Shown: positions 1 to 64,000 of the stretch, piece by piece
Layout: each line of letters opens with the position of its first letter
How positions within the stretch are numbered: position 1 is the first letter of the stretch
NCBI GenBank assembly: GCA_024698715.1
Contig: JAILRA010000038.1
Location: forward strand, 1 to 64,000
Length of the DNA stretch: 64,000 nucleotides
Reading direction: 5' to 3'
From: Lachnospiraceae bacterium
GTDB lineage: Bacteria > Bacillota > Clostridia > Lachnospirales > Lachnospiraceae
Program-made: the position numbers and the translations under genes
Notes under the pieces: generated by a model
Databases searched by the model: none
The model's input: only the letters and a program-made list of their open reading frames with translations
Told to the model about the DNA's origin: nothing

Positions 1-133
1 TCAGGCTACGATTTTGCTATTCCTTCTTCTCGCCCACCCCTCACGGTGTGAACCTTGGAAGTCGCTTTGGGGTTCGTCGGCAACTACGCCCCACGTGGAC
101 TTTCACCACAGATTGACGGCATGCCCGTCATAC
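1..133 (-). mobile_element. 5' end of a group IIC intron (cut by window edge)
   Basis: Read on the minus strand, the segment begins GTATGACGGGCATGCC and soon has GGTGAAAGTCCAC, the layout of the start of domain I in class C group II introns (compare the Oceanobacillus iheyensis intron, which starts GUGUGCCCGGCAUG and has GGUGAGAGUCCC; comparison from memory). It lies directly downstream of the intrinsic terminator at 137-173, the usual insertion site of class C introns. The GTATG start departs slightly from the GUGYG consensus. Ribozyme body, reverse transcriptase and 3' end would lie left of base 1. Another structured RNA cannot be excluded. Confidence 0.6.
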
Positions 134-136
134 CAT

Positions 137-173
137 AAAAAGAGAGTAACGGCATACCGTTACCCTCTTTTTT
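137..173 (-). terminator. intrinsic terminator of the clostripain operon
   Basis: A hairpin with arms GTAACGG/CCGTTAC, extended by GAG/CTC across one mismatch, and a CATA loop is followed on the minus strand by CTTTTT. It lies 30 nt after the stop codon of the peptidase gene. T and A runs flank both sides, so it could act in both directions. Confidence 0.8.
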
Positions 174-202
174 GATATCACATTCATGTATCAGTTCTCA
201 TA

Positions 203-2017
203 TCAATAATAATATCCCGAACCGGTATCGTCAAAATACCACAGATCGTCATTGTAGTAATAATCGTACCAGTCGTAGTTGTAATCATCCCAGTCATATT
301 CGGAATCATAGAAACTGTCCCAGTCATAATCATTCCAGTCGTAATCGTTCCAGTCATAATAATAACTGTCATCATAGTATGAATCCCAGCCGTTAAAGTC
401 GCTGTTTTCCCAATCGTATGAACCCGAATATCCGGCATCCACGAATTTCTCAAGGAATGTTATGTATTTCGAATCAAAACCGCATTTGTTGAAGATCCCC
501 TCAAGTTCGGAGAAGAATTCATTATCTCCGTAAGGAAGCGTCACCGAAAGACCGGTCAGATACGAATCCCCCGCCGTGGAGGAACAATAAAGGACCGCGG
601 ATTTAAGTACGGTTTCAAGGGCCTTGGATTCTTCGGTATCCATGGTTGATGCCAGAGCCATTATATCAACGGCATAGCAGTAAGTTTCCATGGTATAGTC
701 GTCCGAAATCCAGTCCCAGATATCGCGGTTTACGTCTTTGAACATTTTTTCCATGGCACGGTCGCTTCTGTGCATTTCCATCGAATAATCATGTGCAAGA
801 AGGTCCGTTTCGTTGGAATATGCAAACTCGGTCCAAGTCGAATAAAGGAGTCTCGTATATCTTAGATCTATCAGAGCCAGTATTCCCTCGGAATCCTGCG
901 ACATACTCTCTCTTACAAAATCATCGACTATAACTTTTCCGACATCCGTCATCGAAGTGGAAGAATTGTATCCCAGAAGGCTGAGCCAGTTCTGATATTC
1001 CCATCCTTCTCCGGGCTCAAAATCTTCAGAAACCACAAGGTAATCTGCAACATCGCAGAGAACACATGCCGTCTCGAGTCCGCCCATAAGGCACGCGTCA
1101 AATCCGATCAGCTCAAACTTAACACCGGCATCCTTTGTGGCTCTCTGGATCTCATCAAGTGTCAGAGCGGCATATGCATCATTCAGGTTCTCGTCCACGC
1201 CGTATCCGTATACCACTCCTCCGCCGTGATTCCAGAAGATAAGTATGTTTCTGTTGGCGGGATAATTGTCCCTGCAGAATACTATAAAATCCTTAAGTGT
1301 ATTTTCGTCAGTTATATCAAGCTGTCCGAGCGAATCGTCGATAAGTTCGAGCTGTCCGTTATTTACCAGGAATCTCTGAGAATGTTTGTTGGAGATCCCG
1401 TCGGTCTTCCATTTTTTGGTTCCGCCGGTCTGGATCACAACGTTAACGTTATCCGAAAGAGTCGCATTCAGCATTTCTTTAAGATCGCTGGTCGCACATC
1501 CGTATTGACTCTCAAGGTCGGATCCGTTCATATATATCATGACCGTAACCGTATCCGTTCCGTCACCTTTAATTTCTGTGAAAGGTTCTCTTATTACATT
1601 TGAGAAATACTCACTCTGATCCTCCTGATTGGGATTCTCGTAAGTTACGGCCGGAACATTACCCGGACTGTTTACCTCAGTCGGATTACTGACAACGACG
1701 GGTTCGGAATCATCGGAGAAAAGAAGGATTCCCAAAAGAATACCGGAACCGAGTGCGGCTATTCCCGCAAAACAGATAAACAAAAAAACAGCCACGGATG
1801 CAAGAGCAATTATCCATCCGAATCTGAATTTCTTCTTTTTCTTAGGTTTCGCTTTTACATTGGGCTGCACCGTTTCCATCGGTGTAGCGGGTTTTATCGG
1901 ACTCTGATTTATGTAAACCGTTGATCCGTCGTTATTGACCACGGTAAACCGCAATCCGCATTTATCACAAATCAGTTCGTCCTTTTCAATTAAGTCACCG
2001 CATCTGACGCAATACAT
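203..2017 (-). CDS. clostripain-family (C11) cysteine peptidase with zinc ribbon and Tyr/Asp/Trp-rich tail
   Basis: The 604-residue protein starts with a zinc ribbon (Cys3, Cys6, Cys17, Cys20), then a Lys-rich stretch and one membrane helix (about 67-100). A clostripain-like catalytic domain covers about 155-530. The catalytic dyad is recognisable: His264 in WNHGGG and Cys309 in FDACLMGG, with the strand IYMNGSDLE before them. From about residue 550 the tail is almost only Asp, Tyr, Trp, Asn and Ser, in repeats such as YDWNDYDWNDYDW. The zinc ribbon before the helix suggests a cytoplasmic N-terminus and an external peptidase. C11 peptidases cleave after Arg or Lys; substrate here is unknown. 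It is the last gene of an operon with a TetR regulator and a DUF3592 protein, and has its own terminator downstream. Confidence 0.85.
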   Translation of the reverse strand: MYCVRCGDLIEKDELICDKCGLRFTVVNNDGSTVYINQSPIKPATPMETVQPNVKAKPKKKKKFRFGWIIALASVAVFLFICFAGIAALGSGILLGILLFSDDSEPVVVSNPTEVNSPGNVPAVTYENPNQEDQSEYFSNVIREPFTEIKGDGTDTVTVMIYMNGSDLESQYGCATSDLKEMLNATLSDNVNVVIQTGGTKKWKTDGISNKHSQRFLVNNGQLELIDDSLGQLDITDENTLKDFIVFCRDNYPANRNILIFWNHGGGVVYGYGVDENLNDAYAALTLDEIQRATKDAGVKFELIGFDACLMGGLETACVLCDVADYLVVSEDFEPGEGWEYQNWLSLLGYNSSTSMTDVGKVIVDDFVRESMSQDSEGILALIDLRYTRLLYSTWTEFAYSNETDLLAHDYSMEMHRSDRAMEKMFKDVNRDIWDWISDDYTMETYCYAVDIMALASTMDTEESKALETVLKSAVLYCSSTAGDSYLTGLSVTLPYGDNEFFSELEGIFNKCGFDSKYITFLEKFVDAGYSGSYDWENSDFNGWDSYYDDSYYYDWNDYDWNDYDWDSFYDSEYDWDDYNYDWYDYYYNDDLWYFDDTGSGYYY

Positions 2018-2032
2018 ATTTTCACCCGTATT

Positions 2033-2872
2033 TTATTTTTTTCTTTTCTTTTTTACATCAAGGCTCTTTATTTCGATGGTATCTTCTATCTCAAAACCAT
2101 CGGGATTTTTCTTTAAAGTATCCTCTTCTTTTCCTTTGTTATCGATATTTTTCTCGAATTCTTCAAAATCGCTGTCAACCGAAAGCGAACGGCCTTTATA
2201 TTTTTTGATCCTGTTCATCGTGATAAGTTCCGCCAAAGCCGGGATCAGGTCTATCAGAAAATAAAATGCACCGAGCGAGCCGGCTACTACGAAAAGCCAT
2301 GCCCACCATCCTGTTTTGTTGACCAGAAGAAATACACCGAATACTATGAAACTTACGACTCCGAGCAAAGGTATGAAATCGTTTTCAACCCTTTCCTTGG
2401 CTTCATAATATTTCTTGTCCCATTCGGATGCTCTGCTTCCGGGTTTTCTGTTGAGTTCGAACCCGAGTGATATGACACCGAGCGAATAAAGACCGGTCAT
2501 CAGGATAAGTATTCCGAATGCTGCGGGAATGATCGATTCAAGCTGCCATCCCGCTTCGAGTATCTCTTTGGGATTCTTGACATTGTAATATATCTCGTAG
2601 TTCGGCTCATCTTCATCAATCTCTTCAAAAACGGTATAAGTTGTATAAACCATTTCATCACCGACTCTGAAAGCTAGTTCAAGTATCGTTCGCGAGCCTT
2701 CGTCCGAAGTTACCTCATATCTTGAAACTATGCTTGCATCCGTCTTCTGTGCATACAGATTAACCGCATTGCTCATTATGAAAAGCACCAGACCGGCAAT
2801 AAAGAATATCGAGCCGAGCACAACGCATATGATTCCGACTGTTTTATTATTCAGCTTCAGTTTTTCTCTCAT
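2033..2872 (-). CDS. DUF3592-like membrane protein
   Basis: The 279-residue protein has an N-terminal membrane helix (about 13-34), an extracytoplasmic beta-rich segment with SRYEVTSDEG and YTTYTVFEE, a second helix near 113-135, and a helical pair around 165-215 (FIVFGVFLLV, WAWLFVVAGSLGAFYFLID). The C-terminal 60 residues are charged and probably cytoplasmic, ending KKKRKK. This is the DUF3592 arrangement, a family without assigned biochemistry. Its ATG directly follows the TAG of the TetR gene, and it ends 15 nt before the peptidase start, so the three are probably cotranscribed. A role in assembling or regulating the peptidase is only a guess from position. Confidence 0.65.
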   Translation of the reverse strand: MREKLKLNNKTVGIICVVLGSIFFIAGLVLFIMSNAVNLYAQKTDASIVSRYEVTSDEGSRTILELAFRVGDEMVYTTYTVFEEIDEDEPNYEIYYNVKNPKEILEAGWQLESIIPAAFGILILMTGLYSLGVISLGFELNRKPGSRASEWDKKYYEAKERVENDFIPLLGVVSFIVFGVFLLVNKTGWWAWLFVVAGSLGAFYFLIDLIPALAELITMNRIKKYKGRSLSVDSDFEEFEKNIDNKGKEEDTLKKNPDGFEIEDTIEIKSLDVKKKRKK

Positions 2873-3490
2873 CTATCTATCCGCCTTTCGGGTATATACG
2901 ATTTTTTTCATCATCTCGAAATATTCCCTTATTGCGAGAAGATATTTGTCAGAGTCAAACTCTCCGTCGGAATATGCTTTCTCTCTTATTCCCTTTAAAG
3001 TGTATCCGACTGTCATATCCAGCATCTCTCTTGAAACTTCTTCCCTGAGATTCTCATTGGAAAATCTTTCCAGTGCTTCATTGACTTTCTCGGTATACGG
3101 AGTGATCCTGCTCTTTGTCACTTCCAGTATCTCTTCATCCTTCTCATCTTCCATGGCCTGTATCATCAAAGGCACAAAAGGATAGATCTTCGCTACCGAA
3201 GCCTTGGTCTCTTCCACTATGTAAAGAATGTCAAAATAATCGTCCTTATCAGCCGAAAGGTTTACCGCAAGTTCCATGTTCAGATACTTTACGCAGTAAT
3301 CGGCTATAAAAGTATAAAGACCCGCTTTGTTGACGAAATAATGGAACCATAAGCCTTTAGAGACTCCTGCCACCTTAACCATATCGTCAGTACTTGCGAG
3401 TTTATATCCTTTAAGTGCAAAGACCTGCATTGCACCGTTTATCATTTTATCCTGTTTTTCTTTTTTAAGATCAAAAAACTTGTCGTTCAT
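2873..3490 (-). CDS. TetR/AcrR-family transcriptional regulator
   Basis: This is a helix-turn-helix repressor of about 205 residues. The N-terminal motif INGAMQVFALKGYKLASTDD followed by VAGVSKGLWFHYFVNKAGLY is typical of TetR DNA-binding domains; the ligand domain is not diagnostic. The open frame continues to 3562, but I place the start at the ATG at 3490. It has GGGAG 9 nt upstream, and a -35/-10 pair (3562-3534) lies where the longer version would have to be translated. It is first in an operon with the DUF3592 protein and the clostripain-like peptidase and is divergent from the YtxH-like gene, so it probably controls one or both units. Inducer unknown. Confidence 0.8.
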   Translation of the reverse strand: MNDKFFDLKKEKQDKMINGAMQVFALKGYKLASTDDMVKVAGVSKGLWFHYFVNKAGLYTFIADYCVKYLNMELAVNLSADKDDYFDILYIVEETKASVAKIYPFVPLMIQAMEDEKDEEILEVTKSRITPYTEKVNEALERFSNENLREEVSREMLDMTVGYTLKGIREKAYSDGEFDSDKYLLAIREYFEMMKKIVYTRKADR

Positions 3491-3533
3491 TAAGTCTTGC
3501 TCCCGTTCGCAATTGACTGTAAAAGTCGAAAAT

Positions 3534-3562
3534 ATCTTATCATAATTGATATTCAACTTCAA
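3534..3562 (-). promoter_or_regulatory. promoter of the TetR operon
   Basis: On the minus strand TTGAAG is followed after 17 nt by TAAGAT, a good sigma-A type pair, giving transcription from about 3527 and a leader of about 37 nt to the ATG at 3490. It is back to back with the promoter of the YtxH-like gene, so a repressor bound between them could act on both. Confidence 0.5.
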
Positions 3563-3572
3563 TGCTTTTCTA

Positions 3573-3601
3573 TTTACTTTTGTCCATTTTGAGAGTAAAA
3601 T
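3573..3601 (+). promoter_or_regulatory. possible promoter of the YtxH-like gene
   Basis: TTTACT, 17 nt, TAAAAT: four of six -35 matches and five of six -10 matches. Transcription would start about 30 nt before the start codon at 3637, which has AAAGGAGG. Confidence 0.4.
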
Positions 3602-3636
3602 ATTTGTAAATGTAACTCAAAGGAGGTTATGTAATA

Positions 3637-4050
3637 ATGAAGAAAACTACCAAAGGATTTCTTTTAGGATTAACTACCGCTGCCGCTTGCGTGGGAGCTT
3701 ATTACATCTATCAGAACAGAGACAAAATATTCAAAACCGAAGAAATCATAAATGACGACGGAACCGTTACCAAGAAACGTTCATACGTTAACCTTGACAA
3801 CATCATGGAAAAGACCAACGAAGCAGTTTCAAAGACCAAAGAAACAGCTCAGAATACATGGAAAAAGGCACAGGACAAATTCGACGGCCTCAAGAAGAAA
3901 AAAGGCGATGACAGCGTAGCCGAAGAAGTAAGCGAATTTGCCGAAGACATTAAAGAAGATATCGAAGACAAGGTTGAAGATATCAAGGATGCCGCAGAAG
4001 AGAAAATAGATGAGATCCCCGAAGCATTCGAAAAGAGCGAAGAAGCATAA
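3637..4050 (+). CDS. YtxH-like small membrane-anchored stress protein
   Basis: The 137-residue protein starts with a helix containing FLLGLTTAAACVGAYYIY, then has a long amphipathic, highly charged helical part with Lys/Ala and Glu/Asp heptads (TNEAVSKTKETAQNTWKKAQ, later EDIKEDIEDKVEDIKDAAEE). This matches YtxH/gas-vesicle-like proteins, which in Bacillus are general-stress proteins without known activity. An AAAGGAGG site 10 nt upstream fixes the start. It is one of only two plus-strand genes here, stands alone, and ends at a hairpin shared with the ATP synthase operon. Assignment rests on architecture and composition, not on catalytic residues. Confidence 0.65.
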   Translation: MKKTTKGFLLGLTTAAACVGAYYIYQNRDKIFKTEEIINDDGTVTKKRSYVNLDNIMEKTNEAVSKTKETAQNTWKKAQDKFDGLKKKKGDDSVAEEVSEFAEDIKEDIEDKVEDIKDAAEEKIDEIPEAFEKSEEA

Positions 4051-4093
4051 TTTCCTTTAGGATTTACGATTTTTGAAAACATGATAAAAATAC

Positions 4094-4126
4094 AAAACTG
4101 CCGATCGGATCGATCGACAGTTTTTT
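4094..4126. terminator. bidirectional terminator between ytxH-like gene and atpC
   Basis: AAAACTG and CGATCG arms pair with CGATCG and CAGTTTT around a GAT loop, with A runs before and T runs after. It can end both the plus-strand YtxH-like gene and the minus-strand ATP synthase operon. Confidence 0.8.
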
Positions 4127-4161
4127 ATGCTCTTTTAATTTTTCATTTGCACTTAAAATAC

Positions 4162-4575
4162 TTAAAGCTGATTGTTCTTACCCTTCAGTTTCAGTCTGCT
4201 CATCTCTCTGGCTATTCTCATCTGAGCCGACTTGTATTCCTGGATGCTCTTCTTCTGAAGAAGTGCTTCACGTGCCTGATCGGCCGCCGCCCTCGCTCTG
4301 TTTTCATCTATTTCGTCCGGTGTTTCTATAGTGTCCACCAGAACTCTTACATCGTTATCCGCCACGATAAGGATCCCCTGTGATACGCAGGTAACGATTC
4401 TCTCCCCGTCCGGAAGAGTATATTCAAGCGTTCCGGGCACTATGGCAGCAACCATGTTTTTATGATGGCTTTGTATTCCGTATGAACCGTCGGTGATCGG
4501 AACCACGAGGCTTAAGCATCCGCCTTCGTAAAAGTTTCTTTCCGCGGCAAGAATATGCAGTGAAAATTCATTCAT
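4162..4575 (-). CDS. atpC: F1Fo ATP synthase epsilon subunit
   Basis: Epsilon belongs to the central stalk and regulates ATP hydrolysis. The protein has about 137 residues from the ATG at 4575. A longer frame to 4620 exists, but the 4575 ATG has GGAGA upstream and starts the usual beta-sandwich (MNEFSLHILAAERNFYEGGC). The Gly-rich core GSYGIQSHHKNMVAAIVPG is typical. The C-terminal helical hairpin is Arg/Glu-rich (RARAAADQAREALL). It follows atpD by 2 nt and is the last gene of the operon, just before a bidirectional terminator. Confidence 0.92.
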   Translation of the reverse strand: MNEFSLHILAAERNFYEGGCLSLVVPITDGSYGIQSHHKNMVAAIVPGTLEYTLPDGERIVTCVSQGILIVADNDVRVLVDTIETPDEIDENRARAAADQAREALLQKKSIQEYKSAQMRIAREMSRLKLKGKNNQL

Positions 4576-4577
4576 GA

Positions 4578-5987
<1,410 letters not shown>

Positions 5988-5995
5988 TTATGGCA

Positions 5996-6934
5996 CTATT
6001 TTGCCATTGCTTTAATCCGTTTTTTCTTCTTGGCTCTCGCACCTGCGGAGATCTCGGTGATCTCCTGTGTGATAGCCGCCTGTCGCGTATGATTGTAATC
6101 GATCGTAAGCTTGTCTATCAATTCTTCCGCATTTCTGTTGGCGGATTCCATCGCGTTCATTCTTGCATTCTGCTCACTGCAGAAACTGTCTACGAGAGCA
6201 CCGTATATGATACCCGTAATATAACTTGATATCATGTTGTCCAGTGCTTCCTTGGCATTGGGATAGAACTCTATCTCACCCGTCGGCCATTTGAATCCTC
6301 TCGTGCTCTTCTGTTCGCTTTCCCTTTCTGCCTTGCTCAGATTAAAATCCGAACGGTTGAAAGGAAGCAGACGCATCACCTTGACCTTTGATTCCATTCC
6401 GCTTTCATAGTCAGTAAATACTATGTATATCTTCGAAAGCTTTTTGTTATCATACAGATCCAGAAGAAGATCCGAGATCTCCCTTGCTCTCGCAAGCGTG
6501 GGATTCTGTGCCGTATAAAGGAACGTCTTTTCTATCGGTATCTTTTTCTGGTTAAAATATCTTCTTCCGTATTCGCCTACCACAAAAAGAAGTTTGTCAT
6601 GATTCTTGGTCATCAGTCTAGATGCTTCTTTAATTACATTCATGTTATATGCACCGGCCAGACCTTTATCCGCCGTGATAACAAGATATCCGTAGGTTCC
6701 TTCTATCTGATAGGATCCGCTTGCAGGATAAAAATAATCGCTTTCGACATTTTTTACCGTCTTGAAAATACGTCTGATACTGAGAGCGACTTCCTCAAAA
6801 TAAGGCTTTGTCTTGTCGAGTTCTTTTTTAATTTTTCTAAGTTTGTTCGAAGAGATAAGATACATCGCGTTGGTGATCTTCTGAGTATCCTTGACGCTCT
6901 GTATATGTCCTTTTATCTCCTTCATATTAGACAT
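5996..6934 (-). CDS. atpG: F1Fo ATP synthase gamma subunit
   Basis: Gamma is the rotor shaft. The protein has 312 residues, about 25 more than common bacterial gamma chains. The N-terminal helix MKEIKGHIQSVKDTQKITNA and the C-terminal helix (ARMNAMESANRNAEELIDKL, RQAAITQEITEI) are characteristic. The extra length comes from loops in the middle domain (around SESEQKSTRGFKW, reading KAERESEQKSTRGF) and a basic tail after QEITEI (RAKKKKRIKAMAK) where most family members end in a few neutral residues. GAGG lies 8 nt before the start. It sits between atpA and atpD as usual. Confidence 0.95.
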   Translation of the reverse strand: MSNMKEIKGHIQSVKDTQKITNAMYLISSNKLRKIKKELDKTKPYFEEVALSIRRIFKTVKNVESDYFYPASGSYQIEGTYGYLVITADKGLAGAYNMNVIKEASRLMTKNHDKLLFVVGEYGRRYFNQKKIPIEKTFLYTAQNPTLARAREISDLLLDLYDNKKLSKIYIVFTDYESGMESKVKVMRLLPFNRSDFNLSKAERESEQKSTRGFKWPTGEIEFYPNAKEALDNMISSYITGIIYGALVDSFCSEQNARMNAMESANRNAEELIDKLTIDYNHTRQAAITQEITEISAGARAKKKKRIKAMAK

Positions 6935-6974
6935 ACAAACTACCTCGCAAACCGATTGTCACGAAAGCCTTCGA

Positions 6975-8705
6975 TCATTTTTCACGATACTTCGAAGCAG
7001 CTTCCAGAATCGATTTTTTAATATCATCGGTAAGCATTCCGGTAGAATCGATCTTGTTGCAGATATCGGGATGGGATACCTCGAAATACTCAAGGATCTT
7101 TTCTATTTCCTCTGCGATATTCTTAACCGGAACATCCATGAAAAACTTATTCAGAGCAACCGTGAGCAGGATAACCTGCTGATGCTGCGAATAAGGCTTG
7201 TATTGTTTCTGTCTCAACAGATACATGAGTCCGTGTCCGTAAGTCAGCTGCTTCTGAGTAGCTTCATCCAGGTCGGATGAAAACTGCGTGAACACTTCCA
7301 TTTCTCTGTACTGCGCGAGATCGAGTCTTAATGAACCGCAGGCCTTCTTCATGGCCTTTGTCTGTGCATCGCCGCCTACACGGGATACGGAAAGTCCGAC
7401 ATTTACCGCAGGACGCTGTCCCTCGAAGAAGAGTTCACTCTCAAGGAATATCTGACCGTCGGTGATCGAAATGATATTGGTCGGAATATATGCGGCAACA
7501 TCGCCTGCCTGTGTTTCGACAATGGGAAGTGCCGTGATCGAGCCTCCGCCGAGTTCGTCACTTAAATGTGCTGCTCTTTCAAGAAGTCTCGAATGAAGAT
7601 AAAATACATCTCCGGGATAAGCCTCACGTCCGGGCGATCTGTCAAGCAGAAGTGACAGGGATCTGTACGCAATGGCATGCTTGGACAGATCATCATATAC
7701 GATCAGGACGTCTCTTCCCTGATGCATAAAGAATTCTGCGAGCGAGCAGCCCGAATAAGGTGCTATATACTGGATCGGTGCGGCATCCGACGCCGAAGCG
7801 TTAACTATGATGGTGTAATCCATCGCACCGTGTTTTTTTAAGTTGGTAACCATCTGCGAGATAAGGCTGGCTTTCTGTCCTATGGAAACATAGATACAGA
7901 CTACGTCCTTCCCTTTCTGGTTAACTATGGTATCGAGCGCGATTGAAGTCTTACCCGTCTGTCTGTCCCCGATGATGAGCTCTCTCTGTCCTCTTCCTAT
8001 GGGAAACATTGAGTCGATACAAAGGATTCCCGTTTCCATGGGTCTGTTTACGGGCTGCCTTTCAATGATTCCGGGAGCCGGACTCTCGATGGCTCTGTAA
8101 TCTTCAGCCTCGATATCGCCCTTTCCGTCGATGGGAAGTCCGAGGGGATTTATTACTCTTCCGAGGAAAGCATTGCCTACGGGAACACCCGCACTTCTTC
8201 CGGTTCTTTTTACCCTGCTGCCCTCGCTTACCTCATCGGTATCGTCAAAAAGGATACATCCGATCTCGTCCTCACGAAGATCGAGCACCATACCTCTTAT
8301 TCCGCCAGAGAAAAGCAGGATCTCGCCGTATGTGGCACTTTTAAGACCCGACACGGTGGCAATACCGTCACCGATACTCGTTACGATTCCTATTTCGGTA
8401 GGAGCGCTGACGGGTGTCCAGTCTTTTATGTTTTCTTTAATTAACGGAATAATGTTGTCGGTCGTTTTCTTTCCGACAGCATTGAATATCATTTCCTTAA
8501 ACTGCGCCAGTCTGCCCGCGTTGGTCCAGTCGTAGATCTCTTTACCGACTTCAAGGCGGAATCCTTCGGTTATGGTAAGATCCTCTTTCCATTCAAGAGC
8601 ATCTTCACCGTATTTTTCCGACAGGAATTTTCTGATCTTTTCTTCCTGAGCCGCTGTGGGTTTCTTCGCAGAATAAAGTATGCTTACGAATTTATCGTTA
8701 TTCAT
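6975..8705 (-). CDS. atpA: ATP synthase alpha subunit with N-terminal delta-C-terminal-domain-like fusion
   Basis: The protein has 576 residues; ordinary alpha chains have about 503. From about residue 84 it is a normal alpha subunit: EIGIVTSIGDGIATVSGL, RRTGR-type strand (VKRTGRSAGVPVG), P-loop GDRQTGKTS, and the signature SLLLDRSPGREAYPGD. Residues 15-75 match the C-terminal domain of the delta/OSCP subunit: a helix PTAAQEEKIRKFLSEKYG, then a beta hairpin ending GFRLEVGKEIYDWTNAGRL and a helix, like GGxxxRxGDxxxDGSVRGRL in delta. The operon has no separate atpH between atpF and atpA. The ATG overlaps the atpF stop by 8 nt, so both domains are translated together. I infer that the fused segment binds the b-subunit tips; the delta N-terminal helical bundle that normally binds alpha is missing. 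Confidence 0.93.
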   Translation of the reverse strand: MNNDKFVSILYSAKKPTAAQEEKIRKFLSEKYGEDALEWKEDLTITEGFRLEVGKEIYDWTNAGRLAQFKEMIFNAVGKKTTDNIIPLIKENIKDWTPVSAPTEIGIVTSIGDGIATVSGLKSATYGEILLFSGGIRGMVLDLREDEIGCILFDDTDEVSEGSRVKRTGRSAGVPVGNAFLGRVINPLGLPIDGKGDIEAEDYRAIESPAPGIIERQPVNRPMETGILCIDSMFPIGRGQRELIIGDRQTGKTSIALDTIVNQKGKDVVCIYVSIGQKASLISQMVTNLKKHGAMDYTIIVNASASDAAPIQYIAPYSGCSLAEFFMHQGRDVLIVYDDLSKHAIAYRSLSLLLDRSPGREAYPGDVFYLHSRLLERAAHLSDELGGGSITALPIVETQAGDVAAYIPTNIISITDGQIFLESELFFEGQRPAVNVGLSVSRVGGDAQTKAMKKACGSLRLDLAQYREMEVFTQFSSDLDEATQKQLTYGHGLMYLLRQKQYKPYSQHQQVILLTVALNKFFMDVPVKNIAEEIEKILEYFEVSHPDICNKIDSTGMLTDDIKKSILEAASKYREK

Positions 8706-9189
8706 CGATCTCTTCCTTCTTTGAAGCGTTTATAAACTGATCGTATGTGTCCAGATCGGAGCGTAATACGATCTTCTCGGTGGCGTCGTTTACTATCTGT
8801 GCGATTTCCTTCTGAGCATCGTTTATGATCCTGTCATGCTCGGACTGAGCCTTGTCTCTGGCCTTTTTGAGAATATTTGCAGCTTCTTCGTTTGCGGCGG
8901 TAATGATCCTTTCTCTTTCCGCAAATGTTTCCTTGCCTGCAACTTCTCTTTTGGCATTGATCTCGGAATCGGCACTCTTTAATCTGTTTTCATATTCTTC
9001 TTTGGCTTTTTCGCCTTCTTCAACAAGACTGTTTGCTTCCTCTTCGAGTTTCTTAAAATGCTCTTCTCTCGAATCCATGAATTTTCTGACGGGTTTATAC
9101 AAAATAAAGTACATTCCCGCAAAAAGGATCGCGAAATTGAATAAGTGAAGCAATATCTGCTGAACATCAATGTTAAGCGGTAATTTCAT
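8698..9189 (-). CDS. atpF: F1Fo ATP synthase b subunit (peripheral stalk)
   Basis: The 163-residue chain has one N-terminal membrane helix (HLFNFAILFAGMYFILYKPV) and a long charged helix rich in Glu, Lys and Ala that dimerises as the stator stalk. Family features are the LYKPVRKFMDSRE junction after the helix and the Ala-rich coiled coil. Normally its C-terminal end binds delta. Here the next gene is the delta-like/alpha fusion, which it overlaps by 8 nt. It starts 47 nt after atpE. Confidence 0.93.
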   Translation of the reverse strand: MKLPLNIDVQQILLHLFNFAILFAGMYFILYKPVRKFMDSREEHFKKLEEEANSLVEEGEKAKEEYENRLKSADSEINAKREVAGKETFAERERIITAANEEAANILKKARDKAQSEHDRIINDAQKEIAQIVNDATEKIVLRSDLDTYDQFINASKKEEIDE

Positions 9190-9236
9190 AACCTAAACCT
9201 CTTTTAATAGTTATTAACGTCAATACCGGATTACTC

Positions 9237-9593
9237 TTACAGGATGAATACAATAAATATTGCAACAACCAGACCGTAAATAATAGCTGTCTCGACGAAA
9301 ACCAGACCGAGCATCATAAGTGTCTGAATCTTTCCGGCGATCTCAGGCTGACGTGCAGCACTGTCTGCTGCCTTAAAGATAGCAAGACCCATTGCGATAG
9401 CACCTGCAGCAGCAACAGCAGCTACAACGATCGCAGCGGCATAAGCCTTGGCAACGGTTACGTCCTTATCGTTTGTTTCGGCTACCGCAACTTCACCGGA
9501 ACCTGCCGCATAAACTTTTGCTGGGATAAAGAAAACACTTAACGCAACAACCATCATCATAATCAACGCAACAGCTTTAATAGTTCTTTTCAT
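9237..9593 (-). CDS. atpE: F1Fo ATP synthase c subunit with signal-peptide-like presequence
   Basis: The protein has 118 residues; most c subunits have 70-90. The extra N-terminus (1-30) looks like a signal peptide: basic start, hydrophobic core VALIMMMVVALSVFF, possible cleavage after AKVYA. A linker to about 47 follows, then the usual helical hairpin. Helix 1 (49-74) is unusually rich in Ala where GxGxGxG is common. The loop ARQPE (80-84) is conserved. Helix 2 has the ion-binding Glu101 with Thr102 and Tyr106. Glu-Thr-Tyr also occurs in sodium rings, but the helix-1 Gln/Glu ligand is Met68 here, so ion specificity is unclear. It follows atpB by 2 nt with GGAGG. Confidence 0.9.
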   Translation of the reverse strand: MKRTIKAVALIMMMVVALSVFFIPAKVYAAGSGEVAVAETNDKDVTVAKAYAAAIVVAAVAAAGAIAMGLAIFKAADSAARQPEIAGKIQTLMMLGLVFVETAIIYGLVVAIFIVFIL

Positions 9594-9595
9594 TG

Positions 9596-10459
9596 TTAAA
9601 CCTCCGAACTGAGTTCTTTTTTATTCTTTTTAACTTTTTTTACTTTTTCTTTTTTCTCGTGAACTTCCGTAGCTTCTCCGTAGAAGATACTTACAAGCAT
9701 CGTAAGGACGTAAGCCTGTACCAGCGCGTGAAGCAGAGTGAACGCTATTCCTATTAATACCGGCAGACCGTAACTCGTATATTTCGTGTAATAAACAAGT
9801 TCCGTAACCAGCGCACCCGACAAAAGAGCACCGAACAAACGCAGACTCATTGAGATGGGAAGCGAGAAATCTTTAAGCACTCCGAAAAATCCTTTGGCTT
9901 TGTTTACAACAAGGCCGCTTATAAGAAGGAAAAGATATGTGGTACAACCCATCATTATCGCGCCGTTAATATCCGAAAGCGGGGCTCCGAGCGTAACAGG
10001 CTTACCCGATGTCGAAATGACCTGTATTCCCAAAAGCTCGAAACACGTACCTACGAAAATATAGCTGCCCGCGACAAACATATATAATCTCAGTAATTTA
10101 TATTTGTGAGGACTGTTGCCTTTGGCAGTTCCGTCAAACAGCCCGACCGCGGTTTCCAGGATGAGCTGGAACTTGCCGGGGATCAGTTTGAATCTCGGAA
10201 TAACAAATATTCTGACTATTATCGCGAAAGTAAGCATTACTCCCGTTACGATAAATCCGGCTATAAGTCCGGGATTCACATCCTTCAGTCCGAAGAGCGA
10301 AACCTTCAGGTGCTCATGTAGAACCGCATCCTGCATGACTTCCTGAATCGTCTCTTCCTGGACCTTATTGGGATCGTTAGTCAGAATAATACCAACAAGC
10401 AGACCTATTATTATCACTGCAAAGATCACAGCAGAGATAATGATTCTTTTCTTGCTCAT
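9596..10459 (-). CDS. atpB: F1Fo ATP synthase a subunit
   Basis: The 287-residue membrane subunit forms the ion half-channels against the c ring. It has five or more hydrophobic helices. The essential arginine is in SMSLRLFGALLSG, and the last helix includes LLHALVQAYVLTMLVSIFYG with the conserved Gln. The N-terminal motif FKLIPGKFQLILE is typical. The C-terminus is a basic tail (KEKVKKVKKNKKE). First gene of the operon, without atpI before it; AAGGA lies upstream of the ATG. Confidence 0.95.
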   Translation of the reverse strand: MSKKRIIISAVIFAVIIIGLLVGIILTNDPNKVQEETIQEVMQDAVLHEHLKVSLFGLKDVNPGLIAGFIVTGVMLTFAIIVRIFVIPRFKLIPGKFQLILETAVGLFDGTAKGNSPHKYKLLRLYMFVAGSYIFVGTCFELLGIQVISTSGKPVTLGAPLSDINGAIMMGCTTYLFLLISGLVVNKAKGFFGVLKDFSLPISMSLRLFGALLSGALVTELVYYTKYTSYGLPVLIGIAFTLLHALVQAYVLTMLVSIFYGEATEVHEKKEKVKKVKKNKKELSSEV

Positions 10460-10532
10460 GATATATCCTTCTTTCTGAATATTTATATTTCTTTACAATT
10501 GTTTCCGTATTTGATCGGATCTGCGATCGTCC

Positions 10533-11402
10533 TTATACGAGTTTCTTTCCGGTGATCTTCTCGTATCCTTCAAGATAGATCGCGATCGTTTTATCCACAA
10601 CTTCCTGAGGAAGAGTCCAGTTGTGACCTTCGTTTGCGGGATTCTTGAGCCAGTCCCTTGCAAACTGCTTGTCGAACGAAGGCTGTGAATGACCTGCCTC
10701 GTATCCTTCAAGCGGCCAGAATCTCGATGAGTCGGGAGTGAGCATTTCGTCACCGAGAACTATCTCACCGTTCTCGTCAAGTCCGAACTCAAATTTGGTA
10801 TCTGCGATGATTATTCCTTTTGTGAGTGCATAATCGGCACATTTTTTATAAAGAGCGATCGTAAGGTCACGAAGCTTGGAAGCATATTCCTCGCCTTTTC
10901 CGGGAAATCTTTTTTCAAGATATTCCACGCTCTGTTCGTAACTGATATTCTCGTCGTGATCGCCTATCTCAGCTTTTGTTGAAGGTGTATAAATCGGTTC
11001 GGGAAGCTTGTCGGATTCCTTCAATCCCTCGGGAAGCTTTATACCGCATACCGTACCGTCCTTCTGATAACTTGCCCAGCCGCTTCCGGTAATATAACCT
11101 CTGACAATGCATTCTACGGGAAGCATGGTAAGTTTCTTGCAAAGCATACTGTTTCCGTTGAATTTATCCTGTCTGAAAAACTCGGGCATATCGTTCACGT
11201 CAACCGAGATCATGTGGTTGGGAACAATATCCTTTGTCATGTCGAACCAGAATTTGCTCATCTGCGTGAGTACCGTTCCCTTTTTGGTAACAATGTTGTT
11301 TAAGATAACATCAAAACAACTGATCCTGTCTGTGGCAACCATGATAAGGGTATCGCCGTTATCATAGATTTCACGCACTTTTCCTTCTTTAATGGGTTTC
11401 AT
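10533..11402 (-). CDS. purC: phosphoribosylaminoimidazole-succinocarboxamide synthase
   Basis: SAICAR synthetase joins CAIR and aspartate with ATP in purine synthesis. The protein has about 289 residues and resembles the longer bacterial/yeast-type PurC. Motifs include EGKVREIYD, ATDRISCFDV, PVECIVRGYITGSGW, DTKFEFG and TPDSSRFWP. I use the ATG at 11402 because AGGAGG lies 5 nt upstream; the frame is open to 11480. No clear terminator separates it from atpB 73 nt downstream, so some transcription may run into the ATP synthase genes. Confidence 0.93.
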   Translation of the reverse strand: MKPIKEGKVREIYDNGDTLIMVATDRISCFDVILNNIVTKKGTVLTQMSKFWFDMTKDIVPNHMISVDVNDMPEFFRQDKFNGNSMLCKKLTMLPVECIVRGYITGSGWASYQKDGTVCGIKLPEGLKESDKLPEPIYTPSTKAEIGDHDENISYEQSVEYLEKRFPGKGEEYASKLRDLTIALYKKCADYALTKGIIIADTKFEFGLDENGEIVLGDEMLTPDSSRFWPLEGYEAGHSQPSFDKQFARDWLKNPANEGHNWTLPQEVVDKTIAIYLEGYEKITGKKLV

Positions 11403-11492
11403 CGCATCCTCCTGCAATTTAAAATCCTGTATTAATAAATCAAACTCAATCATATTCCTTTTTGAGTCATTTAGCAACATTTGTTTTACGCT

Positions 11493-12518
11493 TCAGTCCA
11501 TGCTCTCGTTTCTGCTCCTGAGTTTCGTGAGTCTGGTCATTTCATAAAGGATCAGACTGATGAACACCGTACCCGATGTAACGAAAGAAACAACCATCGC
11601 GACAGCCTTCGGTGCGAGCAGATCTTCCTCATATCTGGCTATCTTTTCCCAGTAGGGATAGATTATGTCATGGTTCTGCATCGAACGGTATTTTTTGTTC
11701 TTATATATGACCCAAAGATTTTCCGTTGAGAATCTTTTGGAATTCTCAACCATTTCGATCTCCGACGCCTGCATTTTGAAAATGTCGTCCATTATGCCCG
11801 TAGCGAAATTATCGACCGGATTCGGCATGCAGACTTCCAGACATGTGATATTTAAAGGAAACTCCTCGGAATTAAGCAGATCAAAGGGAACGAAGATCTC
11901 GGGATCGTCTCCTCTTGCGTAGTTGAAGAGTTTCCCTTCGTTTCTCTCGTAAACGCCTTTCACATAAAGCACACGTTCTCCGTAAAGAAGCTTCTGTCCT
12001 TCAATATCGTTGGAACCGAAAAGTTTCCAGGCGGTTTCCTCGTCCAGAATGATCCCGTCATGCATAAGGTCGTTACCGTCAAAATATGCACCGGTGATCA
12101 TTTTTACGGGATGAAAAACAAAAAAATCACCGCCGACAGCCAGGCAGTTAACTTCGATATTATCCGACGAACCTTCGAGACTTATGGTTGTTTTCGAGAC
12201 ATAACTGTATATAAATCTTCGTGCATCCTCATTGTTCGCCTCGATCGAATTATAATCAAGCTTGTCGTTTAACTGATATTCGAATCCGTCAGCTTCGGTT
12301 TTCGTATAATTTGCCGTATCTTTGATAAATACGGAAACATGCGCGTATTCGCCTTTTTTATCCCATCTTTCCGCCACGGTCTGATCGGGATATTTGTGAG
12401 CTCCGACCGAAATGATCACGCTCATGGCGATTCCCGTAATGAGAAATACCACCGATATTAAAATACATATTGCCCTGTAATATTTTATTTTGGAAAGAAA
12501 TGCTTTTATTTTTTCCAT
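11493..12518 (-). CDS. MacB-periplasmic-core-like protein without full permease
   Basis: The 341-residue protein has an N-terminal membrane helix (about 17-40), a large extracytoplasmic region with traits of the MacB periplasmic core (TTISLEGSSDNIEVNCLAVGG, LDEETAWKLFGSNDIEGQ, VKGVYERNEG), and one C-terminal helix (AVAMVVSFVTSGTVFISLIL). MacB/LolC-type permeases normally have three helices after this core (the FtsX unit); only one is present, so by itself it is probably not a transporter. It follows the HlyD-like gene by 6 nt and may be its partner. The family call rests on fold-type similarity and is moderate. Confidence 0.6.
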   Translation of the reverse strand: MEKIKAFLSKIKYYRAICILISVVFLITGIAMSVIISVGAHKYPDQTVAERWDKKGEYAHVSVFIKDTANYTKTEADGFEYQLNDKLDYNSIEANNEDARRFIYSYVSKTTISLEGSSDNIEVNCLAVGGDFFVFHPVKMITGAYFDGNDLMHDGIILDEETAWKLFGSNDIEGQKLLYGERVLYVKGVYERNEGKLFNYARGDDPEIFVPFDLLNSEEFPLNITCLEVCMPNPVDNFATGIMDDIFKMQASEIEMVENSKRFSTENLWVIYKNKKYRSMQNHDIIYPYWEKIARYEEDLLAPKAVAMVVSFVTSGTVFISLILYEMTRLTKLRSRNESMD

Positions 12519-12524
12519 AAAAAA

Positions 12525-14402
12525 CTATTCAGCCAGTTTTACCTGGTCTCCGTTTTCAAGATGCTTGGATGCATTGGTGATCACGTATTCGTAGCCGTAG
12601 AGTTCCGCATCTATGGCAGCAACCTTATCATCCTTGGCCAGGACCTTGGCATCAACTCTCTTTGCGATATATCTAGAACCGAAAGGAGTGCTCTTTGTAT
12701 CCATGATGAGTACGAAATTTCCGTTATTGTCTTCACGAACAGCCGAAAGCGGAACGATCAGATCGTAATTGGAACTTTTCTCTCCAACGGAAAGAGTGAT
12801 ATTCTGTCCCGGCTGAATCGATTCTCCTGTAAGTGAAAATACAAGTATTTTGCCATCCCTGGTATTGTTCTTGTCGGGCTGGATCGCCACGAGATTGGCA
12901 TTAAGGTCGCCGTAATACCATGAATTGACAATACTTACTTCATCACCGACTTTTACCGATTTGGCCTGTTTGCTCGTAACCGAGAAAGACAATTTGTATC
13001 CTTTTCCGTCAATCTGAATGACGGCAACCGTACTTCCCGCCTCGAATCTTTCGCCTGCGGTACTTGAAAGCGATGTGATCTCACCGGCAACGGGGCTCTT
13101 TATCTCTCCGCCGAGTGCTTTTTCTTCAAGTACTTTTATACTCTCTTCTTTCTTGAGTATTTCCTTGTATTTTTTCTCAAGACCGATCTTTGTCTGTTCG
13201 TTTGAAAGATATTCTTTTCTCTCTTCTTCAAGAAGGGTAAGCTTTGAATTGATTTCATCCATCTTACTCTTCAGTTCCACCTTCTGTTTTTCGAGATTAT
13301 TCTTCTGACCGTTTGTGGAATCGTTGGAATTCTTCTTATCTTCCAGTGCCTGTTTTGCTTTCTTCAGATCCTCTTCCCTTGCGGCGATATTGGCTTTGGC
13401 CTGAGCGATCTCCTCTTCTGTAGGTGCGATAACTTCAATGCTGTTGGCTTCATCAAGTATTTCCTTTGCGGCTGCAACGGCCTTCTTGGCTTCTTCCACC
13501 GCTTTTACGGATTCCTGATAGAGTTTCTGTTTTTCCAGATAATCCTCATATGCTCTTCTCATTTCATCGGCCGCTATTTCCTTTGCAGCTGTATCCGAAG
13601 GGTCTATGGCATCATATTCGGCTCTTTTCTGAAGATAATATGCTTCGGCGGCATCCATATCCTCTTTGGCTTTTTTCATTTTTGCTTCGGCCTCGCTCAG
13701 TGCTTTTAAGGCGGCATTGTAATTGGCCTGTGCTTCGTTCTTGGCCTCGATAAGCGCCAGTGCTTCCATATATTTATCAAGAACTTCCTTTGCGTCCGCA
13801 AGTGCTTTTTCAGCTTCTTCGACTGCTCTTTCCTCTCTGGAAGTATCGACTCCCGATAATCCCAGAAGTTCTATCTGTTTGTCTATGTCCGCTATCTTTT
13901 TTTCATAATCGCTCACACTGCTCTTAAGAGAGGTTATCTCAGCGTCTTTTTTCTCCAAAGTGGTAAGGATCATGCCCGTCGTAGCCGTAACTCCGGCTTC
14001 AACCTCCGAAACTTCCGCCTGCGTAAGACCGCTTTCGAGAATCGCTCCGTCATAATCGCTTCTTAAAGAAAGCAGATCGTTCTTTTCGGTAGTGAGCTCT
14101 TCGCTTGTTTCCCCTTCAAGATTATAGATGACATCACCTATCTCCACATGGTCACCGACGGATTTTAAAACGGATTTCACTTTCCTTGTCTCGTCAACTA
14201 CCAGATTGTACGGATCTTCCGCTTCTACTATTCCCTCGCCGCGCACCTGTGTGGTAACGGTTCCGCTCGTCACATTCTGGGTACTGACCTCGGGAAGCGT
14301 TCTGTTCATGATAGTATTTGAAAAGAATGTAAGAATCAGCATTATTACAAGAAATACTATCGCTATGTTTTTTATAATTTCTCTTTTCTTTAATTTATCC
14401 AT
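12525..14402 (-). CDS. HlyD/MacA-type membrane fusion (adaptor) protein
   Basis: The 625-residue protein has a membrane helix at about 11-28, then the first half of a lipoyl/barrel-sandwich domain (GEGIVEAEDPYNLVV, SVGDHVEIGDVIYNLEG). A very long coiled coil, about 115-450, is rich in Ala, Glu and Lys (KKAKEDMDAAEAYYLQKRAE). The second lipoyl half follows (IKSPVAGEITSLSS, AGERFEAGSTVAVIQ), then a beta-barrel region with YDLIVPLSAVRED. Such proteins link inner-membrane transporters to outer components or act on the cell surface of Gram-positives. Its membrane partner is probably encoded by the next gene. The coiled coil is longer than in MacA. Confidence 0.85.
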   Translation of the reverse strand: MDKLKKREIIKNIAIVFLVIMLILTFFSNTIMNRTLPEVSTQNVTSGTVTTQVRGEGIVEAEDPYNLVVDETRKVKSVLKSVGDHVEIGDVIYNLEGETSEELTTEKNDLLSLRSDYDGAILESGLTQAEVSEVEAGVTATTGMILTTLEKKDAEITSLKSSVSDYEKKIADIDKQIELLGLSGVDTSREERAVEEAEKALADAKEVLDKYMEALALIEAKNEAQANYNAALKALSEAEAKMKKAKEDMDAAEAYYLQKRAEYDAIDPSDTAAKEIAADEMRRAYEDYLEKQKLYQESVKAVEEAKKAVAAAKEILDEANSIEVIAPTEEEIAQAKANIAAREEDLKKAKQALEDKKNSNDSTNGQKNNLEKQKVELKSKMDEINSKLTLLEEERKEYLSNEQTKIGLEKKYKEILKKEESIKVLEEKALGGEIKSPVAGEITSLSSTAGERFEAGSTVAVIQIDGKGYKLSFSVTSKQAKSVKVGDEVSIVNSWYYGDLNANLVAIQPDKNNTRDGKILVFSLTGESIQPGQNITLSVGEKSSNYDLIVPLSAVREDNNGNFVLIMDTKSTPFGSRYIAKRVDAKVLAKDDKVAAIDAELYGYEYVITNASKHLENGDQVKLAE

Positions 14403-14417
14403 TACGTCCTCCTCGGG

Positions 14418-15341
14418 TTACCCCTTAACTCCGCCCTGATACGATATTCCTTCGACAAGATAATCTTCGCCGTAAAGGAATATTAAAAGGCTCGGTACCA
14501 TATATATGCAGGCCACCGCAAAAGCAAGTCCTATTTCTCCTGAATTGATCTTACTCAAAAAGATGCTCAAAGGATGAAGGTATTCATCCGCAAGTAAGAT
14601 AAGAGGCTGTTCGACCATGTTCCAGTAATCGATGAATATCAGTATTGCTACCGAATAGATCGCTCCTTTGCAAAGCGGCAGACAGATCTTTAAAAAAATC
14701 TTCCATTCTCCCGCTCCGTCAACCTTCGCCGCCTCGATTATCGATTTGGGTATTCTCTTCATATATTTTGTAAGAAGATAAACGGCAAACGGCGAAAACA
14801 TTCCGGGAAGCCATATCGCCCATCTGGTATCAAGGATGTTAAGCCATTTCGACACCATGAAGTTCGGAACCAGCGTAACCTGATACGGCATAAGGCATAT
14901 GATTATATATACAAAGAACAGTATTTCCTTAAGTCTTCCTTTAAGCCTCATGAATCCGTATGAAGCAAGCAGCGCTATTACAAGCTGAAAGATCATTATG
15001 GGTACGGTATAAATGACCGAATTCCAGAATTTGTACAGATAATCGGGACTTTTAAACAAAACCGACTTGAACTGTTCAAAACTTACTTTGTTCGGAATGA
15101 GTTTAATGTAAACCGTATCGCTTACGAAAACCTTGCCTCCGTTTTCGGTAGTGGCAAAGATCTTGCCGTAATTGGCGTTTATCTCCGTTTCATTCATAAA
15201 TGAATTGGTGATCGTAAGTACCGTGGGAAGCAAAAATACCACCGCGAATATCAGTGCCGCCGAAAAAAGGATCAGGGTTCTTAAGAGTTTTTTTATTTTT
15301 TTTCGTATACGCAGGATCTTTTCTCTTTTGTTCATCGGCAT
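14418..15341 (-). CDS. ABC sugar-type permease, MalG/UgpE family
   Basis: The 307-residue membrane protein has six predicted helices and the EAA loop of binding-protein-dependent permeases (EAAKVDGAGEWKIFLKICLP). A periplasmic insertion follows the first helix (NEIEN-type, reading NETEINANYGKIFATTENGG), longer than usual for MalG. GGAGG lies 6 nt before the ATG. It follows its MalF-like partner by 1 nt. No binding protein or ATPase is encoded nearby; in Firmicutes such permeases often share a general ATPase such as MsmX. Substrate unknown. Confidence 0.88.
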   Translation of the reverse strand: MPMNKREKILRIRKKIKKLLRTLILFSAALIFAVVFLLPTVLTITNSFMNETEINANYGKIFATTENGGKVFVSDTVYIKLIPNKVSFEQFKSVLFKSPDYLYKFWNSVIYTVPIMIFQLVIALLASYGFMRLKGRLKEILFFVYIIICLMPYQVTLVPNFMVSKWLNILDTRWAIWLPGMFSPFAVYLLTKYMKRIPKSIIEAAKVDGAGEWKIFLKICLPLCKGAIYSVAILIFIDYWNMVEQPLILLADEYLHPLSIFLSKINSGEIGLAFAVACIYMVPSLLIFLYGEDYLVEGISYQGGVKG

Positions 15342-15342
15342 A

Positions 15343-16269
15343 TCAGTCCTCCATATCCTTTCCGAAACGTTTTTCCAGAATATAAAGGATCCCTATGATA
15401 ACTATCATCACAGAGCACATGATTATGGCGCCTGACGAAAGTTTCTGATAATCAAGCGATTCGAACATATTGTTCATAAAATGCTGCAGCGTATATATCG
15501 ATCCGTGCGGATAACTGCCCGAAAGCAGATAAACTTCCCTGAAGATCTTAAAAGAGTTTATAAGCGACATTATCGTCACGAAAAGGATAGTCGGGGAAAG
15601 ATATCTGATCTTTATGATAAAGAACAGTTTGAGCGCGTTGGATGAATCCAGATAGGCAACTTCCATCATTTCTCTGGGAATGGTCCCGAGCGCCGCGAGG
15701 AACAGGATCATGTTGTAGCCGAGATTCTTCCAGAGGAAAAGTGCCAGGATAACAAAAGGAGCATAATCGCTCTTGATCCAGTCTATACTCGTTCCGCCGA
15801 AAAACTTGACGATCTCATTGGCTGCACCGTTATAGTCAAACAAAACTCTGAACACCAGAATGATCGAAGCGACCGGCACCATCATGGGTGACAGAAATAT
15901 CGTTCGAAACTGTGAAGCCAGAGGAATGCTCTGATCCAGAAGAATGGCCATAAGCAGCGAAATGATCACCGCAAGAGGCACTGCCATTAAAGAAAACTTG
16001 AATGTATTTGCGGAAGCCTCCCTGAAAGCATCGTTCCCAAGGATCTTCACAAAATTCTGAATTCCCACATAATTCTTGGTTACAGGGTTGTCCTGCACGG
16101 AATAACTGACAACGACAAGGAAAGGGACCAGAAAGAATACGGATACACCTAAAAAAGAGGGCAATAAAAAAAGCGAATCTTTCCTTCTCTCTTTTCTTGC
16201 CATCTTTCGTCCGTAAGCCGAAAGCTTTACTCTCTTAACTTTCCTGACTTTCTTTTTATCATTATCCAT
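15343..16269 (-). CDS. ABC sugar-type permease, MalF/UgpA family
   Basis: The 308-residue protein has a basic cytoplasmic N-terminus (KKVRKVKRVK), six helices, and an EAA-like loop (EVAYLDSSNALKLFFIIKIR) in which the usual EAAxxDGA is changed to EVAYLDSS. Paired with the MalG-type permease just downstream. The preceding gene encodes an Asp/Glu-rich lipoprotein. The pair fits carbohydrate or sugar-phosphate importers, but the changed EAA loop and missing partners leave function uncertain. Confidence 0.87.
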   Translation of the reverse strand: MDNDKKKVRKVKRVKLSAYGRKMARKERRKDSLFLLPSFLGVSVFFLVPFLVVVSYSVQDNPVTKNYVGIQNFVKILGNDAFREASANTFKFSLMAVPLAVIISLLMAILLDQSIPLASQFRTIFLSPMMVPVASIILVFRVLFDYNGAANEIVKFFGGTSIDWIKSDYAPFVILALFLWKNLGYNMILFLAALGTIPREMMEVAYLDSSNALKLFFIIKIRYLSPTILFVTIMSLINSFKIFREVYLLSGSYPHGSIYTLQHFMNNMFESLDYQKLSSGAIIMCSVMIVIIGILYILEKRFGKDMED

Positions 16270-16305
16270 TTAAGGCAATAACTCCGCATTTATTCGTGTT
16301 ATTTT

Positions 16306-16866
16306 CTATTCGGTGACCTCGTTGATCATCGCATTGTATTCTTCGGCATTGCGGGCTCTTCCTTCCGCCTGACCGTATTCCAGATAATGTCTGTATAATC
16401 CTTCGGGAGTGGTACCGTAAACGGCAGCGACATCCGGATATGTAGCCGCATAAAACTCGGGATCGAAATCCTCCGGAATTTCCACCTCCTCGGTTTCTTC
16501 TTCCTCTTCGGATTCTTCCCCGTCTTCATCCGTTACATCTTCGCCGTCTTCGGGATCTTTATCCTCATCGCCGGTTTCATTATCTTCATCTTCTCTTTTA
16601 TCTTCATTGGCGTCTTCGCGGTTCTCCCTTGTATCAGCCTCGGCAACCTGTTCCGTTTCGGTTTCGGTTTTTTCGGGCTCTACGGGATCCGGCGGCAGTT
16701 CCGTATAGTTTTCGTTAAAGATAACGGGAATTCCCAGATCTTTTTTCTCTTTACCAAGGGCTGCAAGCTCGGCATTTACGTCAGTAACCACGGTCTGACA
16801 TCCGACAAGCGCCAGAAATGAAATGGAAAAGACTGATAATATGAGTTTAAGCAGATATCTTTTCAT
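16306..16866 (-). CDS. lipoprotein with acidic linker and C-terminal YPDVA-HY-G-EGR repeat unit
   Basis: About 186 residues from the ATG at 16866, chosen for AAGGAG 8 nt upstream (the frame is open to 16929). The signal peptide ends in a lipobox (LALVGCQ). A long, almost purely acidic linker (Glu, Asp, Thr) follows. The last 50 residues form a compact unit: FDPEFYAATYPDVAAVYG, then LYRHYLEYGQAEGRARN. This FDxxxYxxxxPDVAxxxG...HYxxxGxxEGR motif is found in many secreted and surface proteins with unknown ligand. It is first in the run of two permeases and the HlyD/MacB-like pair. Confidence 0.75.
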   Translation of the reverse strand: MKRYLLKLILSVFSISFLALVGCQTVVTDVNAELAALGKEKKDLGIPVIFNENYTELPPDPVEPEKTETETEQVAEADTRENREDANEDKREDEDNETGDEDKDPEDGEDVTDEDGEESEEEEETEEVEIPEDFDPEFYAATYPDVAAVYGTTPEGLYRHYLEYGQAEGRARNAEEYNAMINEVTE

Positions 16867-16927
16867 TCCAAATACTCCTTTTTTCCAACCGCTTCCTATT
16901 TTACTATATTTTGGAAAAATATTCATC

Positions 16928-16953
16928 AAAAAAGGGGGATTATTTCATCCCCC
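16928..16953 (-). terminator. terminator after the 17093-17755 gene
   Basis: On the minus strand AGGGGGAT, a short GAAATA loop, ATCCCCCT and a TTTTT run form a strong intrinsic terminator. It separates the small exported protein from the downstream lipoprotein/permease genes. Confidence 0.85.
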
Positions 16954-17092
16954 TGTTAAAACTTTACTATCATTTCATATATAAATCAATATATAGTGTC
17001 CCATTTTTGGCATTTTCGACGAAATGTACAAAATGTCTTCCAAAAATACACAAATTTAAGCATAATATCCAAACAAAAAGAGCTCATAAAGA

Positions 17093-17755
17093 TCAGTTAA
17101 AATAATTATGCTCATATACGATAATGTGAACCACCGTGCTGTCCCAGCCTTCGTTCAAGCCCGAAACATCGCCTCTCGACTGAGTTCCGAATTTGCTTCC
17201 GTCAACGATGAACTCTGTAGCGCAGCCGCAGCTTAAACTGTAGACGTTATTGTCATCGGTATCCCTGTCGGATTTGATATCACCCACTATACAGGGGATC
17301 ACGGTTCCGTTAGCCAGTTCGACATCGATATAAGTTCCGACCGGTGCGTTAAAATACGTTCCGATGGCGATCAGATATCTGTCGTCGTACTTTCTGAAGC
17401 CGAGGTCGTCGGTATAAGCAACTTCTTCGATCCTGTATTGCTTGCTGATACGACTCGTTATGGCCGAATAATATTCATATGCTTTCTGCCCGTGATAAGC
17501 ATTGTATTTAGGCATATCGTACACGGAGTAATCAACATTATAAAGCGTATCCTTCTTAAGAACATCGGATTCCACTCTGTTTTCGCTTCCGCCAACTATG
17601 ATATCCGTATATTTCCTGCTTCTCATTTTTTCCATACTTGCATCTGCTTCGAGATTGTTTATGGTTGTTCTCAAAATATAGATATATGAGAAGGTGAATA
17701 AACAGACACCAAGAATCGCAGTGGCAGCCACGAACTTCATGGTTTTCTTAAACAT
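17093..17755 (-). CDS. exported protein with possible double-psi-barrel-like domain
   Basis: The 220-residue protein has an N-terminal membrane anchor or signal (FVAATAILGVCLFTFSYIYI), then a helical linker and a C-terminal beta domain: YLIAIGTYFNAPVGTYIDV, VIPCIVGDIKSD, CGCATEFIVDG. The pattern of glycine turns and the late Asp/Cys resembles small double-psi or 3D-type barrels used on cell walls. I do not recognise a named family. The gene is monocistronic, with a near-consensus promoter and a terminator of its own. Confidence 0.55.
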   Translation of the reverse strand: MFKKTMKFVAATAILGVCLFTFSYIYILRTTINNLEADASMEKMRSRKYTDIIVGGSENRVESDVLKKDTLYNVDYSVYDMPKYNAYHGQKAYEYYSAITSRISKQYRIEEVAYTDDLGFRKYDDRYLIAIGTYFNAPVGTYIDVELANGTVIPCIVGDIKSDRDTDDNNVYSLSCGCATEFIVDGSKFGTQSRGDVSGLNEGWDSTVVHIIVYEHNYFN

Positions 17756-17822
17756 AAAATTTCCTTTCGCATTAACAATTATGTAAACTTCTGTTTCTGT
17801 CTCTTAAGGCAAGGTAAAAAGT

Positions 17823-17852
17823 ATTGTATCACATTATGTCAACCCTTGTCAA
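17823..17852 (-). promoter_or_regulatory. promoter of the small exported protein gene
   Basis: On the minus strand, perfect -35 TTGACA, 18 nt spacer, -10 TACAAT with an extended TG dinucleotide. A second TTGACA lies within the spacer. The start codon is about 65 nt downstream. Confidence 0.7.
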
Positions 17853-17963
17853 ATTTTTGACTTCAAGCTGCTCTTCATGATGGCTTGAAACGCCTTGATT
17901 TAGGCGTTTGACAAGACTTACTCGATGCCAAAAAATATGTAAACCTGTATATTATTTTTCGCC

Positions 17964-18000
17964 AAAAAAGATGCAGAACATCTTTCGATATTCTGCACCT
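17964..18000 (-). terminator. terminator of the xylanase gene
   Basis: On the minus strand the arms AGGTGCAGAA and TTCTGCATCTT (one mismatch) enclose a 12-nt loop and run into TTTTTT. It lies about 40 nt after the stop. The rest of 17853-17963 contains only an 8-bp palindrome (AAACGCCT/AGGCGTTT, 17888-17909) without a T run. Confidence 0.75.
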
Positions 18001-18040
18001 CTTATCACAAGGATCAATCCTCTGTTTTTAATTTTTCGGA

Positions 18041-21000
18041 TTATTTCTCTTCTTTTTTGTCTTCATCCGAAGCTTCTTCTTTTGCTTCTTCGGATTTTTC
18101 TTCAGAAGTCTCTTCCTTGGTTTCTTCGTTCTTGATCTCGCCGTTGTCGAAATCCTCTGCGGGAGACTCAGTCTCGTTTGATTTGCCTTCTTCGGGGCTC
18201 TTCTTTAACGAAACAGCTGCTGCCGATCCGGCAAGAACAACCGCTGCACCGATACCGATGAACAAAGGAAGTTTGCTCTTCTTTCCGCCGTTTCCGTCAT
18301 CGGTGTTTCCGTCGGAACCTTCGAGACTGACGATCGCCGCACCGTCAGCACCTACAAGCATTGCCGTTCCGAAGCATGCGGGTGATGACCAGCACTGATT
18401 GGTAATGTCGTTCCAGGTTACCGTTCCGATTCTGATGCCTTCGGAAGATGCATCGTTGATCTGAAGTTCGATACCGATGAAATCATTTTCCTTGGGAGTT
18501 ACTTCAGTCCATTTGAATGCTGCTTCAACGATATATCCGGTATCTGTTGTCTTAGCGAATGTTGTTTCGTTTTCTTCAACACAGGTTTCACCGTTGAATG
18601 AATGCTCGTTAGCATAGTTGATCCTGTACTGTTTGGTTCCGTTATTATACTCTGCTGCCTTTGAGTTGGTCTCATCGATAAATACTTCGACCGAATCCTG
18701 CTCATGAACCTGTTCTGAATCCTTGTTAAGATCTGCATCCGTAACAACTGCGTATGTATAGAGATAATTCTCATCCCAGAGAACCTTTACAGTAGCTGTA
18801 GCCGCAGGATTGTCCGTCTTGTTTCCGAGAGTAACTTCAGTTGCATTGTTCCATGCTTCGTCAAGTTCACCGTCAACCGTAACGGTTCCTTTGGGAATGA
18901 ACATGAAAGGTTTAAGCATACCTTCCGCATAATACTGGCTGGAAGTATCCTGGCTCAGTGTAACGTCATTAAATGCTACCGTGTCCTTATCGTTCGTAAC
19001 CACGATATCAAATCCGATAACCGCATTTGCCTCTGCAGTATCTACGGGAACATTGAGAACAACCGCATAACTGCCGTCATCAGTTGAAGGTTCATCTTTT
19101 CTTAAGCCCTCAACCATCTTGGTCTTGATCCCTTTGGATTTTGAATTGTATTTATCTACGTAAACCTTTACGCCGTCGGTTTCATTCTGAACGGTATCCC
19201 AGACTCTTACCAGGAACTGAACCTGTCCTTCATTCCAGATTGCCTTGAAGTTAACGTTTACATCAGCACCCGAGAATGTGTATTCCTGAGCCTGTGAGAA
19301 ATCGTCTACCATGGCCTGGCTGACTGAAACTGCCTTTGTTTCGGGTGCAAGCTTTGTAGGATCAACGATTGCCCAGAAAGCGGGTTTAGCCTTCAGGTCA
19401 TCATCAAAGAGAAGAGGACACTGAGGACTTCCGTCCGTTACACCGCCGCCTACGCCTGTGTAAGCCTGAAGCCATGAGTTGCCGTCGATAACACCCCATA
19501 CGATGAATCCGGTAACATCTGCAAGGCCTTCTGAATCAACTTTCTTCATTGCATCATAAAGAGCTTTGTATCTGTAAGCCTGTCTTCCGTATTCACCCTG
19601 AAGTGTAGCTGCTGTTCCGTCATATGCGGAACTTGACTTAAAGTCAACTTCGGTAAGCATGATCTTTCCTACAACAGCGCCGTACTTTGAAGCTGCATCA
19701 ACAAACTGGTCTGTTGTGGGATATTCGTTGTCGTAATGTCCCTGCATACCCATACCGTCAATTCTGGTACCTTCGGCATTCTTAACGTCATTAAGAAGTG
19801 CAACGATACCTTCAACCTTGCCGGGTGTACAGTCATTGTAATCGTTATAGTAAAGTTCTACATCTGCGGGAGCATATTTGTTGGCAAACTTAAATGCATT
19901 GATGATGAATTCGTTGCTCTTGTATACTGCCCACCAGCTTGAACCTTCTGCGTCGGTTCTGTATGTTCCGCTGCCGTCGCTGACTGCTTCGTTAACTACA
20001 TCCCATCCGTAGAAGAGATCTTTATATTTGCTGTCCTCGCCTACGTAATGCTCGAGAACGGACTTGATGTACCATTCATGACGAAGTGACATTACTTCGG
20101 GTGATACATAAGGTTTGTTTGCATCATAATCCTCATGGAAGAACCATTCGGGTGTCTGTGAATGCCATGTAAGAACGTGTCCTCTGATACGGATCTTCTC
20201 ATCGGGATGTTCTTCGTTCCATGCAAGGAAGTAATCAAGATACTTCTCTGCGTTTGAATAATCAAGTACGGGAACTTCGATTTCCGTTCCGTCGATCGTA
20301 GCTTTTTCTTTTCCTCTGATAGAGTATCCGATATGTGAATCGGGCTTTAATTCGTTTCCGAGTGTAACTGCATTGAAATGCTTTTCAACGAGCTGCATAA
20401 GAACCTTATCGTTGATTTCGGAACCTGAAAGGGATGTACCGCAGATCATGTCATCTCCGAAATCCTTTGTAAGGGTATCCTTAAGACTGGGGATACTTCC
20501 TTCGATCGTTTTTGTAGCAAGATTCATATTTACGAATGAAGCGCCTGTAAGATAATACTTACCCATAACGCAGGCACCTTCACCGTAATCTTCACCCTGT
20601 TCAAGGAATCTTAAAACAAGCTTTTCGATGTCGCCTGCCGAAGAAACTTTGAATGTACCTTCAAACTTGGTCCAGACACCGGGCTCAAGCTGCTGGCTGG
20701 AAGTTCCTGTGATCTCAGGTGAGTAGGAACCGAGGTAGTTCGTACTTCCGCCTGATGTGATATAGGGAGCAAAGTCAACCTGGCGCTGTGTGCCGGGTGC
20801 TCCGTCATAATCTTCTGAAAGCATTACATAGAAGCAGTACGCATATGTAGCTCCGTTTTCAACTATATCCGTTACGTCATAAGCGAAACAGTCATAAGGT
20901 CTTGTTCTTCCGTCAAGAACACCGTATGTTGTGATATCGCCTACGATGGGTGTATCGCTTGTAGCTGTTGTGATCTTTGCACTTTCAAGTTCGCATCCCC

Positions 21001-21583
21001 ACATGGATACGTCAGCATCTGCAAAGTTTCCGTTCTGCAAAAGGTTCTCACCCTCTACGCTCGGTCCGGAAAGTTCTTCGTCTTCCGAATCGCCTGAAGG
21101 GTTTCCTTCGCCGGATACGGTAAATGTAACACTTGCGATAACAGCTTCTGTCGTTCCTTCATTAAGGGACATTATTGAAAAATACTTGCATCCCTTTGTA
21201 TCCGGAGTGATAGTCGGGTTACCGTATGAAACCGGAGTTCCGCCTTTGTTATCGGATTCATAATCCGCCGGAGTATGAAGCTTGAAAGCCAGATCGCCGG
21301 CGTTGCCGCTTTTTACATCAAATACCACTTTGGTAATGGTATCGGGATCGATATCGGACGGAATTGCGTAGAACTGCGATTTGTACTGGTCCTGAAATGC
21401 TATTTCCAGTTCGCCGTCTGCGTTGACTTTGGAAGTCAAACCGTATTCCATCGTGGATTTCAAATCCGCAAACGTGTACGTTTTTTCGGAAGGCGCCGCA
21501 TTAACATCCATTGGAATGAACATCACCAATGAAGCGAAAAGCAAAAGCGAAGCCATCACGAAAGCCATAATTTTTCTGCTCAT
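18041..21583 (-). CDS. membrane-anchored multidomain GH10 endo-beta-1,4-xylanase
   Basis: The 1180-residue enzyme has a signal peptide (cleavage probably after MDVNA, about 29). An N-terminal carbohydrate-binding-like beta domain (about 35-155) is followed by a CBM22-like domain beginning NLLQNGNFADADVSMWG (about 180-355). The GH10 barrel covers about 365-720, with acid/base Glu532 in DVVNEAVSDG and nucleophile Glu645 in MLTEVDF. Two CBM9-like modules follow, the second clearer (TVTVDGELDEAWNNATEV). The end has a membrane helix (LPLFIGIGAAVVLAGSAAAV) and an acidic Glu/Lys tail, not LPXTG, so the enzyme is held in the membrane. It depolymerises xylan outside the cell. The gene has its own promoter and terminator. 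Confidence 0.95.
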   Translation of the reverse strand: MSRKIMAFVMASLLLFASLVMFIPMDVNAAPSEKTYTFADLKSTMEYGLTSKVNADGELEIAFQDQYKSQFYAIPSDIDPDTITKVVFDVKSGNAGDLAFKLHTPADYESDNKGGTPVSYGNPTITPDTKGCKYFSIMSLNEGTTEAVIASVTFTVSGEGNPSGDSEDEELSGPSVEGENLLQNGNFADADVSMWGCELESAKITTATSDTPIVGDITTYGVLDGRTRPYDCFAYDVTDIVENGATYAYCFYVMLSEDYDGAPGTQRQVDFAPYITSGGSTNYLGSYSPEITGTSSQQLEPGVWTKFEGTFKVSSAGDIEKLVLRFLEQGEDYGEGACVMGKYYLTGASFVNMNLATKTIEGSIPSLKDTLTKDFGDDMICGTSLSGSEINDKVLMQLVEKHFNAVTLGNELKPDSHIGYSIRGKEKATIDGTEIEVPVLDYSNAEKYLDYFLAWNEEHPDEKIRIRGHVLTWHSQTPEWFFHEDYDANKPYVSPEVMSLRHEWYIKSVLEHYVGEDSKYKDLFYGWDVVNEAVSDGSGTYRTDAEGSSWWAVYKSNEFIINAFKFANKYAPADVELYYNDYNDCTPGKVEGIVALLNDVKNAEGTRIDGMGMQGHYDNEYPTTDQFVDAASKYGAVVGKIMLTEVDFKSSSAYDGTAATLQGEYGRQAYRYKALYDAMKKVDSEGLADVTGFIVWGVIDGNSWLQAYTGVGGGVTDGSPQCPLLFDDDLKAKPAFWAIVDPTKLAPETKAVSVSQAMVDDFSQAQEYTFSGADVNVNFKAIWNEGQVQFLVRVWDTVQNETDGVKVYVDKYNSKSKGIKTKMVEGLRKDEPSTDDGSYAVVLNVPVDTAEANAVIGFDIVVTNDKDTVAFNDVTLSQDTSSQYYAEGMLKPFMFIPKGTVTVDGELDEAWNNATEVTLGNKTDNPAATATVKVLWDENYLYTYAVVTDADLNKDSEQVHEQDSVEVFIDETNSKAAEYNNGTKQYRINYANEHSFNGETCVEENETTFAKTTDTGYIVEAAFKWTEVTPKENDFIGIELQINDASSEGIRIGTVTWNDITNQCWSSPACFGTAMLVGADGAAIVSLEGSDGNTDDGNGGKKSKLPLFIGIGAAVVLAGSAAAVSLKKSPEEGKSNETESPAEDFDNGEIKNEETKEETSEEKSEEAKEEASDEDKKEEK

Positions 21584-21631
21584 TTTTGTCCTCCTTACTG
21601 CCCGTGATAATTCATAATCACATATAAAAGA

Positions 21632-21661
21632 ATTATATCAAAACGCTTATTATACATTCAA
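21632..21661 (-). promoter_or_regulatory. promoter of the xylanase gene
   Basis: On the minus strand TTGAAT, 18 nt, TATAAT with an upstream TG (extended -10). Transcription would begin about 40 nt before the ATG, which has GGAGG. No operator-like palindrome is evident. Confidence 0.6.
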
Positions 21662-21702
21662 TCAAAAAAAGAAAAAACAAGTTTTTATCCCTGTTTTTTC
21701 TA
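21662..21702 (-). terminator. terminator of the esterase gene
   Basis: On the minus strand AGAAAAAACA pairs with TGTTTTTTCT around a 12-nt loop and is followed by seven T. It lies 30 nt after the esterase stop and just upstream of the xylanase promoter. Confidence 0.7.
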
Positions 21703-21731
21703 TAATTTCTCATTAATACAATTTGAGGTAC

Positions 21732-22595
21732 TTATTTCTTTGTCATCTGACCTATATATTCGAATATGGTCTGCAACGTCTTGCTCTTGGCAAGATCATC
21801 AAAGAATACCGCCGTCGAATAATATGAATGCGTATTCTTGGAATCGGTAACCCTGTAAAATGTCACGGGGAAGTTCATCTCCATGGCTTTTCTGGCAAAT
21901 AAAAGCGTTTGCTTCATATCTATAACACCATCGTGTTCGCTCTGGATAAGATACATGGGGATCGTAAGTTCTACGTCACCCGGTTTGACAAGGTCGATCC
22001 TTGAATAAGGTTCACCCACTTTTTTGTCCTGACCTTTGTCGAAAAGATCGCTGACGAGCTGATTCAGTGCCCAGGGAAGTTTTCCCTCGAAACAGTACGG
22101 GCCTGCAAGTCCTATGAATCCGGCAAATCTCCTGACGCCGATCTTGTATTTTGCATGAAGTTCCTTGTCGTATACAAGAAGGGAACCCAGATGTGCGCCT
22201 GCCGAAGAGCCCATTATGATCACACGGCTCGCATCGATATTCTTGCCCTGCAGATATTTAAGGACTGCTTTGTATTCCTTGCAGACATCGTCGATTATCT
22301 GATTGAAATGAACATGTGGAACTTTCCTGTAGCCCATGATGATACTCTCATATCCCTCTTTGGCGATCCTCTGTCCGATGAATTCGAAATCCTTCGGTGA
22401 TTTGCTGTTCCATCCGCCTCCGTGGATATATATAACGATCTCGTTATGTTTTTTCACCTGCGGAGCAAAATGGAGAAAATATACTTCCTTGCTGTTATTA
22501 AGGCTTACCTTGGTTGCTTTTATCTCTCTTTTGTAAGCCAGCATTTTGGTTGCTATTCCGGGATAACTTTGAAGTTCTCTGACAAAATCATTCAT
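21732..22595 (-). CDS. alpha/beta-hydrolase, HSL-like esterase
   Basis: The 287-residue cytoplasmic enzyme has the oxyanion-hole motif YIHGGGW (with NSKSPKDFE after it) and the nucleophile elbow IIMGSSAGAHLG. The acid and His are probably in SEHDGVIDM and KNTHSYYS near the end, which is atypically followed by only about 25 residues. Such enzymes remove acetyl or other ester groups; next to a xylanase, a role on xylo-oligosaccharide esters is possible but unproved. GGAGG precedes the ATG. It follows the serine hydrolase gene by 38 nt. Confidence 0.82.
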   Translation of the reverse strand: MNDFVRELQSYPGIATKMLAYKREIKATKVSLNNSKEVYFLHFAPQVKKHNEIVIYIHGGGWNSKSPKDFEFIGQRIAKEGYESIIMGYRKVPHVHFNQIIDDVCKEYKAVLKYLQGKNIDASRVIIMGSSAGAHLGSLLVYDKELHAKYKIGVRRFAGFIGLAGPYCFEGKLPWALNQLVSDLFDKGQDKKVGEPYSRIDLVKPGDVELTIPMYLIQSEHDGVIDMKQTLLFARKAMEMNFPVTFYRVTDSKNTHSYYSTAVFFDDLAKSKTLQTIFEYIGQMTKK

Positions 22596-22633
22596 ATTGT
22601 TTCCCTCCGTTTCTTTATTTACTGAACCGAACT

Positions 22634-23770
22634 TTATTCATACATCATTTCACGCAGTGTGGGATGGATCTCGTCGTAAGCCATACCGCAATTCCTGACA
22701 TGCATTGCAAATACAAGAGAAAGTTTGTTTTCGGTATCCATGAACACACAGCTTCCCGCTGCTCCGTCCCATCCGAAAATTCCTGCGGGTGCTTTTGAGC
22801 CGATCGCTTCGGGATGCATCAGAACCTGCATTCCGCAACCGTAACCGTAGCCCTTTCTTCCCATTGTATCCTCTATATCCTTAAGGGATTTCTCTCCCAG
22901 AAGATTTGTTTTTATTATATCTATCGTTTTGGCTTTAATGATTCTTTTCCCCGCTTTGTTGGTTCCACCACAGGCCATGGTGTCCGCAAAAGCAGCGTAG
23001 TCTTCCGTACAGCTTATAAGTCCCGCTCCGCCGCTTTCATAACAGTCGGATAACTGATATTGGCATACGGGTTTCATCGGGATAATGCCTTTTTTCTCAT
23101 TGTCGATAAACTGACATGCAAGATTTGAATCGTAATTGACGGGCTTTGCGAAATATGTGTTGTTCATTCCGAGTCTGTCCCAGATGTTCTCTTTCATGTA
23201 TTCGCCGAGGCTCTTTCCCGAAACGACTTCTATTACGGCACCGATAACGTCATGGCTTAAACTGTAAAGGAAATGCGTACCCGGTTCAAATTTCAAAGGA
23301 GTCTCGACAAAAGCATTTACGAGTTCCAATGTGGTGGCACTCATTCCCTTTTCTTCAAGAACACGGCTTATTCCGGCTCTTTCAAGGTTGTAATCAAGTC
23401 CCGACTGCATAGAGACCAGATGTTTAAGTTTAAGCGGAGTCTCGGATCTTATGATGCTTAAGACATTTCCGTTTCTCTTTTCGGTCAGAAGGTCCGAATA
23501 TGCGGGAAGATATTTTGATACTTCATCTTCAAGCGACACCTTGCCCTGTTCCACAAGCTGCATGAAAGCAGTCATCGTCAGGACTTTGGTCATTGAAAAC
23601 ATAAGATAAAGCTGATCGTTTCTTACAGGTATCTTCTTTGCCTTATCGTTGGTTCCTTTCATATGGCGGTAAAGCATTTCGTGATCTTTATATATGATAC
23701 AGTCCACTGAAGGAATACCGCGTTCCGTTACAAGTGAATCCAAATACTCTGTTATCCTGTCGTAATTCAT
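22634..23770 (-). CDS. serine hydrolase, class C beta-lactamase family
   Basis: The 378-residue protein has no signal peptide. The active-site SxxK is in MFSMTKVLTMTAF; the YxN-like second motif is YSLSHDVIG, and the third motif region contains FGWDGAAGSC where HxG is usual. Conserved segments include LTMTAFMQLVEQGKV and YLPAYSD. Family members act as esterases, D-aminopeptidases or lactamase-like enzymes. Cytoplasmic location and the esterase neighbour make an esterase role more likely than penicillin resistance. Confidence 0.85.
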   Translation of the reverse strand: MNYDRITEYLDSLVTERGIPSVDCIIYKDHEMLYRHMKGTNDKAKKIPVRNDQLYLMFSMTKVLTMTAFMQLVEQGKVSLEDEVSKYLPAYSDLLTEKRNGNVLSIIRSETPLKLKHLVSMQSGLDYNLERAGISRVLEEKGMSATTLELVNAFVETPLKFEPGTHFLYSLSHDVIGAVIEVVSGKSLGEYMKENIWDRLGMNNTYFAKPVNYDSNLACQFIDNEKKGIIPMKPVCQYQLSDCYESGGAGLISCTEDYAAFADTMACGGTNKAGKRIIKAKTIDIIKTNLLGEKSLKDIEDTMGRKGYGYGCGMQVLMHPEAIGSKAPAGIFGWDGAAGSCVFMDTENKLSLVFAMHVRNCGMAYDEIHPTLREMMYE

Positions 23771-23846
23771 ATGTCCCGTTACCTCGCGTTTTTGGAAAAC
23801 ATCAATTCTTATTCTTCAAAAAAGCAGTTTTGATAAAAAACCGCAG

Positions 23847-23878
23847 AAAACCCAAAATCCTTTCGGATTTCGGGTTTT
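23847..23878 (-). terminator. terminator of the chemoreceptor gene
   Basis: AAAACCC and AAATCC arms pair with GGATTT and GGGTTTT with one mismatch around TTTC. The hairpin lies 20 nt after the stop of the chemoreceptor gene; a T run occurs a few bases further on the minus strand. Confidence 0.75.
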
Positions 23879-23898
23879 GGTAAATATCTTTTCAATTA

Positions 23899-25395
23899 TC
23901 ATTCCCTTGCAGTCTCATGTGATAATGTTTCTGCCTGTTCCTGAAGATTTTCAACTATTACCATTACTTCGCTTACGGTAGAAGTATTCTTCCTGCTTGA
24001 TTCAAATGTTTCATTGGAATGTGCCGAAACCTGTTCAAGTATGGCGGAAATATTCTGGATTGCTTCGACAATGGTTTTATTTGCTTCCGCAAGGCCTGCA
24101 ACCGCTGCTGCAAGTCCTCTGGTATTGTTTTCGATATCACCCGTATCGTTTTTGATCGTTTCAAGGCTTCTGGCGGTATCAAGTGCAACCGCATGCTGTT
24201 TGTCGCTTCCCGCAACAAATGATTTGATCGCCTTATCAACATCCGCAAGCTTATTGTTTATATTCTCTATGAGGTTATGAATATCATCCGTAGCACTCTG
24301 TGTCTGATTGGCAAGATTGGATATTTCAGAAGCAACAACGGCAAAACCTCTTCCGGAATCTCCCGCTCTCGCAGCCTCGATACTTGCATTTAATGCGAGC
24401 AGATCGGTCTGATCGGCAACATTGTTGATAAGTTCGATGATCGTCTGCATCTGCTGGGTATAATTCTCAAGTTCTGTCAGTTCTTCGGCAGCTGAATCGG
24501 AATACTGCTTGGATCTTTCGACTTCCGCTTCAAGATTACGCATGTTTTCCGCACCGAGAATTACTGCCTCACGGGTCTTGCTCACACTGTCCGCTATCGC
24601 TTTGGTGTTATGCGATACTTCATCTATCTTGTTCTGTATTTCTTCAGCCATTATCATCTGAGTCTGTACCGACTCGGCCGATTCTCCCGTACCCGTATTA
24701 ACCTCTTCCATGGCAGAGCATGTTCTGTCCATTGCTTCATCGAGCATTTTCATTTTATCAGTCATTTCCGCAATGCCTTCGGTAATTGCCGAAGATGCCT
24801 TTAAGATCTGTTCAAGAAGAGCTGATACGTTGTTCTTTTCCTGCTCTATCTGATGCATCTTTCCGCTGTTCAATATGGAATTGGTCTTGGCGATCATTAC
24901 GTTATAAATCGCACATAAGAGCATCAGAAGTATCTGGATCTCGGAAGATACCACAACTTCCTTGTCAATTCCCGAAGCGATCAGATTGATTGCAACCGAA
25001 CAGATATTTACCAGATTGTAGGTTATCGCGGTCATGATCGAAAAATTCTTATCGGCATATGCGTTAAGCGCTATCATGATCACGAGCGCATAAGTAAATA
25101 CCAAATTGTTTGTTGCGGTAAAAAGCAGAAATCCCCAGGGAACAAGAAATCCGAACAATATAAAATATCTGGTGTAGTAATTGTCAGACTTGATCTTGTG
25201 AACAACAATGGTAAGAATACCCGGAACCCAGAGTAACAAAAATGCTACAATAAAATAAGGGATTGTCCTGCTGTGTTTGATGACTTCGATAAGATATGCA
25301 AGTGCGATGATACCGATGGTTATGCTGTAGCAGGTTATTGCCAGTTTATTTCTTCGTGTTAATTCAATCGATCTCTTAATACTATCCTTATCCAT
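23899..25395 (-). CDS. methyl-accepting chemotaxis protein with polytopic membrane sensor
   Basis: The 498-residue receptor has about six N-terminal helices (residues 18-185) with very short loops in place of a large periplasmic domain, then a coiled-coil signalling domain. The hairpin tip is visible: [20 protein letters not shown] followed by [16 protein letters not shown]. There is no clear HAMP domain. Such polytopic sensors detect signals in or near the membrane. It suggests motility. It stands alone, with a promoter and a terminator. Confidence 0.92.
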
Positions 25396-25443
25396 ATTTT
25401 AACCCCTGAAAATACAATTTAGTTTTAAAGAAAACTATAAATT

Positions 25444-25452
25444 ATTATACCA
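25444..25452 (-). promoter_or_regulatory. extended -10 promoter of the chemoreceptor gene
   Basis: On the minus strand TGGTATAAT is a perfect -10 with TG extension; no good -35 lies 16-18 nt upstream. The leader would be about 40 nt. Confidence 0.5.
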
Positions 25453-25543
25453 CATTTATCGTAATTTGAATACTTTATCATATAATCGTAAAACCATAAC
25501 ATACGGATTGACCGTTGCGAAAAATTACATTACGCAATCATGA

Positions 25544-26389
25544 TCATCCGGGATATTCATATTCAAACGACGCTCTGTCCGTTCTGAACGCAAATACGGT
25601 TCTTCCTTTGATCCTGAAACGGTAATATGCCTTGCAGGATGCGCTTTCATGAATGCTTCTGGTCATCTGACCGTTAACCGGAGCATTGAGAGCCTTTCCG
25701 GATGATTCTATAAGCCCGGCTTCGAATTCCATATTTCCCTGTCTTATGCGAACTTTCCTGTCTCTAAGTTCCATTATATGAGCACCCAGATAAGTCGCGA
25801 ATCTGTATTCTCTGCCGTTATAGTATATAACTCCTATGATCCCGGTAAAATCAAAGAGCCCGAAAGGAATGCTCGCCACCGAAAGCATCAGCGATCCGCC
25901 GTGAAAAGCCGTCTGAGTCCAGAGATAATCCTTCGGAAAAGAATATCCGCTGTCACCTTCCCAGTATCCTATCGCATTTTCAAACACGTATTCCTTTTTG
26001 TTTATCTTTATCTTTCCGTTTACGGAATGTCTCATACTCATCACGGAATGTCTGCATTCCATAAAAGGAATAAGGGCAAAAGGACCCATGATGTCATATT
26101 TTATCGGTGTTAACGGTCCGAAATCAATCTTTCCTTTGACACTGACTTCAGGAGAATCCATATTGATCCTGATACCGTTTCTTCCGAATCTGTTTTTCCC
26201 GAGAAAAATATTCCTGCAGTCTTTTCTGAAGCATTTTGCACTCAGATTTATATTATATGCATCATCATCAGTAATGATCTGAAGAGAACTCGATTCCCTG
26301 CCGCCGTTTTTATGCATTGCGGGAATAAAAGCCACCGTGTCGTTTTTAGACTGACATTTTAGATACCATCCGTAAAAATAATCTTTCAT
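25544..26389 (-). CDS. tocopherol-cyclase-like (lipocalin-type) protein
   Basis: About 281 residues from the ATG at 26389, preceded by GGGAG (the frame is open to 26410). The start FYGWYLKCQS and later IGYWEGDSGYSFPKDYLWTQ are typical of the Tocopherol_cycl family, a twin beta-barrel fold related to lipocalins. In plants the family cyclises tocopherol precursors. Anaerobic Firmicutes make no tocopherol, so the bacterial protein probably binds or modifies another hydrophobic ligand. No signal peptide. Isolated gene between the chemoreceptor and the plus-strand lipoprotein. Confidence 0.75.
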   Translation of the reverse strand: MKDYFYGWYLKCQSKNDTVAFIPAMHKNGGRESSSLQIITDDDAYNINLSAKCFRKDCRNIFLGKNRFGRNGIRINMDSPEVSVKGKIDFGPLTPIKYDIMGPFALIPFMECRHSVMSMRHSVNGKIKINKKEYVFENAIGYWEGDSGYSFPKDYLWTQTAFHGGSLMLSVASIPFGLFDFTGIIGVIYYNGREYRFATYLGAHIMELRDRKVRIRQGNMEFEAGLIESSGKALNAPVNGQMTRSIHESASCKAYYRFRIKGRTVFAFRTDRASFEYEYPG

Positions 26390-26483
26390 AACTCTCCCTT
26401 TTAAAAACACTTACACTGTTTTATTATATCATAAACTTAATAAAAATAGTATATAAATGAATCAGGCGTGTTTGCGGATTTAA

Positions 26484-26512
26484 TTGATAAAATGTTTAAA
26501 TCATATTAATAT
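26484..26512 (+). promoter_or_regulatory. promoter of the plus-strand lipoprotein gene
   Basis: TTGATA, 17 nt, TAATAT: five of six matches in both boxes. Transcription would start about 28 nt before the ATG at 26547. It lies within the longest open frame, which argues for the downstream start. Confidence 0.65.
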
Positions 26513-26546
26513 GTTGTTGTGTAAAAATTTAAAAAGGAGAATTCCA

Positions 26547-28256
26547 ATGAACAAAAAAAGATTCAGATGTCTTTGCGCGATCCTGGGTATTTCTTTTCTT
26601 ATCGGATGCAACCCCACGGTAAACATAAGCGACAAAGACCAAAATCCCGGTCTGGCAGTTATAGACAATACCGATACGGATAAGCCCTCGGATCCCGGCT
26701 CGGAAACCGATCCCGGTACCGACACACCTTCGGGAAACGACACCGATTCCGATAACGGCAAGGAAAACGATGAAATATCCGTAGTGAACAACGGAAGCAA
26801 TTTCATTGCGGTAGGCGATACCGTTTATTTCAGAAAAATGACCGAAAACGGACTTGTCGGCTTTTCTTCCGTCGGAAGGATAATGTATCCCGATACGGGT
26901 TATGTTTCCAACGAGATTTGCTGCATAAACATTAACGAACCCGACAAGATCGAAACAATATTACCTGAAGACTACGGCGAGGGCGATCTGTATTATTACG
27001 ACGGGTATATCTATTCTTCCAAAGAGTATTCGGAAAATAATACTTATGTCAGCGAAGTATACAGATTCAGTCTTTCGGACAAAAAGATCGAAACCCTTTG
27101 CAACGGTGTGATCAGGGATTGTTCCGAAGACGGCAGATACCTTGTCGCCCTCGACTTCAAGCAGGTCGATGGTGTGTATCGCAGAATATACACGATACTT
27201 AAAGAAGGCGAACCGGTCGGAGAATACATTGCAGGAAAAGGCGGTGACATCAGTGAATACATAGCTGTTACCGACGAAAGCCTTTATCTTCTCGAAAAAG
27301 AGTATTCCGAAAAAGAATCTTCGATCGTAAGATACGATTTCGAAACCGATAAATACACGGTCATTGCAAAGATACCCTATAAGGAAACTGACGATCCCGA
27401 TTTTTATATGTATACATACCCTCTTACCAGAGAAGGCGAAATAAAAGACGATGTTTTAACATTTCTTCTTCACTATTGCGAGGATTCCGGCGAATGGGTT
27501 GCCGCAACGGACAGAGTCACTCTGAATATAAGTAAAGATTCTCAGGATTCATTAAAAACCGAATTTGTGGATGAAGAAAAATATTATTCCCTGGCTTTTC
27601 CGGAAACACCCGAATCATATAAGAAATATACCGAAACGGATGTCAGCGAGCACTGCGGGTTCCTCAAACAGGTTGTTGCAGCCGAAGAAATAAACGGCAC
27701 CGAATTCATACTTGTAGCCGATTGTCATGAGGTTCCGGTATGGGATATGTATGAAGACGTATCTTACAGGATCTTAAACCTGCACTATCTGATCGTTCCG
27801 AAAGGAAGCAGCGAGGCCAAAGAATTTTACTGCAGCGTTCCCAACAACGACAGAGACATGTATGCACGTATCTTCATGATAGGCGAAAAGGGAAGCACGC
27901 CCAAAGAATTCCTCTATCAGATGGTAATGATCAACGGTGTCGAAAGTGCTCCCGATTTTGACGAGTATTCCTACGTTGCAGAGATCTCCGACGATTTTAT
28001 CTACGAACATGTTCCCGAAAACGGAGACATATATGACGATTTCGAAAAGGATGATCTTGCTTACTTTGTAAAGAGTATCAACGAATCGGGAAATATAGAT
28101 AAGCTGTACTTATCCAAACTTCCCGATGCCACAAGCTGGGGAAAACTGAGTGTACCCAATGACGGCACGCAGAATCCCTGGTCAAATCTGTATGTTCACA
28201 TCTCTTTTGACGAGAACGGCAAAATATGTTACATGCGTCCGGTAATATTTGACTGA
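26547..28256 (+). CDS. large lipoprotein of unknown function
   Basis: About 569 residues from the ATG at 26547, with AAGGAGA 7 nt upstream; the frame is open to 26484 but the promoter overlaps that part. The signal peptide ends in a lipobox (FLIGCN). A linker of Asp, Pro, Ser, Gly and Thr repeats (DPGSETDPGTD) precedes a large domain of about 480 residues rich in Tyr, Asp and beta strands. Repeated strands such as GDTVYFRKM, GDLYYYDGYIYSS and YEVSRYDFETDK-like pieces suggest a beta-propeller of the DUF5050 sort, but I cannot fix blade borders. No catalytic motif seen. Monocistronic. Confidence 0.7.
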   Translation: MNKKRFRCLCAILGISFLIGCNPTVNISDKDQNPGLAVIDNTDTDKPSDPGSETDPGTDTPSGNDTDSDNGKENDEISVVNNGSNFIAVGDTVYFRKMTENGLVGFSSVGRIMYPDTGYVSNEICCININEPDKIETILPEDYGEGDLYYYDGYIYSSKEYSENNTYVSEVYRFSLSDKKIETLCNGVIRDCSEDGRYLVALDFKQVDGVYRRIYTILKEGEPVGEYIAGKGGDISEYIAVTDESLYLLEKEYSEKESSIVRYDFETDKYTVIAKIPYKETDDPDFYMYTYPLTREGEIKDDVLTFLLHYCEDSGEWVAATDRVTLNISKDSQDSLKTEFVDEEKYYSLAFPETPESYKKYTETDVSEHCGFLKQVVAAEEINGTEFILVADCHEVPVWDMYEDVSYRILNLHYLIVPKGSSEAKEFYCSVPNNDRDMYARIFMIGEKGSTPKEFLYQMVMINGVESAPDFDEYSYVAEISDDFIYEHVPENGDIYDDFEKDDLAYFVKSINESGNIDKLYLSKLPDATSWGKLSVPNDGTQNPWSNLYVHISFDENGKICYMRPVIFD

Positions 28257-28305
28257 TTTAATAATTCAAGGCGTTTTACAAAAAAAGATAAGCTCGTGCT
28301 CACAT

Positions 28306-28343
28306 AAAAAACCTCGGTTATCGTTTTGATATCCGAGGTTTTA
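28306..28343. terminator. bidirectional terminator between converging genes
   Basis: AAAACCTCGG pairs with CCGAGGTTTT across an 18-nt loop, with A and T runs on both sides. It serves the plus-strand lipoprotein gene and the minus-strand TSCPD gene, whose stop is only 6 nt away. Confidence 0.8.
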
Positions 28344-28349
28344 ATATTA

Positions 28350-28610
28350 TCAGTTGTTTTTATTTTCCTCGTATGCTTTTCTTACTGCAATGGCGAGCTG
28401 ATCGGCACAGGAGGTGTTCTTCATTCCGCAGGTATTGCCTTTTAATTTCTTTTCAATATAATCCACGGTAGCTCCGTCGAGAAGTTTGGAGATTGCTTTA
28501 AGATTACCGTTGCATCCTCCCAAAAACTGAATATCAGATACGACGTCATCTTCGATATCAAAACCTATCTGAACGGCGCATACGCCCTGTGTTTTGTAAT
28601 TATATCTCAT
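28350..28610 (-). CDS. TSCPD-domain protein (TIGR03905 type)
   Basis: The 86-residue protein consists of a single TSCPD domain, named for a motif at the C-terminus of some class II ribonucleotide reductases. Key features are GVCAVQIGFDIEDDVV, FLGGCNGNLKAI and a Cys-rich part GNTCGMKNTSCADQLA, giving four or five cysteines that could bind metal. Standalone TSCPD proteins are common in Clostridia and have no established role. AAGGAG lies upstream. It is last in a run of minus-strand genes, 36 nt after the nicotinate phosphoribosyltransferase gene. Confidence 0.82.
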   Translation of the reverse strand: MRYNYKTQGVCAVQIGFDIEDDVVSDIQFLGGCNGNLKAISKLLDGATVDYIEKKLKGNTCGMKNTSCADQLAIAVRKAYEENKNN

Positions 28611-28646
28611 TTTTCTGTCTCCTTATATGTCATTAATCACTTAATA

Positions 28647-29861
28647 CTATCTTAACAGATCATCCGGATGGGAAAGTCTCCATTCGATACATCTTTTAAG
28701 ATAATGTATATACTCGGGACTCTTGCACATTCCTTTGCCTTCGACATCCGAGATCTTTGCAACATCCATGCCGTTGCATGCCGTTGTTTTCATGATGATG
28801 TTGAGCGCAGGAACTTTCGTATCGTTGGCGATATATGTTCCGATTCCGAAAGCAACTTTAATACGTCCCCTGAAATATTTGTTGATCGCCGTTGCTCTGT
28901 CAAAATCAAGGCTGTCGCTGAAAAGGAGCATCTTGGTCGTCGGGTCGATTCCGAGGTTCTTGTAATGATCGATCATCATATCGCCCCACTCGTAAGGATC
29001 GCCGGAATCATGACGGCATCCCGAGAAAAGCGTTGCATAAGTCAGCTGGAAGTCCTTTAAGAAGCACTTGGTCGTAATGGCATCCGTAAGTGCCGTTCCG
29101 TTCAATACTCCGTATTCCTTTACCCATGCATCGAGTGCATACCAGTTCGAATAGGAAGGATTGTGTTTGTGATTGCCCTGTCCTACACACATTATCCACT
29201 CATGTGCCATGGTTCCGACCGGTGTCAGATTATATTTCTTTGCCAGATAAACATTTGACGTTCCTACAAATACCGAATTTCTAAGTTTTCCGTTTTTAAG
29301 TGATCTGATGGCCAGTTCCTGAGCTTCGGCGGATAATCTTCTTCTTGTTCCGAATTCGGAAAATGCACTTATTTCGTATATACCGCTCTCAAGCTTGGAT
29401 ACTTTGTTCGCAAGGCGTTCTCTGAAACTCTTGTACAGTTCTTCATAATCATATGCCATTCTGAAATATACTTCATTTACAATGGCAAGAGTGGGTATCT
29501 CATACATGGAAGTATTGAGCCAGGTTCCCTTGGTTTCTATTGAAAGACCGCATTCCGCATTTGTGGTAATTTCAAAATCGTTGTATCTCGGTTTCCAAAG
29601 TCTTAAGAAATCAACATATGAACCCTTGATCCATTTGATGTTGTGAAGATATTCCAGTTCATCTTCATGAAATCTCAAATCACAATACAGCTTAATCTGG
29701 TTTTTTATTTCTTCTACCATTTCCTCAGTAAAATGCACATCGGTATTTCTGCATTTGAAATTCCAGGTGGTCTTATAATCACTGAACTGATGATAAATTG
29801 CCTGACCCATGGAAAACTTGTACGCATCGGTTTCGAGTAAACTTGTAATGATTCTTTCCAT
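28647..29861 (-). CDS. pncB: nicotinate phosphoribosyltransferase
   Basis: The enzyme converts nicotinate and PRPP to nicotinate mononucleotide in NAD salvage. About 404 residues from the ATG at 29861, chosen over an upstream GTG because of GAGAGG 5 nt before it. Motifs: LETDAYKFSMGQAIYHQF, the His region VGTMAHEWIMCVGQGNHK, and SGCRHDSGDPYEWGDM, which carry the conserved His and phosphate-binding residues of PncB. The C-terminal KISDVEGKGMCKS is also typical. It follows the GH26-like gene by 39 nt. Confidence 0.93.
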   Translation of the reverse strand: MERIITSLLETDAYKFSMGQAIYHQFSDYKTTWNFKCRNTDVHFTEEMVEEIKNQIKLYCDLRFHEDELEYLHNIKWIKGSYVDFLRLWKPRYNDFEITTNAECGLSIETKGTWLNTSMYEIPTLAIVNEVYFRMAYDYEELYKSFRERLANKVSKLESGIYEISAFSEFGTRRRLSAEAQELAIRSLKNGKLRNSVFVGTSNVYLAKKYNLTPVGTMAHEWIMCVGQGNHKHNPSYSNWYALDAWVKEYGVLNGTALTDAITTKCFLKDFQLTYATLFSGCRHDSGDPYEWGDMMIDHYKNLGIDPTTKMLLFSDSLDFDRATAINKYFRGRIKVAFGIGTYIANDTKVPALNIIMKTTACNGMDVAKISDVEGKGMCKSPEYIHYLKRCIEWRLSHPDDLLR

Positions 29862-29900
29862 AACTACCTCTCTTTTTATGTTTGTCTGTGATGCCACTTA

Positions 29901-31334
29901 TTAAATTACTGCTTTATATTCAACTCTGATCTTCGGAAGGGACTTTAATGTGTAATAGTAATTTATCTGCCAGTCCTCACCGCCGTCAGTTTCATTCTCA
30001 CCCGTTGAAGGAGGCGCAAAGATCTTCAACGTCATATCGCTTTCGCCCGATATTCTTTTTTCGAAAAATGCAGGCATAAAGTCCACAAATTTGGTACCGG
30101 GAGCTTTATAAAACCATCTCCCGTTAAGTTCCATCATAAGATTGGCTTCTTCAAGACCGTCTTCAAAATATGCTTCGCAAAATACCGGATCATCTTCGAA
30201 ATGAAGATTTATCGCAACTCCGTCAGAGTCTTCGGCACTGCCCCATCTTAATCTTACCGGAAGTTCCACATCTTCTTTATATTCCATCGAAGGCATGAAA
30301 TATTCATCATTGATTATCTCTTTAAATGTATCAAGAAGCGGAAGTTTAATACCTACATCAGGGTTGTTAGGATCTTCCCACTCAAGTCCGAGCCTTCCTC
30401 TGTCCCTGAACTGATAAAATGTGAATGCTTCCAGCCACTCTTCTTTGTCTTCCTTCAAAAGGCGGCAGAACTCTTTCAGCATATCGCACTGTTCGAAAGG
30501 ACCGGTAACATCTCCGTCGGCATTCATCTCTGAAAGAACCATCGGTCTTTTTTCGCCGGCAACTATCTCAAAACGTTCGGCACATTTTTTGCCGAGATCG
30601 TAAATATTCTTTACGGTTTCCCTGTAATAATTCGTTGTTTCCGAATTGGCAATATCATAGGGCCATCCCCAGTGAAGTGCCATGTATCTGTCCATTGAGA
30701 AGATGTCGCATGCTTTTATCGCGGGAGCAAATATATCTTCCTTCTCGACCTTCTCATTGTCGGGATCAAGTCCGTTAAGACAAAGGATCAGTTTGACGTT
30801 TTTTGCTTCTTTATGAAAAATATCGCAAACATGGGCAAAGAAAAGAGCTATCTCTTCGTATGTCGCTCTCTTTGTAAAAGAAAACCAGTCCCCGCCGGCC
30901 TCGTGATTGACACGGAGCATCACTCTTCCGAATGTCGACATATCCTTTGCCATGGCTATGATATGGTCATCCGAAACATTCGGATCCATCGTAACCGTAA
31001 GGCATACATCCTGTCCGTGGCGTCTGACGTCCCGCATCCAGTTGAACGGTTCTTTGTCGGTTTCCCCGATCAGACCGCCTTTATACGTTTCATAATCGTC
31101 ATAGGGATAATCCCATTGAAAACTGATCTCCTTGTCGGAAAAAGCACAATGGGCACGCGTGGGAAAAGTCTCGTCCAGAGGATAATACGAAGTCATAAGC
31201 GATATCGCCCTCATGGGACGTTCGAGAACATTCAGGATATAATCCTGGCTGACATATTCCCCTCTTTCACTTCCGTCTCCGAGGTCTATCGCACATTTAG
31301 CCTTACCCATATGAAGCATTCTTATTTCAGACAT
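29901..31334 (-). CDS. GH26-like (clan GH-A) glycoside hydrolase, intracellular
   Basis: The 477-residue protein has no signal peptide. A TIM-barrel-like half contains RVNHEAGGDWFSF (Glu145), matching the acid/base region of GH26 mannanases (RxxHExxGxWF), and VLSEMNAD (Glu269), a fitting nucleophile at the end of a later strand; the spacing of 124 residues is plausible. A second, beta-rich domain of about 130 residues lies at the C-terminus (VELPVRLRWGSAEDSDGV onwards). GH26 enzymes cut beta-mannan or related glucans, usually outside the cell; this one would act on imported oligosaccharides. Assignment is from active-site patterns only. GGAGG precedes the ATG. Confidence 0.6.
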   Translation of the reverse strand: MSEIRMLHMGKAKCAIDLGDGSERGEYVSQDYILNVLERPMRAISLMTSYYPLDETFPTRAHCAFSDKEISFQWDYPYDDYETYKGGLIGETDKEPFNWMRDVRRHGQDVCLTVTMDPNVSDDHIIAMAKDMSTFGRVMLRVNHEAGGDWFSFTKRATYEEIALFFAHVCDIFHKEAKNVKLILCLNGLDPDNEKVEKEDIFAPAIKACDIFSMDRYMALHWGWPYDIANSETTNYYRETVKNIYDLGKKCAERFEIVAGEKRPMVLSEMNADGDVTGPFEQCDMLKEFCRLLKEDKEEWLEAFTFYQFRDRGRLGLEWEDPNNPDVGIKLPLLDTFKEIINDEYFMPSMEYKEDVELPVRLRWGSAEDSDGVAINLHFEDDPVFCEAYFEDGLEEANLMMELNGRWFYKAPGTKFVDFMPAFFEKRISGESDMTLKIFAPPSTGENETDGGEDWQINYYYTLKSLPKIRVEYKAVI

Positions 31335-31397
31335 GTAATTCCTCCGTAAATTCTTTAAGCCTGTTTCATTCCAATTGCATGTTACCGTAAAATTATA

Positions 31398-32726
31398 TCA
31401 GTCCATCAGAAATCTTACGATCCCGAAAAACTCTCTTACCATATAGTGGATACCTACGGGAAACAGAGTTATCGCAGGTACAGAACTTGCATTTTCAAAA
31501 CCTGCTTTCTCCGCAATTAGTCCCGCTCTGTATTCGTGAAAACTGTTCGTTATGATTCCGACTTCCGCATCAGGATCCCCGATTATCTCAAGTGAATATT
31601 TAAGATTCTCTATGGTACTCGTGGATCTGTCTTCAAGAATGATCCTGTCTTCGGACAATCCTTTTTTGACCAGTTCTCTTTTGATACATTCCGCTTCGCT
31701 TATGTCTTCCATGAAACCTTTTCCGCCCGATGCTATAAGTATCGTGTCCGGATTTTTGACCATATAGTCGTACCCTTCGTCGATCCTCTTTACAAGCGGA
31801 ATGCTCGGCGTCTCACCGTTTACTCCCGCTCCCAGAACTATCACGTACTCCAGATCATCTTTCGGAACGGCATTCATCGAAATGAAAATATTGCATTCGA
31901 AAAATATGAATACCGCAAGGCTTAACGAAAAAAGAACATAATATATGATCCTTACCGGTATCGGAATCTTTATTTTCGAAACACCGTCAATATCCCTTTT
32001 AAGCATTATGAATCTGACAAGTGCAAATCCGCCTATCAGAAACCATATCCATATCCAGGAAAGAAAGATTCCCGCATAACAGACAAGCGTAACGACATAA
32101 TAAAGGGACCAGATCACCAGAAGCAGATATAATGCACATATGATCTGCTTAAATCCGATCTTTCCGAAACCGTAATATCTGCTGACGCGTTTTTTGTATT
32201 CTTCATATTCCCCGCCGTATTTTTCTTTCAGGAATCTTTCCTCGTCCAGGATCCTGATGTGGAAAAACACAGCCGCAAAAAGCGAAAGAACGATCGTAAA
32301 AACATTGCAGTACATAAGCGCAATGCCGATATACAAAAGGTCGAATGCCAGGAAAGACGGATTGCGGCTGAAAGAATAAATGCCGCCCGTTACAAGTTTT
32401 CGCTTTTCTTTCCCGGGATTCCATGCCGTTTTCATGTCAGTAAGAGAAAAAAGGAGCAAGATCACTGCCGTGATCCCGAAATACACCCCGATAACTTTTC
32501 CCATTATCGGAAGATACGATCTGCCCATGATCAGACTGATCGTTTCGACAAGAGGTACGATGATAATTATAACCTTAAGAATGATCTCGCTGATCAGAGC
32601 TTTCCCGTCTTTTTTCCCTATTGTTTTGTCGGTAAGTATGCCTCTTTTTCTCAAAAGAAGCATTTTAGCAATATATGTTATATAAAAAGCCGCCATGCAG
32701 ACTGTCGCAAGCGATCTGTAAATCAT
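31398..32726 (-). CDS. fusion of isoprenylcysteine-methyltransferase-like and DUF218 (SanA/YdcF-like) domains
   Basis: About 442 residues from the ATG at 32726, chosen because AAGGAG lies 6 nt upstream (frame open to 32750). The N-terminal half is a polytopic membrane methyltransferase of the ICMT/PEMT type: GGIYSFSRNPSFLAFDLLYI and DEERFLKEKYGGEYEEYKKR are its hallmarks. After further helices (to about 300) comes a DUF218 domain: YVIVLGAGVNGETPSIPLVKR, ILIASGGKG, SEAECIKRELVKKG, EDRSTSTIENLKYS, ITNSFHEYRA. DUF218 proteins such as SanA act in envelope maintenance. The fusion suggests a lipid- or envelope-related reaction; its substrate is unknown. Confidence 0.8.
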   Translation of the reverse strand: MIYRSLATVCMAAFYITYIAKMLLLRKRGILTDKTIGKKDGKALISEIILKVIIIIVPLVETISLIMGRSYLPIMGKVIGVYFGITAVILLLFSLTDMKTAWNPGKEKRKLVTGGIYSFSRNPSFLAFDLLYIGIALMYCNVFTIVLSLFAAVFFHIRILDEERFLKEKYGGEYEEYKKRVSRYYGFGKIGFKQIICALYLLLVIWSLYYVVTLVCYAGIFLSWIWIWFLIGGFALVRFIMLKRDIDGVSKIKIPIPVRIIYYVLFSLSLAVFIFFECNIFISMNAVPKDDLEYVIVLGAGVNGETPSIPLVKRIDEGYDYMVKNPDTILIASGGKGFMEDISEAECIKRELVKKGLSEDRIILEDRSTSTIENLKYSLEIIGDPDAEVGIITNSFHEYRAGLIAEKAGFENASSVPAITLFPVGIHYMVREFFGIVRFLMD

Positions 32727-32764
32727 TGCCGACTCCTTATTCTTTGTCAAACAAGCTATTCAAG

Positions 32765-34468
32765 TTAATCCGCAAACAAATCCACCCGTTTAAATTCCGA
32801 AACATTTACGAGGCCCTGCGTGGTCATTTTCAAAACCGGGATTACGGGAAGACTTACGAATGCCATGTTCATAAATGGCTCGATCTCTTCATTCACGCCG
32901 AGTTCTTTAGCTTTTTCCCTGAGTGTGCCGTTCGCCTCGGCTATCTTTGCAGCACTTTCGGTGCTCATAAGACCTGCAACGGGAAGACGAACTTCGGAAA
33001 GAACCTTTCCGTTCTCAACAACAGCCAGGCCTCCGCCTATTTTCTTTATGTGATTTGCCGCAAATGCCATATCGTCTTCGTTGGTACCGATAACAATAAG
33101 ATTATGGGAATCGTGCGAAACGCTTCCCGCAAGAGCACCGGATCTTAATCCGATACCTTTAATGTATCCCACACCTTTATGTCCGGTATTCTTGTGTCTT
33201 TCGATAACTGCGATCTTCAGAATATCTTTTTCAATGTCAATTCCGTTATTCTTGTCAAGATCGATCTCGCAGATAAGCTCATTGGTCAGTATCTCGCCAG
33301 GAATGACTTCGATCACTCTGCATTTTGCAACTGAAGAATCCTTCTTTTCGATCAGAAAATCTTCGCTGCCAAGATCCGGCATATGGAAAGAGTTCATAAC
33401 GCTTCCGGTAATGATATCCTCGGCCTTCGGCTTTTCAAAATCGCAGACCTTTCCGTTATCAACCACCTTGCGTCCGTTCGAATAAACATCTTTTATCGCT
33501 ATTTTTTCGATATCGTCAAGAACCAGGATATCTGCTTTGTATCCGCATGCTATCGCACCCATGTTCTTCAGTCCGAAACACAATGCCGGATTGATAGTAG
33601 CCATCTTTATTGCATGTATCGCATCCTTGCCGTTTTTGATGGCAAGTCTGATGATATGGTCTATATGCCCTTCCTCTAAGATATCGGCAGGATTTCTGTC
33701 ATCTGTCGCAAGAACACATCTCTGATAAAAAGGTGCTTCAAAAAGCGGCAGGAGTTTTTCGAGATTCTTTGCAGCCGATCCTTCTCTTATCATGATCCAC
33801 TGGCCCTTCGAAAGCTTCTCGAGTGCCTCATCCGCATTCGAACATTCGTGATCTGAGTTGATCCCCGCAGAAATATACTTATCAAGATCCTTACCCGAAA
33901 GTAAAGGTGCATGTCCGTCAACCGGTTTTCCTTTTTCAAGGCACGCATTTATCTTGTCAATGGTCGGTGCATCGTTATAGATGACTCCCGGATAATTCAT
34001 CATTTCGGCGAGTCCGAGAACTCTCTTTTCTTTGTAAAGGCATTCAATATCTTCGGCAAATAGTTCTGCTCCCGCTTCGTCAAAACAAGTGGCCGGAACA
34101 CACGAAGGTATCATCACGTATACATGAAGCGGAATATTTTCGCTCATTTCAAGCATGTATTTGATGCCGTCAATTCCGCATACATTGGCTATCTCATGAG
34201 GATCGGTCACAATACCGGTAGTGCCGTGAGCCAGAACGGATTCTGCAAGTGAATGCGGAACCATCATGGTGCTTTCAACATGAATATGTCCGTCTATGAA
34301 TCCGGGACAGAGATATCTGCCTTCCAGATCCTCTATAACATCGGCGTCTTCGTCCGTATAGTAATCTCCGATACCGATTATTTTTTCACCTTCGATAAGA
34401 ACATTCTTCTTTTCGATCGTCTCAGTAAAAACATTAACGATCTTTGCATTCTTAAGTAATGTCTTCAT
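32765..34468 (-). CDS. ade: adenine deaminase
   Basis: The enzyme hydrolyses adenine to hypoxanthine and ammonia in purine salvage. About 567 residues from the ATG at 34468, which has a GGGGG site 7 nt upstream. Motifs of the amidohydrolase-type adenine deaminase are GFIDGHIHVESTMMVP, HGTTGIVTDPHEIANVCG, GHAPLLSG, SDHECS and the C-terminal SHDSHNLIVIGTNEDDM. The length is usual. It lies 42 nt after the DUF1858 gene and 38 nt before the methyltransferase fusion. Confidence 0.95.
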   Translation of the reverse strand: MKTLLKNAKIVNVFTETIEKKNVLIEGEKIIGIGDYYTDEDADVIEDLEGRYLCPGFIDGHIHVESTMMVPHSLAESVLAHGTTGIVTDPHEIANVCGIDGIKYMLEMSENIPLHVYVMIPSCVPATCFDEAGAELFAEDIECLYKEKRVLGLAEMMNYPGVIYNDAPTIDKINACLEKGKPVDGHAPLLSGKDLDKYISAGINSDHECSNADEALEKLSKGQWIMIREGSAAKNLEKLLPLFEAPFYQRCVLATDDRNPADILEEGHIDHIIRLAIKNGKDAIHAIKMATINPALCFGLKNMGAIACGYKADILVLDDIEKIAIKDVYSNGRKVVDNGKVCDFEKPKAEDIITGSVMNSFHMPDLGSEDFLIEKKDSSVAKCRVIEVIPGEILTNELICEIDLDKNNGIDIEKDILKIAVIERHKNTGHKGVGYIKGIGLRSGALAGSVSHDSHNLIVIGTNEDDMAFAANHIKKIGGGLAVVENGKVLSEVRLPVAGLMSTESAAKIAEANGTLREKAKELGVNEEIEPFMNMAFVSLPVIPVLKMTTQGLVNVSEFKRVDLFAD

Positions 34469-34510
34469 GTAACTACCCCCGATCAACCGAAAAACAATTG
34501 TTTAAGACTT

Positions 34511-34714
34511 TTATGCATTTTCAAGAAAACCCTTAAGGTCTTCTATAAGTGAATCCACATCCATATCGTGAACCAAACATGCTTCTTCAAGCGTTTCTCT
34601 CTGAGCCGAAGGACATCCGGGACAATGCATTCCCATACTCTGAAGAATTCCGGCTGCTTCGGGAAACTCTCTTAACAATTCACCGATCTGTGTTTCCGAA
34701 TTAATTCTGAACAT
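34511..34714 (-). CDS. DUF1858-domain protein
   Basis: The 67-residue protein is a single DUF1858 domain: an N-terminal helix, then the signature GMHCPGCPSAQRETLEEAC with CPxC-type cysteines, then another helix. It is found alone or with hybrid-cluster proteins and sulfur-related genes in anaerobes, without proven function; the cysteines may bind metal or take part in redox. GGGAGG precedes the ATG. It lies between alr and ade. Confidence 0.85.
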   Translation of the reverse strand: MFRINSETQIGELLREFPEAAGILQSMGMHCPGCPSAQRETLEEACLVHDMDVDSLIEDLKGFLENA

Positions 34715-34750
34715 CTCTTTCCTCCCGACATTAACTTTGTCTTCGAAAAA

Positions 34751-35920
34751 CTACATTCTGAGCATCAGTTCCTGCTCTATTATCTTTCCGTTTTGAATAT
34801 ATTTACGGGGAACTCTTTTGCTGACCGCACATGTGAGTTCGTACGGTATGGTGCCCGCGATCTCGCAAAGAGTCTCAATCGGATTGTTTTCACCGAACAC
34901 TTCAATCTCACTTCCGACTTCGACATCAGGCATATCATTTATGTTTATCATACACATATCCATGCAGATTTTGCCGCAGACCCTTGCAGGTCCGTTTGCC
35001 GTCATGAGCGAACATTTATTGGAAAGGGCTCTTAAAAAGCCGTCCGCATATCCGTAAGGAAGAACACCAACCCTGGTCGTTTTGTCCGTCACATAAATCC
35101 CGCCGTAACTGATATGCGTTCCTTCAGGATATATTTTGATCGTTGAGACCGTGGTCTTTAATGTCATCACGGGTTTAAGACCCATCTTGCGTGCAAATTC
35201 CCCATAGCCGTACAGTAAAAGTCCCGGTCTTACCATATCCATATATGTCTCGGGATATTCGGAAACCGCACCCGTATTGGCACAGTGTTTTATCAGGAAT
35301 TTTCTTCCCGATATCCTCTCGACTTCACTGCAGACATCCTTGAAAAGTTTAAACTGATGATTCGTATATTCCCTGCATTCTTCACCGGGTTCATCCGAAA
35401 CCGCAAAATGAGTGAATATGCCTTCTGCGAAAAGTCCCCGCATATTCAGTGCTTCACAGATACCTCTCACTCCGGTATCAAAGAAATTGCCCTCGCAAAG
35501 ATAACCAAGTCTCGACATTCCGGTATCCACTTTAATGTGGATCTTCAGTGTTTTTCCAAGCTTGACCGCTTCTTCCGAATATTCCACGGCCTTAGCCTTA
35601 CAGGTAACCGCCTGCGTGATATTATATTCGATAAGCCTTGACACCTGTTCTCTGGGAGTATGTCCGAGAATAAGGATAGGCATGGTAATATTGTTGAGCC
35701 TTAATTCCATTGCCTCATCTATGCTGCTTACCGCAAGATAATCGGCTCCTATCTCTTCCAGTGTTTTTGAGACATTTATCGACCCGTGGCCGTATGCATC
35801 AGCTTTTACCACTCCGAGGAATTTAACATCTTTCCCGATCTTTTCTTTTATGACTTCGTAATTGTATTTAAGAGCATCAAGATTGATTTCAGACCATGTT
35901 CTTCTTAATGTTGATTCCAT
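34751..35920 (-). CDS. alr: alanine racemase
   Basis: The PLP enzyme makes D-alanine for the cell wall. At 389 residues it has usual length. The PLP lysine is Lys39 in VVKADAYGHGS; the catalytic tyrosine of the C-terminal domain is in HISYGGIYV. Further conserved pieces are HIKVDTGMSRLGY and VRPGLLLYGY. A weak ribosome-binding site precedes the ATG. It begins 20 nt after a lipoprotein gene and precedes DUF1858 by 36 nt. Confidence 0.95.
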   Translation of the reverse strand: MESTLRRTWSEINLDALKYNYEVIKEKIGKDVKFLGVVKADAYGHGSINVSKTLEEIGADYLAVSSIDEAMELRLNNITMPILILGHTPREQVSRLIEYNITQAVTCKAKAVEYSEEAVKLGKTLKIHIKVDTGMSRLGYLCEGNFFDTGVRGICEALNMRGLFAEGIFTHFAVSDEPGEECREYTNHQFKLFKDVCSEVERISGRKFLIKHCANTGAVSEYPETYMDMVRPGLLLYGYGEFARKMGLKPVMTLKTTVSTIKIYPEGTHISYGGIYVTDKTTRVGVLPYGYADGFLRALSNKCSLMTANGPARVCGKICMDMCMININDMPDVEVGSEIEVFGENNPIETLCEIAGTIPYELTCAVSKRVPRKYIQNGKIIEQELMLRM

Positions 35921-35940
35921 ATTCTTTCACGCTCACTTTT

Positions 35941-37374
35941 TTAGTTGAAAATTTCCAAAGTAATGCTTTCGTTCGATTTGTAAATATCCACCTGGATCGT
36001 TTTCTGATCCAAAAATGACAGGAATCCGAATTCTTTTGCATTTCCCGAACCTTCATAATCCATCTCGTAAAGAATATAGCCTCCGGGAGAAAATTCGTAA
36101 CTTCCCTCAAAGAAATTACCGGGTTCGTCCAAATGATTTACATTGTAAATATAATAGTATTCTTCGTCATCCGAAAGGAAAAATACCCAGCCGTCATCCG
36201 ACATATATATGCTGCCGTTTCCATCTGAGAAATTGTTGGCCATTGCTTCTTCGTCATGAACGGCTCTTGCAATAGTGGACATATCGAACGGAATAAGAAT
36301 TGCATTTTCCCATACCGCATCGCTTCCGATACGTGTATCTCCGGCAAGACAGATCATATTGTCATTTTCCATCTTATAGCAGAGATTGAAATAGTTCTCT
36401 TCGGGCAAATATCCGAAACATAATATATCCATGTAGATATTGCTTCCGCCGTTGATCTCATCCTTTCCGACAGCGTAAGCACCTCTGTAAAAAGTAACAG
36501 GCTCATTGGTCTGTTTAAAATATACCTGAACGAGACCTTCCTCAGTAAAGTCGAAGATAAAAGCCGATTCGTTATCACCGAGAATGATCCTTGATCCGAT
36601 AACTTCCTCGGGTGTTTCGACGGTTTCTATTCCGAGAGACTTAAGCTTTTGGGGAAGACTTTCTTTCATGTCTCTGTAATTAAAGTTTTTGAGATGGCCC
36701 ATCTCTCCGTCGATTCTTTCAAATTCGGCATTAACGTCAAAAATAAGATCTCCGGTTCCCGTCTGAAAATCCGAAAACTTAATTCCGTCCTTCGTAAGAT
36801 TCAAAGTAATGTACGCAGGCATTCCTTTCGAAAAATAATCGCAGGAACTGTCATAATTAAACGATGCGATCTTAACTTCCACGGAAGTTGCATTTTGTGA
36901 CGCAAAGCCTTCAAAGCTTAATGCAAAAAGTTCCATTGCGGCAAATTCTTTGCCATCGTAAAATCCGTAAAGATTATCTCCTGTCGAATACAGTTCAAGA
37001 TAAGCCTCTTCCTTGTCGGATACGAGTTTGTATAAACCTTCCGCTCTTGCCGCAAACGATTTGGAATCAAGATCCGAAAATCCGTCAGGACTGTCAGATG
37101 CATCCGCTGCTATCTTCACATCGGGTACATTATTGTTTCCGTTGTCCGGTTCATTATTGTTATCCGTGTTGTTATCGGGTTCCACGGAAGTATTATCCGT
37201 ATTGTTGTCAACTTCAATATCCGTTATATCGGCATGCACATTGCTTACATTGTCTTTATCGGACAGATCTACATTATCGATAGGTAATGTGCAGGCTCCC
37301 AGTGCAAGAAAAAGTACCGAGCCGGACATGACCAGCATTCTCGAAATCTTTTTTCCAATCATTCTTAAATCCAT
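35941..37374 (-). CDS. lipoprotein of unknown function with Asn/Asp linker
   Basis: The 477-residue protein has a signal peptide with lipobox (LALGAC), a linker built from short NTDN/EPDN repeats (about 55-90), and a large domain of about 370 residues. The domain has repeated short beta motifs such as EEAYLELYSTGDNLYGFYDG and GAYAVGKDEINGGSNIYMD, without a catalytic motif I can name. In build it resembles the plus-strand lipoprotein at 26547-28256 (lipobox, repeated acidic linker, Tyr-rich beta domain), but the sequences do not obviously align. AAGGAG precedes the ATG. It lies just downstream of the cobalamin operon terminator. Confidence 0.7.
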   Translation of the reverse strand: MDLRMIGKKISRMLVMSGSVLFLALGACTLPIDNVDLSDKDNVSNVHADITDIEVDNNTDNTSVEPDNNTDNNNEPDNGNNNVPDVKIAADASDSPDGFSDLDSKSFAARAEGLYKLVSDKEEAYLELYSTGDNLYGFYDGKEFAAMELFALSFEGFASQNATSVEVKIASFNYDSSCDYFSKGMPAYITLNLTKDGIKFSDFQTGTGDLIFDVNAEFERIDGEMGHLKNFNYRDMKESLPQKLKSLGIETVETPEEVIGSRIILGDNESAFIFDFTEEGLVQVYFKQTNEPVTFYRGAYAVGKDEINGGSNIYMDILCFGYLPEENYFNLCYKMENDNMICLAGDTRIGSDAVWENAILIPFDMSTIARAVHDEEAMANNFSDGNGSIYMSDDGWVFFLSDDEEYYYIYNVNHLDEPGNFFEGSYEFSPGGYILYEMDYEGSGNAKEFGFLSFLDQKTIQVDIYKSNESITLEIFN

Positions 37375-37393
37375 TTTTACTCCTTATTTCACA

Positions 37394-37435
37394 TAAAAAA
37401 TCCCTTAACTTATAAATTATATCATAAGTTAAGGG
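37394..37435 (-). terminator. terminator at the end of the cobalamin operon
   Basis: On the minus strand CCCTTAACTTAT pairs perfectly with ATAAGTTAAGGG (12 bp, 10-nt loop) and is followed by ATTTTTT. It lies 14 nt after the stop of the Cys-rich gene. The loop contains GATATAAT, which may also be a -10 element for the lipoprotein gene downstream. Confidence 0.85.
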
Positions 37436-37449
37436 TAAAAGTGCAGATT

Positions 37450-37689
37450 TTAATATTTTTTCAGTATCTCAAGGATTCTTTCGTAATTCTCAGCCTTATG
37501 GGGAAATGTACAGTCCGAGCATATTTTTATGGTCTTTCCGTCCTTTTCTTTAAATCTCGGATTCCCCGGACAGTTTTCAAGTCTGTACAGCGGGCAGTAA
37601 CAAAACAGGCAGTTCATTTCTTCTATTCCTTCGTGACAGGGATAGTATTCGCACTCCCCGTTTTTGAAAAATCTGTATGAATTTTCCAT
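37450..37689 (-). CDS. cysteine-rich small-domain protein (PF04071 type), cobalamin-linked
   Basis: The 79-residue protein has eight cysteines in the order of the small Cys-rich family often found next to cobalamin genes: YYPCHEG, NCLFCYCPLYRLENCPGN, ICSDCTFPH. These should bind one or two metals, probably zinc or an Fe-S cluster. It is the last gene of the cobalamin operon, separated from cbiA by the 25-bp repeats, and precedes the terminator. Function is not established; the recurrent location suggests metal or corrinoid handling. AAGGAG precedes the ATG. Confidence 0.82.
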   Translation of the reverse strand: MENSYRFFKNGECEYYPCHEGIEEMNCLFCYCPLYRLENCPGNPRFKEKDGKTIKICSDCTFPHKAENYERILEILKKY

Positions 37690-37761
37690 TCTTTCTCCTT
37701 CTGAATATTGATGTTTATATGATTCGGATCATCTGACGGATCATCATTTATCTTTTGACAG

Positions 37762-37936
37762 GTTATTGTGATATTTTTTATGCCGAGATCACTGTAATGT
37801 TTTTGTGCTTAAATTACTGTAATGTTTTTGTGCTTAGATTACTGTAATGTTTTTGTGCTTGGATTACTGTAATGTTTTTGTGCTTAGATTACTGTAATGT
37901 TTTTTACCGGGATCATTGTGATATTTATAAGCTTTG
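37762..37936. repeat. 25-bp tandem repeat with 11-bp palindrome, spanning the end of cbiA
   Basis: Five good units (37787-37911) are 25 nt long with consensus GATTACTGTAATGTTTTTG plus TGCTTA; degenerate units flank both sides. Four units hold the perfect palindrome ATTACTGTAAT and the fifth has one change. The right part lies inside cbiA and encodes its last residues and stop codon; the left part is intergenic. There are no spacers, so it is not a CRISPR. It may be a protein-binding array or slippage-derived sequence. Confidence 0.9.
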
Positions 37937-39414
37937 TTTACAATGCTTTTTGCAAAAGATATGTTCGACGGGTAATAAAGATGCGCAAATCCCGCCCAGA
38001 GATTATCCTCAACGTGAATACAATCATAAGAAACCGCTGAATTGGGTTTATTGGCTACACAAGACTTACCGTTATCCGTACTTTCGTAATAATGGAATTC
38101 GTGCCCTTTTATCGTCTCACCTTCAGGCATGAAATTCGATTCCTTTTCTTTGACCTCAATATATCCGAACCTTTGCGATCTTCCCGTATAGAAACATTTC
38201 GCATCGATCATTCCCACGGTTTCGTATTCGTTTTTCTCTTTGTCCTCTATGCTTTTGTGAAGATACATGAATCCGCCGCATTCCGCGACAATCGGCATTC
38301 CTTTTGCATATGCTTCTTTTATGGAACACATCATGCTTTTGTTCTCGGAGAGTTCTTTTAAATGTTCTTCCGGATACCCGCCGGGAAGGATGATAGCATC
38401 GGCATTTTCGGGAACAGAGCTGTCTTTAAGCGGTGAAAAGAAAACTATATCCGCACCGTTTTCTTTTAACAGATCGATATTTTCTTCGTAAAGAAAACAA
38501 AATGCATCATCTCCGGCGATGGCTATTACACAGTTTGCAGGATCATTTACAGATTTTTTCTGATTTATGCCGGAATCCGGAATCCCTTCACCCAATCTTT
38601 CCGAATTTATATCCGAACCGTGAATCTGAATACCGGATTCGGTATTATCATTTATAGCCGATGCATGAATCGTGTTTTCAGAACCGTTATCCGAATATAT
38701 ATTTCCTGTATCTTTTTTATTATCAGATTCTGCAAGCTCAAAAATATCGTTCAGGGAAATGTTTTTTTCAAATTCTTCGTAAAGAATATCCTTGATGCTT
38801 TCTATGTTCTCAACATCATTCGGCGTTACCAGTCCCAAATGCCTGGAGGAGATATTGATATCTTTTCTTTCGGGAACGGAACCCAGTATCTTAATTCCGG
38901 TTTCTTCTTCGATCTTTTCTTTTATCCTGTCAAAAAAAGCTTTGGATACTCTGTTTAAAATAACACCTTTGATCAGTTTGTTTTCATCAAAGCAAAGGAA
39001 GCCTTTTATCAGAGCGGCTATGGATATCGCACCCATTCCTTTGGCATCGACAACCAAAATGATCGGTGTATCAGTCACGCTTGCAAGTTTATACGACGAA
39101 CCTTCAAGAGAGATTCCTCCGACGCCGTCGAAAAGTCCCATAACTCCTTCTATTACTGCAAAATCATATCCGGAAGAGTTTTTTTCAAATAGTTCTTTGG
39201 TTGTCCGGTCATCGGTAAAATACGTATCGAGATTATATGAAGGTATTCCCAAAACACTCTTATGAAAAAGAGGATCGATATAATCAGGCCCGCTTTTAAA
39301 GCTGACCGTTCTGATACCCTTTTCCTTAAGTGCCTTAAGAAGCGCTATCGTTATTCCTGTTTTTCCGCTGCCGCTTTTGGGTGCGGCTATCATGATCTTC
39401 TTCATCATTTTCAT
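37864..39414 (-). CDS. cbiA: cobyrinate a,c-diamide synthase
   Basis: The enzyme amidates the a and c side chains of cobyrinate using glutamine and ATP. At 516 residues it is longer than usual (about 450). The N-terminal dethiobiotin-synthetase-like domain starts with the P-loop AAPKSGSGKTGIT and has KSGPDYIDPLFH and EGVMGLFDGVGG. The C-terminal glutaminase has its Cys in VAECGGFMYL and His in KGHEFHYYES. An Asn/Ser/Asp-rich insert at about 223-285 separates the domains. The last residues (after about 492) are encoded by the 25-bp repeats and are not part of the family core. The ATG has AAGGA upstream and follows the CbiJ-E-T gene by 6 nt. Confidence 0.95.
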   Translation of the reverse strand: MKMMKKIMIAAPKSGSGKTGITIALLKALKEKGIRTVSFKSGPDYIDPLFHKSVLGIPSYNLDTYFTDDRTTKELFEKNSSGYDFAVIEGVMGLFDGVGGISLEGSSYKLASVTDTPIILVVDAKGMGAISIAALIKGFLCFDENKLIKGVILNRVSKAFFDRIKEKIEEETGIKILGSVPERKDINISSRHLGLVTPNDVENIESIKDILYEEFEKNISLNDIFELAESDNKKDTGNIYSDNGSENTIHASAINDNTESGIQIHGSDINSERLGEGIPDSGINQKKSVNDPANCVIAIAGDDAFCFLYEENIDLLKENGADIVFFSPLKDSSVPENADAIILPGGYPEEHLKELSENKSMMCSIKEAYAKGMPIVAECGGFMYLHKSIEDKEKNEYETVGMIDAKCFYTGRSQRFGYIEVKEKESNFMPEGETIKGHEFHYYESTDNGKSCVANKPNSAVSYDCIHVEDNLWAGFAHLYYPSNISFAKSIVNKAYKYHNDPGKKHYSNLSTKTLQ

Positions 39415-39420
39415 GAATCC

Positions 39421-41487
39421 TTATTCGCAAAAATCGAAAGAACAGATCCACACGGGATTATCCGCTTTCATCAGATTGTAATCACCTGCTTTTTGTGCTT
39501 TTGAAACCTGAAGCGTAAGCACCTCAAAATTCCTGATCTTCAGATATTCACCGACTTTCCCAAGTTCAGAAACCGTTTCCAGTGTGACCGCATTGATCAC
39601 GACTCTCATATTTGGATTGATCTCATAGAGTTTCAAAAGGATTTCTTTCAAACGGCCGCCGCTTCCGCCGATAAAAGCATGAGTCGGCTTTCTTGTATTA
39701 ACAAAGCCGTCATACATTTTTGCCTTTTCAAAATCATCAGGTGCTTCGCCGTTTATCAAGATAATATTTTCAAGATTGTATTTTTTTATGTTCCTGTCGG
39801 AAAGCAGATAAGCATCTTCTTTTTTTTCGAAAGCATATACTTTGACATCATCCGATAAGAGTGCCGCTTCCACGGATATTGTTCCGGTACCGCTTCCGAT
39901 ATCCCAAAGAACACTGTTTTTTCTTAATCCGAGTTTGCAGATGCTGACTTCACGAATTTCTTCTTTTGTCATCGGAACTTTATCTCTTATAAAATCATCA
40001 TCACTGATCCCGTGCGATACTCTTCTTTCTTTATTCGACCCGTTTTCGATCAATGCGATGATCAGGCCTTCACTGTCAAACTCCATGCATTCTTTCGGGT
40101 TTAATCTGACTATCTTTTCATCTTCGTAGGAAAGATTATATCCGACTGTCACCGAAACATTTTCAAGTCCGGCTTCAACGCATTTCTTTCCGATTTCTTT
40201 TATATCACCGCATCCCGAAACAAGAAGGAAAAACCTCTTTTTATTTTCAATCTTTCTTGCGATATTGTCTATTTTCTTTCCGTGCATGCTGAAAAGATTG
40301 CAATCCGAATAGGGAACACCGATTCTGGATGCAAAGTACGAAACACTGGAGATTCCCGGAATGATATTTACCTTTGCGCAAAACGCCCCCTTATTTATCT
40401 CATCCGAAAGAAGCGAATAGACTTTGCCTGCACCGCTGTAAAAAGAAGCATCCCCCGAAAAAAGAATCGCAACATTAACAGTTTCCCTGCATTCCGAATT
40501 ACAGATATTCTTCAACTCTTCGTAAATGTCTTTGGGATTGTAAATTGCCTTTTTCTGAGCTTTTTCTTTGGATACGGTTTCAATGAGTCTTTTGGCTCCG
40601 AAAATATGATCCGCTTTCTTTATCGCTTCACTTGCCGATCTCGTCAGTTCGTTTTCGTTTCCCGTACCGATACCGATAAGGTTTATATTTAATCCTGTAT
40701 TGAAAGATATATTTATTCCGCATATCTCATTGATCTTTTCTATCGTTTCTTTTAAGCCCGCGCCTTCGCCTTTTTCCATACATCCTATCACAAATAAAGG
40801 AATGCCTTTCTTAGTGGCACAGTTGACTTTCTCGATAAATCCGCCGTTGATCCCACTTTGTTTTGAAACCATTACCGATATGTCATACATATCCACTATC
40901 GCTTCATTCATCTCAAGAGTAAAAGGTCCCTGCATGGCGATGATGTTTTTCGAAAGTATTTCATTTTCCCTGCAAATCGCGAGACTTTCCTCGTTGGGAA
41001 TAACTCTTACGAAAAGTCTTTCCCTGAGTTTATCTTCTCTTGCATATACATTTAATTCTTTGCTTCCGGTAGTCAGAAGGATATTGCCGCTTTCGTTTAA
41101 CAGAGCTTTGGCACACTCTTCGTTTGAATCAAAAAATCTTATCGAATCATTTTCTTCAAATTCACCCATATCACGTTTTAAGCGGATATATGTAATGCCT
41201 TTTCCTTCGATCGCATCTTTGATATTTTTGCTGACTTCATAGGCATACGGATGAGTGGCATCGACAATGACCGAATACTTTTCGTTCTCAAAAAGATCCG
41301 ACATCTCATCTTTGTTCATTCTGTCGCAATATACTTTTGTAAATCCGTCATCATTAAGAAGATCCGATGCATATTTTGTGGCAACGGAAATCCCGTGCGG
41401 GATCTTTTCCTTGCTTAAGATCTCGGATAATTCTCTTCCTTCTCTTGTTCCGGCAAATATCAGAATCTTTCCCAATTTATTCTCCAT
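39421..41487 (-). CDS. cbiJET: three-domain cobalamin enzyme: CbiJ (precorrin-6A reductase) - CbiE - CbiT
   Basis: The 688-residue protein joins three enzymes. Residues 1 to about 255 are cobalt-precorrin-6A reductase (KILIFAGTREGRELSEIL, VDATHPYA, LLTTGSKELNVY, MQGPFTLEMN). Residues about 265-465 are the CbiE methyltransferase (INLIGIGTGNENELT, LFSGDASFYSGAGK, GISSVSYFASRIG). Residues about 490-680 are the CbiT decarboxylating methyltransferase (SICKLGLRKNSVLWDIGSGT, then IGGSGGRLKEI). Together they cover reduction of precorrin-6A, C5 and C15 methylation and decarboxylation. CbiE-CbiT fusions (CobL) are common; adding CbiJ is less usual. The symbol is descriptive. The ribosome-binding site is weak. 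Confidence 0.93.
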   Translation of the reverse strand: MENKLGKILIFAGTREGRELSEILSKEKIPHGISVATKYASDLLNDDGFTKVYCDRMNKDEMSDLFENEKYSVIVDATHPYAYEVSKNIKDAIEGKGITYIRLKRDMGEFEENDSIRFFDSNEECAKALLNESGNILLTTGSKELNVYAREDKLRERLFVRVIPNEESLAICRENEILSKNIIAMQGPFTLEMNEAIVDMYDISVMVSKQSGINGGFIEKVNCATKKGIPLFVIGCMEKGEGAGLKETIEKINEICGINISFNTGLNINLIGIGTGNENELTRSASEAIKKADHIFGAKRLIETVSKEKAQKKAIYNPKDIYEELKNICNSECRETVNVAILFSGDASFYSGAGKVYSLLSDEINKGAFCAKVNIIPGISSVSYFASRIGVPYSDCNLFSMHGKKIDNIARKIENKKRFFLLVSGCGDIKEIGKKCVEAGLENVSVTVGYNLSYEDEKIVRLNPKECMEFDSEGLIIALIENGSNKERRVSHGISDDDFIRDKVPMTKEEIREVSICKLGLRKNSVLWDIGSGTGTISVEAALLSDDVKVYAFEKKEDAYLLSDRNIKKYNLENIILINGEAPDDFEKAKMYDGFVNTRKPTHAFIGGSGGRLKEILLKLYEINPNMRVVINAVTLETVSELGKVGEYLKIRNFEVLTLQVSKAQKAGDYNLMKADNPVWICSFDFCE

Positions 41488-41494
41488 TCGTAAT

Positions 41495-42235
41495 TTAACG
41501 TCCTATAATGTATCCCCTGGGGCTTATCATTTTTCCATCCACAAGTTTTGTTGAAGAATTGCCGATGAAAACCGTCGTAAACATATCAACTTCTTCATCC
41601 TTTAATTCTCCCAAAGTCATTGTTTTAACATTTAATCCCATGCGTCCGATATTTTGTACATATCCGCACACGGTATCGGGTTTGAGTTCTTCCAAAAGGA
41701 TCTCGCATGCTTTTTTCAGATAATCCTTTCTTCTGTGACTGGAAGGATTATATAAAACGATGGCAAAATCCCCCATCGCTGCTGCCCTGAGTCTCTTCTC
41801 TATTTTTTCAGAAGGAGTAAGCAGGTCACTAAGACTTATAACGCAGAAATCATGATTTATCGGAGCACCCAGAACTGCAGCGCCCGAAGATGCCGCGGTA
41901 ACACCCGAAAGAATATTTATATTCACCTCGGGATAATCTTTTCCGATCTCAAACATAAGTGAAGCCATTCCGTATATGCCGGCGTCACCGCTTGAGATCA
42001 GTGCGACCTTTTTGCCTTTCATCGCTTCTTCAAATGCCATTCTGCATCTGTCTTCTTCTTTTCGCATCGGTGTGGTCAGGAATTCCTTGCTTTTAAGTTC
42101 TTCGGGCAAAAGATCCAGATAAACCGTATAGCCCACGATTGTGTCACACTCTTCCAGTGTTTTTCGAACTTCGATCGTCATCTGCTCTTCGGCACCGGGT
42201 CCTATACCGCAAACATAAATGTTTTTATCTTTCAT
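41495..42235 (-). CDS. cbiH: cobalt-precorrin-3 C17-methyltransferase
   Basis: About 246 residues from the ATG at 42235. The frame is open to 42367 but the upstream part is the end of cbiG in another frame and is unlike the family. It begins with the methyltransferase start IYVCGIGPGAEEQMT and has ALISSGDAGIYGMA and GVTAASSGAAVLGAPINHDF, the SAM-binding features of CbiH/CobJ. It catalyses C17 methylation with ring contraction. It overlaps cbiG by 11 nt and precedes the CbiJ-E-T gene by 7 nt. Confidence 0.94.
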   Translation of the reverse strand: MKDKNIYVCGIGPGAEEQMTIEVRKTLEECDTIVGYTVYLDLLPEELKSKEFLTTPMRKEEDRCRMAFEEAMKGKKVALISSGDAGIYGMASLMFEIGKDYPEVNINILSGVTAASSGAAVLGAPINHDFCVISLSDLLTPSEKIEKRLRAAAMGDFAIVLYNPSSHRRKDYLKKACEILLEELKPDTVCGYVQNIGRMGLNVKTMTLGELKDEEVDMFTTVFIGNSSTKLVDGKMISPRGYIIGR

Positions 42236-43304
42236 TAAAATCCACACTCCAGTTCTTCTTTGAAACCGCCATGGTAATTCCGTTTCCTTTTGTTTTCCCG
42301 ACAAGCAGAACATCGTTTTCGGATGCTTTGACCGCCGATCTTTCACAGACATTTCCGACTCCGACATTTTCCATTACAAAATCGGATTCTTCGAAATCAC
42401 CTTCAAGTTCAGATAATTCTTCGGATGTAAAAGTCACAAAAGGGATTTTGTATTTTTCGGAAAACTTTACTATTCCGTCTTCTTCTTTTTTGATATCCAC
42501 GGAAGCTATCAGACCGATCCTGTTTAGATCCAGTCCTTCCCTTTCGAAAACTTCTCTGACAAAGGCTTCGATCTCATCAAAAGATTTACCTTTTTTACAA
42601 CCGATCCCAAGTACCAGATTTCTGGGAATAAGCGTTAAGCTTTGTCCAAGATCTTCGTACTCTTCGGTAATCAAAACATCTGCCTTTTGAGATAAATCTG
42701 CATTTATATTTTTCCATTCCCGATCCGTGATAACATTTACATATTCAGAAACAACGAATTTTTTTATGTTTTCTTTTTTTATGAAAATATTTATAGTCTG
42801 ACCGTTAAGGATCTTTGACGAAACCTTTGCTATTCCATCTTTATTGACTATATGCAGATTGTTTTTAACCGCAAAAACATCTACGGAAAATCTTTTATTC
42901 ACATCTGTCGCCGTTGTGATCACGGCTCTTGCGTTTAATGCCTCGGCGATTTTTCCCGCAATATCGTTTGCTCCGCCCACATGTCCGGATAATACGGGAA
43001 TTACATATTCCGCTTTCTCATCGATTACTATTACGGGGATATCTTCAAGTTTGCTCTTTATGCTCGGTGCTATGGCTCGGACTGCAATACCCATTGCACC
43101 TATAAAGACTACCGGTATTTTTTCTTTAAATCTTTTTTCACTCCACTCGTAAACAGACTCATTTATAAAAATAATATCATCGTCTGCGGTTACTTTTTCA
43201 GACGCACAAAAAAGATTGCATTCATAGTTTACCTGAAGCAATTCTTTTATTCTCTTTGAAGTCTCATATCCGTTTTGAGTAAAACTGATTATATCCATTC
43301 TCAT
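42225..43304 (-). CDS. cbiG: cobalt-precorrin-5A hydrolase
   Basis: The 359-residue CbiG opens the delta-lactone formed during anaerobic ring contraction and releases acetaldehyde. Characteristic pieces are VVFIGAMGIAVRAIAPSIKS, VLSGHVGGANDIAGKIAE and ITTATDVNKRFSVD in the N-terminal half and LVLGIGCKKGKSFDEI in the C-terminal half, so all three CbiG regions are present. Its presence marks the oxygen-independent pathway. It overlaps cbiF by 4 nt at its start and cbiH at its end. Confidence 0.95.
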   Translation of the reverse strand: MRMDIISFTQNGYETSKRIKELLQVNYECNLFCASEKVTADDDIIFINESVYEWSEKRFKEKIPVVFIGAMGIAVRAIAPSIKSKLEDIPVIVIDEKAEYVIPVLSGHVGGANDIAGKIAEALNARAVITTATDVNKRFSVDVFAVKNNLHIVNKDGIAKVSSKILNGQTINIFIKKENIKKFVVSEYVNVITDREWKNINADLSQKADVLITEEYEDLGQSLTLIPRNLVLGIGCKKGKSFDEIEAFVREVFEREGLDLNRIGLIASVDIKKEEDGIVKFSEKYKIPFVTFTSEELSELEGDFEESDFVMENVGVGNVCERSAVKASENDVLLVGKTKGNGITMAVSKKNWSVDFNER

Positions 43305-44059
43305 TGTTTTTTTGCCCGGTATTCCGTTTCAAAATCAGCACTGTAAAGCTTCGATTTTTCATATGCGGAATGTGAAATCGCATCTCCGATAAGTATGATA
43401 GCCGTCTTGGTAATATTGTTTTCTTTTGCGGCAGAATCTAGAGTACCTACGGTACAAAGGATAACCTTTTCATCAGGCCATGTTGCCTTATATACGATCG
43501 CTGCCGGTGTTTCGGAAACATATCCGCCGCTTATCAGTTTCTCGCTTAATTCTTTCGTCATTGAACTTGATAAGTATATTGCCATTGAAGCATGATGCTT
43601 TGCGAAACTCTCAATGCTTTCATTTTCGGGAACTTTGGTTTTGCCTTCCATTCTTGTGATCACCAGACTCTGTGAAATTCCCGGCAGAGTATATTCCAGA
43701 TCAAGAGAAGATGCGGCGCCGAAGCAGGCACTCACGCCCGGTGTGGACCGGTATTTAATACCTAGCTTGTCGAGCTCATCCATCTGCTCTCTTACTGCTC
43801 CGTAAAGGCTTGGTTCACCCGTATGGAGCCTGACTGTTTTCTTTCCTTCCTCCTCTGCTTTTTTTATAACTTCTATGATCTCTTCAAGAGTCATGGTCGC
43901 GGAATTATATACTTCACACTCTTCATTTTTGTATTCGAGCAATTCGGGATTAACCAGAGAACCGGCATAGATTATCACATCCGCCTCTTTTATGAGATTC
44001 ATCCCTCTTACCGTTATCAGATCTTTTGCACCGCAGCCGGCACCTACAAAATTAACCAT
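43301..44059 (-). CDS. cbiF: cobalt-precorrin-4 C11-methyltransferase
   Basis: The 252-residue SAM-dependent methyltransferase has the CbiF motifs VNFVGAGCGAKDLITVRG, IYAGSLVNPELL, VRLHTGEPSLYGAVREQMDE and GVSACFGAASSL. Length is usual. GGGTAA precedes the ATG. It lies 71 nt after cbiD and overlaps cbiG by 4 nt. It acts just before CbiG. Confidence 0.96.
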   Translation of the reverse strand: MVNFVGAGCGAKDLITVRGMNLIKEADVIIYAGSLVNPELLEYKNEECEVYNSATMTLEEIIEVIKKAEEEGKKTVRLHTGEPSLYGAVREQMDELDKLGIKYRSTPGVSACFGAASSLDLEYTLPGISQSLVITRMEGKTKVPENESIESFAKHHASMAIYLSSSMTKELSEKLISGGYVSETPAAIVYKATWPDEKVILCTVGTLDSAAKENNITKTAIILIGDAISHSAYEKSKLYSADFETEYRAKKQ

Positions 44060-44130
44060 AAAGTTACCCTAATTTGATCATATTTTTTATCATACTGATT
44101 CAACTCTAAATATTTGTTAATTAAATATCT

Positions 44131-45252
44131 TTAATCGATATTATTTTTCTCATTAATTAGTTTTCTTATAAGTCTTTCGGAATTGTCGCTCTTTGCAAGT
44201 TCGCCCAATTCCTTGGAAAACATTATGCAACCGACATCAAGTTTTCCGCCCGAACGACTGATCAGATTCTTTCTGACTTTTTCCGCAGCTTCTTTCATGA
44301 TGATCTCAAACTTATCGCTTTGCTTAAGGATCTTGCAGGCTTCCTCCATGGTGACGCACTCAAGAACCTGTTTGATCAGTTCGGTCTCAACATCATGTTT
44401 TATCGCCAGTGCGGAAGTGATCTCCATTCTGCAATCTGCTTCTTTTGAATGCGTATTCATGATCCCACCGGCAACCTTAATAAGCTTTCCTATATGTCCG
44501 ACATACAGAACTTCTTTAAAGCCAAGTTCGCACGCCATATCGATCGTACATCCGATAAAATTGGAACATTTGACACTTTTATCAAGGTCATATCCGTATG
44601 AGTTTTTCATGAAATCGATGCCGTAATTACCGGGTGAGATTGCCACGTAATCAAAGCCTGTTTCTTTTCTTTGCCTGAGTTCGATCTTTATCGTATCAAG
44701 CAGAGCCTGAGTACTCATTGGCTCAACGATACCGCCTGTACCGATTATTGAAATCCCTCCTTCGATACCGAGTTTGGGATTAAAAGTTTTTTGAGCAATT
44801 TCTTCTCCGCCCGAAACCGATATTGTTACTTTCACCGAATCGTTCATATCAAAAAGATCGCAGATTTCTCTGACTTCTTTTTCTATCATCAGTCTCGGGA
44901 CCGAATTGATGGCGTATTCACCCACCTTTTGATCAAGACCGGGTTTTGTAACTTTTCCGACACCCTCTCCGCCTTCGATAATGACTTTTCCTTCGGAGCT
45001 TTTATCGATTTTTACACTTGAATAAATAAGCAGACCGGAAGTCACATCCGGATCGTCTCCGCCGTCTTTTTTAACGGCACAGCTTACTTCGTCACAGCTT
45101 CTTTTTATATCCAGGATCTCCGCTTCATAAGGTATTCCTTTGGGAGTATCTATCGTTATTCTGTTTTTTTCGCATCCGGAAAGAAGCATGTATATTGCAG
45201 CCTTGGATGCAGCTGCGGCACAGCTTCCCGTTGTAAATCCGTATCTCATCAT
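44131..45252 (-). CDS. cbiD: cobalt-precorrin-5B C1-methyltransferase
   Basis: The 373-residue CbiD transfers methyl from SAM to C1 in the anaerobic pathway. Typical motifs are RYGFTTGSCAAAASKAA, the DDPDVTSG strand (reading KKDGGDDPDVTSGLLIYS), GGISIIGTGGIVEPMS and YVGHIGKLIKVAGGIMNTHS. The ATG overlaps the cbiC stop as ATGA, supporting coupling. The next gene, cbiF, starts 71 nt later. Confidence 0.96.
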   Translation of the reverse strand: MMRYGFTTGSCAAAASKAAIYMLLSGCEKNRITIDTPKGIPYEAEILDIKRSCDEVSCAVKKDGGDDPDVTSGLLIYSSVKIDKSSEGKVIIEGGEGVGKVTKPGLDQKVGEYAINSVPRLMIEKEVREICDLFDMNDSVKVTISVSGGEEIAQKTFNPKLGIEGGISIIGTGGIVEPMSTQALLDTIKIELRQRKETGFDYVAISPGNYGIDFMKNSYGYDLDKSVKCSNFIGCTIDMACELGFKEVLYVGHIGKLIKVAGGIMNTHSKEADCRMEITSALAIKHDVETELIKQVLECVTMEEACKILKQSDKFEIIMKEAAEKVRKNLISRSGGKLDVGCIMFSKELGELAKSDNSERLIRKLINEKNNID

Positions 45253-45896
45253 TCTTTATCCAGTTCGTAAAGTATCGCGTTGCATATCGCGGCGGCTATA
45301 TTGCTTCCGCCTTTTCTGCCTTCGTTAATAATGTACGGGATATCCGTTTCCTCGATCAGAAGCTTCGATGCTTCAACATTAACAAATCCTACAGGCACAC
45401 CTATAACAAACGCGGGAATGTATTCTTTGTTCTGATACATTTCATAAAGGCAGACCAAAGCAGTGGGTGCGTTTCCGATCGCAAAGATAACCGGCTTCTT
45501 TATCCTGCTTGCTTTTTTCATACTGACATACGCACGCGTAACGCCCGCTTCAGCGGCTTCGCTTGCAACATCCTCATCAGCCATAAAGCAGTGAACTTCG
45601 CCGCCGTATTTTGCAAGGATCTTTTTGTTTATCCCGCTCATTCCCATATTGGTATCGGTTACGATATCCGCGCCGTTTTTGATCAGATTCTTGATCGTTT
45701 TTATTGCATTGTCGGAAAAGACAAGAGTATGGGCATATTCAAAATCGGCACTGGTGTGGATCGCTCTTTTAATTACCCCTTCTTTTTCCTTGTCTAGTTT
45801 TATATTCAGTTTTTCAAGTTCTTCACCGATTATTTCAAAACTACGTTTTTCTATTTCTTTCGGAAGAAGTCTCTCTATTTTATCTATTGAATTCAT
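45249..45896 (-). CDS. cbiC: cobalt-precorrin-8 methylmutase
   Basis: The 215-residue enzyme moves the C11 methyl to C12, forming cobyrinate. The catalytic His is in VIKRAIHTSADFEYA. Other motifs: DTNMGMSGINKKIL, the FAIGNAPTALVCLYEM strand and GVPVGFVNVEASK. It starts 124 nt after cobD; that gap is AT-rich and shows no clear promoter or hairpin. Confidence 0.96.
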   Translation of the reverse strand: MNSIDKIERLLPKEIEKRSFEIIGEELEKLNIKLDKEKEGVIKRAIHTSADFEYAHTLVFSDNAIKTIKNLIKNGADIVTDTNMGMSGINKKILAKYGGEVHCFMADEDVASEAAEAGVTRAYVSMKKASRIKKPVIFAIGNAPTALVCLYEMYQNKEYIPAFVIGVPVGFVNVEASKLLIEETDIPYIINEGRKGGSNIAAAICNAILYELDKE

Positions 45897-46020
45897 TCTT
45901 TTTCAAACCTGCATTAATTTACAATTTCATTGCCTTTAAACTTAATCTTTTTCGATATATTTTGTATATTTTTCTTCTCATTTCACAGCACATTTTCACG
46001 AATCTATTAACATTTTATTT

Positions 46021-47052
46021 TCAATTCCATACATCAAATTTATTTAGTGTGTTAACAAGCATTTCATTCTCTTCGTGTTTTTTAACCGCTATTCTGTAAA
46101 ATCCTTTACACAGGCCTCTGAAGTTTTCGCAGTTTCTGATCAGAATCTTTTCCAACAAAAGATAATCATATAAAAGTATATCAGTCCTGATCATCAGATA
46201 ATTGCAGTCTGAGTCATATACTTTTATTCCGAGTTTCTCAAGTTCATTTTTCAGGTACGCTTTTTCTTTATCGATATAAGCAATGCTTTCGGAAATAAAA
46301 TCTTTGCAGTCAAAGCATTTTTCTCCCACAGCCTGTGCCGGTCCCGATACATTCCATTCGGGAATATGCTTTCTTACATTTTCTATAAATCCGGTATCGG
46401 AACAAATCATATAACCGAGTCTTACGGAAGGAATGGCAAATATCTTTGTAAAAGATCTGATTATGCACAAATTCGGATATTCATCAATTCTTGTAACAAA
46501 AGATCTTTTTGCATCCGAAAAATCGATAAAACTTTCATCAAGGATAACTCTTATATTTTTCTCTTTGCATTCATCCATAATATCTTCCATGAGTAATCTG
46601 TCGATCAGATGACCTGTCGGATTATTCGGATTCGCAAGGATAAGAAAATCATATTCACTGTCAATATGATCCAAAAAGTCTTCATCCAGAGAAAAATCAT
46701 TTTGCTCTTTCATCGGATAGTAAACCACTTCGTTTGAGGAAGATGAAAAAGCGTGTTCATATCCGTAAAAAGACGGAACGGGTATTAGAACTTTCTTCGG
46801 TTTATATGCGTGTGCTATCGCCATGAAAAGTTCTGATGAACCATTTCCGAACAAAACATTTTTCGGATAGATCCGAAATTCTTCCGCGCATTTTTCGCAT
46901 AATCTTTTCGAATCGATCTCGGGATACCTGCTGCAGTCTTTAACCGATTCAATCAATGCATCTTTAACGGTCGATGGCATTCCCATGGGATTTACACTTA
47001 CCGAAAAATCCATATTCACTTTATTGTTGTATATGTCACCGCCATGTATCAT
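46021..47052 (-). CDS. cobD: L-threonine-O-3-phosphate decarboxylase
   Basis: The PLP enzyme forms (R)-1-amino-2-propanol phosphate for the nucleotide loop. About 343 residues from the ATG at 47052, preceded by AAAGGA; the frame open to 47118 runs through REP-like repeats and is not family sequence. It begins MIHGGDIYNNKVNMDFSVSV, with NPMGMPSTV as in CobD. The PLP lysine lies in IRSFTKIFAIPSVRLGY, and LFGNGSSELFMAI is the cofactor region. It is the class I (HisC-like) fold. REP-like repeats separate it from cbiB. Confidence 0.92.
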   Translation of the reverse strand: MIHGGDIYNNKVNMDFSVSVNPMGMPSTVKDALIESVKDCSRYPEIDSKRLCEKCAEEFRIYPKNVLFGNGSSELFMAIAHAYKPKKVLIPVPSFYGYEHAFSSSSNEVVYYPMKEQNDFSLDEDFLDHIDSEYDFLILANPNNPTGHLIDRLLMEDIMDECKEKNIRVILDESFIDFSDAKRSFVTRIDEYPNLCIIRSFTKIFAIPSVRLGYMICSDTGFIENVRKHIPEWNVSGPAQAVGEKCFDCKDFISESIAYIDKEKAYLKNELEKLGIKVYDSDCNYLMIRTDILLYDYLLLEKILIRNCENFRGLCKGFYRIAVKKHEENEMLVNTLNKFDVWN

Positions 47053-47073
47053 TCTAAAAATTCCTTTATTTTT

Positions 47074-47169
47074 GGACCTACATCTCCGTCCCCTAGGTCC
47101 ACTTTTTTGGACCACCAACTCCGTCCCCTAGGTCCACTTTTTGGACCTACAACTCCGTCCCCTAGGTTC
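47074..47169. repeat. three REP-like palindromic repeats
   Basis: Three 27-bp units (47074-47100, 47109-47135, 47143-47169) are spaced 7-8 nt apart. Each has GGACC(TA) at one end, TAGGTCC at the other, and the core ACTCCGTCCCC between, so each can fold with a 5-7 bp stem. The third ends GGTTC and overlaps the stop codon of cbiB by 2 nt. The GGGGACGG core resembles REP elements associated with RAYT transposases in Firmicutes (from memory). No transposase is in the window. Confidence 0.85.
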
Positions 47170-48157
47170 ATTTTATGAGCAAATATACTGTCGTCATCAA
47201 TGCAGTGCAGATGATAGCGCATACATATGCAGTGACGACCATCAGTTTGTTGATCCGCTTTATATCCTCGGTTTCGATCTTTCGTAACTCGTCGCCTATA
47301 TAGGGCTTCTTTACGATCTTGCCGAAATAGTAAGCGTCTCCCGCAAGCTTAAGTCCGAGCGCGCCGGCGCATGCGGCTTCGGTCTGTGCGGAATTGGGAC
47401 TCGTGTGATTGAATCTGTCTCTTTTAAATATCTTCATGGCATTTCGTGATGAAAAGTCTTTTCCCGAAATGTTGCATGAAAAGATCAGAAGAAGTGCGCT
47501 AATCCTCGAAGGGATAAAATTGACCAAATCATCAGTTTTTGCAGCTGCTCTTCCAAAGAACATATACTTGTCGTTCTTATATCCTATCATCGAATCCATC
47601 GTGTTTATTGCTTTATAAAGAAAGCCAAGAACCGGACCGCCGATAAATGTACAAAGCATTGGTGCGATAACTCCGTCGGAAGTGTTTTCGGCTACGGTTT
47701 CGACGCAGGCTTTGATCACGCCCTCTGCGCTTAAGTTTTCGGTATCTCTTCCGACTATCATCGATACGGCTTTTCTGCCCTCATCAAGACCTTTTTCCGT
47801 CAGAGCTTTGTATACTTTCATACTCTCGACCTTCAGACTTTTCGTCGCCAGGATCTGATAAGTCATTATGGCCTCAACGGCGAGTCCGAGGTAAATATGA
47901 ATCTTATATGATATGAACGTCAGAAATGTCGTAACAAGCAAAGTCAATATACTGACGATCAAAACGGTAAGCACTCCCTTGAAAAACTTCTTCTTATCCG
48001 AATCATTTTCTTTAAGAAAGAGCTTTTCCAGAAAAGATATCAGATAACCGATGATCTGTACGGGGTGAATGAGCCGGTGCGGATCTCCGATCAAAAGATC
48101 AAGAAAAAAGCCCGCAACAAATGCAATTATATGAAACAATAAATATGTTCTTATCAT
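47168..48157 (-). CDS. cbiB: adenosylcobinamide-phosphate synthase
   Basis: The 329-residue membrane protein attaches aminopropanol phosphate to adenosylcobyric acid. Motifs are FFLDLLIGDPHRLIHPVQ near the N-terminus, VSMIVGRDTENLSAEGVI, ETVAENTSDGVIAPMLCTFI and NTMDSMIGYKNDKY, all typical of CbiB. Several hydrophobic helices. It comes after cobC by 40 nt and has a weak ribosome-binding site. The stop codon is within the third REP-like repeat. Confidence 0.95.
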   Translation of the reverse strand: MIRTYLLFHIIAFVAGFFLDLLIGDPHRLIHPVQIIGYLISFLEKLFLKENDSDKKKFFKGVLTVLIVSILTLLVTTFLTFISYKIHIYLGLAVEAIMTYQILATKSLKVESMKVYKALTEKGLDEGRKAVSMIVGRDTENLSAEGVIKACVETVAENTSDGVIAPMLCTFIGGPVLGFLYKAINTMDSMIGYKNDKYMFFGRAAAKTDDLVNFIPSRISALLLIFSCNISGKDFSSRNAMKIFKRDRFNHTSPNSAQTEAACAGALGLKLAGDAYYFGKIVKKPYIGDELRKIETEDIKRINKLMVVTAYVCAIICTALMTTVYLLIK

Positions 48158-48197
48158 GTAGTAATCTTTTTAAAATATTTTGATTATCTTAATCTTT

Positions 48198-48803
48198 TCA
48201 AATCTTTTTGACAATCTCCAGTTTAAACTCGGCATCGATCGTTGCCTCACAGATGAATCCGCCTCCGGTCGGGACCATGCAGTCGTAATAATCCGAATCG
48301 GAATACTCGTCCATGATCGCCATGATCGTTCCGCCGTGAACAACAAATACAAAACACGGATTTTCCTTATCGGGATTATCGTCTATAAATCTGTCCGCTT
48401 TTTGCAGTGCCTTATCGAAAGCAATGATACTTCTTTTGATAAAATCATCTCTGGACTCTCCGTTCGGGAATGCCATGCATCCGTTACTCTCCATCCATTT
48501 GATGTACCTTTCGTCATCTTTTAATTCTTCGTAGCTTTTACCTTCAAAATCACCGAAGTCTATTTCTTCGAGTCCGATGAGGCTTTCGTATTTAACACCC
48601 GGATAGATCGTTTCCATACTTTCCCTGCATCGTTTTTTTATGCTCGAAAAATACAGATCACCCGCAGGATACAGATTATCTTCCCTGTTTTTTATAAGGC
48701 TTTCCTTTCCTTCCTCGGAAAGAGACTCATCGCTGTTTTTGCCGATGTATCTTTTTTCAAAATTTGACTTCGTAGCACCGTGTCTTATAAACACGAATGT
48801 CAT
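48198..48803 (-). CDS. cobC: alpha-ribazole phosphatase-like histidine phosphatase
   Basis: About 201 residues from the ATG at 48803, which overlaps the previous stop as ATGA and gives the usual start MTFVFIRHGATKSN; ATGs at 48827 and 48839 with GGAGG-like sites are alternatives. The RHG phosphohistidine motif, the second region EEIDFGDFEGKSYEELK and FVVHGGTIMAIMDE are typical of CobC/GpmB-like phosphatases. It would remove phosphate from alpha-ribazole phosphate or adenosylcobalamin 5'-phosphate. Location in the cobalamin operon supports this. Confidence 0.85.
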   Translation of the reverse strand: MTFVFIRHGATKSNFEKRYIGKNSDESLSEEGKESLIKNREDNLYPAGDLYFSSIKKRCRESMETIYPGVKYESLIGLEEIDFGDFEGKSYEELKDDERYIKWMESNGCMAFPNGESRDDFIKRSIIAFDKALQKADRFIDDNPDKENPCFVFVVHGGTIMAIMDEYSDSDYYDCMVPTGGGFICEATIDAEFKLEIVKKI

Positions 48804-49198
48804 TTTATTTTTTGTCCCAGACTGCATACCACTCTCCATACTTCCTCCGATTCTTTTGCCAGATCTATAAGTATCCTTCCGGTTCTTTCCCTGTATACCC
48901 TCTCAAAAGGGTCCATCGGGACTATACCGTTTCCAATCTCGTCACAGATGATGATTACATTTGGATACGAATTCACGAAAGATGCTATTTCTTCTTCTGC
49001 TCTCTTACCTTCCTTTATACGTTTTCTTATCCATTTATGAAGATTGTGAATGACTATCGTTTTGTTCTCGGAAACCAGTTTTTCTTTCTCTTCTTTTGAC
49101 GGTAATTCATCCTCAAAAATACATTCGTCCGATAACGCGTATTTCTCCTTCGCAAATGCAAGTTTTCCCTGTGAATAACCTCCGATGATTAGTTTCAT
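48800..49198 (-). CDS. short CobU-like protein (second adenosylcobinamide kinase homologue)
   Basis: About 132 residues from the ATG at 49198 with AAAGGA upstream; the frame open to 49270 overlaps cobS. It has the P-loop IIGGYSQGKLAFA and the C-terminal CobU signature CDEIGNGIVPMDPFERVYRE followed by SLGQKIK. The middle part is short, and the HRxxR segment with the guanylylated His of normal CobU (about 180 residues) is not seen. It may be a kinase only or regulatory. A full-length cobU lies at 49993-50529. It overlaps cobC by 4 nt. Confidence 0.8.
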   Translation of the reverse strand: MKLIIGGYSQGKLAFAKEKYALSDECIFEDELPSKEEKEKLVSENKTIVIHNLHKWIRKRIKEGKRAEEEIASFVNSYPNVIIICDEIGNGIVPMDPFERVYRERTGRILIDLAKESEEVWRVVCSLGQKIK

Positions 49199-49218
49199 TG
49201 TTTTTCCTTTCGATTGAT

Positions 49219-49989
49219 CTAAATAAACATTCCCGCTATACCGATCCCGATTAAGATCACTTCTTCGCATATAAGAACAAAAAATCCTGCCGTATCTCCG
49301 GTCACACCGCCAAGTTCTTTTTTGGTCTTAAGATAATAATACAAAAAGACCGGGATCGTACATAAAAATGCAACTGCACAGTATACGGGATTTAATATAA
49401 ACATAACCGCAAAGCAGGCGATAAGTTCGAGACTGCATACGATCCTTACTGCCCAGGCGTTGCTGCTTTTTGAAAACGTATTTAATGTTCCTTCCTTTGC
49501 ACTTTTAAAAGATACACTGCTTATCGAACTTAAGGTCCTTGAGATCACAAAAGCAAATGCAAAGGCACCGACAGTTTTCAGATCTTTCAGTAATGAAAAT
49601 GCGCCCGTAAAGATTAAACCGTATACAGCAAACATAATTACCGAAAAAGCACCGAGATGCGGATCCTTTAAAATCCTAAGTTTTTCCTCTTTGCTTTTAT
49701 AAGAACGAAATGCATCCGATACATCCATAAATCCGTCCGCGTGAATTCCGCCCGTGATGAGCAAAGGTATTGCCGCAGAGATAAGCACCCTGCATATCGC
49801 CGGTAGTTCAAAACGAAAACAGACATAATTCCAAAGTACCAGAATTCCTCCGATTAACGCTCCTATGAAAGGAAAGAAACAGAAAACATATTTCATATCC
49901 TCTTCCTTCCACTCAAGCTGCGGCATCGGTATTTTCGAATACATTGAAAAAGCTATTATGAAAGATTTAATGATTCTGACAACAATCAT
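49219..49989 (-). CDS. cobS: adenosylcobinamide-GDP ribazoletransferase (cobalamin synthase)
   Basis: The 256-residue membrane enzyme joins adenosylcobinamide-GDP and alpha-ribazole. Typical: FSMYSKIPMPQLEWKEEDMK, CFFPFIGALIGG, TGGIHADGFMDVSDAFRS (metal-binding Asp residues) and the C-terminal GGVTGDTAGFFVLICE. Six or so helices. It comes 3 nt after cobU. The reaction takes place at the membrane. Confidence 0.96.
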   Translation of the reverse strand: MIVVRIIKSFIIAFSMYSKIPMPQLEWKEEDMKYVFCFFPFIGALIGGILVLWNYVCFRFELPAICRVLISAAIPLLITGGIHADGFMDVSDAFRSYKSKEEKLRILKDPHLGAFSVIMFAVYGLIFTGAFSLLKDLKTVGAFAFAFVISRTLSSISSVSFKSAKEGTLNTFSKSSNAWAVRIVCSLELIACFAVMFILNPVYCAVAFLCTIPVFLYYYLKTKKELGGVTGDTAGFFVLICEEVILIGIGIAGMFI

Positions 49990-49992
49990 ATT

Positions 49993-50529
49993 TTATTTTA
50001 TCCTTACAGGTATTCCGACAACCGATTCATACACTTCATCCGAAATCTCGGAAAGATGTGCATTTACTTTAGCAAGTGCTTCCAGGTAATTCAACGTATA
50101 TACATCATAAGCATTTCCGCCTTCAAACACATTGTTGCTCACTATGACGAGATTGTCCGTTTTATCGGACAACTTCCCGATATCGGAGATCACTTTTTTT
50201 GTTGTTTCATCTTTGTCTCTCACGGAAACATCAAAAAACATTTCATTGGCTACGAGATTAGAAACACATTCAAGCAAGGCATGTTTTATAGAATCAGCAT
50301 CCATTTCTTCCAAAGCCTTATTCACATCCACGCATTTTTCTATGGTGACGAAATTCTTATCTTTTCTGGATAAGCGATGTTTTTTTACACGCTCCATGTT
50401 TTCTTCGTCATTCCCGACTTTCATCGTCGCTATATAATATTTTTTTTCATCTTCGGCCAGACGTTCAAGCATATCTTCCGCCAGTTCGGATTTTCCACTT
50501 GCGTTGCCGCCTATAACAGTAATGATCAT
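49993..50529 (-). CDS. cobU: bifunctional adenosylcobinamide kinase/guanylyltransferase
   Basis: The 178-residue protein has the P-loop VIGGNASGKSELAE and the nucleotide-transfer region VKKHRLSRKDKNFVTIE, which carries the His that is guanylylated in CobU. The C-terminal part, NNVFEGGNAYDVYTLNYLEA followed by VVGIPVRIK, fits the family though the usual GxGIVP loop is changed. That loop is instead well kept in the short paralogue at 48800-49198, so the two may share work. Start overlaps the end of cobT. Confidence 0.88.
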   Translation of the reverse strand: MIITVIGGNASGKSELAEDMLERLAEDEKKYYIATMKVGNDEENMERVKKHRLSRKDKNFVTIEKCVDVNKALEEMDADSIKHALLECVSNLVANEMFFDVSVRDKDETTKKVISDIGKLSDKTDNLVIVSNNVFEGGNAYDVYTLNYLEALAKVNAHLSEISDEVYESVVGIPVRIK

Positions 50530-50530
50530 A

Positions 50531-51613
50531 TCAGAATCTCTCGTAATCTTTCATTTCAAGTTCATCAAAACGTGCCGAATTTTTATATACGTATAATGCA
50601 TTATCCAGTAGAGATAAATACATTAATGCACCCGTACCTTCGCCCAAAGCCATATTTGCATCGATTACCGGTTTTAAGCCTAATTCCTTAAGTATCAGTT
50701 CACTTGACTTTTCTTTTCCCAAATGTGACGCAAAAAGGTATTCAACTGTTTCGGGAAATATTTTTTTTGCAAGCAGACCTGATGCCTGTGTGATAACTCC
50801 ATCCAAAACAACAGGTATTTCATAAACCGCTCCGCCGATACACGCACCCATTAAAGCTGCGATATCATATCCGCCTGCAATTCTTAAAACATCAAGCGGA
50901 TCTTTATCGTACAATCCGTATTTCTTTATCGCTTCGTCTATCAATCCAATCTTTCGGCCAAGCCCCTCGTCATCGAGTCCCGCGCCCCTTCCGGTAACAT
51001 TTTCGGCACTTTCATGTAAAAGAGAAGCACATATTGCACTGCTCGTTGTGGTATTTCCTATCCCCATCTCACCGAGAGCGATAATATCGTATCCTTTATC
51101 CGCCAGTTCACGAACCGTTTCGATGCCGGTATTTATAGCCTTAAACATCTCATCTTCCGTCATTGCGGGCTCAACCCTAAAGTTTCTGGTTCCTTTTCTT
51201 ATCTTCTTATCAATAAGTCCCGAAGGCTTCTCATCGGAATTGATCCCGACATCGATCACAAAACAGTCGACCTTGTTTTTCTCCGCCATAACGGCAACAC
51301 CGGATCTTTTGTTTAATATATTTTTTGCAACCTTCATGGTCACTTCGAAAGAAGACTGCGTAACTTTTTCTTCAACTATCCCGTTATCGGAACACATTAC
51401 GATCAAAGCTTTTTTATCAAGTGAAAAATCACTGTTCTTCTTAATTGCTCCGATCCTTGAGATCACGTTTTCGAAATCACCGAGTCCGTCCAGCGGTTTA
51501 GCAATCCTGTCGATTTCCTTTTTCGTTTCTTCAAAGTAAATCTTATCGGGAATATTTATTTTTATGCTTTCAAACCAATCAGGATTCGATTCCGGCTTCT
51601 TTGAGCATTCCAT
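50531..51613 (-). CDS. cobT: nicotinate-nucleotide-dimethylbenzimidazole phosphoribosyltransferase
   Basis: The 360-residue enzyme activates the lower-ligand base to alpha-ribazole phosphate. Typical motifs: [56 protein letters not shown] and the catalytic Glu region [16 protein letters not shown] near the end. The ATG has GGAGG 6 nt upstream and lies inside the last codons of cbiP (35-nt overlap). No dimethylbenzimidazole synthesis genes are nearby, so the base would come from outside or other loci. Confidence 0.95.
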
Positions 51614-53060
51614 AGATTTCCTCCATGTTAAGATGTTCCCTTAAAACATCTGCCATTTTATTATATTCTTTCTCCTTAAATGAAGCATAATCTTCGATAT
51701 TTCCTTCCTGATAGGAAATTCCTTTTTTGTCGCAAAGAGCCTTTAATACCGCATCAGCGATTCTTTCTTTATCGAAAATACCGTGAACATATGTACCGTA
51801 TACATCGTTCTTTTCAGCCTTCAATATTACCGAATCGTTTTCAAAGGATTTTTCATCCTTTGTTTCACCCATGTGAATCTCATATCCCTCATATTCAAGG
51901 CCGGACAATTCACTGAAAAGTCCTTCCAGATTGTTGATATGGCCGTTCTTTACACATCTTGTTTTTTCTTTCTTTAACACGGTATCCGTATCAAGAAGTC
52001 CGAGACCGTCAATCTTTCCGCCTTCTTCAACACCTTCGGGATCCGAAATGGTCCTTCCGAGCATCTGAAATCCACCGCATATGCCGAAAACAGGTGTGTT
52101 TTCCGACATTTTTCGAATCATACTTTCGATCCCGTTCTGTCGCATCCATTTAAGATCGCCTATCGTATTTTTGCTTCCGGGCAGAATTATCATATCCGCT
52201 CCTTCAAGCTCATAGGCATTCGTCACATATCTTAAAGAAACATTTTCGTTTTGTTCAAACACGTTAAAATCCGTGAAATTGGATATTCTCGGAAATCTTA
52301 CTATCGCGATATCCATAGCCTTTCTTTCCCTTACATCAAACCTTTCGGAAAGTGAATCTTCATCCTCAAGTTTAATGCTCATGTAAGGCAGGACACCGAT
52401 TACCTTTACATTTCCTTTTTCTTCGATCATATCGATCCCGGGATTGAGTATTGTTTTGTCACCTCTGAATTTGTTAATGACAAGTCCTTTTACTCTTTGT
52501 CTTTCATCGTCTTCAAGAAGCATTAACGTACCGAGAAGCTGAGCAAAAACGCCGCCTCTGTCGATATCCGCAACAAGTAAAACATTCGAATCGACGATCT
52601 TTGCCATTCCCATATTTACGATATCATTTTCTTTTAAATTGATCTCCGCGGGACTACCCGCTCCTTCGATCACAATGATATCCGCCTGCTTGGAGAGCTT
52701 ATCAAATGCCTCTTTTATTACCGGAACGAGATTTTTCTTATATTCAAAATATTCCCTTGCTCTCATGTTTCCGATGACTTCACCGTTTACGATCACCTGG
52801 GAACCCGTGGAATCAGTCGGTTTTAATAGAATTGGATTCATGCAGACATCAGGTTTTATACCTGCGGCTTCAGCCTGCATTACCTGTGCCCTGCCCATTT
52901 CGAGACCTTCGTCCGTTATATAAGAATTGAGAGCCATATTTTGCGATTTAAAAGGGGCCGCTTTATATCCGTCCTGCTTAAATATCCTGCAAAGACCAGC
53001 GACGAGAAAACTCTTTCCCACTCCCGACATGGTCCCCTGCACCATTATGACCTTAGCCAT
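51579..53060 (-). CDS. cbiP: cobyric acid synthase
   Basis: The 493-residue glutamine-dependent enzyme amidates the b, d, e and g side chains. The N-terminal domain begins [20 protein letters not shown] and has [16 protein letters not shown] and [13 protein letters not shown]. The glutaminase part has its Cys in [13 protein letters not shown] and His in [11 protein letters not shown]. Length is normal. Good AGGAG site. It follows the ABC ATPase by 9 nt. Confidence 0.96.
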
Positions 53061-53069
53061 GTAATTCTC

Positions 53070-53840
53070 CTAAAAAATTTCTATTCCTTTATCCTTTGCG
53101 AATTGATTGTTTTTCTCGTCAATTCCGAAAAGTTCGCATATATATTCTCTTTCAAACACTTCTTCGGGAGTACCGAACTTATCCGAATACTCGCCTTTTA
53201 AACAGAGAATCTTATCCGAAATATTTTTAGCCAGATCAAGTTCATGAACCGACATGATAATGCTGATGTTTTTCTCCCTCATCTTTTCTATCACCGACAG
53301 GAATTCAAGCTTGTATCTTATATCCAGAAATGATGTCGGCTCATCAAGGAGTATTATTTCAGGTTCCTGACAAAGAACTTTCGCAAGCAGTACTCTCTGT
53401 TTCTGCCCGTCGCTTATCTTGTCAAAATCCTTATCTTTGTAATCCAGTATCCCAACGGTTTTCATTGTCTCGAAGACCACTTCCTTATCATGCTCCGAAA
53501 GAACTCCGAAATGCCCTGTGTACGGGTATCTTCCCGCCGAGACCACTTCTTCAACGCTCATCATATCGCCCTTTATCCCGTCGGTAAAAAGTACGGCCAT
53601 TTTTTTTGAGAGATCACTTCCCGAATAATCGGATATCTCTTTTTTGTCCAGATAAACGGCACCGCTTATTTTTTCGAGCTGACGCGCAATACTTTTTAAA
53701 ACGGTGGATTTACCGGCACCGTTCGGACCTATGATCGAAAGTATCTCACCTTTTCCGATCCCTATTTCTATATCTTTTACTATCGGTTTATTATCATATC
53801 CGACAGTCAGTTTTTCCGTTTTGAAATAATACCCGGACAT
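53070..53840 (-). CDS. ABC transporter ATPase, FecE/BtuD family
   Basis: About 256 residues from the ATG at 53840, with GGGAG upstream; an upstream TTG is less likely. It has Walker A IIGPNGAGKSTVLKSI, the signature KISDGQKQRVLLAKVL (SDGQ in place of SGGQ), and Walker B EIILLDEPTSFLDI. The family energises import of iron-siderophores, heme or corrinoids. In a cobalamin-riboswitch operon, corrinoid import with the following permease and binding protein is most likely. Confidence 0.93.
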   Translation of the reverse strand: MSGYYFKTEKLTVGYDNKPIVKDIEIGIGKGEILSIIGPNGAGKSTVLKSIARQLEKISGAVYLDKKEISDYSGSDLSKKMAVLFTDGIKGDMMSVEEVVSAGRYPYTGHFGVLSEHDKEVVFETMKTVGILDYKDKDFDKISDGQKQRVLLAKVLCQEPEIILLDEPTSFLDIRYKLEFLSVIEKMREKNISIIMSVHELDLAKNISDKILCLKGEYSDKFGTPEEVFEREYICELFGIDEKNNQFAKDKGIEIF

Positions 53841-53854
53841 AATGTCTCCCAAAA

Positions 53855-54877
53855 TCAGTTGTGTTTCTTTTTATCAAACAAAATATAAATTACTATCGGT
53901 GCTCCGAAGATCGCGGTAACGGTACTTATGTTCAGCTCGGACGGCGCAAGTATATTTCTTGCAATCAGATCGCAGACAAGGCAAAACAGACTTCCCCCGA
54001 GGAAACTTCCCGGTATCATGATTATCGGTTTATTGGTATTGAAGAGTTTTCTCATAAGATGAGGCGCGGCAATCCCGACAAACGAAATCGGTCCCGCAAA
54101 TGCCACGATACATGCGGAAAGGATACTTGATAAAAGAACAATCCCGACTCGAAGAGCTCTTATATTCACCCCCATGGAACGGGCATGCGAATCTCCCAAA
54201 AGAAACGCATCAAGCGGTTTTGACAATAAGAATGTAAGGATAAATGAGATCAGGACAAATACGAATACTATCCTGACGCCGTTCCAATCGGATCCGGAAA
54301 AACTTCCCCGCGACCAGTTGTGAAGATTGACTATATCAGCATCGGAAGCAAATGTTACAACCAATTCCGTGATTGCGGAGCAGATATACCCGATCATTAC
54401 ACCGCATACGACCAGCATGGCCATCGATTTGATTTTTCCGGTCATAAGAAGAACAAGACCCATGGAAATCAACGACCCGACAAAAGCTGCAATCACGAGA
54501 GTGAAACTGTTCGTTTTGAATGAGCGGGACATAAGAAAAACCATCACAAGAGCAACACACATTTTCGCTCCCGAAGAAATTCCGAGAACAAAAGGACCCG
54601 CAATCGGATTTCTGAAGAAAGTCTGCAAAAGATAACCGGAAAGTGCGAGCGCACCGCCCAGAATGAAAACACAAATACTTCTCGGAAGTCTGATATCCCA
54701 AAGTATCGTATCCGTCACCTGATCGTTTCCTTTAAGGAAGATTGACCCGATAATTTCCGATAACGATATTTTTACGGAACCGATTCCGATATTGAGCAAA
54801 AAGAATACCAGAATGCCCGTTACAAGCACCGTAAACGCTATTATGCATCTGATAACCTTCTTTTTTCTCATCAACAT
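53855..54877 (-). CDS. ABC permease, FecCD/BtuC family
   Basis: The 340-residue membrane protein has the BtuC signature RLPRSICVFILGGALALSGY and conserved NPIAGPFVLGISSGAK and GPISFVGIAAPHLMR near the end. About ten helices. It comes 16 nt after the binding-protein gene and 14 nt before the ATPase start. It forms the dimeric channel of the importer. Confidence 0.94.
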   Translation of the reverse strand: MLMRKKKVIRCIIAFTVLVTGILVFFLLNIGIGSVKISLSEIIGSIFLKGNDQVTDTILWDIRLPRSICVFILGGALALSGYLLQTFFRNPIAGPFVLGISSGAKMCVALVMVFLMSRSFKTNSFTLVIAAFVGSLISMGLVLLMTGKIKSMAMLVVCGVMIGYICSAITELVVTFASDADIVNLHNWSRGSFSGSDWNGVRIVFVFVLISFILTFLLSKPLDAFLLGDSHARSMGVNIRALRVGIVLLSSILSACIVAFAGPISFVGIAAPHLMRKLFNTNKPIIMIPGSFLGGSLFCLVCDLIARNILAPSELNISTVTAIFGAPIVIYILFDKKKHN

Positions 54878-54893
54878 TTACCGTTATGTCTGT

Positions 54894-56144
54894 TTAAAAT
54901 AATCTGTACAAATAGTTAAGATTTTCGTAATCTTCATTTATTATTCTGTTTAGATCCTCAATCATCTTTCCGGTGGATAAAGATTCCTGATACATATCTT
55001 TGGAAGTACACCAGACATTGCCTTCTTTAACGGCTTTAAAATCTTTAAAAAGATCACACTTTGCAAAGAGTTCGTCGAGCGATCCCACTCCGCCGTCTAT
55101 AGAACTGTTATATATCAGGATATCCGCATCTTTGGCATCACTGTAAAACTGTTCGATCTGCATGTTTATCATGAGTTTCGAATCTTCGCTCTCAAGGTCT
55201 TCATAGATATATTTTCCGCCTGCAATCTCTATCATTTTCGGAATATGATCCGAAGATTTTCTGACCTGAATGAGGTTATTTGACGTTATATAAAAGTAAG
55301 CAACCGTTTTATCGCTTTTTTTCCCGGATTCGACCTCTTTAACGAGATGTTTCTGCTCTTCATATATCTTTTGAGCTTCCTCGTCCTTTCCCAAAAGAGC
55401 CCCGAAAAACTTTATCCACTCAACTTTGCCAAGCGGATGATTTTCATAATTGGAATATTCGACCATGACCGGAATTCCGAACTCTTCGAATCGTTCCTTA
55501 ACTTCCGGAGAATGATAGATCATTGTATTTTCAATTACCAGCGAACAATCTCCCGATACTATCATTTCATAATCGGGCTTGCTGTATTTGCCGGCATAAA
55601 GCATCTTTCCTTCACGCATTGCATCCGCGGCTTTATCAATACACCAGTCTTTTTCTTTCTTTCCGGAAAAAGTGATTGCATCCACCCCGTCAAGACCGGC
55701 AAACATATCCATAACTGCCGAAGAAACCAGATATATATCCTTTACAGGTCTTCTGATCACATTTATTTCTTCTTTGATATCCTCGGGAACATCTTTTCCT
55801 TCCGGGATAATCAAAAATTTGGAATCATCTTCAACAACACTAAGAAGAACATATCCATCAGCATAATAAAATACCTTGAATTCCGATGCATATTCGGTTT
55901 CAAGCTGCCTTTCGAAAACAAGATATTTGCTGATATCCGCCTCCGGAATATTTATAAGATCGAATCTGTCAGATTCCTGTATGACATTATCATTAACCGA
56001 ATAATCATCCTTAGTATCGGATAAAGATTCCGATTCGATCGGCACTCCCGAAAAATCAGAAGAAGGACTGCCGCATCCCGAAAATCCAAGCAGTCCTGTC
56101 ATAATTAAACATATGCAAATAAACGGAAAAAACTTTTTATGCAT
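54894..56144 (-). CDS. substrate-binding lipoprotein, FecB/BtuF-like
   Basis: About 416 residues from the ATG at 56144. Lipobox in GLLGFSGCGSP. After an acidic linker and an extra N-terminal beta segment (to about 130) comes a class III binding-protein fold (Peripla_BP_2): NVIRRPVKDIYLVSSAVMD, DYEMIVSGDCSLVIENTMIY, LGKVEWIKFFGALLGKDEEA. Longer than BtuF. The long helix between lobes is recognisable. Location in the operon suggests that it binds corrinoids or a cobalt chelate; iron-chelate cannot be excluded. Confidence 0.88.
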   Translation of the reverse strand: MHKKFFPFICICLIMTGLLGFSGCGSPSSDFSGVPIESESLSDTKDDYSVNDNVIQESDRFDLINIPEADISKYLVFERQLETEYASEFKVFYYADGYVLLSVVEDDSKFLIIPEGKDVPEDIKEEINVIRRPVKDIYLVSSAVMDMFAGLDGVDAITFSGKKEKDWCIDKAADAMREGKMLYAGKYSKPDYEMIVSGDCSLVIENTMIYHSPEVKERFEEFGIPVMVEYSNYENHPLGKVEWIKFFGALLGKDEEAQKIYEEQKHLVKEVESGKKSDKTVAYFYITSNNLIQVRKSSDHIPKMIEIAGGKYIYEDLESEDSKLMINMQIEQFYSDAKDADILIYNSSIDGGVGSLDELFAKCDLFKDFKAVKEGNVWCTSKDMYQESLSTGKMIEDLNRIINEDYENLNYLYRLF

Positions 56145-56161
56145 ATTTACCACCGAAGTTA

Positions 56162-57115
56162 CTATTCAATCTTTTTAATCGTAGCCGTATCAAAGATAAG
56201 AGTATATTCGATTTCATGAGGTTTGCTCATGGCTATTGTATCGGCTATAACCTCCAAAGGAGTATCAAGTGTAAGAACGGGGATCTCGAAAACCGAATTA
56301 CCTTCGGTGTTTACGGGAAGATATTTTTCATCGTGCACAATCATATAATCATAATTGGGGCTGCTCCACTCAATGATGACCTTCATCCCGTTTTCATCGG
56401 ATATGATTCTGCAAGGCGATGTAATGGTTGCCTTTCCCGTTCCGCCATCCAGTTTAACCTCAATAGTATAATCACCGGTTTCAATCGCTGACACTTCAGC
56501 AGTTTCAGAAGTTTCCGAGGATTCATCGGTATTTTCGGATTCACTCTTTAACACGGGATTGGTTACGTAAACCTTATGATCGTACCAGACACCTTTTTTT
56601 CCAATCAAAGCAACATCATATTCATCATCAAGATAGGGCACGGGAACATCAAAACCGTTAACTTCTTCCGTAGTTCCGTCATCGTAATCAATCGTATCAG
56701 CCGTCGGCTCCAAAAGAACTGCTCCGTCTTTCTTCGCATCTTCGGTCACTCCGAAATAAAGATTGACAATCGACTTTGAAGGAAGAGAAATATGAATGCT
56801 CATTTTCCCGTCCTTGACAGTCAGTTCTCCTTTGCCGTCGCACATTTCATTTACATGAAACATTGTGCTGTCAGTGTTAAAATCGGCCAAATATATTCCG
56901 TCTTCCAGAGGGCACTCGTTAATTTCCGCCGTTTCCGTGCTTTCTTCAGGTAAAGTTTCTTCATCTGTTTCATCAATCACCGGTTCAGACTGTGTATCTT
57001 CGATTATATTTTCCTCTTTAATCGGAACCATCACTTCGTTTGCATTGTTACTGCATCCGATCAGCAAGCCTGAGGCAAGAATGGCTCCCAATAATAAAAA
57101 CGTCTTTTTTTTCAT
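56162..57115 (-). CDS. lipoprotein with two related beta domains, probable metal/corrinoid handling
   Basis: The 317-residue lipoprotein has a lipobox (SGLLIGCS), an acidic linker, and two consecutive beta-rich domains. The first (about 68-180) has LEDGIYLADFNTDSTMFHV, NLYFGVTEDAKKDGAVLLEP and GFDVPVPYLDDEYDVALIG; the second (about 212-315) has IETGDYTIEVKLDGGTGKAT, WSSPNYDYMIVHDEKY and a Met/His-containing AMSKPHEIEYTLIFD. They share the start GxYxxxxxxxxGxG and the late IPVxxLDxxxxV. Their organisation recalls NEAT-like surface domains. The first is known to me beside or within CbiK-type proteins of gut Firmicutes (from memory). Exact ligand unknown. Confidence 0.7.
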   Translation of the reverse strand: MKKKTFLLLGAILASGLLIGCSNNANEVMVPIKEENIIEDTQSEPVIDETDEETLPEESTETAEINECPLEDGIYLADFNTDSTMFHVNEMCDGKGELTVKDGKMSIHISLPSKSIVNLYFGVTEDAKKDGAVLLEPTADTIDYDDGTTEEVNGFDVPVPYLDDEYDVALIGKKGVWYDHKVYVTNPVLKSESENTDESSETSETAEVSAIETGDYTIEVKLDGGTGKATITSPCRIISDENGMKVIIEWSSPNYDYMIVHDEKYLPVNTEGNSVFEIPVLTLDTPLEVIADTIAMSKPHEIEYTLIFDTATIKKIE

Positions 57116-57266
57116 AAAATTTCTTATCCTTAATAATTTTGCTGTTTGATTTTTTATTCTGTGTTGTTTTCTTCTTTGGAAAAAGACACAGAATCATTAT
57201 ATCATCAAATATATGATTATATTATTATGTTTTATTTATGTTTTTATTTAGATTTTGTTTTTACAA

Positions 57267-57303
57267 GATGACACCAAGATCTTATACAAACCTTGGTGTC
57301 ATC
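57267..57303. other. hairpin between cbiK and the next gene
   Basis: GATGACACCAAG pairs perfectly with CTTGGTGTCATC across a 13-nt loop. On the minus strand only TT and an A-rich sequence follow, so it is a poor terminator in the operon direction. It lies in a 271-nt gap rich in A and T. It could stabilise the upstream cbiK mRNA or mark a processing site. Confidence 0.6.
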
Positions 57304-57386
57304 ATTTTTGTTCGGTGGAGTACTTTTTAAGGGTACATCAGCCCGAAAAATATATTAAATCTTAATTTAGCTTTTATTCAAAATCC

Positions 57387-58643
57387 CTATTTTACAACAG
57401 CTTTTGTGTGTTCGATGTAAAGTTTCTGAACAGCTTCGATTCTTCCGAGTCCTTCAATCTGAGTATCGATCTTTTCGAATTTTCCGGATGCATTAAACAT
57501 ACTGAGCCAAGAATCTTCATCCTCACCGGCCATATCATTGTTCGCATGATCGCCTGCAACAACCATAAGAGGACGAAGGACTACTGTCTTGTATCCCGCT
57601 TCGCTTACAGCATTGATAACTTCTTCGCATGCTGTTTCTTCGGGTTCACCTTCTACGGTTCCGATGAATACGTTATCATATCCGAGTGTGTTCATCTGTG
57701 TCTGCATCTGACTGTATGTCACCTTCGCATTGTGTGAAGTACCGTGTCCCATGAATACGAAAGCAACTCCCGCTTCTTTTGCAGCTTCAATCGAATCAAA
57801 TCCGGCAGCTGCAACTGCGGAATCAACTACAGCTTCAGCTACATATTTCTTATCTGCGTTGATCTCGGAAGCGTCTTTACCTACTTCGCCTAAAAGGGGC
57901 TCTGCAACCTTAACACTCTCGAATTTGTCTTCATAAGCTGAAAGAACTTCGATTAATTCATCATATTCGGCACCGTGCATAAGGTGTGTGGGCTGAACAA
58001 CAAGATTCTTAACTCCGTTGTTAACCGCTCTTTCCAAAGCCTGATCCACGTTATCGATATGCTCATCTTCTCTCGACTGAACATGATTAATGATGATCTG
58101 AGCAGTAAATGCTCTTCTTACAGACCAGTCGGGGAAAGCTTCTTCGAGTGCATCTTCGATACCTTTGATGTCTTTTGCACGGCTGTCATTAAATGAAGTA
58201 CCGAAACTTACTACAAGGATTTCGTTTTCACCTATCTCATCCTGATTTCTTGCGTCATCCAGTGATGCATCACCGGTATCTCTTCCGAAATAATCGGGAT
58301 CCGCGTCTTCACCCTCAACAAGCTCTTTCTGAGCATCGGTAAGAGCATCCCATGCTTCCTTTGCAGCTTTGCACTGAGCATCGGTTTCATCTGTTCTTTC
58401 CTGAACATAGATTGCATCGATAAGTGCAGCAACTTCGTCAGCCTTCATCTGATCGATCTCCTCCTGTGAAGGTTCATTTTCTTCAACCACAGTTTCCTCT
58501 TCATCAACAACTTCGGGTTCCTCAACGACCTGTATTTCAGGTTCACTGATGGGTTCCAAAGTTACGTTTCCGTTGTCACAGCCTGTCAGGCTTACGGCAG
58601 CAAGAGAGCCTGCCATGATAATAGCAAAAATCTTCTTTTTCAT
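57387..58643 (-). CDS. cbiK: surface lipoprotein sirohydrochlorin cobaltochelatase
   Basis: The 418-residue protein has a lipoprotein signal (SLAAVSLTGCDN) and an acidic linker, then a helical segment (about 60-125, DAIYVQERTDETDAQCKAAK). The CbiK domain begins about 140: ILVVSFGTSFNDSRAKDI, RRAFTAQIIINH, VVQPTHLMHGAEYDEL, FVFMGHGTSHNAKVTYSQMQ, LRPLMVVAGDHANNDMAG. The metal-binding His residues of the family (in THLMHG and GHGTSH) are kept. Chelatases of the pathway normally act in the cytoplasm; this one would be outside, as reported for a periplasmic CbiK of Desulfovibrio. First gene after the riboswitch, with GGAGG. Confidence 0.9.
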   Translation of the reverse strand: MKKKIFAIIMAGSLAAVSLTGCDNGNVTLEPISEPEIQVVEEPEVVDEEETVVEENEPSQEEIDQMKADEVAALIDAIYVQERTDETDAQCKAAKEAWDALTDAQKELVEGEDADPDYFGRDTGDASLDDARNQDEIGENEILVVSFGTSFNDSRAKDIKGIEDALEEAFPDWSVRRAFTAQIIINHVQSREDEHIDNVDQALERAVNNGVKNLVVQPTHLMHGAEYDELIEVLSAYEDKFESVKVAEPLLGEVGKDASEINADKKYVAEAVVDSAVAAAGFDSIEAAKEAGVAFVFMGHGTSHNAKVTYSQMQTQMNTLGYDNVFIGTVEGEPEETACEEVINAVSEAGYKTVVLRPLMVVAGDHANNDMAGEDEDSWLSMFNASGKFEKIDTQIEGLGRIEAVQKLYIEHTKAVVK

Positions 58644-58739
58644 ATTTTCCTCCTTAACAAAAAGATTTTTAATACCTAACCCGCTAATGCATTATTACTC
58701 CATATACGCATGTCTGTTTTCCAAACTGCAAAGTAAAAT

Positions 58740-58772
58740 AAAAAACAGCCTCTACCGTCACGGTAAAAGCCG
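58740..58772 (-). terminator. riboswitch expression-platform terminator
   Basis: On the minus strand GGCTTTTACCG and CGGTAGAGGCT pair (with GU pairs) around TGA and are followed by TTTTTT. It lies between the cobalamin aptamer and cbiK, 97 nt before the cbiK start, and should terminate transcription when cobalamin is bound. Confidence 0.85.
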
Positions 58773-58799
58773 GGCATACTTATAAAAAGGATCATTGCT

Positions 58800-59032
58800 A
58801 ATCCTCTTCATTCGTACAGCCAGTTACTCGTGGCTCGGAAATACTTCCCCGTACAACGAAAGGCAGGTCTCCCGACTCAAATCTCAACATTTTTGCCGCC
58901 TTCCCGATTTACCAGTGGCATATGGCAAAAACTCCTTTATCACGGTGACGAGTTCGTACAGGACTTGCACCTGTTTCCCTTTTCACCAAAGCCGACAAAA
59001 TCCGTCGCTTTGACACCTTACGTTAAATATTT
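58800..59032 (-). ncRNA. cobalamin riboswitch
   Basis: On the minus strand the leader has the core pieces of the cobalamin aptamer in order: GGTGAAAAGGGAAACAGGTG, AAGTCCTGTACGAACTCGTC, CACTGGTAAATCGGGAAGGC, and the B12 box GTCGGGAGACCTGCC (around 58862-58877), followed by a closing stem with GTACG. The promoter is just upstream and an intrinsic terminator lies downstream, so high cobalamin should switch off cbiK and probably the rest of the operon. With the promoter and terminator it fills the 521-nt gap between ilvE and cbiK. Confidence 0.95.
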
Positions 59033-59042
59033 AACTTTATGA

Positions 59043-59071
59043 ATTTTAGCACATTGTAAAAAAATTATCAA
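59043..59071 (-). promoter_or_regulatory. promoter of the cobalamin riboswitch/operon
   Basis: On the minus strand TTGATA, 17 nt, TAAAAT: five of six matches in each box with perfect spacing. Transcription would begin about 59036, at the start of the riboswitch. Confidence 0.75.
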
Positions 59072-59106
59072 TGATTACAGTCAGTATTTTTCTTGCCGAA
59101 AACTAT

Positions 59107-59136
59107 AAAGAAGTCCGCGTTATCACGGACTTCTTT
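59107..59136 (-). terminator. terminator of ilvE
   Basis: AAAGAAGTCCG pairs perfectly with CGGACTTCTTT around an 8-nt loop, 28 nt after the ilvE stop. It lies immediately upstream of the cobalamin promoter and insulates it. Confidence 0.85.
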
Positions 59137-59164
59137 CTTAATAAATACTATTACATTGATAAAA

Positions 59165-60193
59165 TTACTTGATAACCTTAATCCAGCCTTCGGGAGCTTC
59201 GATTTCGCATCTTTGAATGCCTGTAAGAGTATCGTAGATCTTCTTGGTCCAGGGCCCCATCTCTTCCATTCCTGCGGGGAAGCAGATTTCCTTGCCGTGA
59301 TCGTTGATCTTGCCTACGGGTGAAACAACTGCTGCCGTGCCGCAAAGACCGCATTCAGCGAAATCCTTAACTTCATCAAGGAATACTTCTCTGTGCTCTA
59401 CCTTCATTCCGAGATACTTCTCTGCAACGTAGCAGATACTTCTTCTGGTGATCGAAGGAAGGATCGAATCCGACTTGGGTGTTACAAGTGTGCCGTCCTT
59501 TGTGATGAAGATGAAGTTTGCACCACCTGTCTCTTCAACTTTGGTTCTTGTTTCGGGATCGAGATACATATTCTCTGCGAATCCTTCTCTGTGAGCAGTT
59601 TGGATAGCATGAAGACTCATTGCATAGTTAAGACCTGCCTTGATATGGCCTGTTCCGTGAGGTGCTGCTCTGTCAAAATCGGAAACCTTGATGGTGATAG
59701 GCTTTGCACCGCCCTTGAAGTAAGGTCCTACGGGTGTAACAAGAATTCTGAATTCATATTCGTCAGCGGGCTTAACACCGATAACTGAATTGCTTCCGAA
59801 CATAAAAGGTCTTAAGTAAAGGCTTGCTCCTGTTCCGTAAGGGGGAACGAAGTCCTTGTTAGCTGCGATAACCTTCTCGCATGCTTCTACGAATCTGTCC
59901 TTGGGGAAAGGAGGCATTTCAAGTCTTACTGCGGAATCATACATTCTTTCGGCATTCATATCCGGTCTGAAACAAACGATATCGCCGTCCTTTGTATAAT
60001 ATGCTTTAAGGCCTTCAAAACATGACTGTGAGTACTGGAATACGCACGCACATTCATTAAGCACTATATTGGAATCTGTGATGAGCGCGCCGTCATCCCA
60101 CTTTCCGTCTTTAAACTTTGATACATATCGATATGCACACTCGATATAACCAAATCCTAATTCTTCCCATTTGATTGTCTTAGGGTCTACCAT
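59165..60193 (-). CDS. ilvE: branched-chain amino acid aminotransferase
   Basis: The 342-residue fold-type IV PLP enzyme interconverts leucine, isoleucine and valine with their keto acids. The PLP lysine is in GHIKAGLNYAMSLHA; other pieces are SCFEGLKAYYTKDG, FRPDMNAERM and FAECGLCGTAAVVSPVGKI. It belongs to the longer BCAT type II (eukaryote-like) class. Strong promoter and GGAG; monocistronic. Confidence 0.95.
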   Translation of the reverse strand: MVDPKTIKWEELGFGYIECAYRYVSKFKDGKWDDGALITDSNIVLNECACVFQYSQSCFEGLKAYYTKDGDIVCFRPDMNAERMYDSAVRLEMPPFPKDRFVEACEKVIAANKDFVPPYGTGASLYLRPFMFGSNSVIGVKPADEYEFRILVTPVGPYFKGGAKPITIKVSDFDRAAPHGTGHIKAGLNYAMSLHAIQTAHREGFAENMYLDPETRTKVEETGGANFIFITKDGTLVTPKSDSILPSITRRSICYVAEKYLGMKVEHREVFLDEVKDFAECGLCGTAAVVSPVGKINDHGKEICFPAGMEEMGPWTKKIYDTLTGIQRCEIEAPEGWIKVIK

Positions 60194-60230
60194 TTTTGAA
60201 ATCTCCTTTCGAATATTGATTTTTCAAATC

Positions 60231-60258
60231 ATTATACTCTGAAATTTTTGGTTGTAAA
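60231..60258 (-). promoter_or_regulatory. promoter of ilvE
   Basis: On the minus strand TTTACA, 16 nt, TATAAT (perfect -10, five of six -35). The leader is about 30 nt, so there is no room for a T-box or other attenuator. Confidence 0.65.
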
Positions 60259-60325
60259 CAATTATTTAAATTTCTTTTTTCCTGCAGATTATACTTTCGT
60301 CGATTTTTCAGTCTTTGGCAGGTGT

Positions 60326-61864
60326 TTATTTTTCATCGGCCTTTGCATCTTTATCTTCTGTCGGTGTTTCTTTTACATCGGCTTTTGCACCTTTATCTTC
60401 TGCCGGTGTTTCTTTTGCATCAGCCTTTGCATCTTTTTTCTCTTCAGAAGATGACGCATTTGCTTTATCGGCATTCACTGCCTGCGTGAAATTCGGAGAT
60501 AGTATTCCGAGCATTCTCTTTATCTCGTCCACGGTTTCCTTGTTTAAATAGCAACCGGAATTGTATTTATTGGAAATATTGATACCTACATCGAACGAAT
60601 TGACAAATTTTTCAACCGGATGGATAAATGCTCCCCAGTCCTCATCGTACATCGCACGAAGTCTCTTCATATCCGTAAACAGAAATACAAGATTCCTTCT
60701 GTTCTTTCCTACCAGGATCGGGAATCTTAATTTCTTAAGTTCGGGCATCTCACCGTTTTCGCCGACTTCTGCATTTGCCTCTTCTTTGCCGTTAAGCATC
60801 GGAGCAGCCGCATTCTCGCCTTCTTCGATCTCTTTCATGGGAATAACGAATTTGGCTTTAAGAAGTTCCATTGAGAAAAATCTGTAATAGATCTTCGCAA
60901 CCATCTTTTCGTCTTCCGTTTTGGGCGATCCGATCTGGGCTCTCAAAAGCATCCATCTTACAAGAGTAGGATTGGTAACGGGAATCTCGCTTTCTTTTTT
61001 GCCGGAATAGTTGGGCTTGGGAATAAATGTTTCCGCACCGATTGCCACGGCTTCGAAATTGACTCTGACACCCATTGCACCGTTTAAATAAAACGCATCA
61101 AACAGGAATTGTCTTATGCCGTTGCCGTTTTCGCCTCTTTCGATCTTTTCGATCTCAAACATATCGGAAGGGAAAACCTTTTCGGCAATCTTCTTGTAAG
61201 GCTTTGAGAAAATATGAAATTCGGGAGGAGAACATGTATAATCCTCGCCGACTTTATTTACATGCGTGAACATATGAGGTTCACCGGTAATCTTGCTTTT
61301 GACGCTGTAGATCTCATCTGCGGCAAGGATCTTCTTTGCCATATTACGGGCAACGATACCGATCTTTCTTCTGAACTCCTTGATCTCGTCTTCGGTAAAT
61401 CCGCCTTCTTTTTTCTCGTGGACCTTAACGAATATTCTCCATGCTTCGGAACAGTCGGTAATACTCATTTTGGAGATCTCACTCTCATAAAGTTCGAGAT
61501 CTCTCTTACCTACATAAGAATCGCCGATCGCACCCACATAAGCCTGATGAATGTCTTCATCTTCCGCATTTTCGCTGTGGAGAACCGAACCGGGTTTGAT
61601 ATTTTCGGCAAGGCCGTCCTTAATTCTGACGGCTACAAAACAGTCCGTTGCACTTTCAGTTTTTTTACGGTCTATTTCCAGGGCCACTATGGAACTTACA
61701 ACAAGTTCGTCATCATCGTCACCGTAGTTGCTGATGCAGATCTTATCGCCCTTTTTGATGGTACCCTTTACTCTTCCGACTACTGCAATATCGCTTGTCG
61801 AAGCGAGTTCAAAAGTGTCCAGTACACCGTATACGAATTTGTTTTCAGTATTGGTATCGCTCAT
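60326..61864 (-). CDS. EF-Tu-domain-2-like and SseB-like fusion protein
   Basis: The 512-residue protein has an N-terminal beta barrel like domain 2 of translation GTPases (FVYGVLDTFELASTSDIAVV, GRVKGTIKKGDKICI), a middle helical region of about 150 residues, then an SseB-like domain (about 310-470: VAKIYYRFFSMELLKAKFVI, RNLVFLFTDMKRLRAMYDED). The tail from about 478 is Lys/Ala/Asp/Glu-rich with three short repeats of the type DAKADxKETPxEDK. There is no GTPase domain. SseB was linked to serine sensitivity in E. coli; function remains unclear. It begins 14 nt after the permease stop. Confidence 0.75.
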   Translation of the reverse strand: MSDTNTENKFVYGVLDTFELASTSDIAVVGRVKGTIKKGDKICISNYGDDDDELVVSSIVALEIDRKKTESATDCFVAVRIKDGLAENIKPGSVLHSENAEDEDIHQAYVGAIGDSYVGKRDLELYESEISKMSITDCSEAWRIFVKVHEKKEGGFTEDEIKEFRRKIGIVARNMAKKILAADEIYSVKSKITGEPHMFTHVNKVGEDYTCSPPEFHIFSKPYKKIAEKVFPSDMFEIEKIERGENGNGIRQFLFDAFYLNGAMGVRVNFEAVAIGAETFIPKPNYSGKKESEIPVTNPTLVRWMLLRAQIGSPKTEDEKMVAKIYYRFFSMELLKAKFVIPMKEIEEGENAAAPMLNGKEEANAEVGENGEMPELKKLRFPILVGKNRRNLVFLFTDMKRLRAMYDEDWGAFIHPVEKFVNSFDVGINISNKYNSGCYLNKETVDEIKRMLGILSPNFTQAVNADKANASSSEEKKDAKADAKETPAEDKGAKADVKETPTEDKDAKADEK

Positions 61865-61878
61865 TGTTACCTCTTTTT

Positions 61879-63237
61879 TTACTTTTTATTTTCTTTGGAT
61901 CTGCCGCGAAGAATGATGTTGGTGATAATACCAAGGATCAGAGCGCAGGCAACTTCCGTTATGGTTACGGAACCGAAGTTTACCGAAAGTCCGCCGATAC
62001 CTGCAATAAGGATTACCGATACCGTAAAGAGATTTCTGTTATCCTCGAGATCCGATTTCTGAATCATCTTAAGACCGGAAACAGCTATGAATCCGTAAAG
62101 TGCCACACATACACCGCCCATTACGCAGTTGGGGATCGTTGCAAGGAATGTAACGAAAGGAGCGATGAATGATGCAACTATCGCAAATATTGCAGTGGTT
62201 AGGATGGTTACGATGGAAGCGTTTCCTGAGATCGCAACACAGCCTACGGACTCACCGTATGTGGTATTGGGACATCCGCCGAAGAATGCTCCGACCATCG
62301 ATCCGACACCGTCTCCGAGAAGTGTATTGTGAAGTCCGGGATCTTTAAGCAGATCTTTTTCAATGATGGAAGAAAGGTTCTTATGGTCTGCTATATGCTC
62401 AGCGAATACAACGAAGGCAACCGGAACATAAGCCATGAAGATCTTAAGAACATATGCTCCCATCGATCCTACATCGCCGTAGAAAAAGTTTCCCGAGTAG
62501 AAAGCGTTCATAAAGGTAAAATCAGGATACCACTGCATACGTGAGAATGCCGAAAAATCAATGACTTTAAACGCATCCACATCCTGAGCTATACCTATTA
62601 TCGTAAAGATAGCCGCGATGCTGTAACCGGAAATGATACCTATGATGAAAGGGATCATCTTCATCATTTTCTTTCCGAAAACCGAGCAGATCATGGTTAC
62701 GAACAATGTAATGAGTCCGCATGCGAGACATACGTAAACCGAAGCACATTGCTCACCGGCTTCATTAACAACACATCCTTTGGAAAGGTCGCTTACCGCA
62801 TTGCCTGCAAGCGAAAGACCTATGATCGCAACCGTAGGTCCTATTACTACAGCGGGCATCAGTTTGTTGATCCAGTTGACACCCACGAATTTTACTATAA
62901 GTGCGATGATCACATACACAAGTCCTGCAAACGCTGCACCCATGATAAGTCCGAGATATCCGAGTGACATCGATACGCCGCCTGCAAATGCCGCAAACAT
63001 CGAACCTAAAAATGCGAAAGAAGAACCCAGGAAAACGGGACTCTTAAATCTTGTAAACAAAAGATATACAATGGTTCCTACACCGGCTCCGAAAAGTGCC
63101 GCAGACTGTGACATGTTATTGCCGACAATGGCGGGCACGGCGATCGTGGCAGCCAATATAGCCAATAACTGCTGTAAAGCAAATACGGGAACCTGATAAA
63201 ACTTTGGTTTGTCATTAACCTGATACGTAAGTTTCAT
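61879..63237 (-). CDS. uraA: NCS2-family uracil (nucleobase) permease
   Basis: The 452-residue transporter has about 12-14 helices. Typical of UraA/PyrP: QQLLAILAATIAVPAIVG at the N-terminus, FLGSSFAFLGSM, MPAVVIGPTVAIIGLSLAGN, the substrate helix VVFAEHIADHKNLSS with the conserved Glu, and GGCPNTTYGESVGCVAISG. Uracil is favoured by the last motif, but xanthine transport cannot be excluded. GGAGG precedes the ATG. It is 100 nt after secA; that gap shows no clear riboswitch. Confidence 0.87.
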   Translation of the reverse strand: MKLTYQVNDKPKFYQVPVFALQQLLAILAATIAVPAIVGNNMSQSAALFGAGVGTIVYLLFTRFKSPVFLGSSFAFLGSMFAAFAGGVSMSLGYLGLIMGAAFAGLVYVIIALIVKFVGVNWINKLMPAVVIGPTVAIIGLSLAGNAVSDLSKGCVVNEAGEQCASVYVCLACGLITLFVTMICSVFGKKMMKMIPFIIGIISGYSIAAIFTIIGIAQDVDAFKVIDFSAFSRMQWYPDFTFMNAFYSGNFFYGDVGSMGAYVLKIFMAYVPVAFVVFAEHIADHKNLSSIIEKDLLKDPGLHNTLLGDGVGSMVGAFFGGCPNTTYGESVGCVAISGNASIVTILTTAIFAIVASFIAPFVTFLATIPNCVMGGVCVALYGFIAVSGLKMIQKSDLEDNRNLFTVSVILIAGIGGLSVNFGSVTITEVACALILGIITNIILRGRSKENKK

Positions 63238-63337
63238 TTTTTTACCTCCGCGTTTTTCCTGTTTTATTGCTGCAATTTATAATTAATTAAATTGTTGCCG
63301 AAACTGTTTTATGTAACGAGGAATCCCCGAAAAAACA

Positions 63338-64000
63338 TTACGCTCTGCCGCAGCAGTTTTTGTATTTCTTGCCTGAACCGCAGGGACAGGGGGAATTGGG
63401 ATATATCTTGTCTTCGGCTCTTCTCTTGGGACCTTTGACAACGGTATCATCCTTATTTGTACCCGTTACCTGTGCAACCTGTTCACGCTCGATCTTCTTT
63501 TCAACCACAACATGCATCATCATCAATACAGTCTGCTCTTTTATGGCTTCGGTCATTGCATCAAACATATCGAAACCTGTCATTCTGTATTCGACCTTGG
63601 GATCCTTTTGTGCATATGCGACCATACCGATACCCTGTTTCAACTGTTCCATGTCATCGATATGATTCATCCATTTCTGGTCGATAGCTTTAAGAAGGAT
63701 GATACGCTCCGTCTCACGACATGCTTCGGGCTGAGGGAACTGTGCTTCTTTTTCTTCGTAAAGTTTTACAGCCTCTTCCTTTAACATCTGCTTGAGCGCA
63801 TTTTTCTTCATGCCTGCAACTTTTTCCGGAGTGATCGGTTCAACCGGAATGATCGAACGGATCGCAAGATTGAGTTCCTTAAGATCCCAGTCTTCAGAAG
63901 AAGAATCTTCGGCAAGCGTAGAATCAACTATATTTTCAACTACATCGATAACCCATTTGTAAATGGTGTCGCGCATACTCTCGCCGTTCAAAACTCTGTT
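63338..64000 (-). CDS. secA: preprotein translocase SecA, C-terminal part (cut by window edge)
   Basis: The last 220 residues of SecA, the ATPase motor of protein export. The frame is open to the window end and begins NRVLNGESMRDTIYKWV. Visible are the helical scaffold/wing end (ILLKAIDQKWMNHIDDMEQL, KQGIGMVAYAQKDPKVEY) and the zinc-binding SEC-C tail CPCGSGKKYKNCCGRA. The 5' part lies beyond base 64000. Confidence 0.97.
   Translation of the reverse strand, partial: NRVLNGESMRDTIYKWVIDVVENIVDSTLAEDSSSEDWDLKELNLAIRSIIPVEPITPEKVAGMKKNALKQMLKEEAVKLYEEKEAQFPQPEACRETERIILLKAIDQKWMNHIDDMEQLKQGIGMVAYAQKDPKVEYRMTGFDMFDAMTEAIKEQTVLMMMHVVVEKKIEREQVAQVTGTNKDDTVVKGPKRRAEDKIYPNSPCPCGSGKKYKNCCGRA

Follow-up and report, generated by a model that had tools for sequence, protein, structure and literature searches.

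A natural delta-alpha fusion in a second ATP synthase operon of a Lachnospiraceae bacterium, and its counterparts among Clostridia

In simple bacterial F-type ATP synthases, the N-terminal domain of the delta subunit binds the N-termini of the three alpha subunits while its C-terminal domain binds the two b subunits, according to the available sections of PMC8617483. The same sections describe a mycobacterial b-delta fusion in which b is joined to delta together with a duplicated domain, and which occurs in one copy per complex. A third described arrangement is engineered. As far as the accessible text of Ueno et al. (2025; PMC12229609) reports, residues 105-178 of delta from Bacillus PS3 were fused to alpha and the delta N-terminal domain, which lies on the threefold axis and is named there as the limit to one stalk, was removed; known native enzymes are said to have one a subunit. 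In the engineered fusion, a and b were increased 2.2 and 1.8 times by gel, and cryo-EM particles with 0, 1, 2, and 3 stalks made up 15, 51, 26, and 8%, respectively. The H+/ATP ratio was 5.8 versus 3.0 and the balance point 68 versus 133 mV, gel and equilibrium data pointed to two stalks on average, and pump activity was reduced. The same text ascribes tuning of the ion/ATP ratio so far to c-ring size, names natural delta-alpha fusions (Acidaminococcus fermentans, UniProt G4Q3K6, and A0A1I2C5T3), and calls a natural multi-stalk form highly likely (PMC12229609).

We analyzed a stretch of 64,000 nucleotides from a Lachnospiraceae bacterium (GCA_024698715.1, contig JAILRA010000038.1, positions 1 to 64,000; hereafter the window), which carries an atp operon at positions 4162-10459 of the minus strand. 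Gene calls and family matches bear out the order atpB-E-F-A-G-D-C that had been read from the sequence originally, with each of the seven genes matching its own family (Table 1). The F-type set of alpha, beta, gamma, epsilon, a, b, and c is thus encoded together and complete; a separate two-domain delta, as is characteristic of F-type enzymes, is replaced in this operon by the C-terminal half only, located on alpha. The coordinates of atpF and atpA confirm the 8-nt overlap (8698-8705) and the absence of atpH between the two genes, for which the overlap leaves no space. Assignment to the N-ATPases (alternate F1F0) was rejected, since the models for alpha, beta, gamma, a, b, c, and epsilon all scored below their cut-offs; for TIGR03324 (N-ATPase alpha), the window alpha scored 613.3 bits against a curated cut-off of 750.5. 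In atpC, an inner Met at residue 16 may be the true start.

Table 1. Features of the atp operon in the window.
Feature	Position	Strand	Remarks
atpB (a subunit, 287 aa)	9596-10459	-	remodelled; essential Arg kept
atpE (c subunit, 118 aa)	9237-9593	-	signal-like N-terminal extension
atpF (b subunit, 163 aa)	8698-9189	-	C-terminus with YDQF; separate protein
atpA (delta C-terminal domain fused to alpha, 576 aa)	6975-8705	-	
delta (OSCP) C-terminal domain, AtpA residues 8-77	8475-8684	-	PF00213, hhalign, predicted fold, PDB matches
alpha N-terminal helix, AtpA residues 85-95, after delta domain	8421-8453	-	predicted helix 85-94; alignment with canonical and split relatives
atpG (gamma)	5996-6934	-	family match
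atpD (beta)	4578-5975	-	family match
atpC (epsilon)	4162-4620	-	both domains present

The TIGR00962 alpha model starts matching AtpA at residue 81, and AtpA therefore carries about 76-80 extra N-terminal residues, close to the 73 estimated originally. The original prediction identified this extension as the delta C-terminal domain and proposed a PF00213 search and a structure prediction as checks; profile matches, predicted fold, and relatives all agree with that identification. Residues 10-71 match PF00213 above the gathering cut-off (26.7 bits versus 22.3) over positions 107-170 of 172, a span of 64 positions at the end of the model, and the fused domain scored 29.2 bits in the genome search. 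Profile alignment with hhalign matched the domain to positions 107-181 of canonical delta (E = 5e-7). Across 30 loci, a sequence pattern picked up 26 canonical deltas; eight of these deltas make up alignment A6. The delta model matches the window AtpA only at positions 92-165 of 168. Together with the abutting b and alpha frames, this upholds the claim that the delta N-terminal domain is gone. When the predicted fold of the domain alone was compared with the PDB, the first 45 among the matches listed were F-ATPase delta/OSCP chains. For the full-length AtpA model, the best 50 listed were alpha chains whose matches start between model residues 99 and 105, apart from one that starts at 37. That comparison therefore bypasses the delta domain, which is covered by the domain-only model. 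Across 65 sequences of the domain, F49, Y58, D59, W60, and Q68 are invariant and G48, G54, and G64 are conserved. We consider the delta-alpha fusion in the window as good as certain.

The absence of atpH that had been claimed stands for the window operon and fails for the genome. Contig C62 of the same genome (G000; locus L003) carries a complete canonical atp operon; its atpH product has 181 aa, and its alpha, of 501 aa, is unfused. The window operon therefore encodes a second F-type ATP synthase. A full-length atpH elsewhere, combined with a missing structural match to the delta C-terminal domain, had been named as evidence that would count against a fusion; the former was found and the latter was not the case. 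The two enzymes of this genome differ in their c subunits at what we take to be the Na+-ligand sites, namely the positions of Gln, Glu-Thr, and Tyr. The canonical c has Gln, Glu-Thr, and Tyr there, whereas the window c has Met instead of Gln and keeps Glu-Thr. The lack of the Gln ligand suggests that the window enzyme likely uses H+. The genome encodes rnfC; an Ech or complex I large subunit, sought with PF00346, gave no match in the 89% complete genome, and thus no proton pump was identified as a feeder of the window enzyme.

A query comprising the 83 N-terminal residues detected the fusion in 24 of 31 genus genomes (its own included), in two of six other family genomes, and in none of 24 other order genomes. 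Such recurrence across genus and family genomes indicates that the fusion is not a chance product. At the family level, a profile search matched 141 of 397 genomes (E <= 0.001), and an uninterrupted frame of at least 560 aa with a match was present in 73 of the 397. The count of 73 rests on frame length, and delta part and alpha were read in one frame for 60 of them; G200, where a contig end cuts the frame, is left out of the count. At the class level, the profile matched 173 of 391 genomes and yielded at least 38 uninterrupted frames that reached 560 aa, 20 of which were read.

In a named collection, 91 loci passed and 80 were kept. Most of these come from Clostridia of the rumen and gut, while a few bins bear the label Bacilli or Acholeplasmatales; the Lachnospiraceae isolates G41, NC2008, FE2018, NE2001, AC2031, and AB2028 are among the sources. 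The order a-c-b-alpha-gamma-beta-epsilon was observed in the named loci as far as the contigs reach, and no delta gene was found between b and alpha in 81 window-type loci (window included). All 80 named loci carry the delta C-terminal domain only (CTD-only); because they were found with the fused domain, they are fused by construction, and this biased sample shows consistency rather than frequency.

Among 30 hand-picked family genomes, 21 encode a single alpha, which is fused, seven encode both a canonical and a fused alpha, and two encode one unfused alpha. Each of the 21 has one PF00213 match, on the fused alpha, and the eight of them that were read are CTD-only (L168, L239, L241-L245, and L250). 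Since the fused alpha there is the sole alpha and carries the sole delta match, it must serve as delta in these 21 of 30 genomes, or the work of delta is not needed in them.

Operon regions of relatives, also hand-picked, revealed further arrangements. In 20 related-type operons, a separate delta frame of 166-225 codons lies between b and alpha (split type), while 20 long-alpha operons comprise 18 full delta-alpha fusions and two CTD-only fusions (L166 and L168). Of 161 alpha frames, 116 carry only the C-terminal domain of delta, a figure that takes in the 80 named loci and the window; a full delta is present in 20, and 24 have no delta domain (20 split, the canonical one, and L219-L221); one (L254) could not be judged. 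Within the full fusions, the delta N-terminal domain is about as conserved as in split enzymes (mean identity 0.35 versus 0.37).

Several operons depart from these types. Two window-type operons (L219 and L221, from genomes G629 and G695) have an alpha without either delta domain and no delta gene in the operon, and a third (L220, genome G545) has a free gene for the delta C-terminal domain (a 95-codon frame) beside an unfused alpha. Two tandem c genes occur in the split-type operons L187 and L189. At L168:4429-6789 (genome G122), one frame of 787 aa comprises b, the delta C-terminal domain, and alpha, with matches to PF00430, PF00213, and alpha families. This b-delta-alpha triple fusion is a single case, in the sole genome of its genus examined, and none was found among 79 relatives; a one-base error in the linker may be its cause, another frame having stops there and a TTG start being possible. 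In L251 (G098:C24), b and a delta-alpha fusion share one frame with a single TAG between them.

Phylogenetic reconstruction of 44 hand-picked alphas, with 200 bootstrap trees and 500 label shuffles, required 11 changes of the CTD-only state, at least seven of them forced by starred branches. CTD-only sequences formed one group in 0% of the 200 bootstrap trees, and the label was weakly clustered (21 of 500 shuffles were as low). Full and CTD-only fusions form well-supported pairs in L159-L241 (100/99), L165-L239 (100/96), and L169-L246 (95/89). The careful tree agrees in kind with a quick one of 108 rows, which sampled 20 of the 80 named loci and nine canonical rows, with L220 as a long row and L254 dropped as its Walker motif was not found; another tree drew on 40 of the 80 named loci and took 18 canonical rows from a set of 30. 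We read these trees as pointing to repeated loss of the delta N-terminal domain among relatives, because regain of a lost domain is unlikely. The clade of the window is a single one on the careful tree (seven rows, 100/99) with no full fusion as its nearest kin, and its own steps may have come in a different order.

Other subunits were compared across the same types. The C-terminal motif YDx[FL] of b is present in 51 of 81 window-type, 12 of 19 full-fusion, and seven of 20 split loci, as compared with 1.3 in shuffles of the same 120 b sequences. When enzymes of like barrel identity are compared, fused ones show a less conserved alpha N-helix than split ones; in the 0.6-0.7 barrel bin, identity was 0.44 for the window type, 0.42 for full fusions, and 0.67 for split enzymes, for pairs that are not independent. 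Its equal relaxation in full fusions, which keep the delta N-terminal domain, suggests that relaxation follows fusion and not domain loss.

The window a subunit has the essential Arg within SLRLF, aligned with canonical a; the Arg is present in 12 of 12 picked a subunits, with CMRLF as the motif in full-fusion and split enzymes. Window-type a subunits have an extra N-terminal hydrophobic helix, an insertion of about 10 residues in a loop, and a shortening of the loop that precedes the Arg helix; the window a also includes a conserved DAVLHE stretch. A profile of this a type matched 17 of 391 class genomes, in 14 of which it lies beside a fused alpha. In all 75 window-type loci with a c sequence, the window included, the c carboxylate is Glu and Met and Glu-Thr are present, along with a signal-like extension; split and full-fusion relatives have a short c with Ile at the Met site and mostly Glu-Ala. 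Many CTD-only fusions have an ordinary Fo, and the changes in a and c are therefore not required.

How might such an enzyme work? In an ordinary enzyme, the delta N-terminal domain grips the three alpha N-termini and thereby positions one C-terminal domain, and with it one b2 stalk. Our preferred reading, to which we assign a probability of roughly 0.6, is that delta in the window enzyme has been reduced to its b-binding half on each alpha, where it would dock b2, and that two or three stalks with their a subunits can assemble. The covalent link to alpha would replace the grip of the delta N-terminal domain, and a b2 stalk could dock on any of the three alphas. As in the engineered PS3 fusion, two or three stalks could then form, each bringing an a subunit, and the extra stalks would pass more ions per ATP, giving a low-gear enzyme for a weak ion gradient. 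We infer docking of b on the fused domain from domain homology and the retained b C-terminus; a number of stalks above one would follow from what the engineered enzyme does and from the fact that the limiting domain has been lost again and again. That precedent also addresses the stoichiometry puzzle raised by the original prediction, in which all three alphas carry the delta domain, since up to three stalks were reported on the engineered fusion in the available text (PMC12229609). Contrary signs are that only 26% and 8% of the engineered particles in that text had two and three stalks, with lower pump activity (PMC12229609), that the operons L219 and L221 lack even the C-terminal domain, that the CTD-only label clusters weakly on the careful tree, and that no proton pump to feed the enzyme came to light in the genome.

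The same fused domain could instead replace delta in a one-stalk enzyme, in which one copy of three binds b2 and the others go unused, there being space for, or a supply of, no more than one a-b2 unit. Each operon read whole has one b gene and one a gene, native enzymes are described with one a subunit, and a single stalk was seen on half of the engineered particles (PMC12229609, as far as available). Gel and equilibrium data that point to two stalks on average for the engineered fusion (PMC12229609, same portion) weigh against such an enzyme, as does the repeated loss of the very domain said to enforce a single stalk, and we regard it as unlikely, if the most plausible of the alternatives. 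Much less probable is a mixed complex with one delta, which would form if an internal start or cleavage left some alphas without the domain, or if canonical delta joined. Canonical atpH is available in the window genome, and an internal Met lies near the junction in 11 of 12 genus members but is absent in one; however, no second delta match was found in 21 of the 30 picked genomes, a Shine-Dalgarno-backed upstream start is present in 70 of 81 loci, and, at the junction, inner starts have such backing in 21 of 81 (26%), compared with 93 of 491 control windows (19%). With no clear enrichment at the junction and one genus member without the Met, an internal start yielding domain-free alpha was rejected as a general mechanism. 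A functionless relic, in an enzyme that dispenses with a delta-type link or serves chiefly as a pump driven by ATP, would accommodate the operons L219 and L221, which have neither the domain nor any delta, but it is hard to reconcile with the invariant residues and conserved glycines of the 65 sequences or with retention of the domain in 80 of 80 named loci (loci found by that same domain), and we consider it very improbable.

The window enzyme is a natural counterpart, present in many Clostridia, of the engineered multi-stalk ATP synthase, and it may itself carry more than one stalk. We tentatively propose, at somewhat less than even odds, that native multi-stalk fusions arose repeatedly by joining of delta to alpha and deletion of the limiting N-terminal domain, with L168 further along this path, and that window-like cells have two gears at their disposal: the canonical enzyme and, for weak gradients, a multi-stalk one whose ratio of ions to ATP is high. 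The number of ions per ATP sets a limit on the weakest gradient usable for ATP synthesis. If native fusions carry extra stalks and a subunits, they would represent a second natural gear change, used by gut and rumen Clostridia. The series from split delta through full fusion to loss of the N-terminal domain outlines how the limit on stalk number could be lifted. Cultured relatives make the prediction of Ueno et al. directly testable.

A delta-alpha fusion had at first been taken as an unknown kind, which does not hold: Ueno et al. (2025) built one and describe Acidaminococcus fermentans as a natural case in the accessible part of PMC12229609, and the kind is thus known in outline. In the mostly open-access literature searched, this was the one work on delta-alpha fusions found; we met no account of how broadly they occur among Clostridia, of relatives with a split delta or a full fusion, of the N-terminal domain being lost repeatedly, of coexistence with a canonical operon, or of a b-delta-alpha fusion. 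The available portion of PMC4478896 treats F0F1 genes in general terms and does not mention delta.

Compared with canonical F-type enzymes (Escherichia coli 6OQR, PS3 6N2Y, and L003 of the same genome), the window operon likewise encodes a, b, c, alpha, beta, gamma, and epsilon and the delta C-terminal fold, whereas those enzymes have a separate full-length delta. As in the mycobacterial b-delta protein, as far as it is described in the available sections of its source, the delta domain of the window sits on another stator subunit; here, however, the partner is alpha, present in three copies, and AtpF is a separate protein. Acidaminococcus fermentans, according to the accessible text of PMC12229609, likewise has the delta and alpha genes joined by nature, with the delta N-terminal domain missing; this organism and those of G4Q3K6 and A0A1I2C5T3 are other organisms, likened to the window by the description in that paper only. 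The engineered PS3 fusion has a short linker and a shortened epsilon and its stalks were seen on particles, while the window enzyme is natural, retains the epsilon C-terminal domain, and has altered a and c. PDB entry 9JC1 fits the engineered deltaDeltaN-alpha FoF1 by title and chain make-up. Residues 8-565 of the window alpha align with 6-568 of its chain 9jc1_I, and the profile match to that chain (E = 1.3e-6) covers positions 1-88. Like the engineered deltaDeltaN-alpha, the window enzyme has the delta C-terminal domain at the N-terminus of alpha, without the delta N-terminal domain and with no other delta in the operon.
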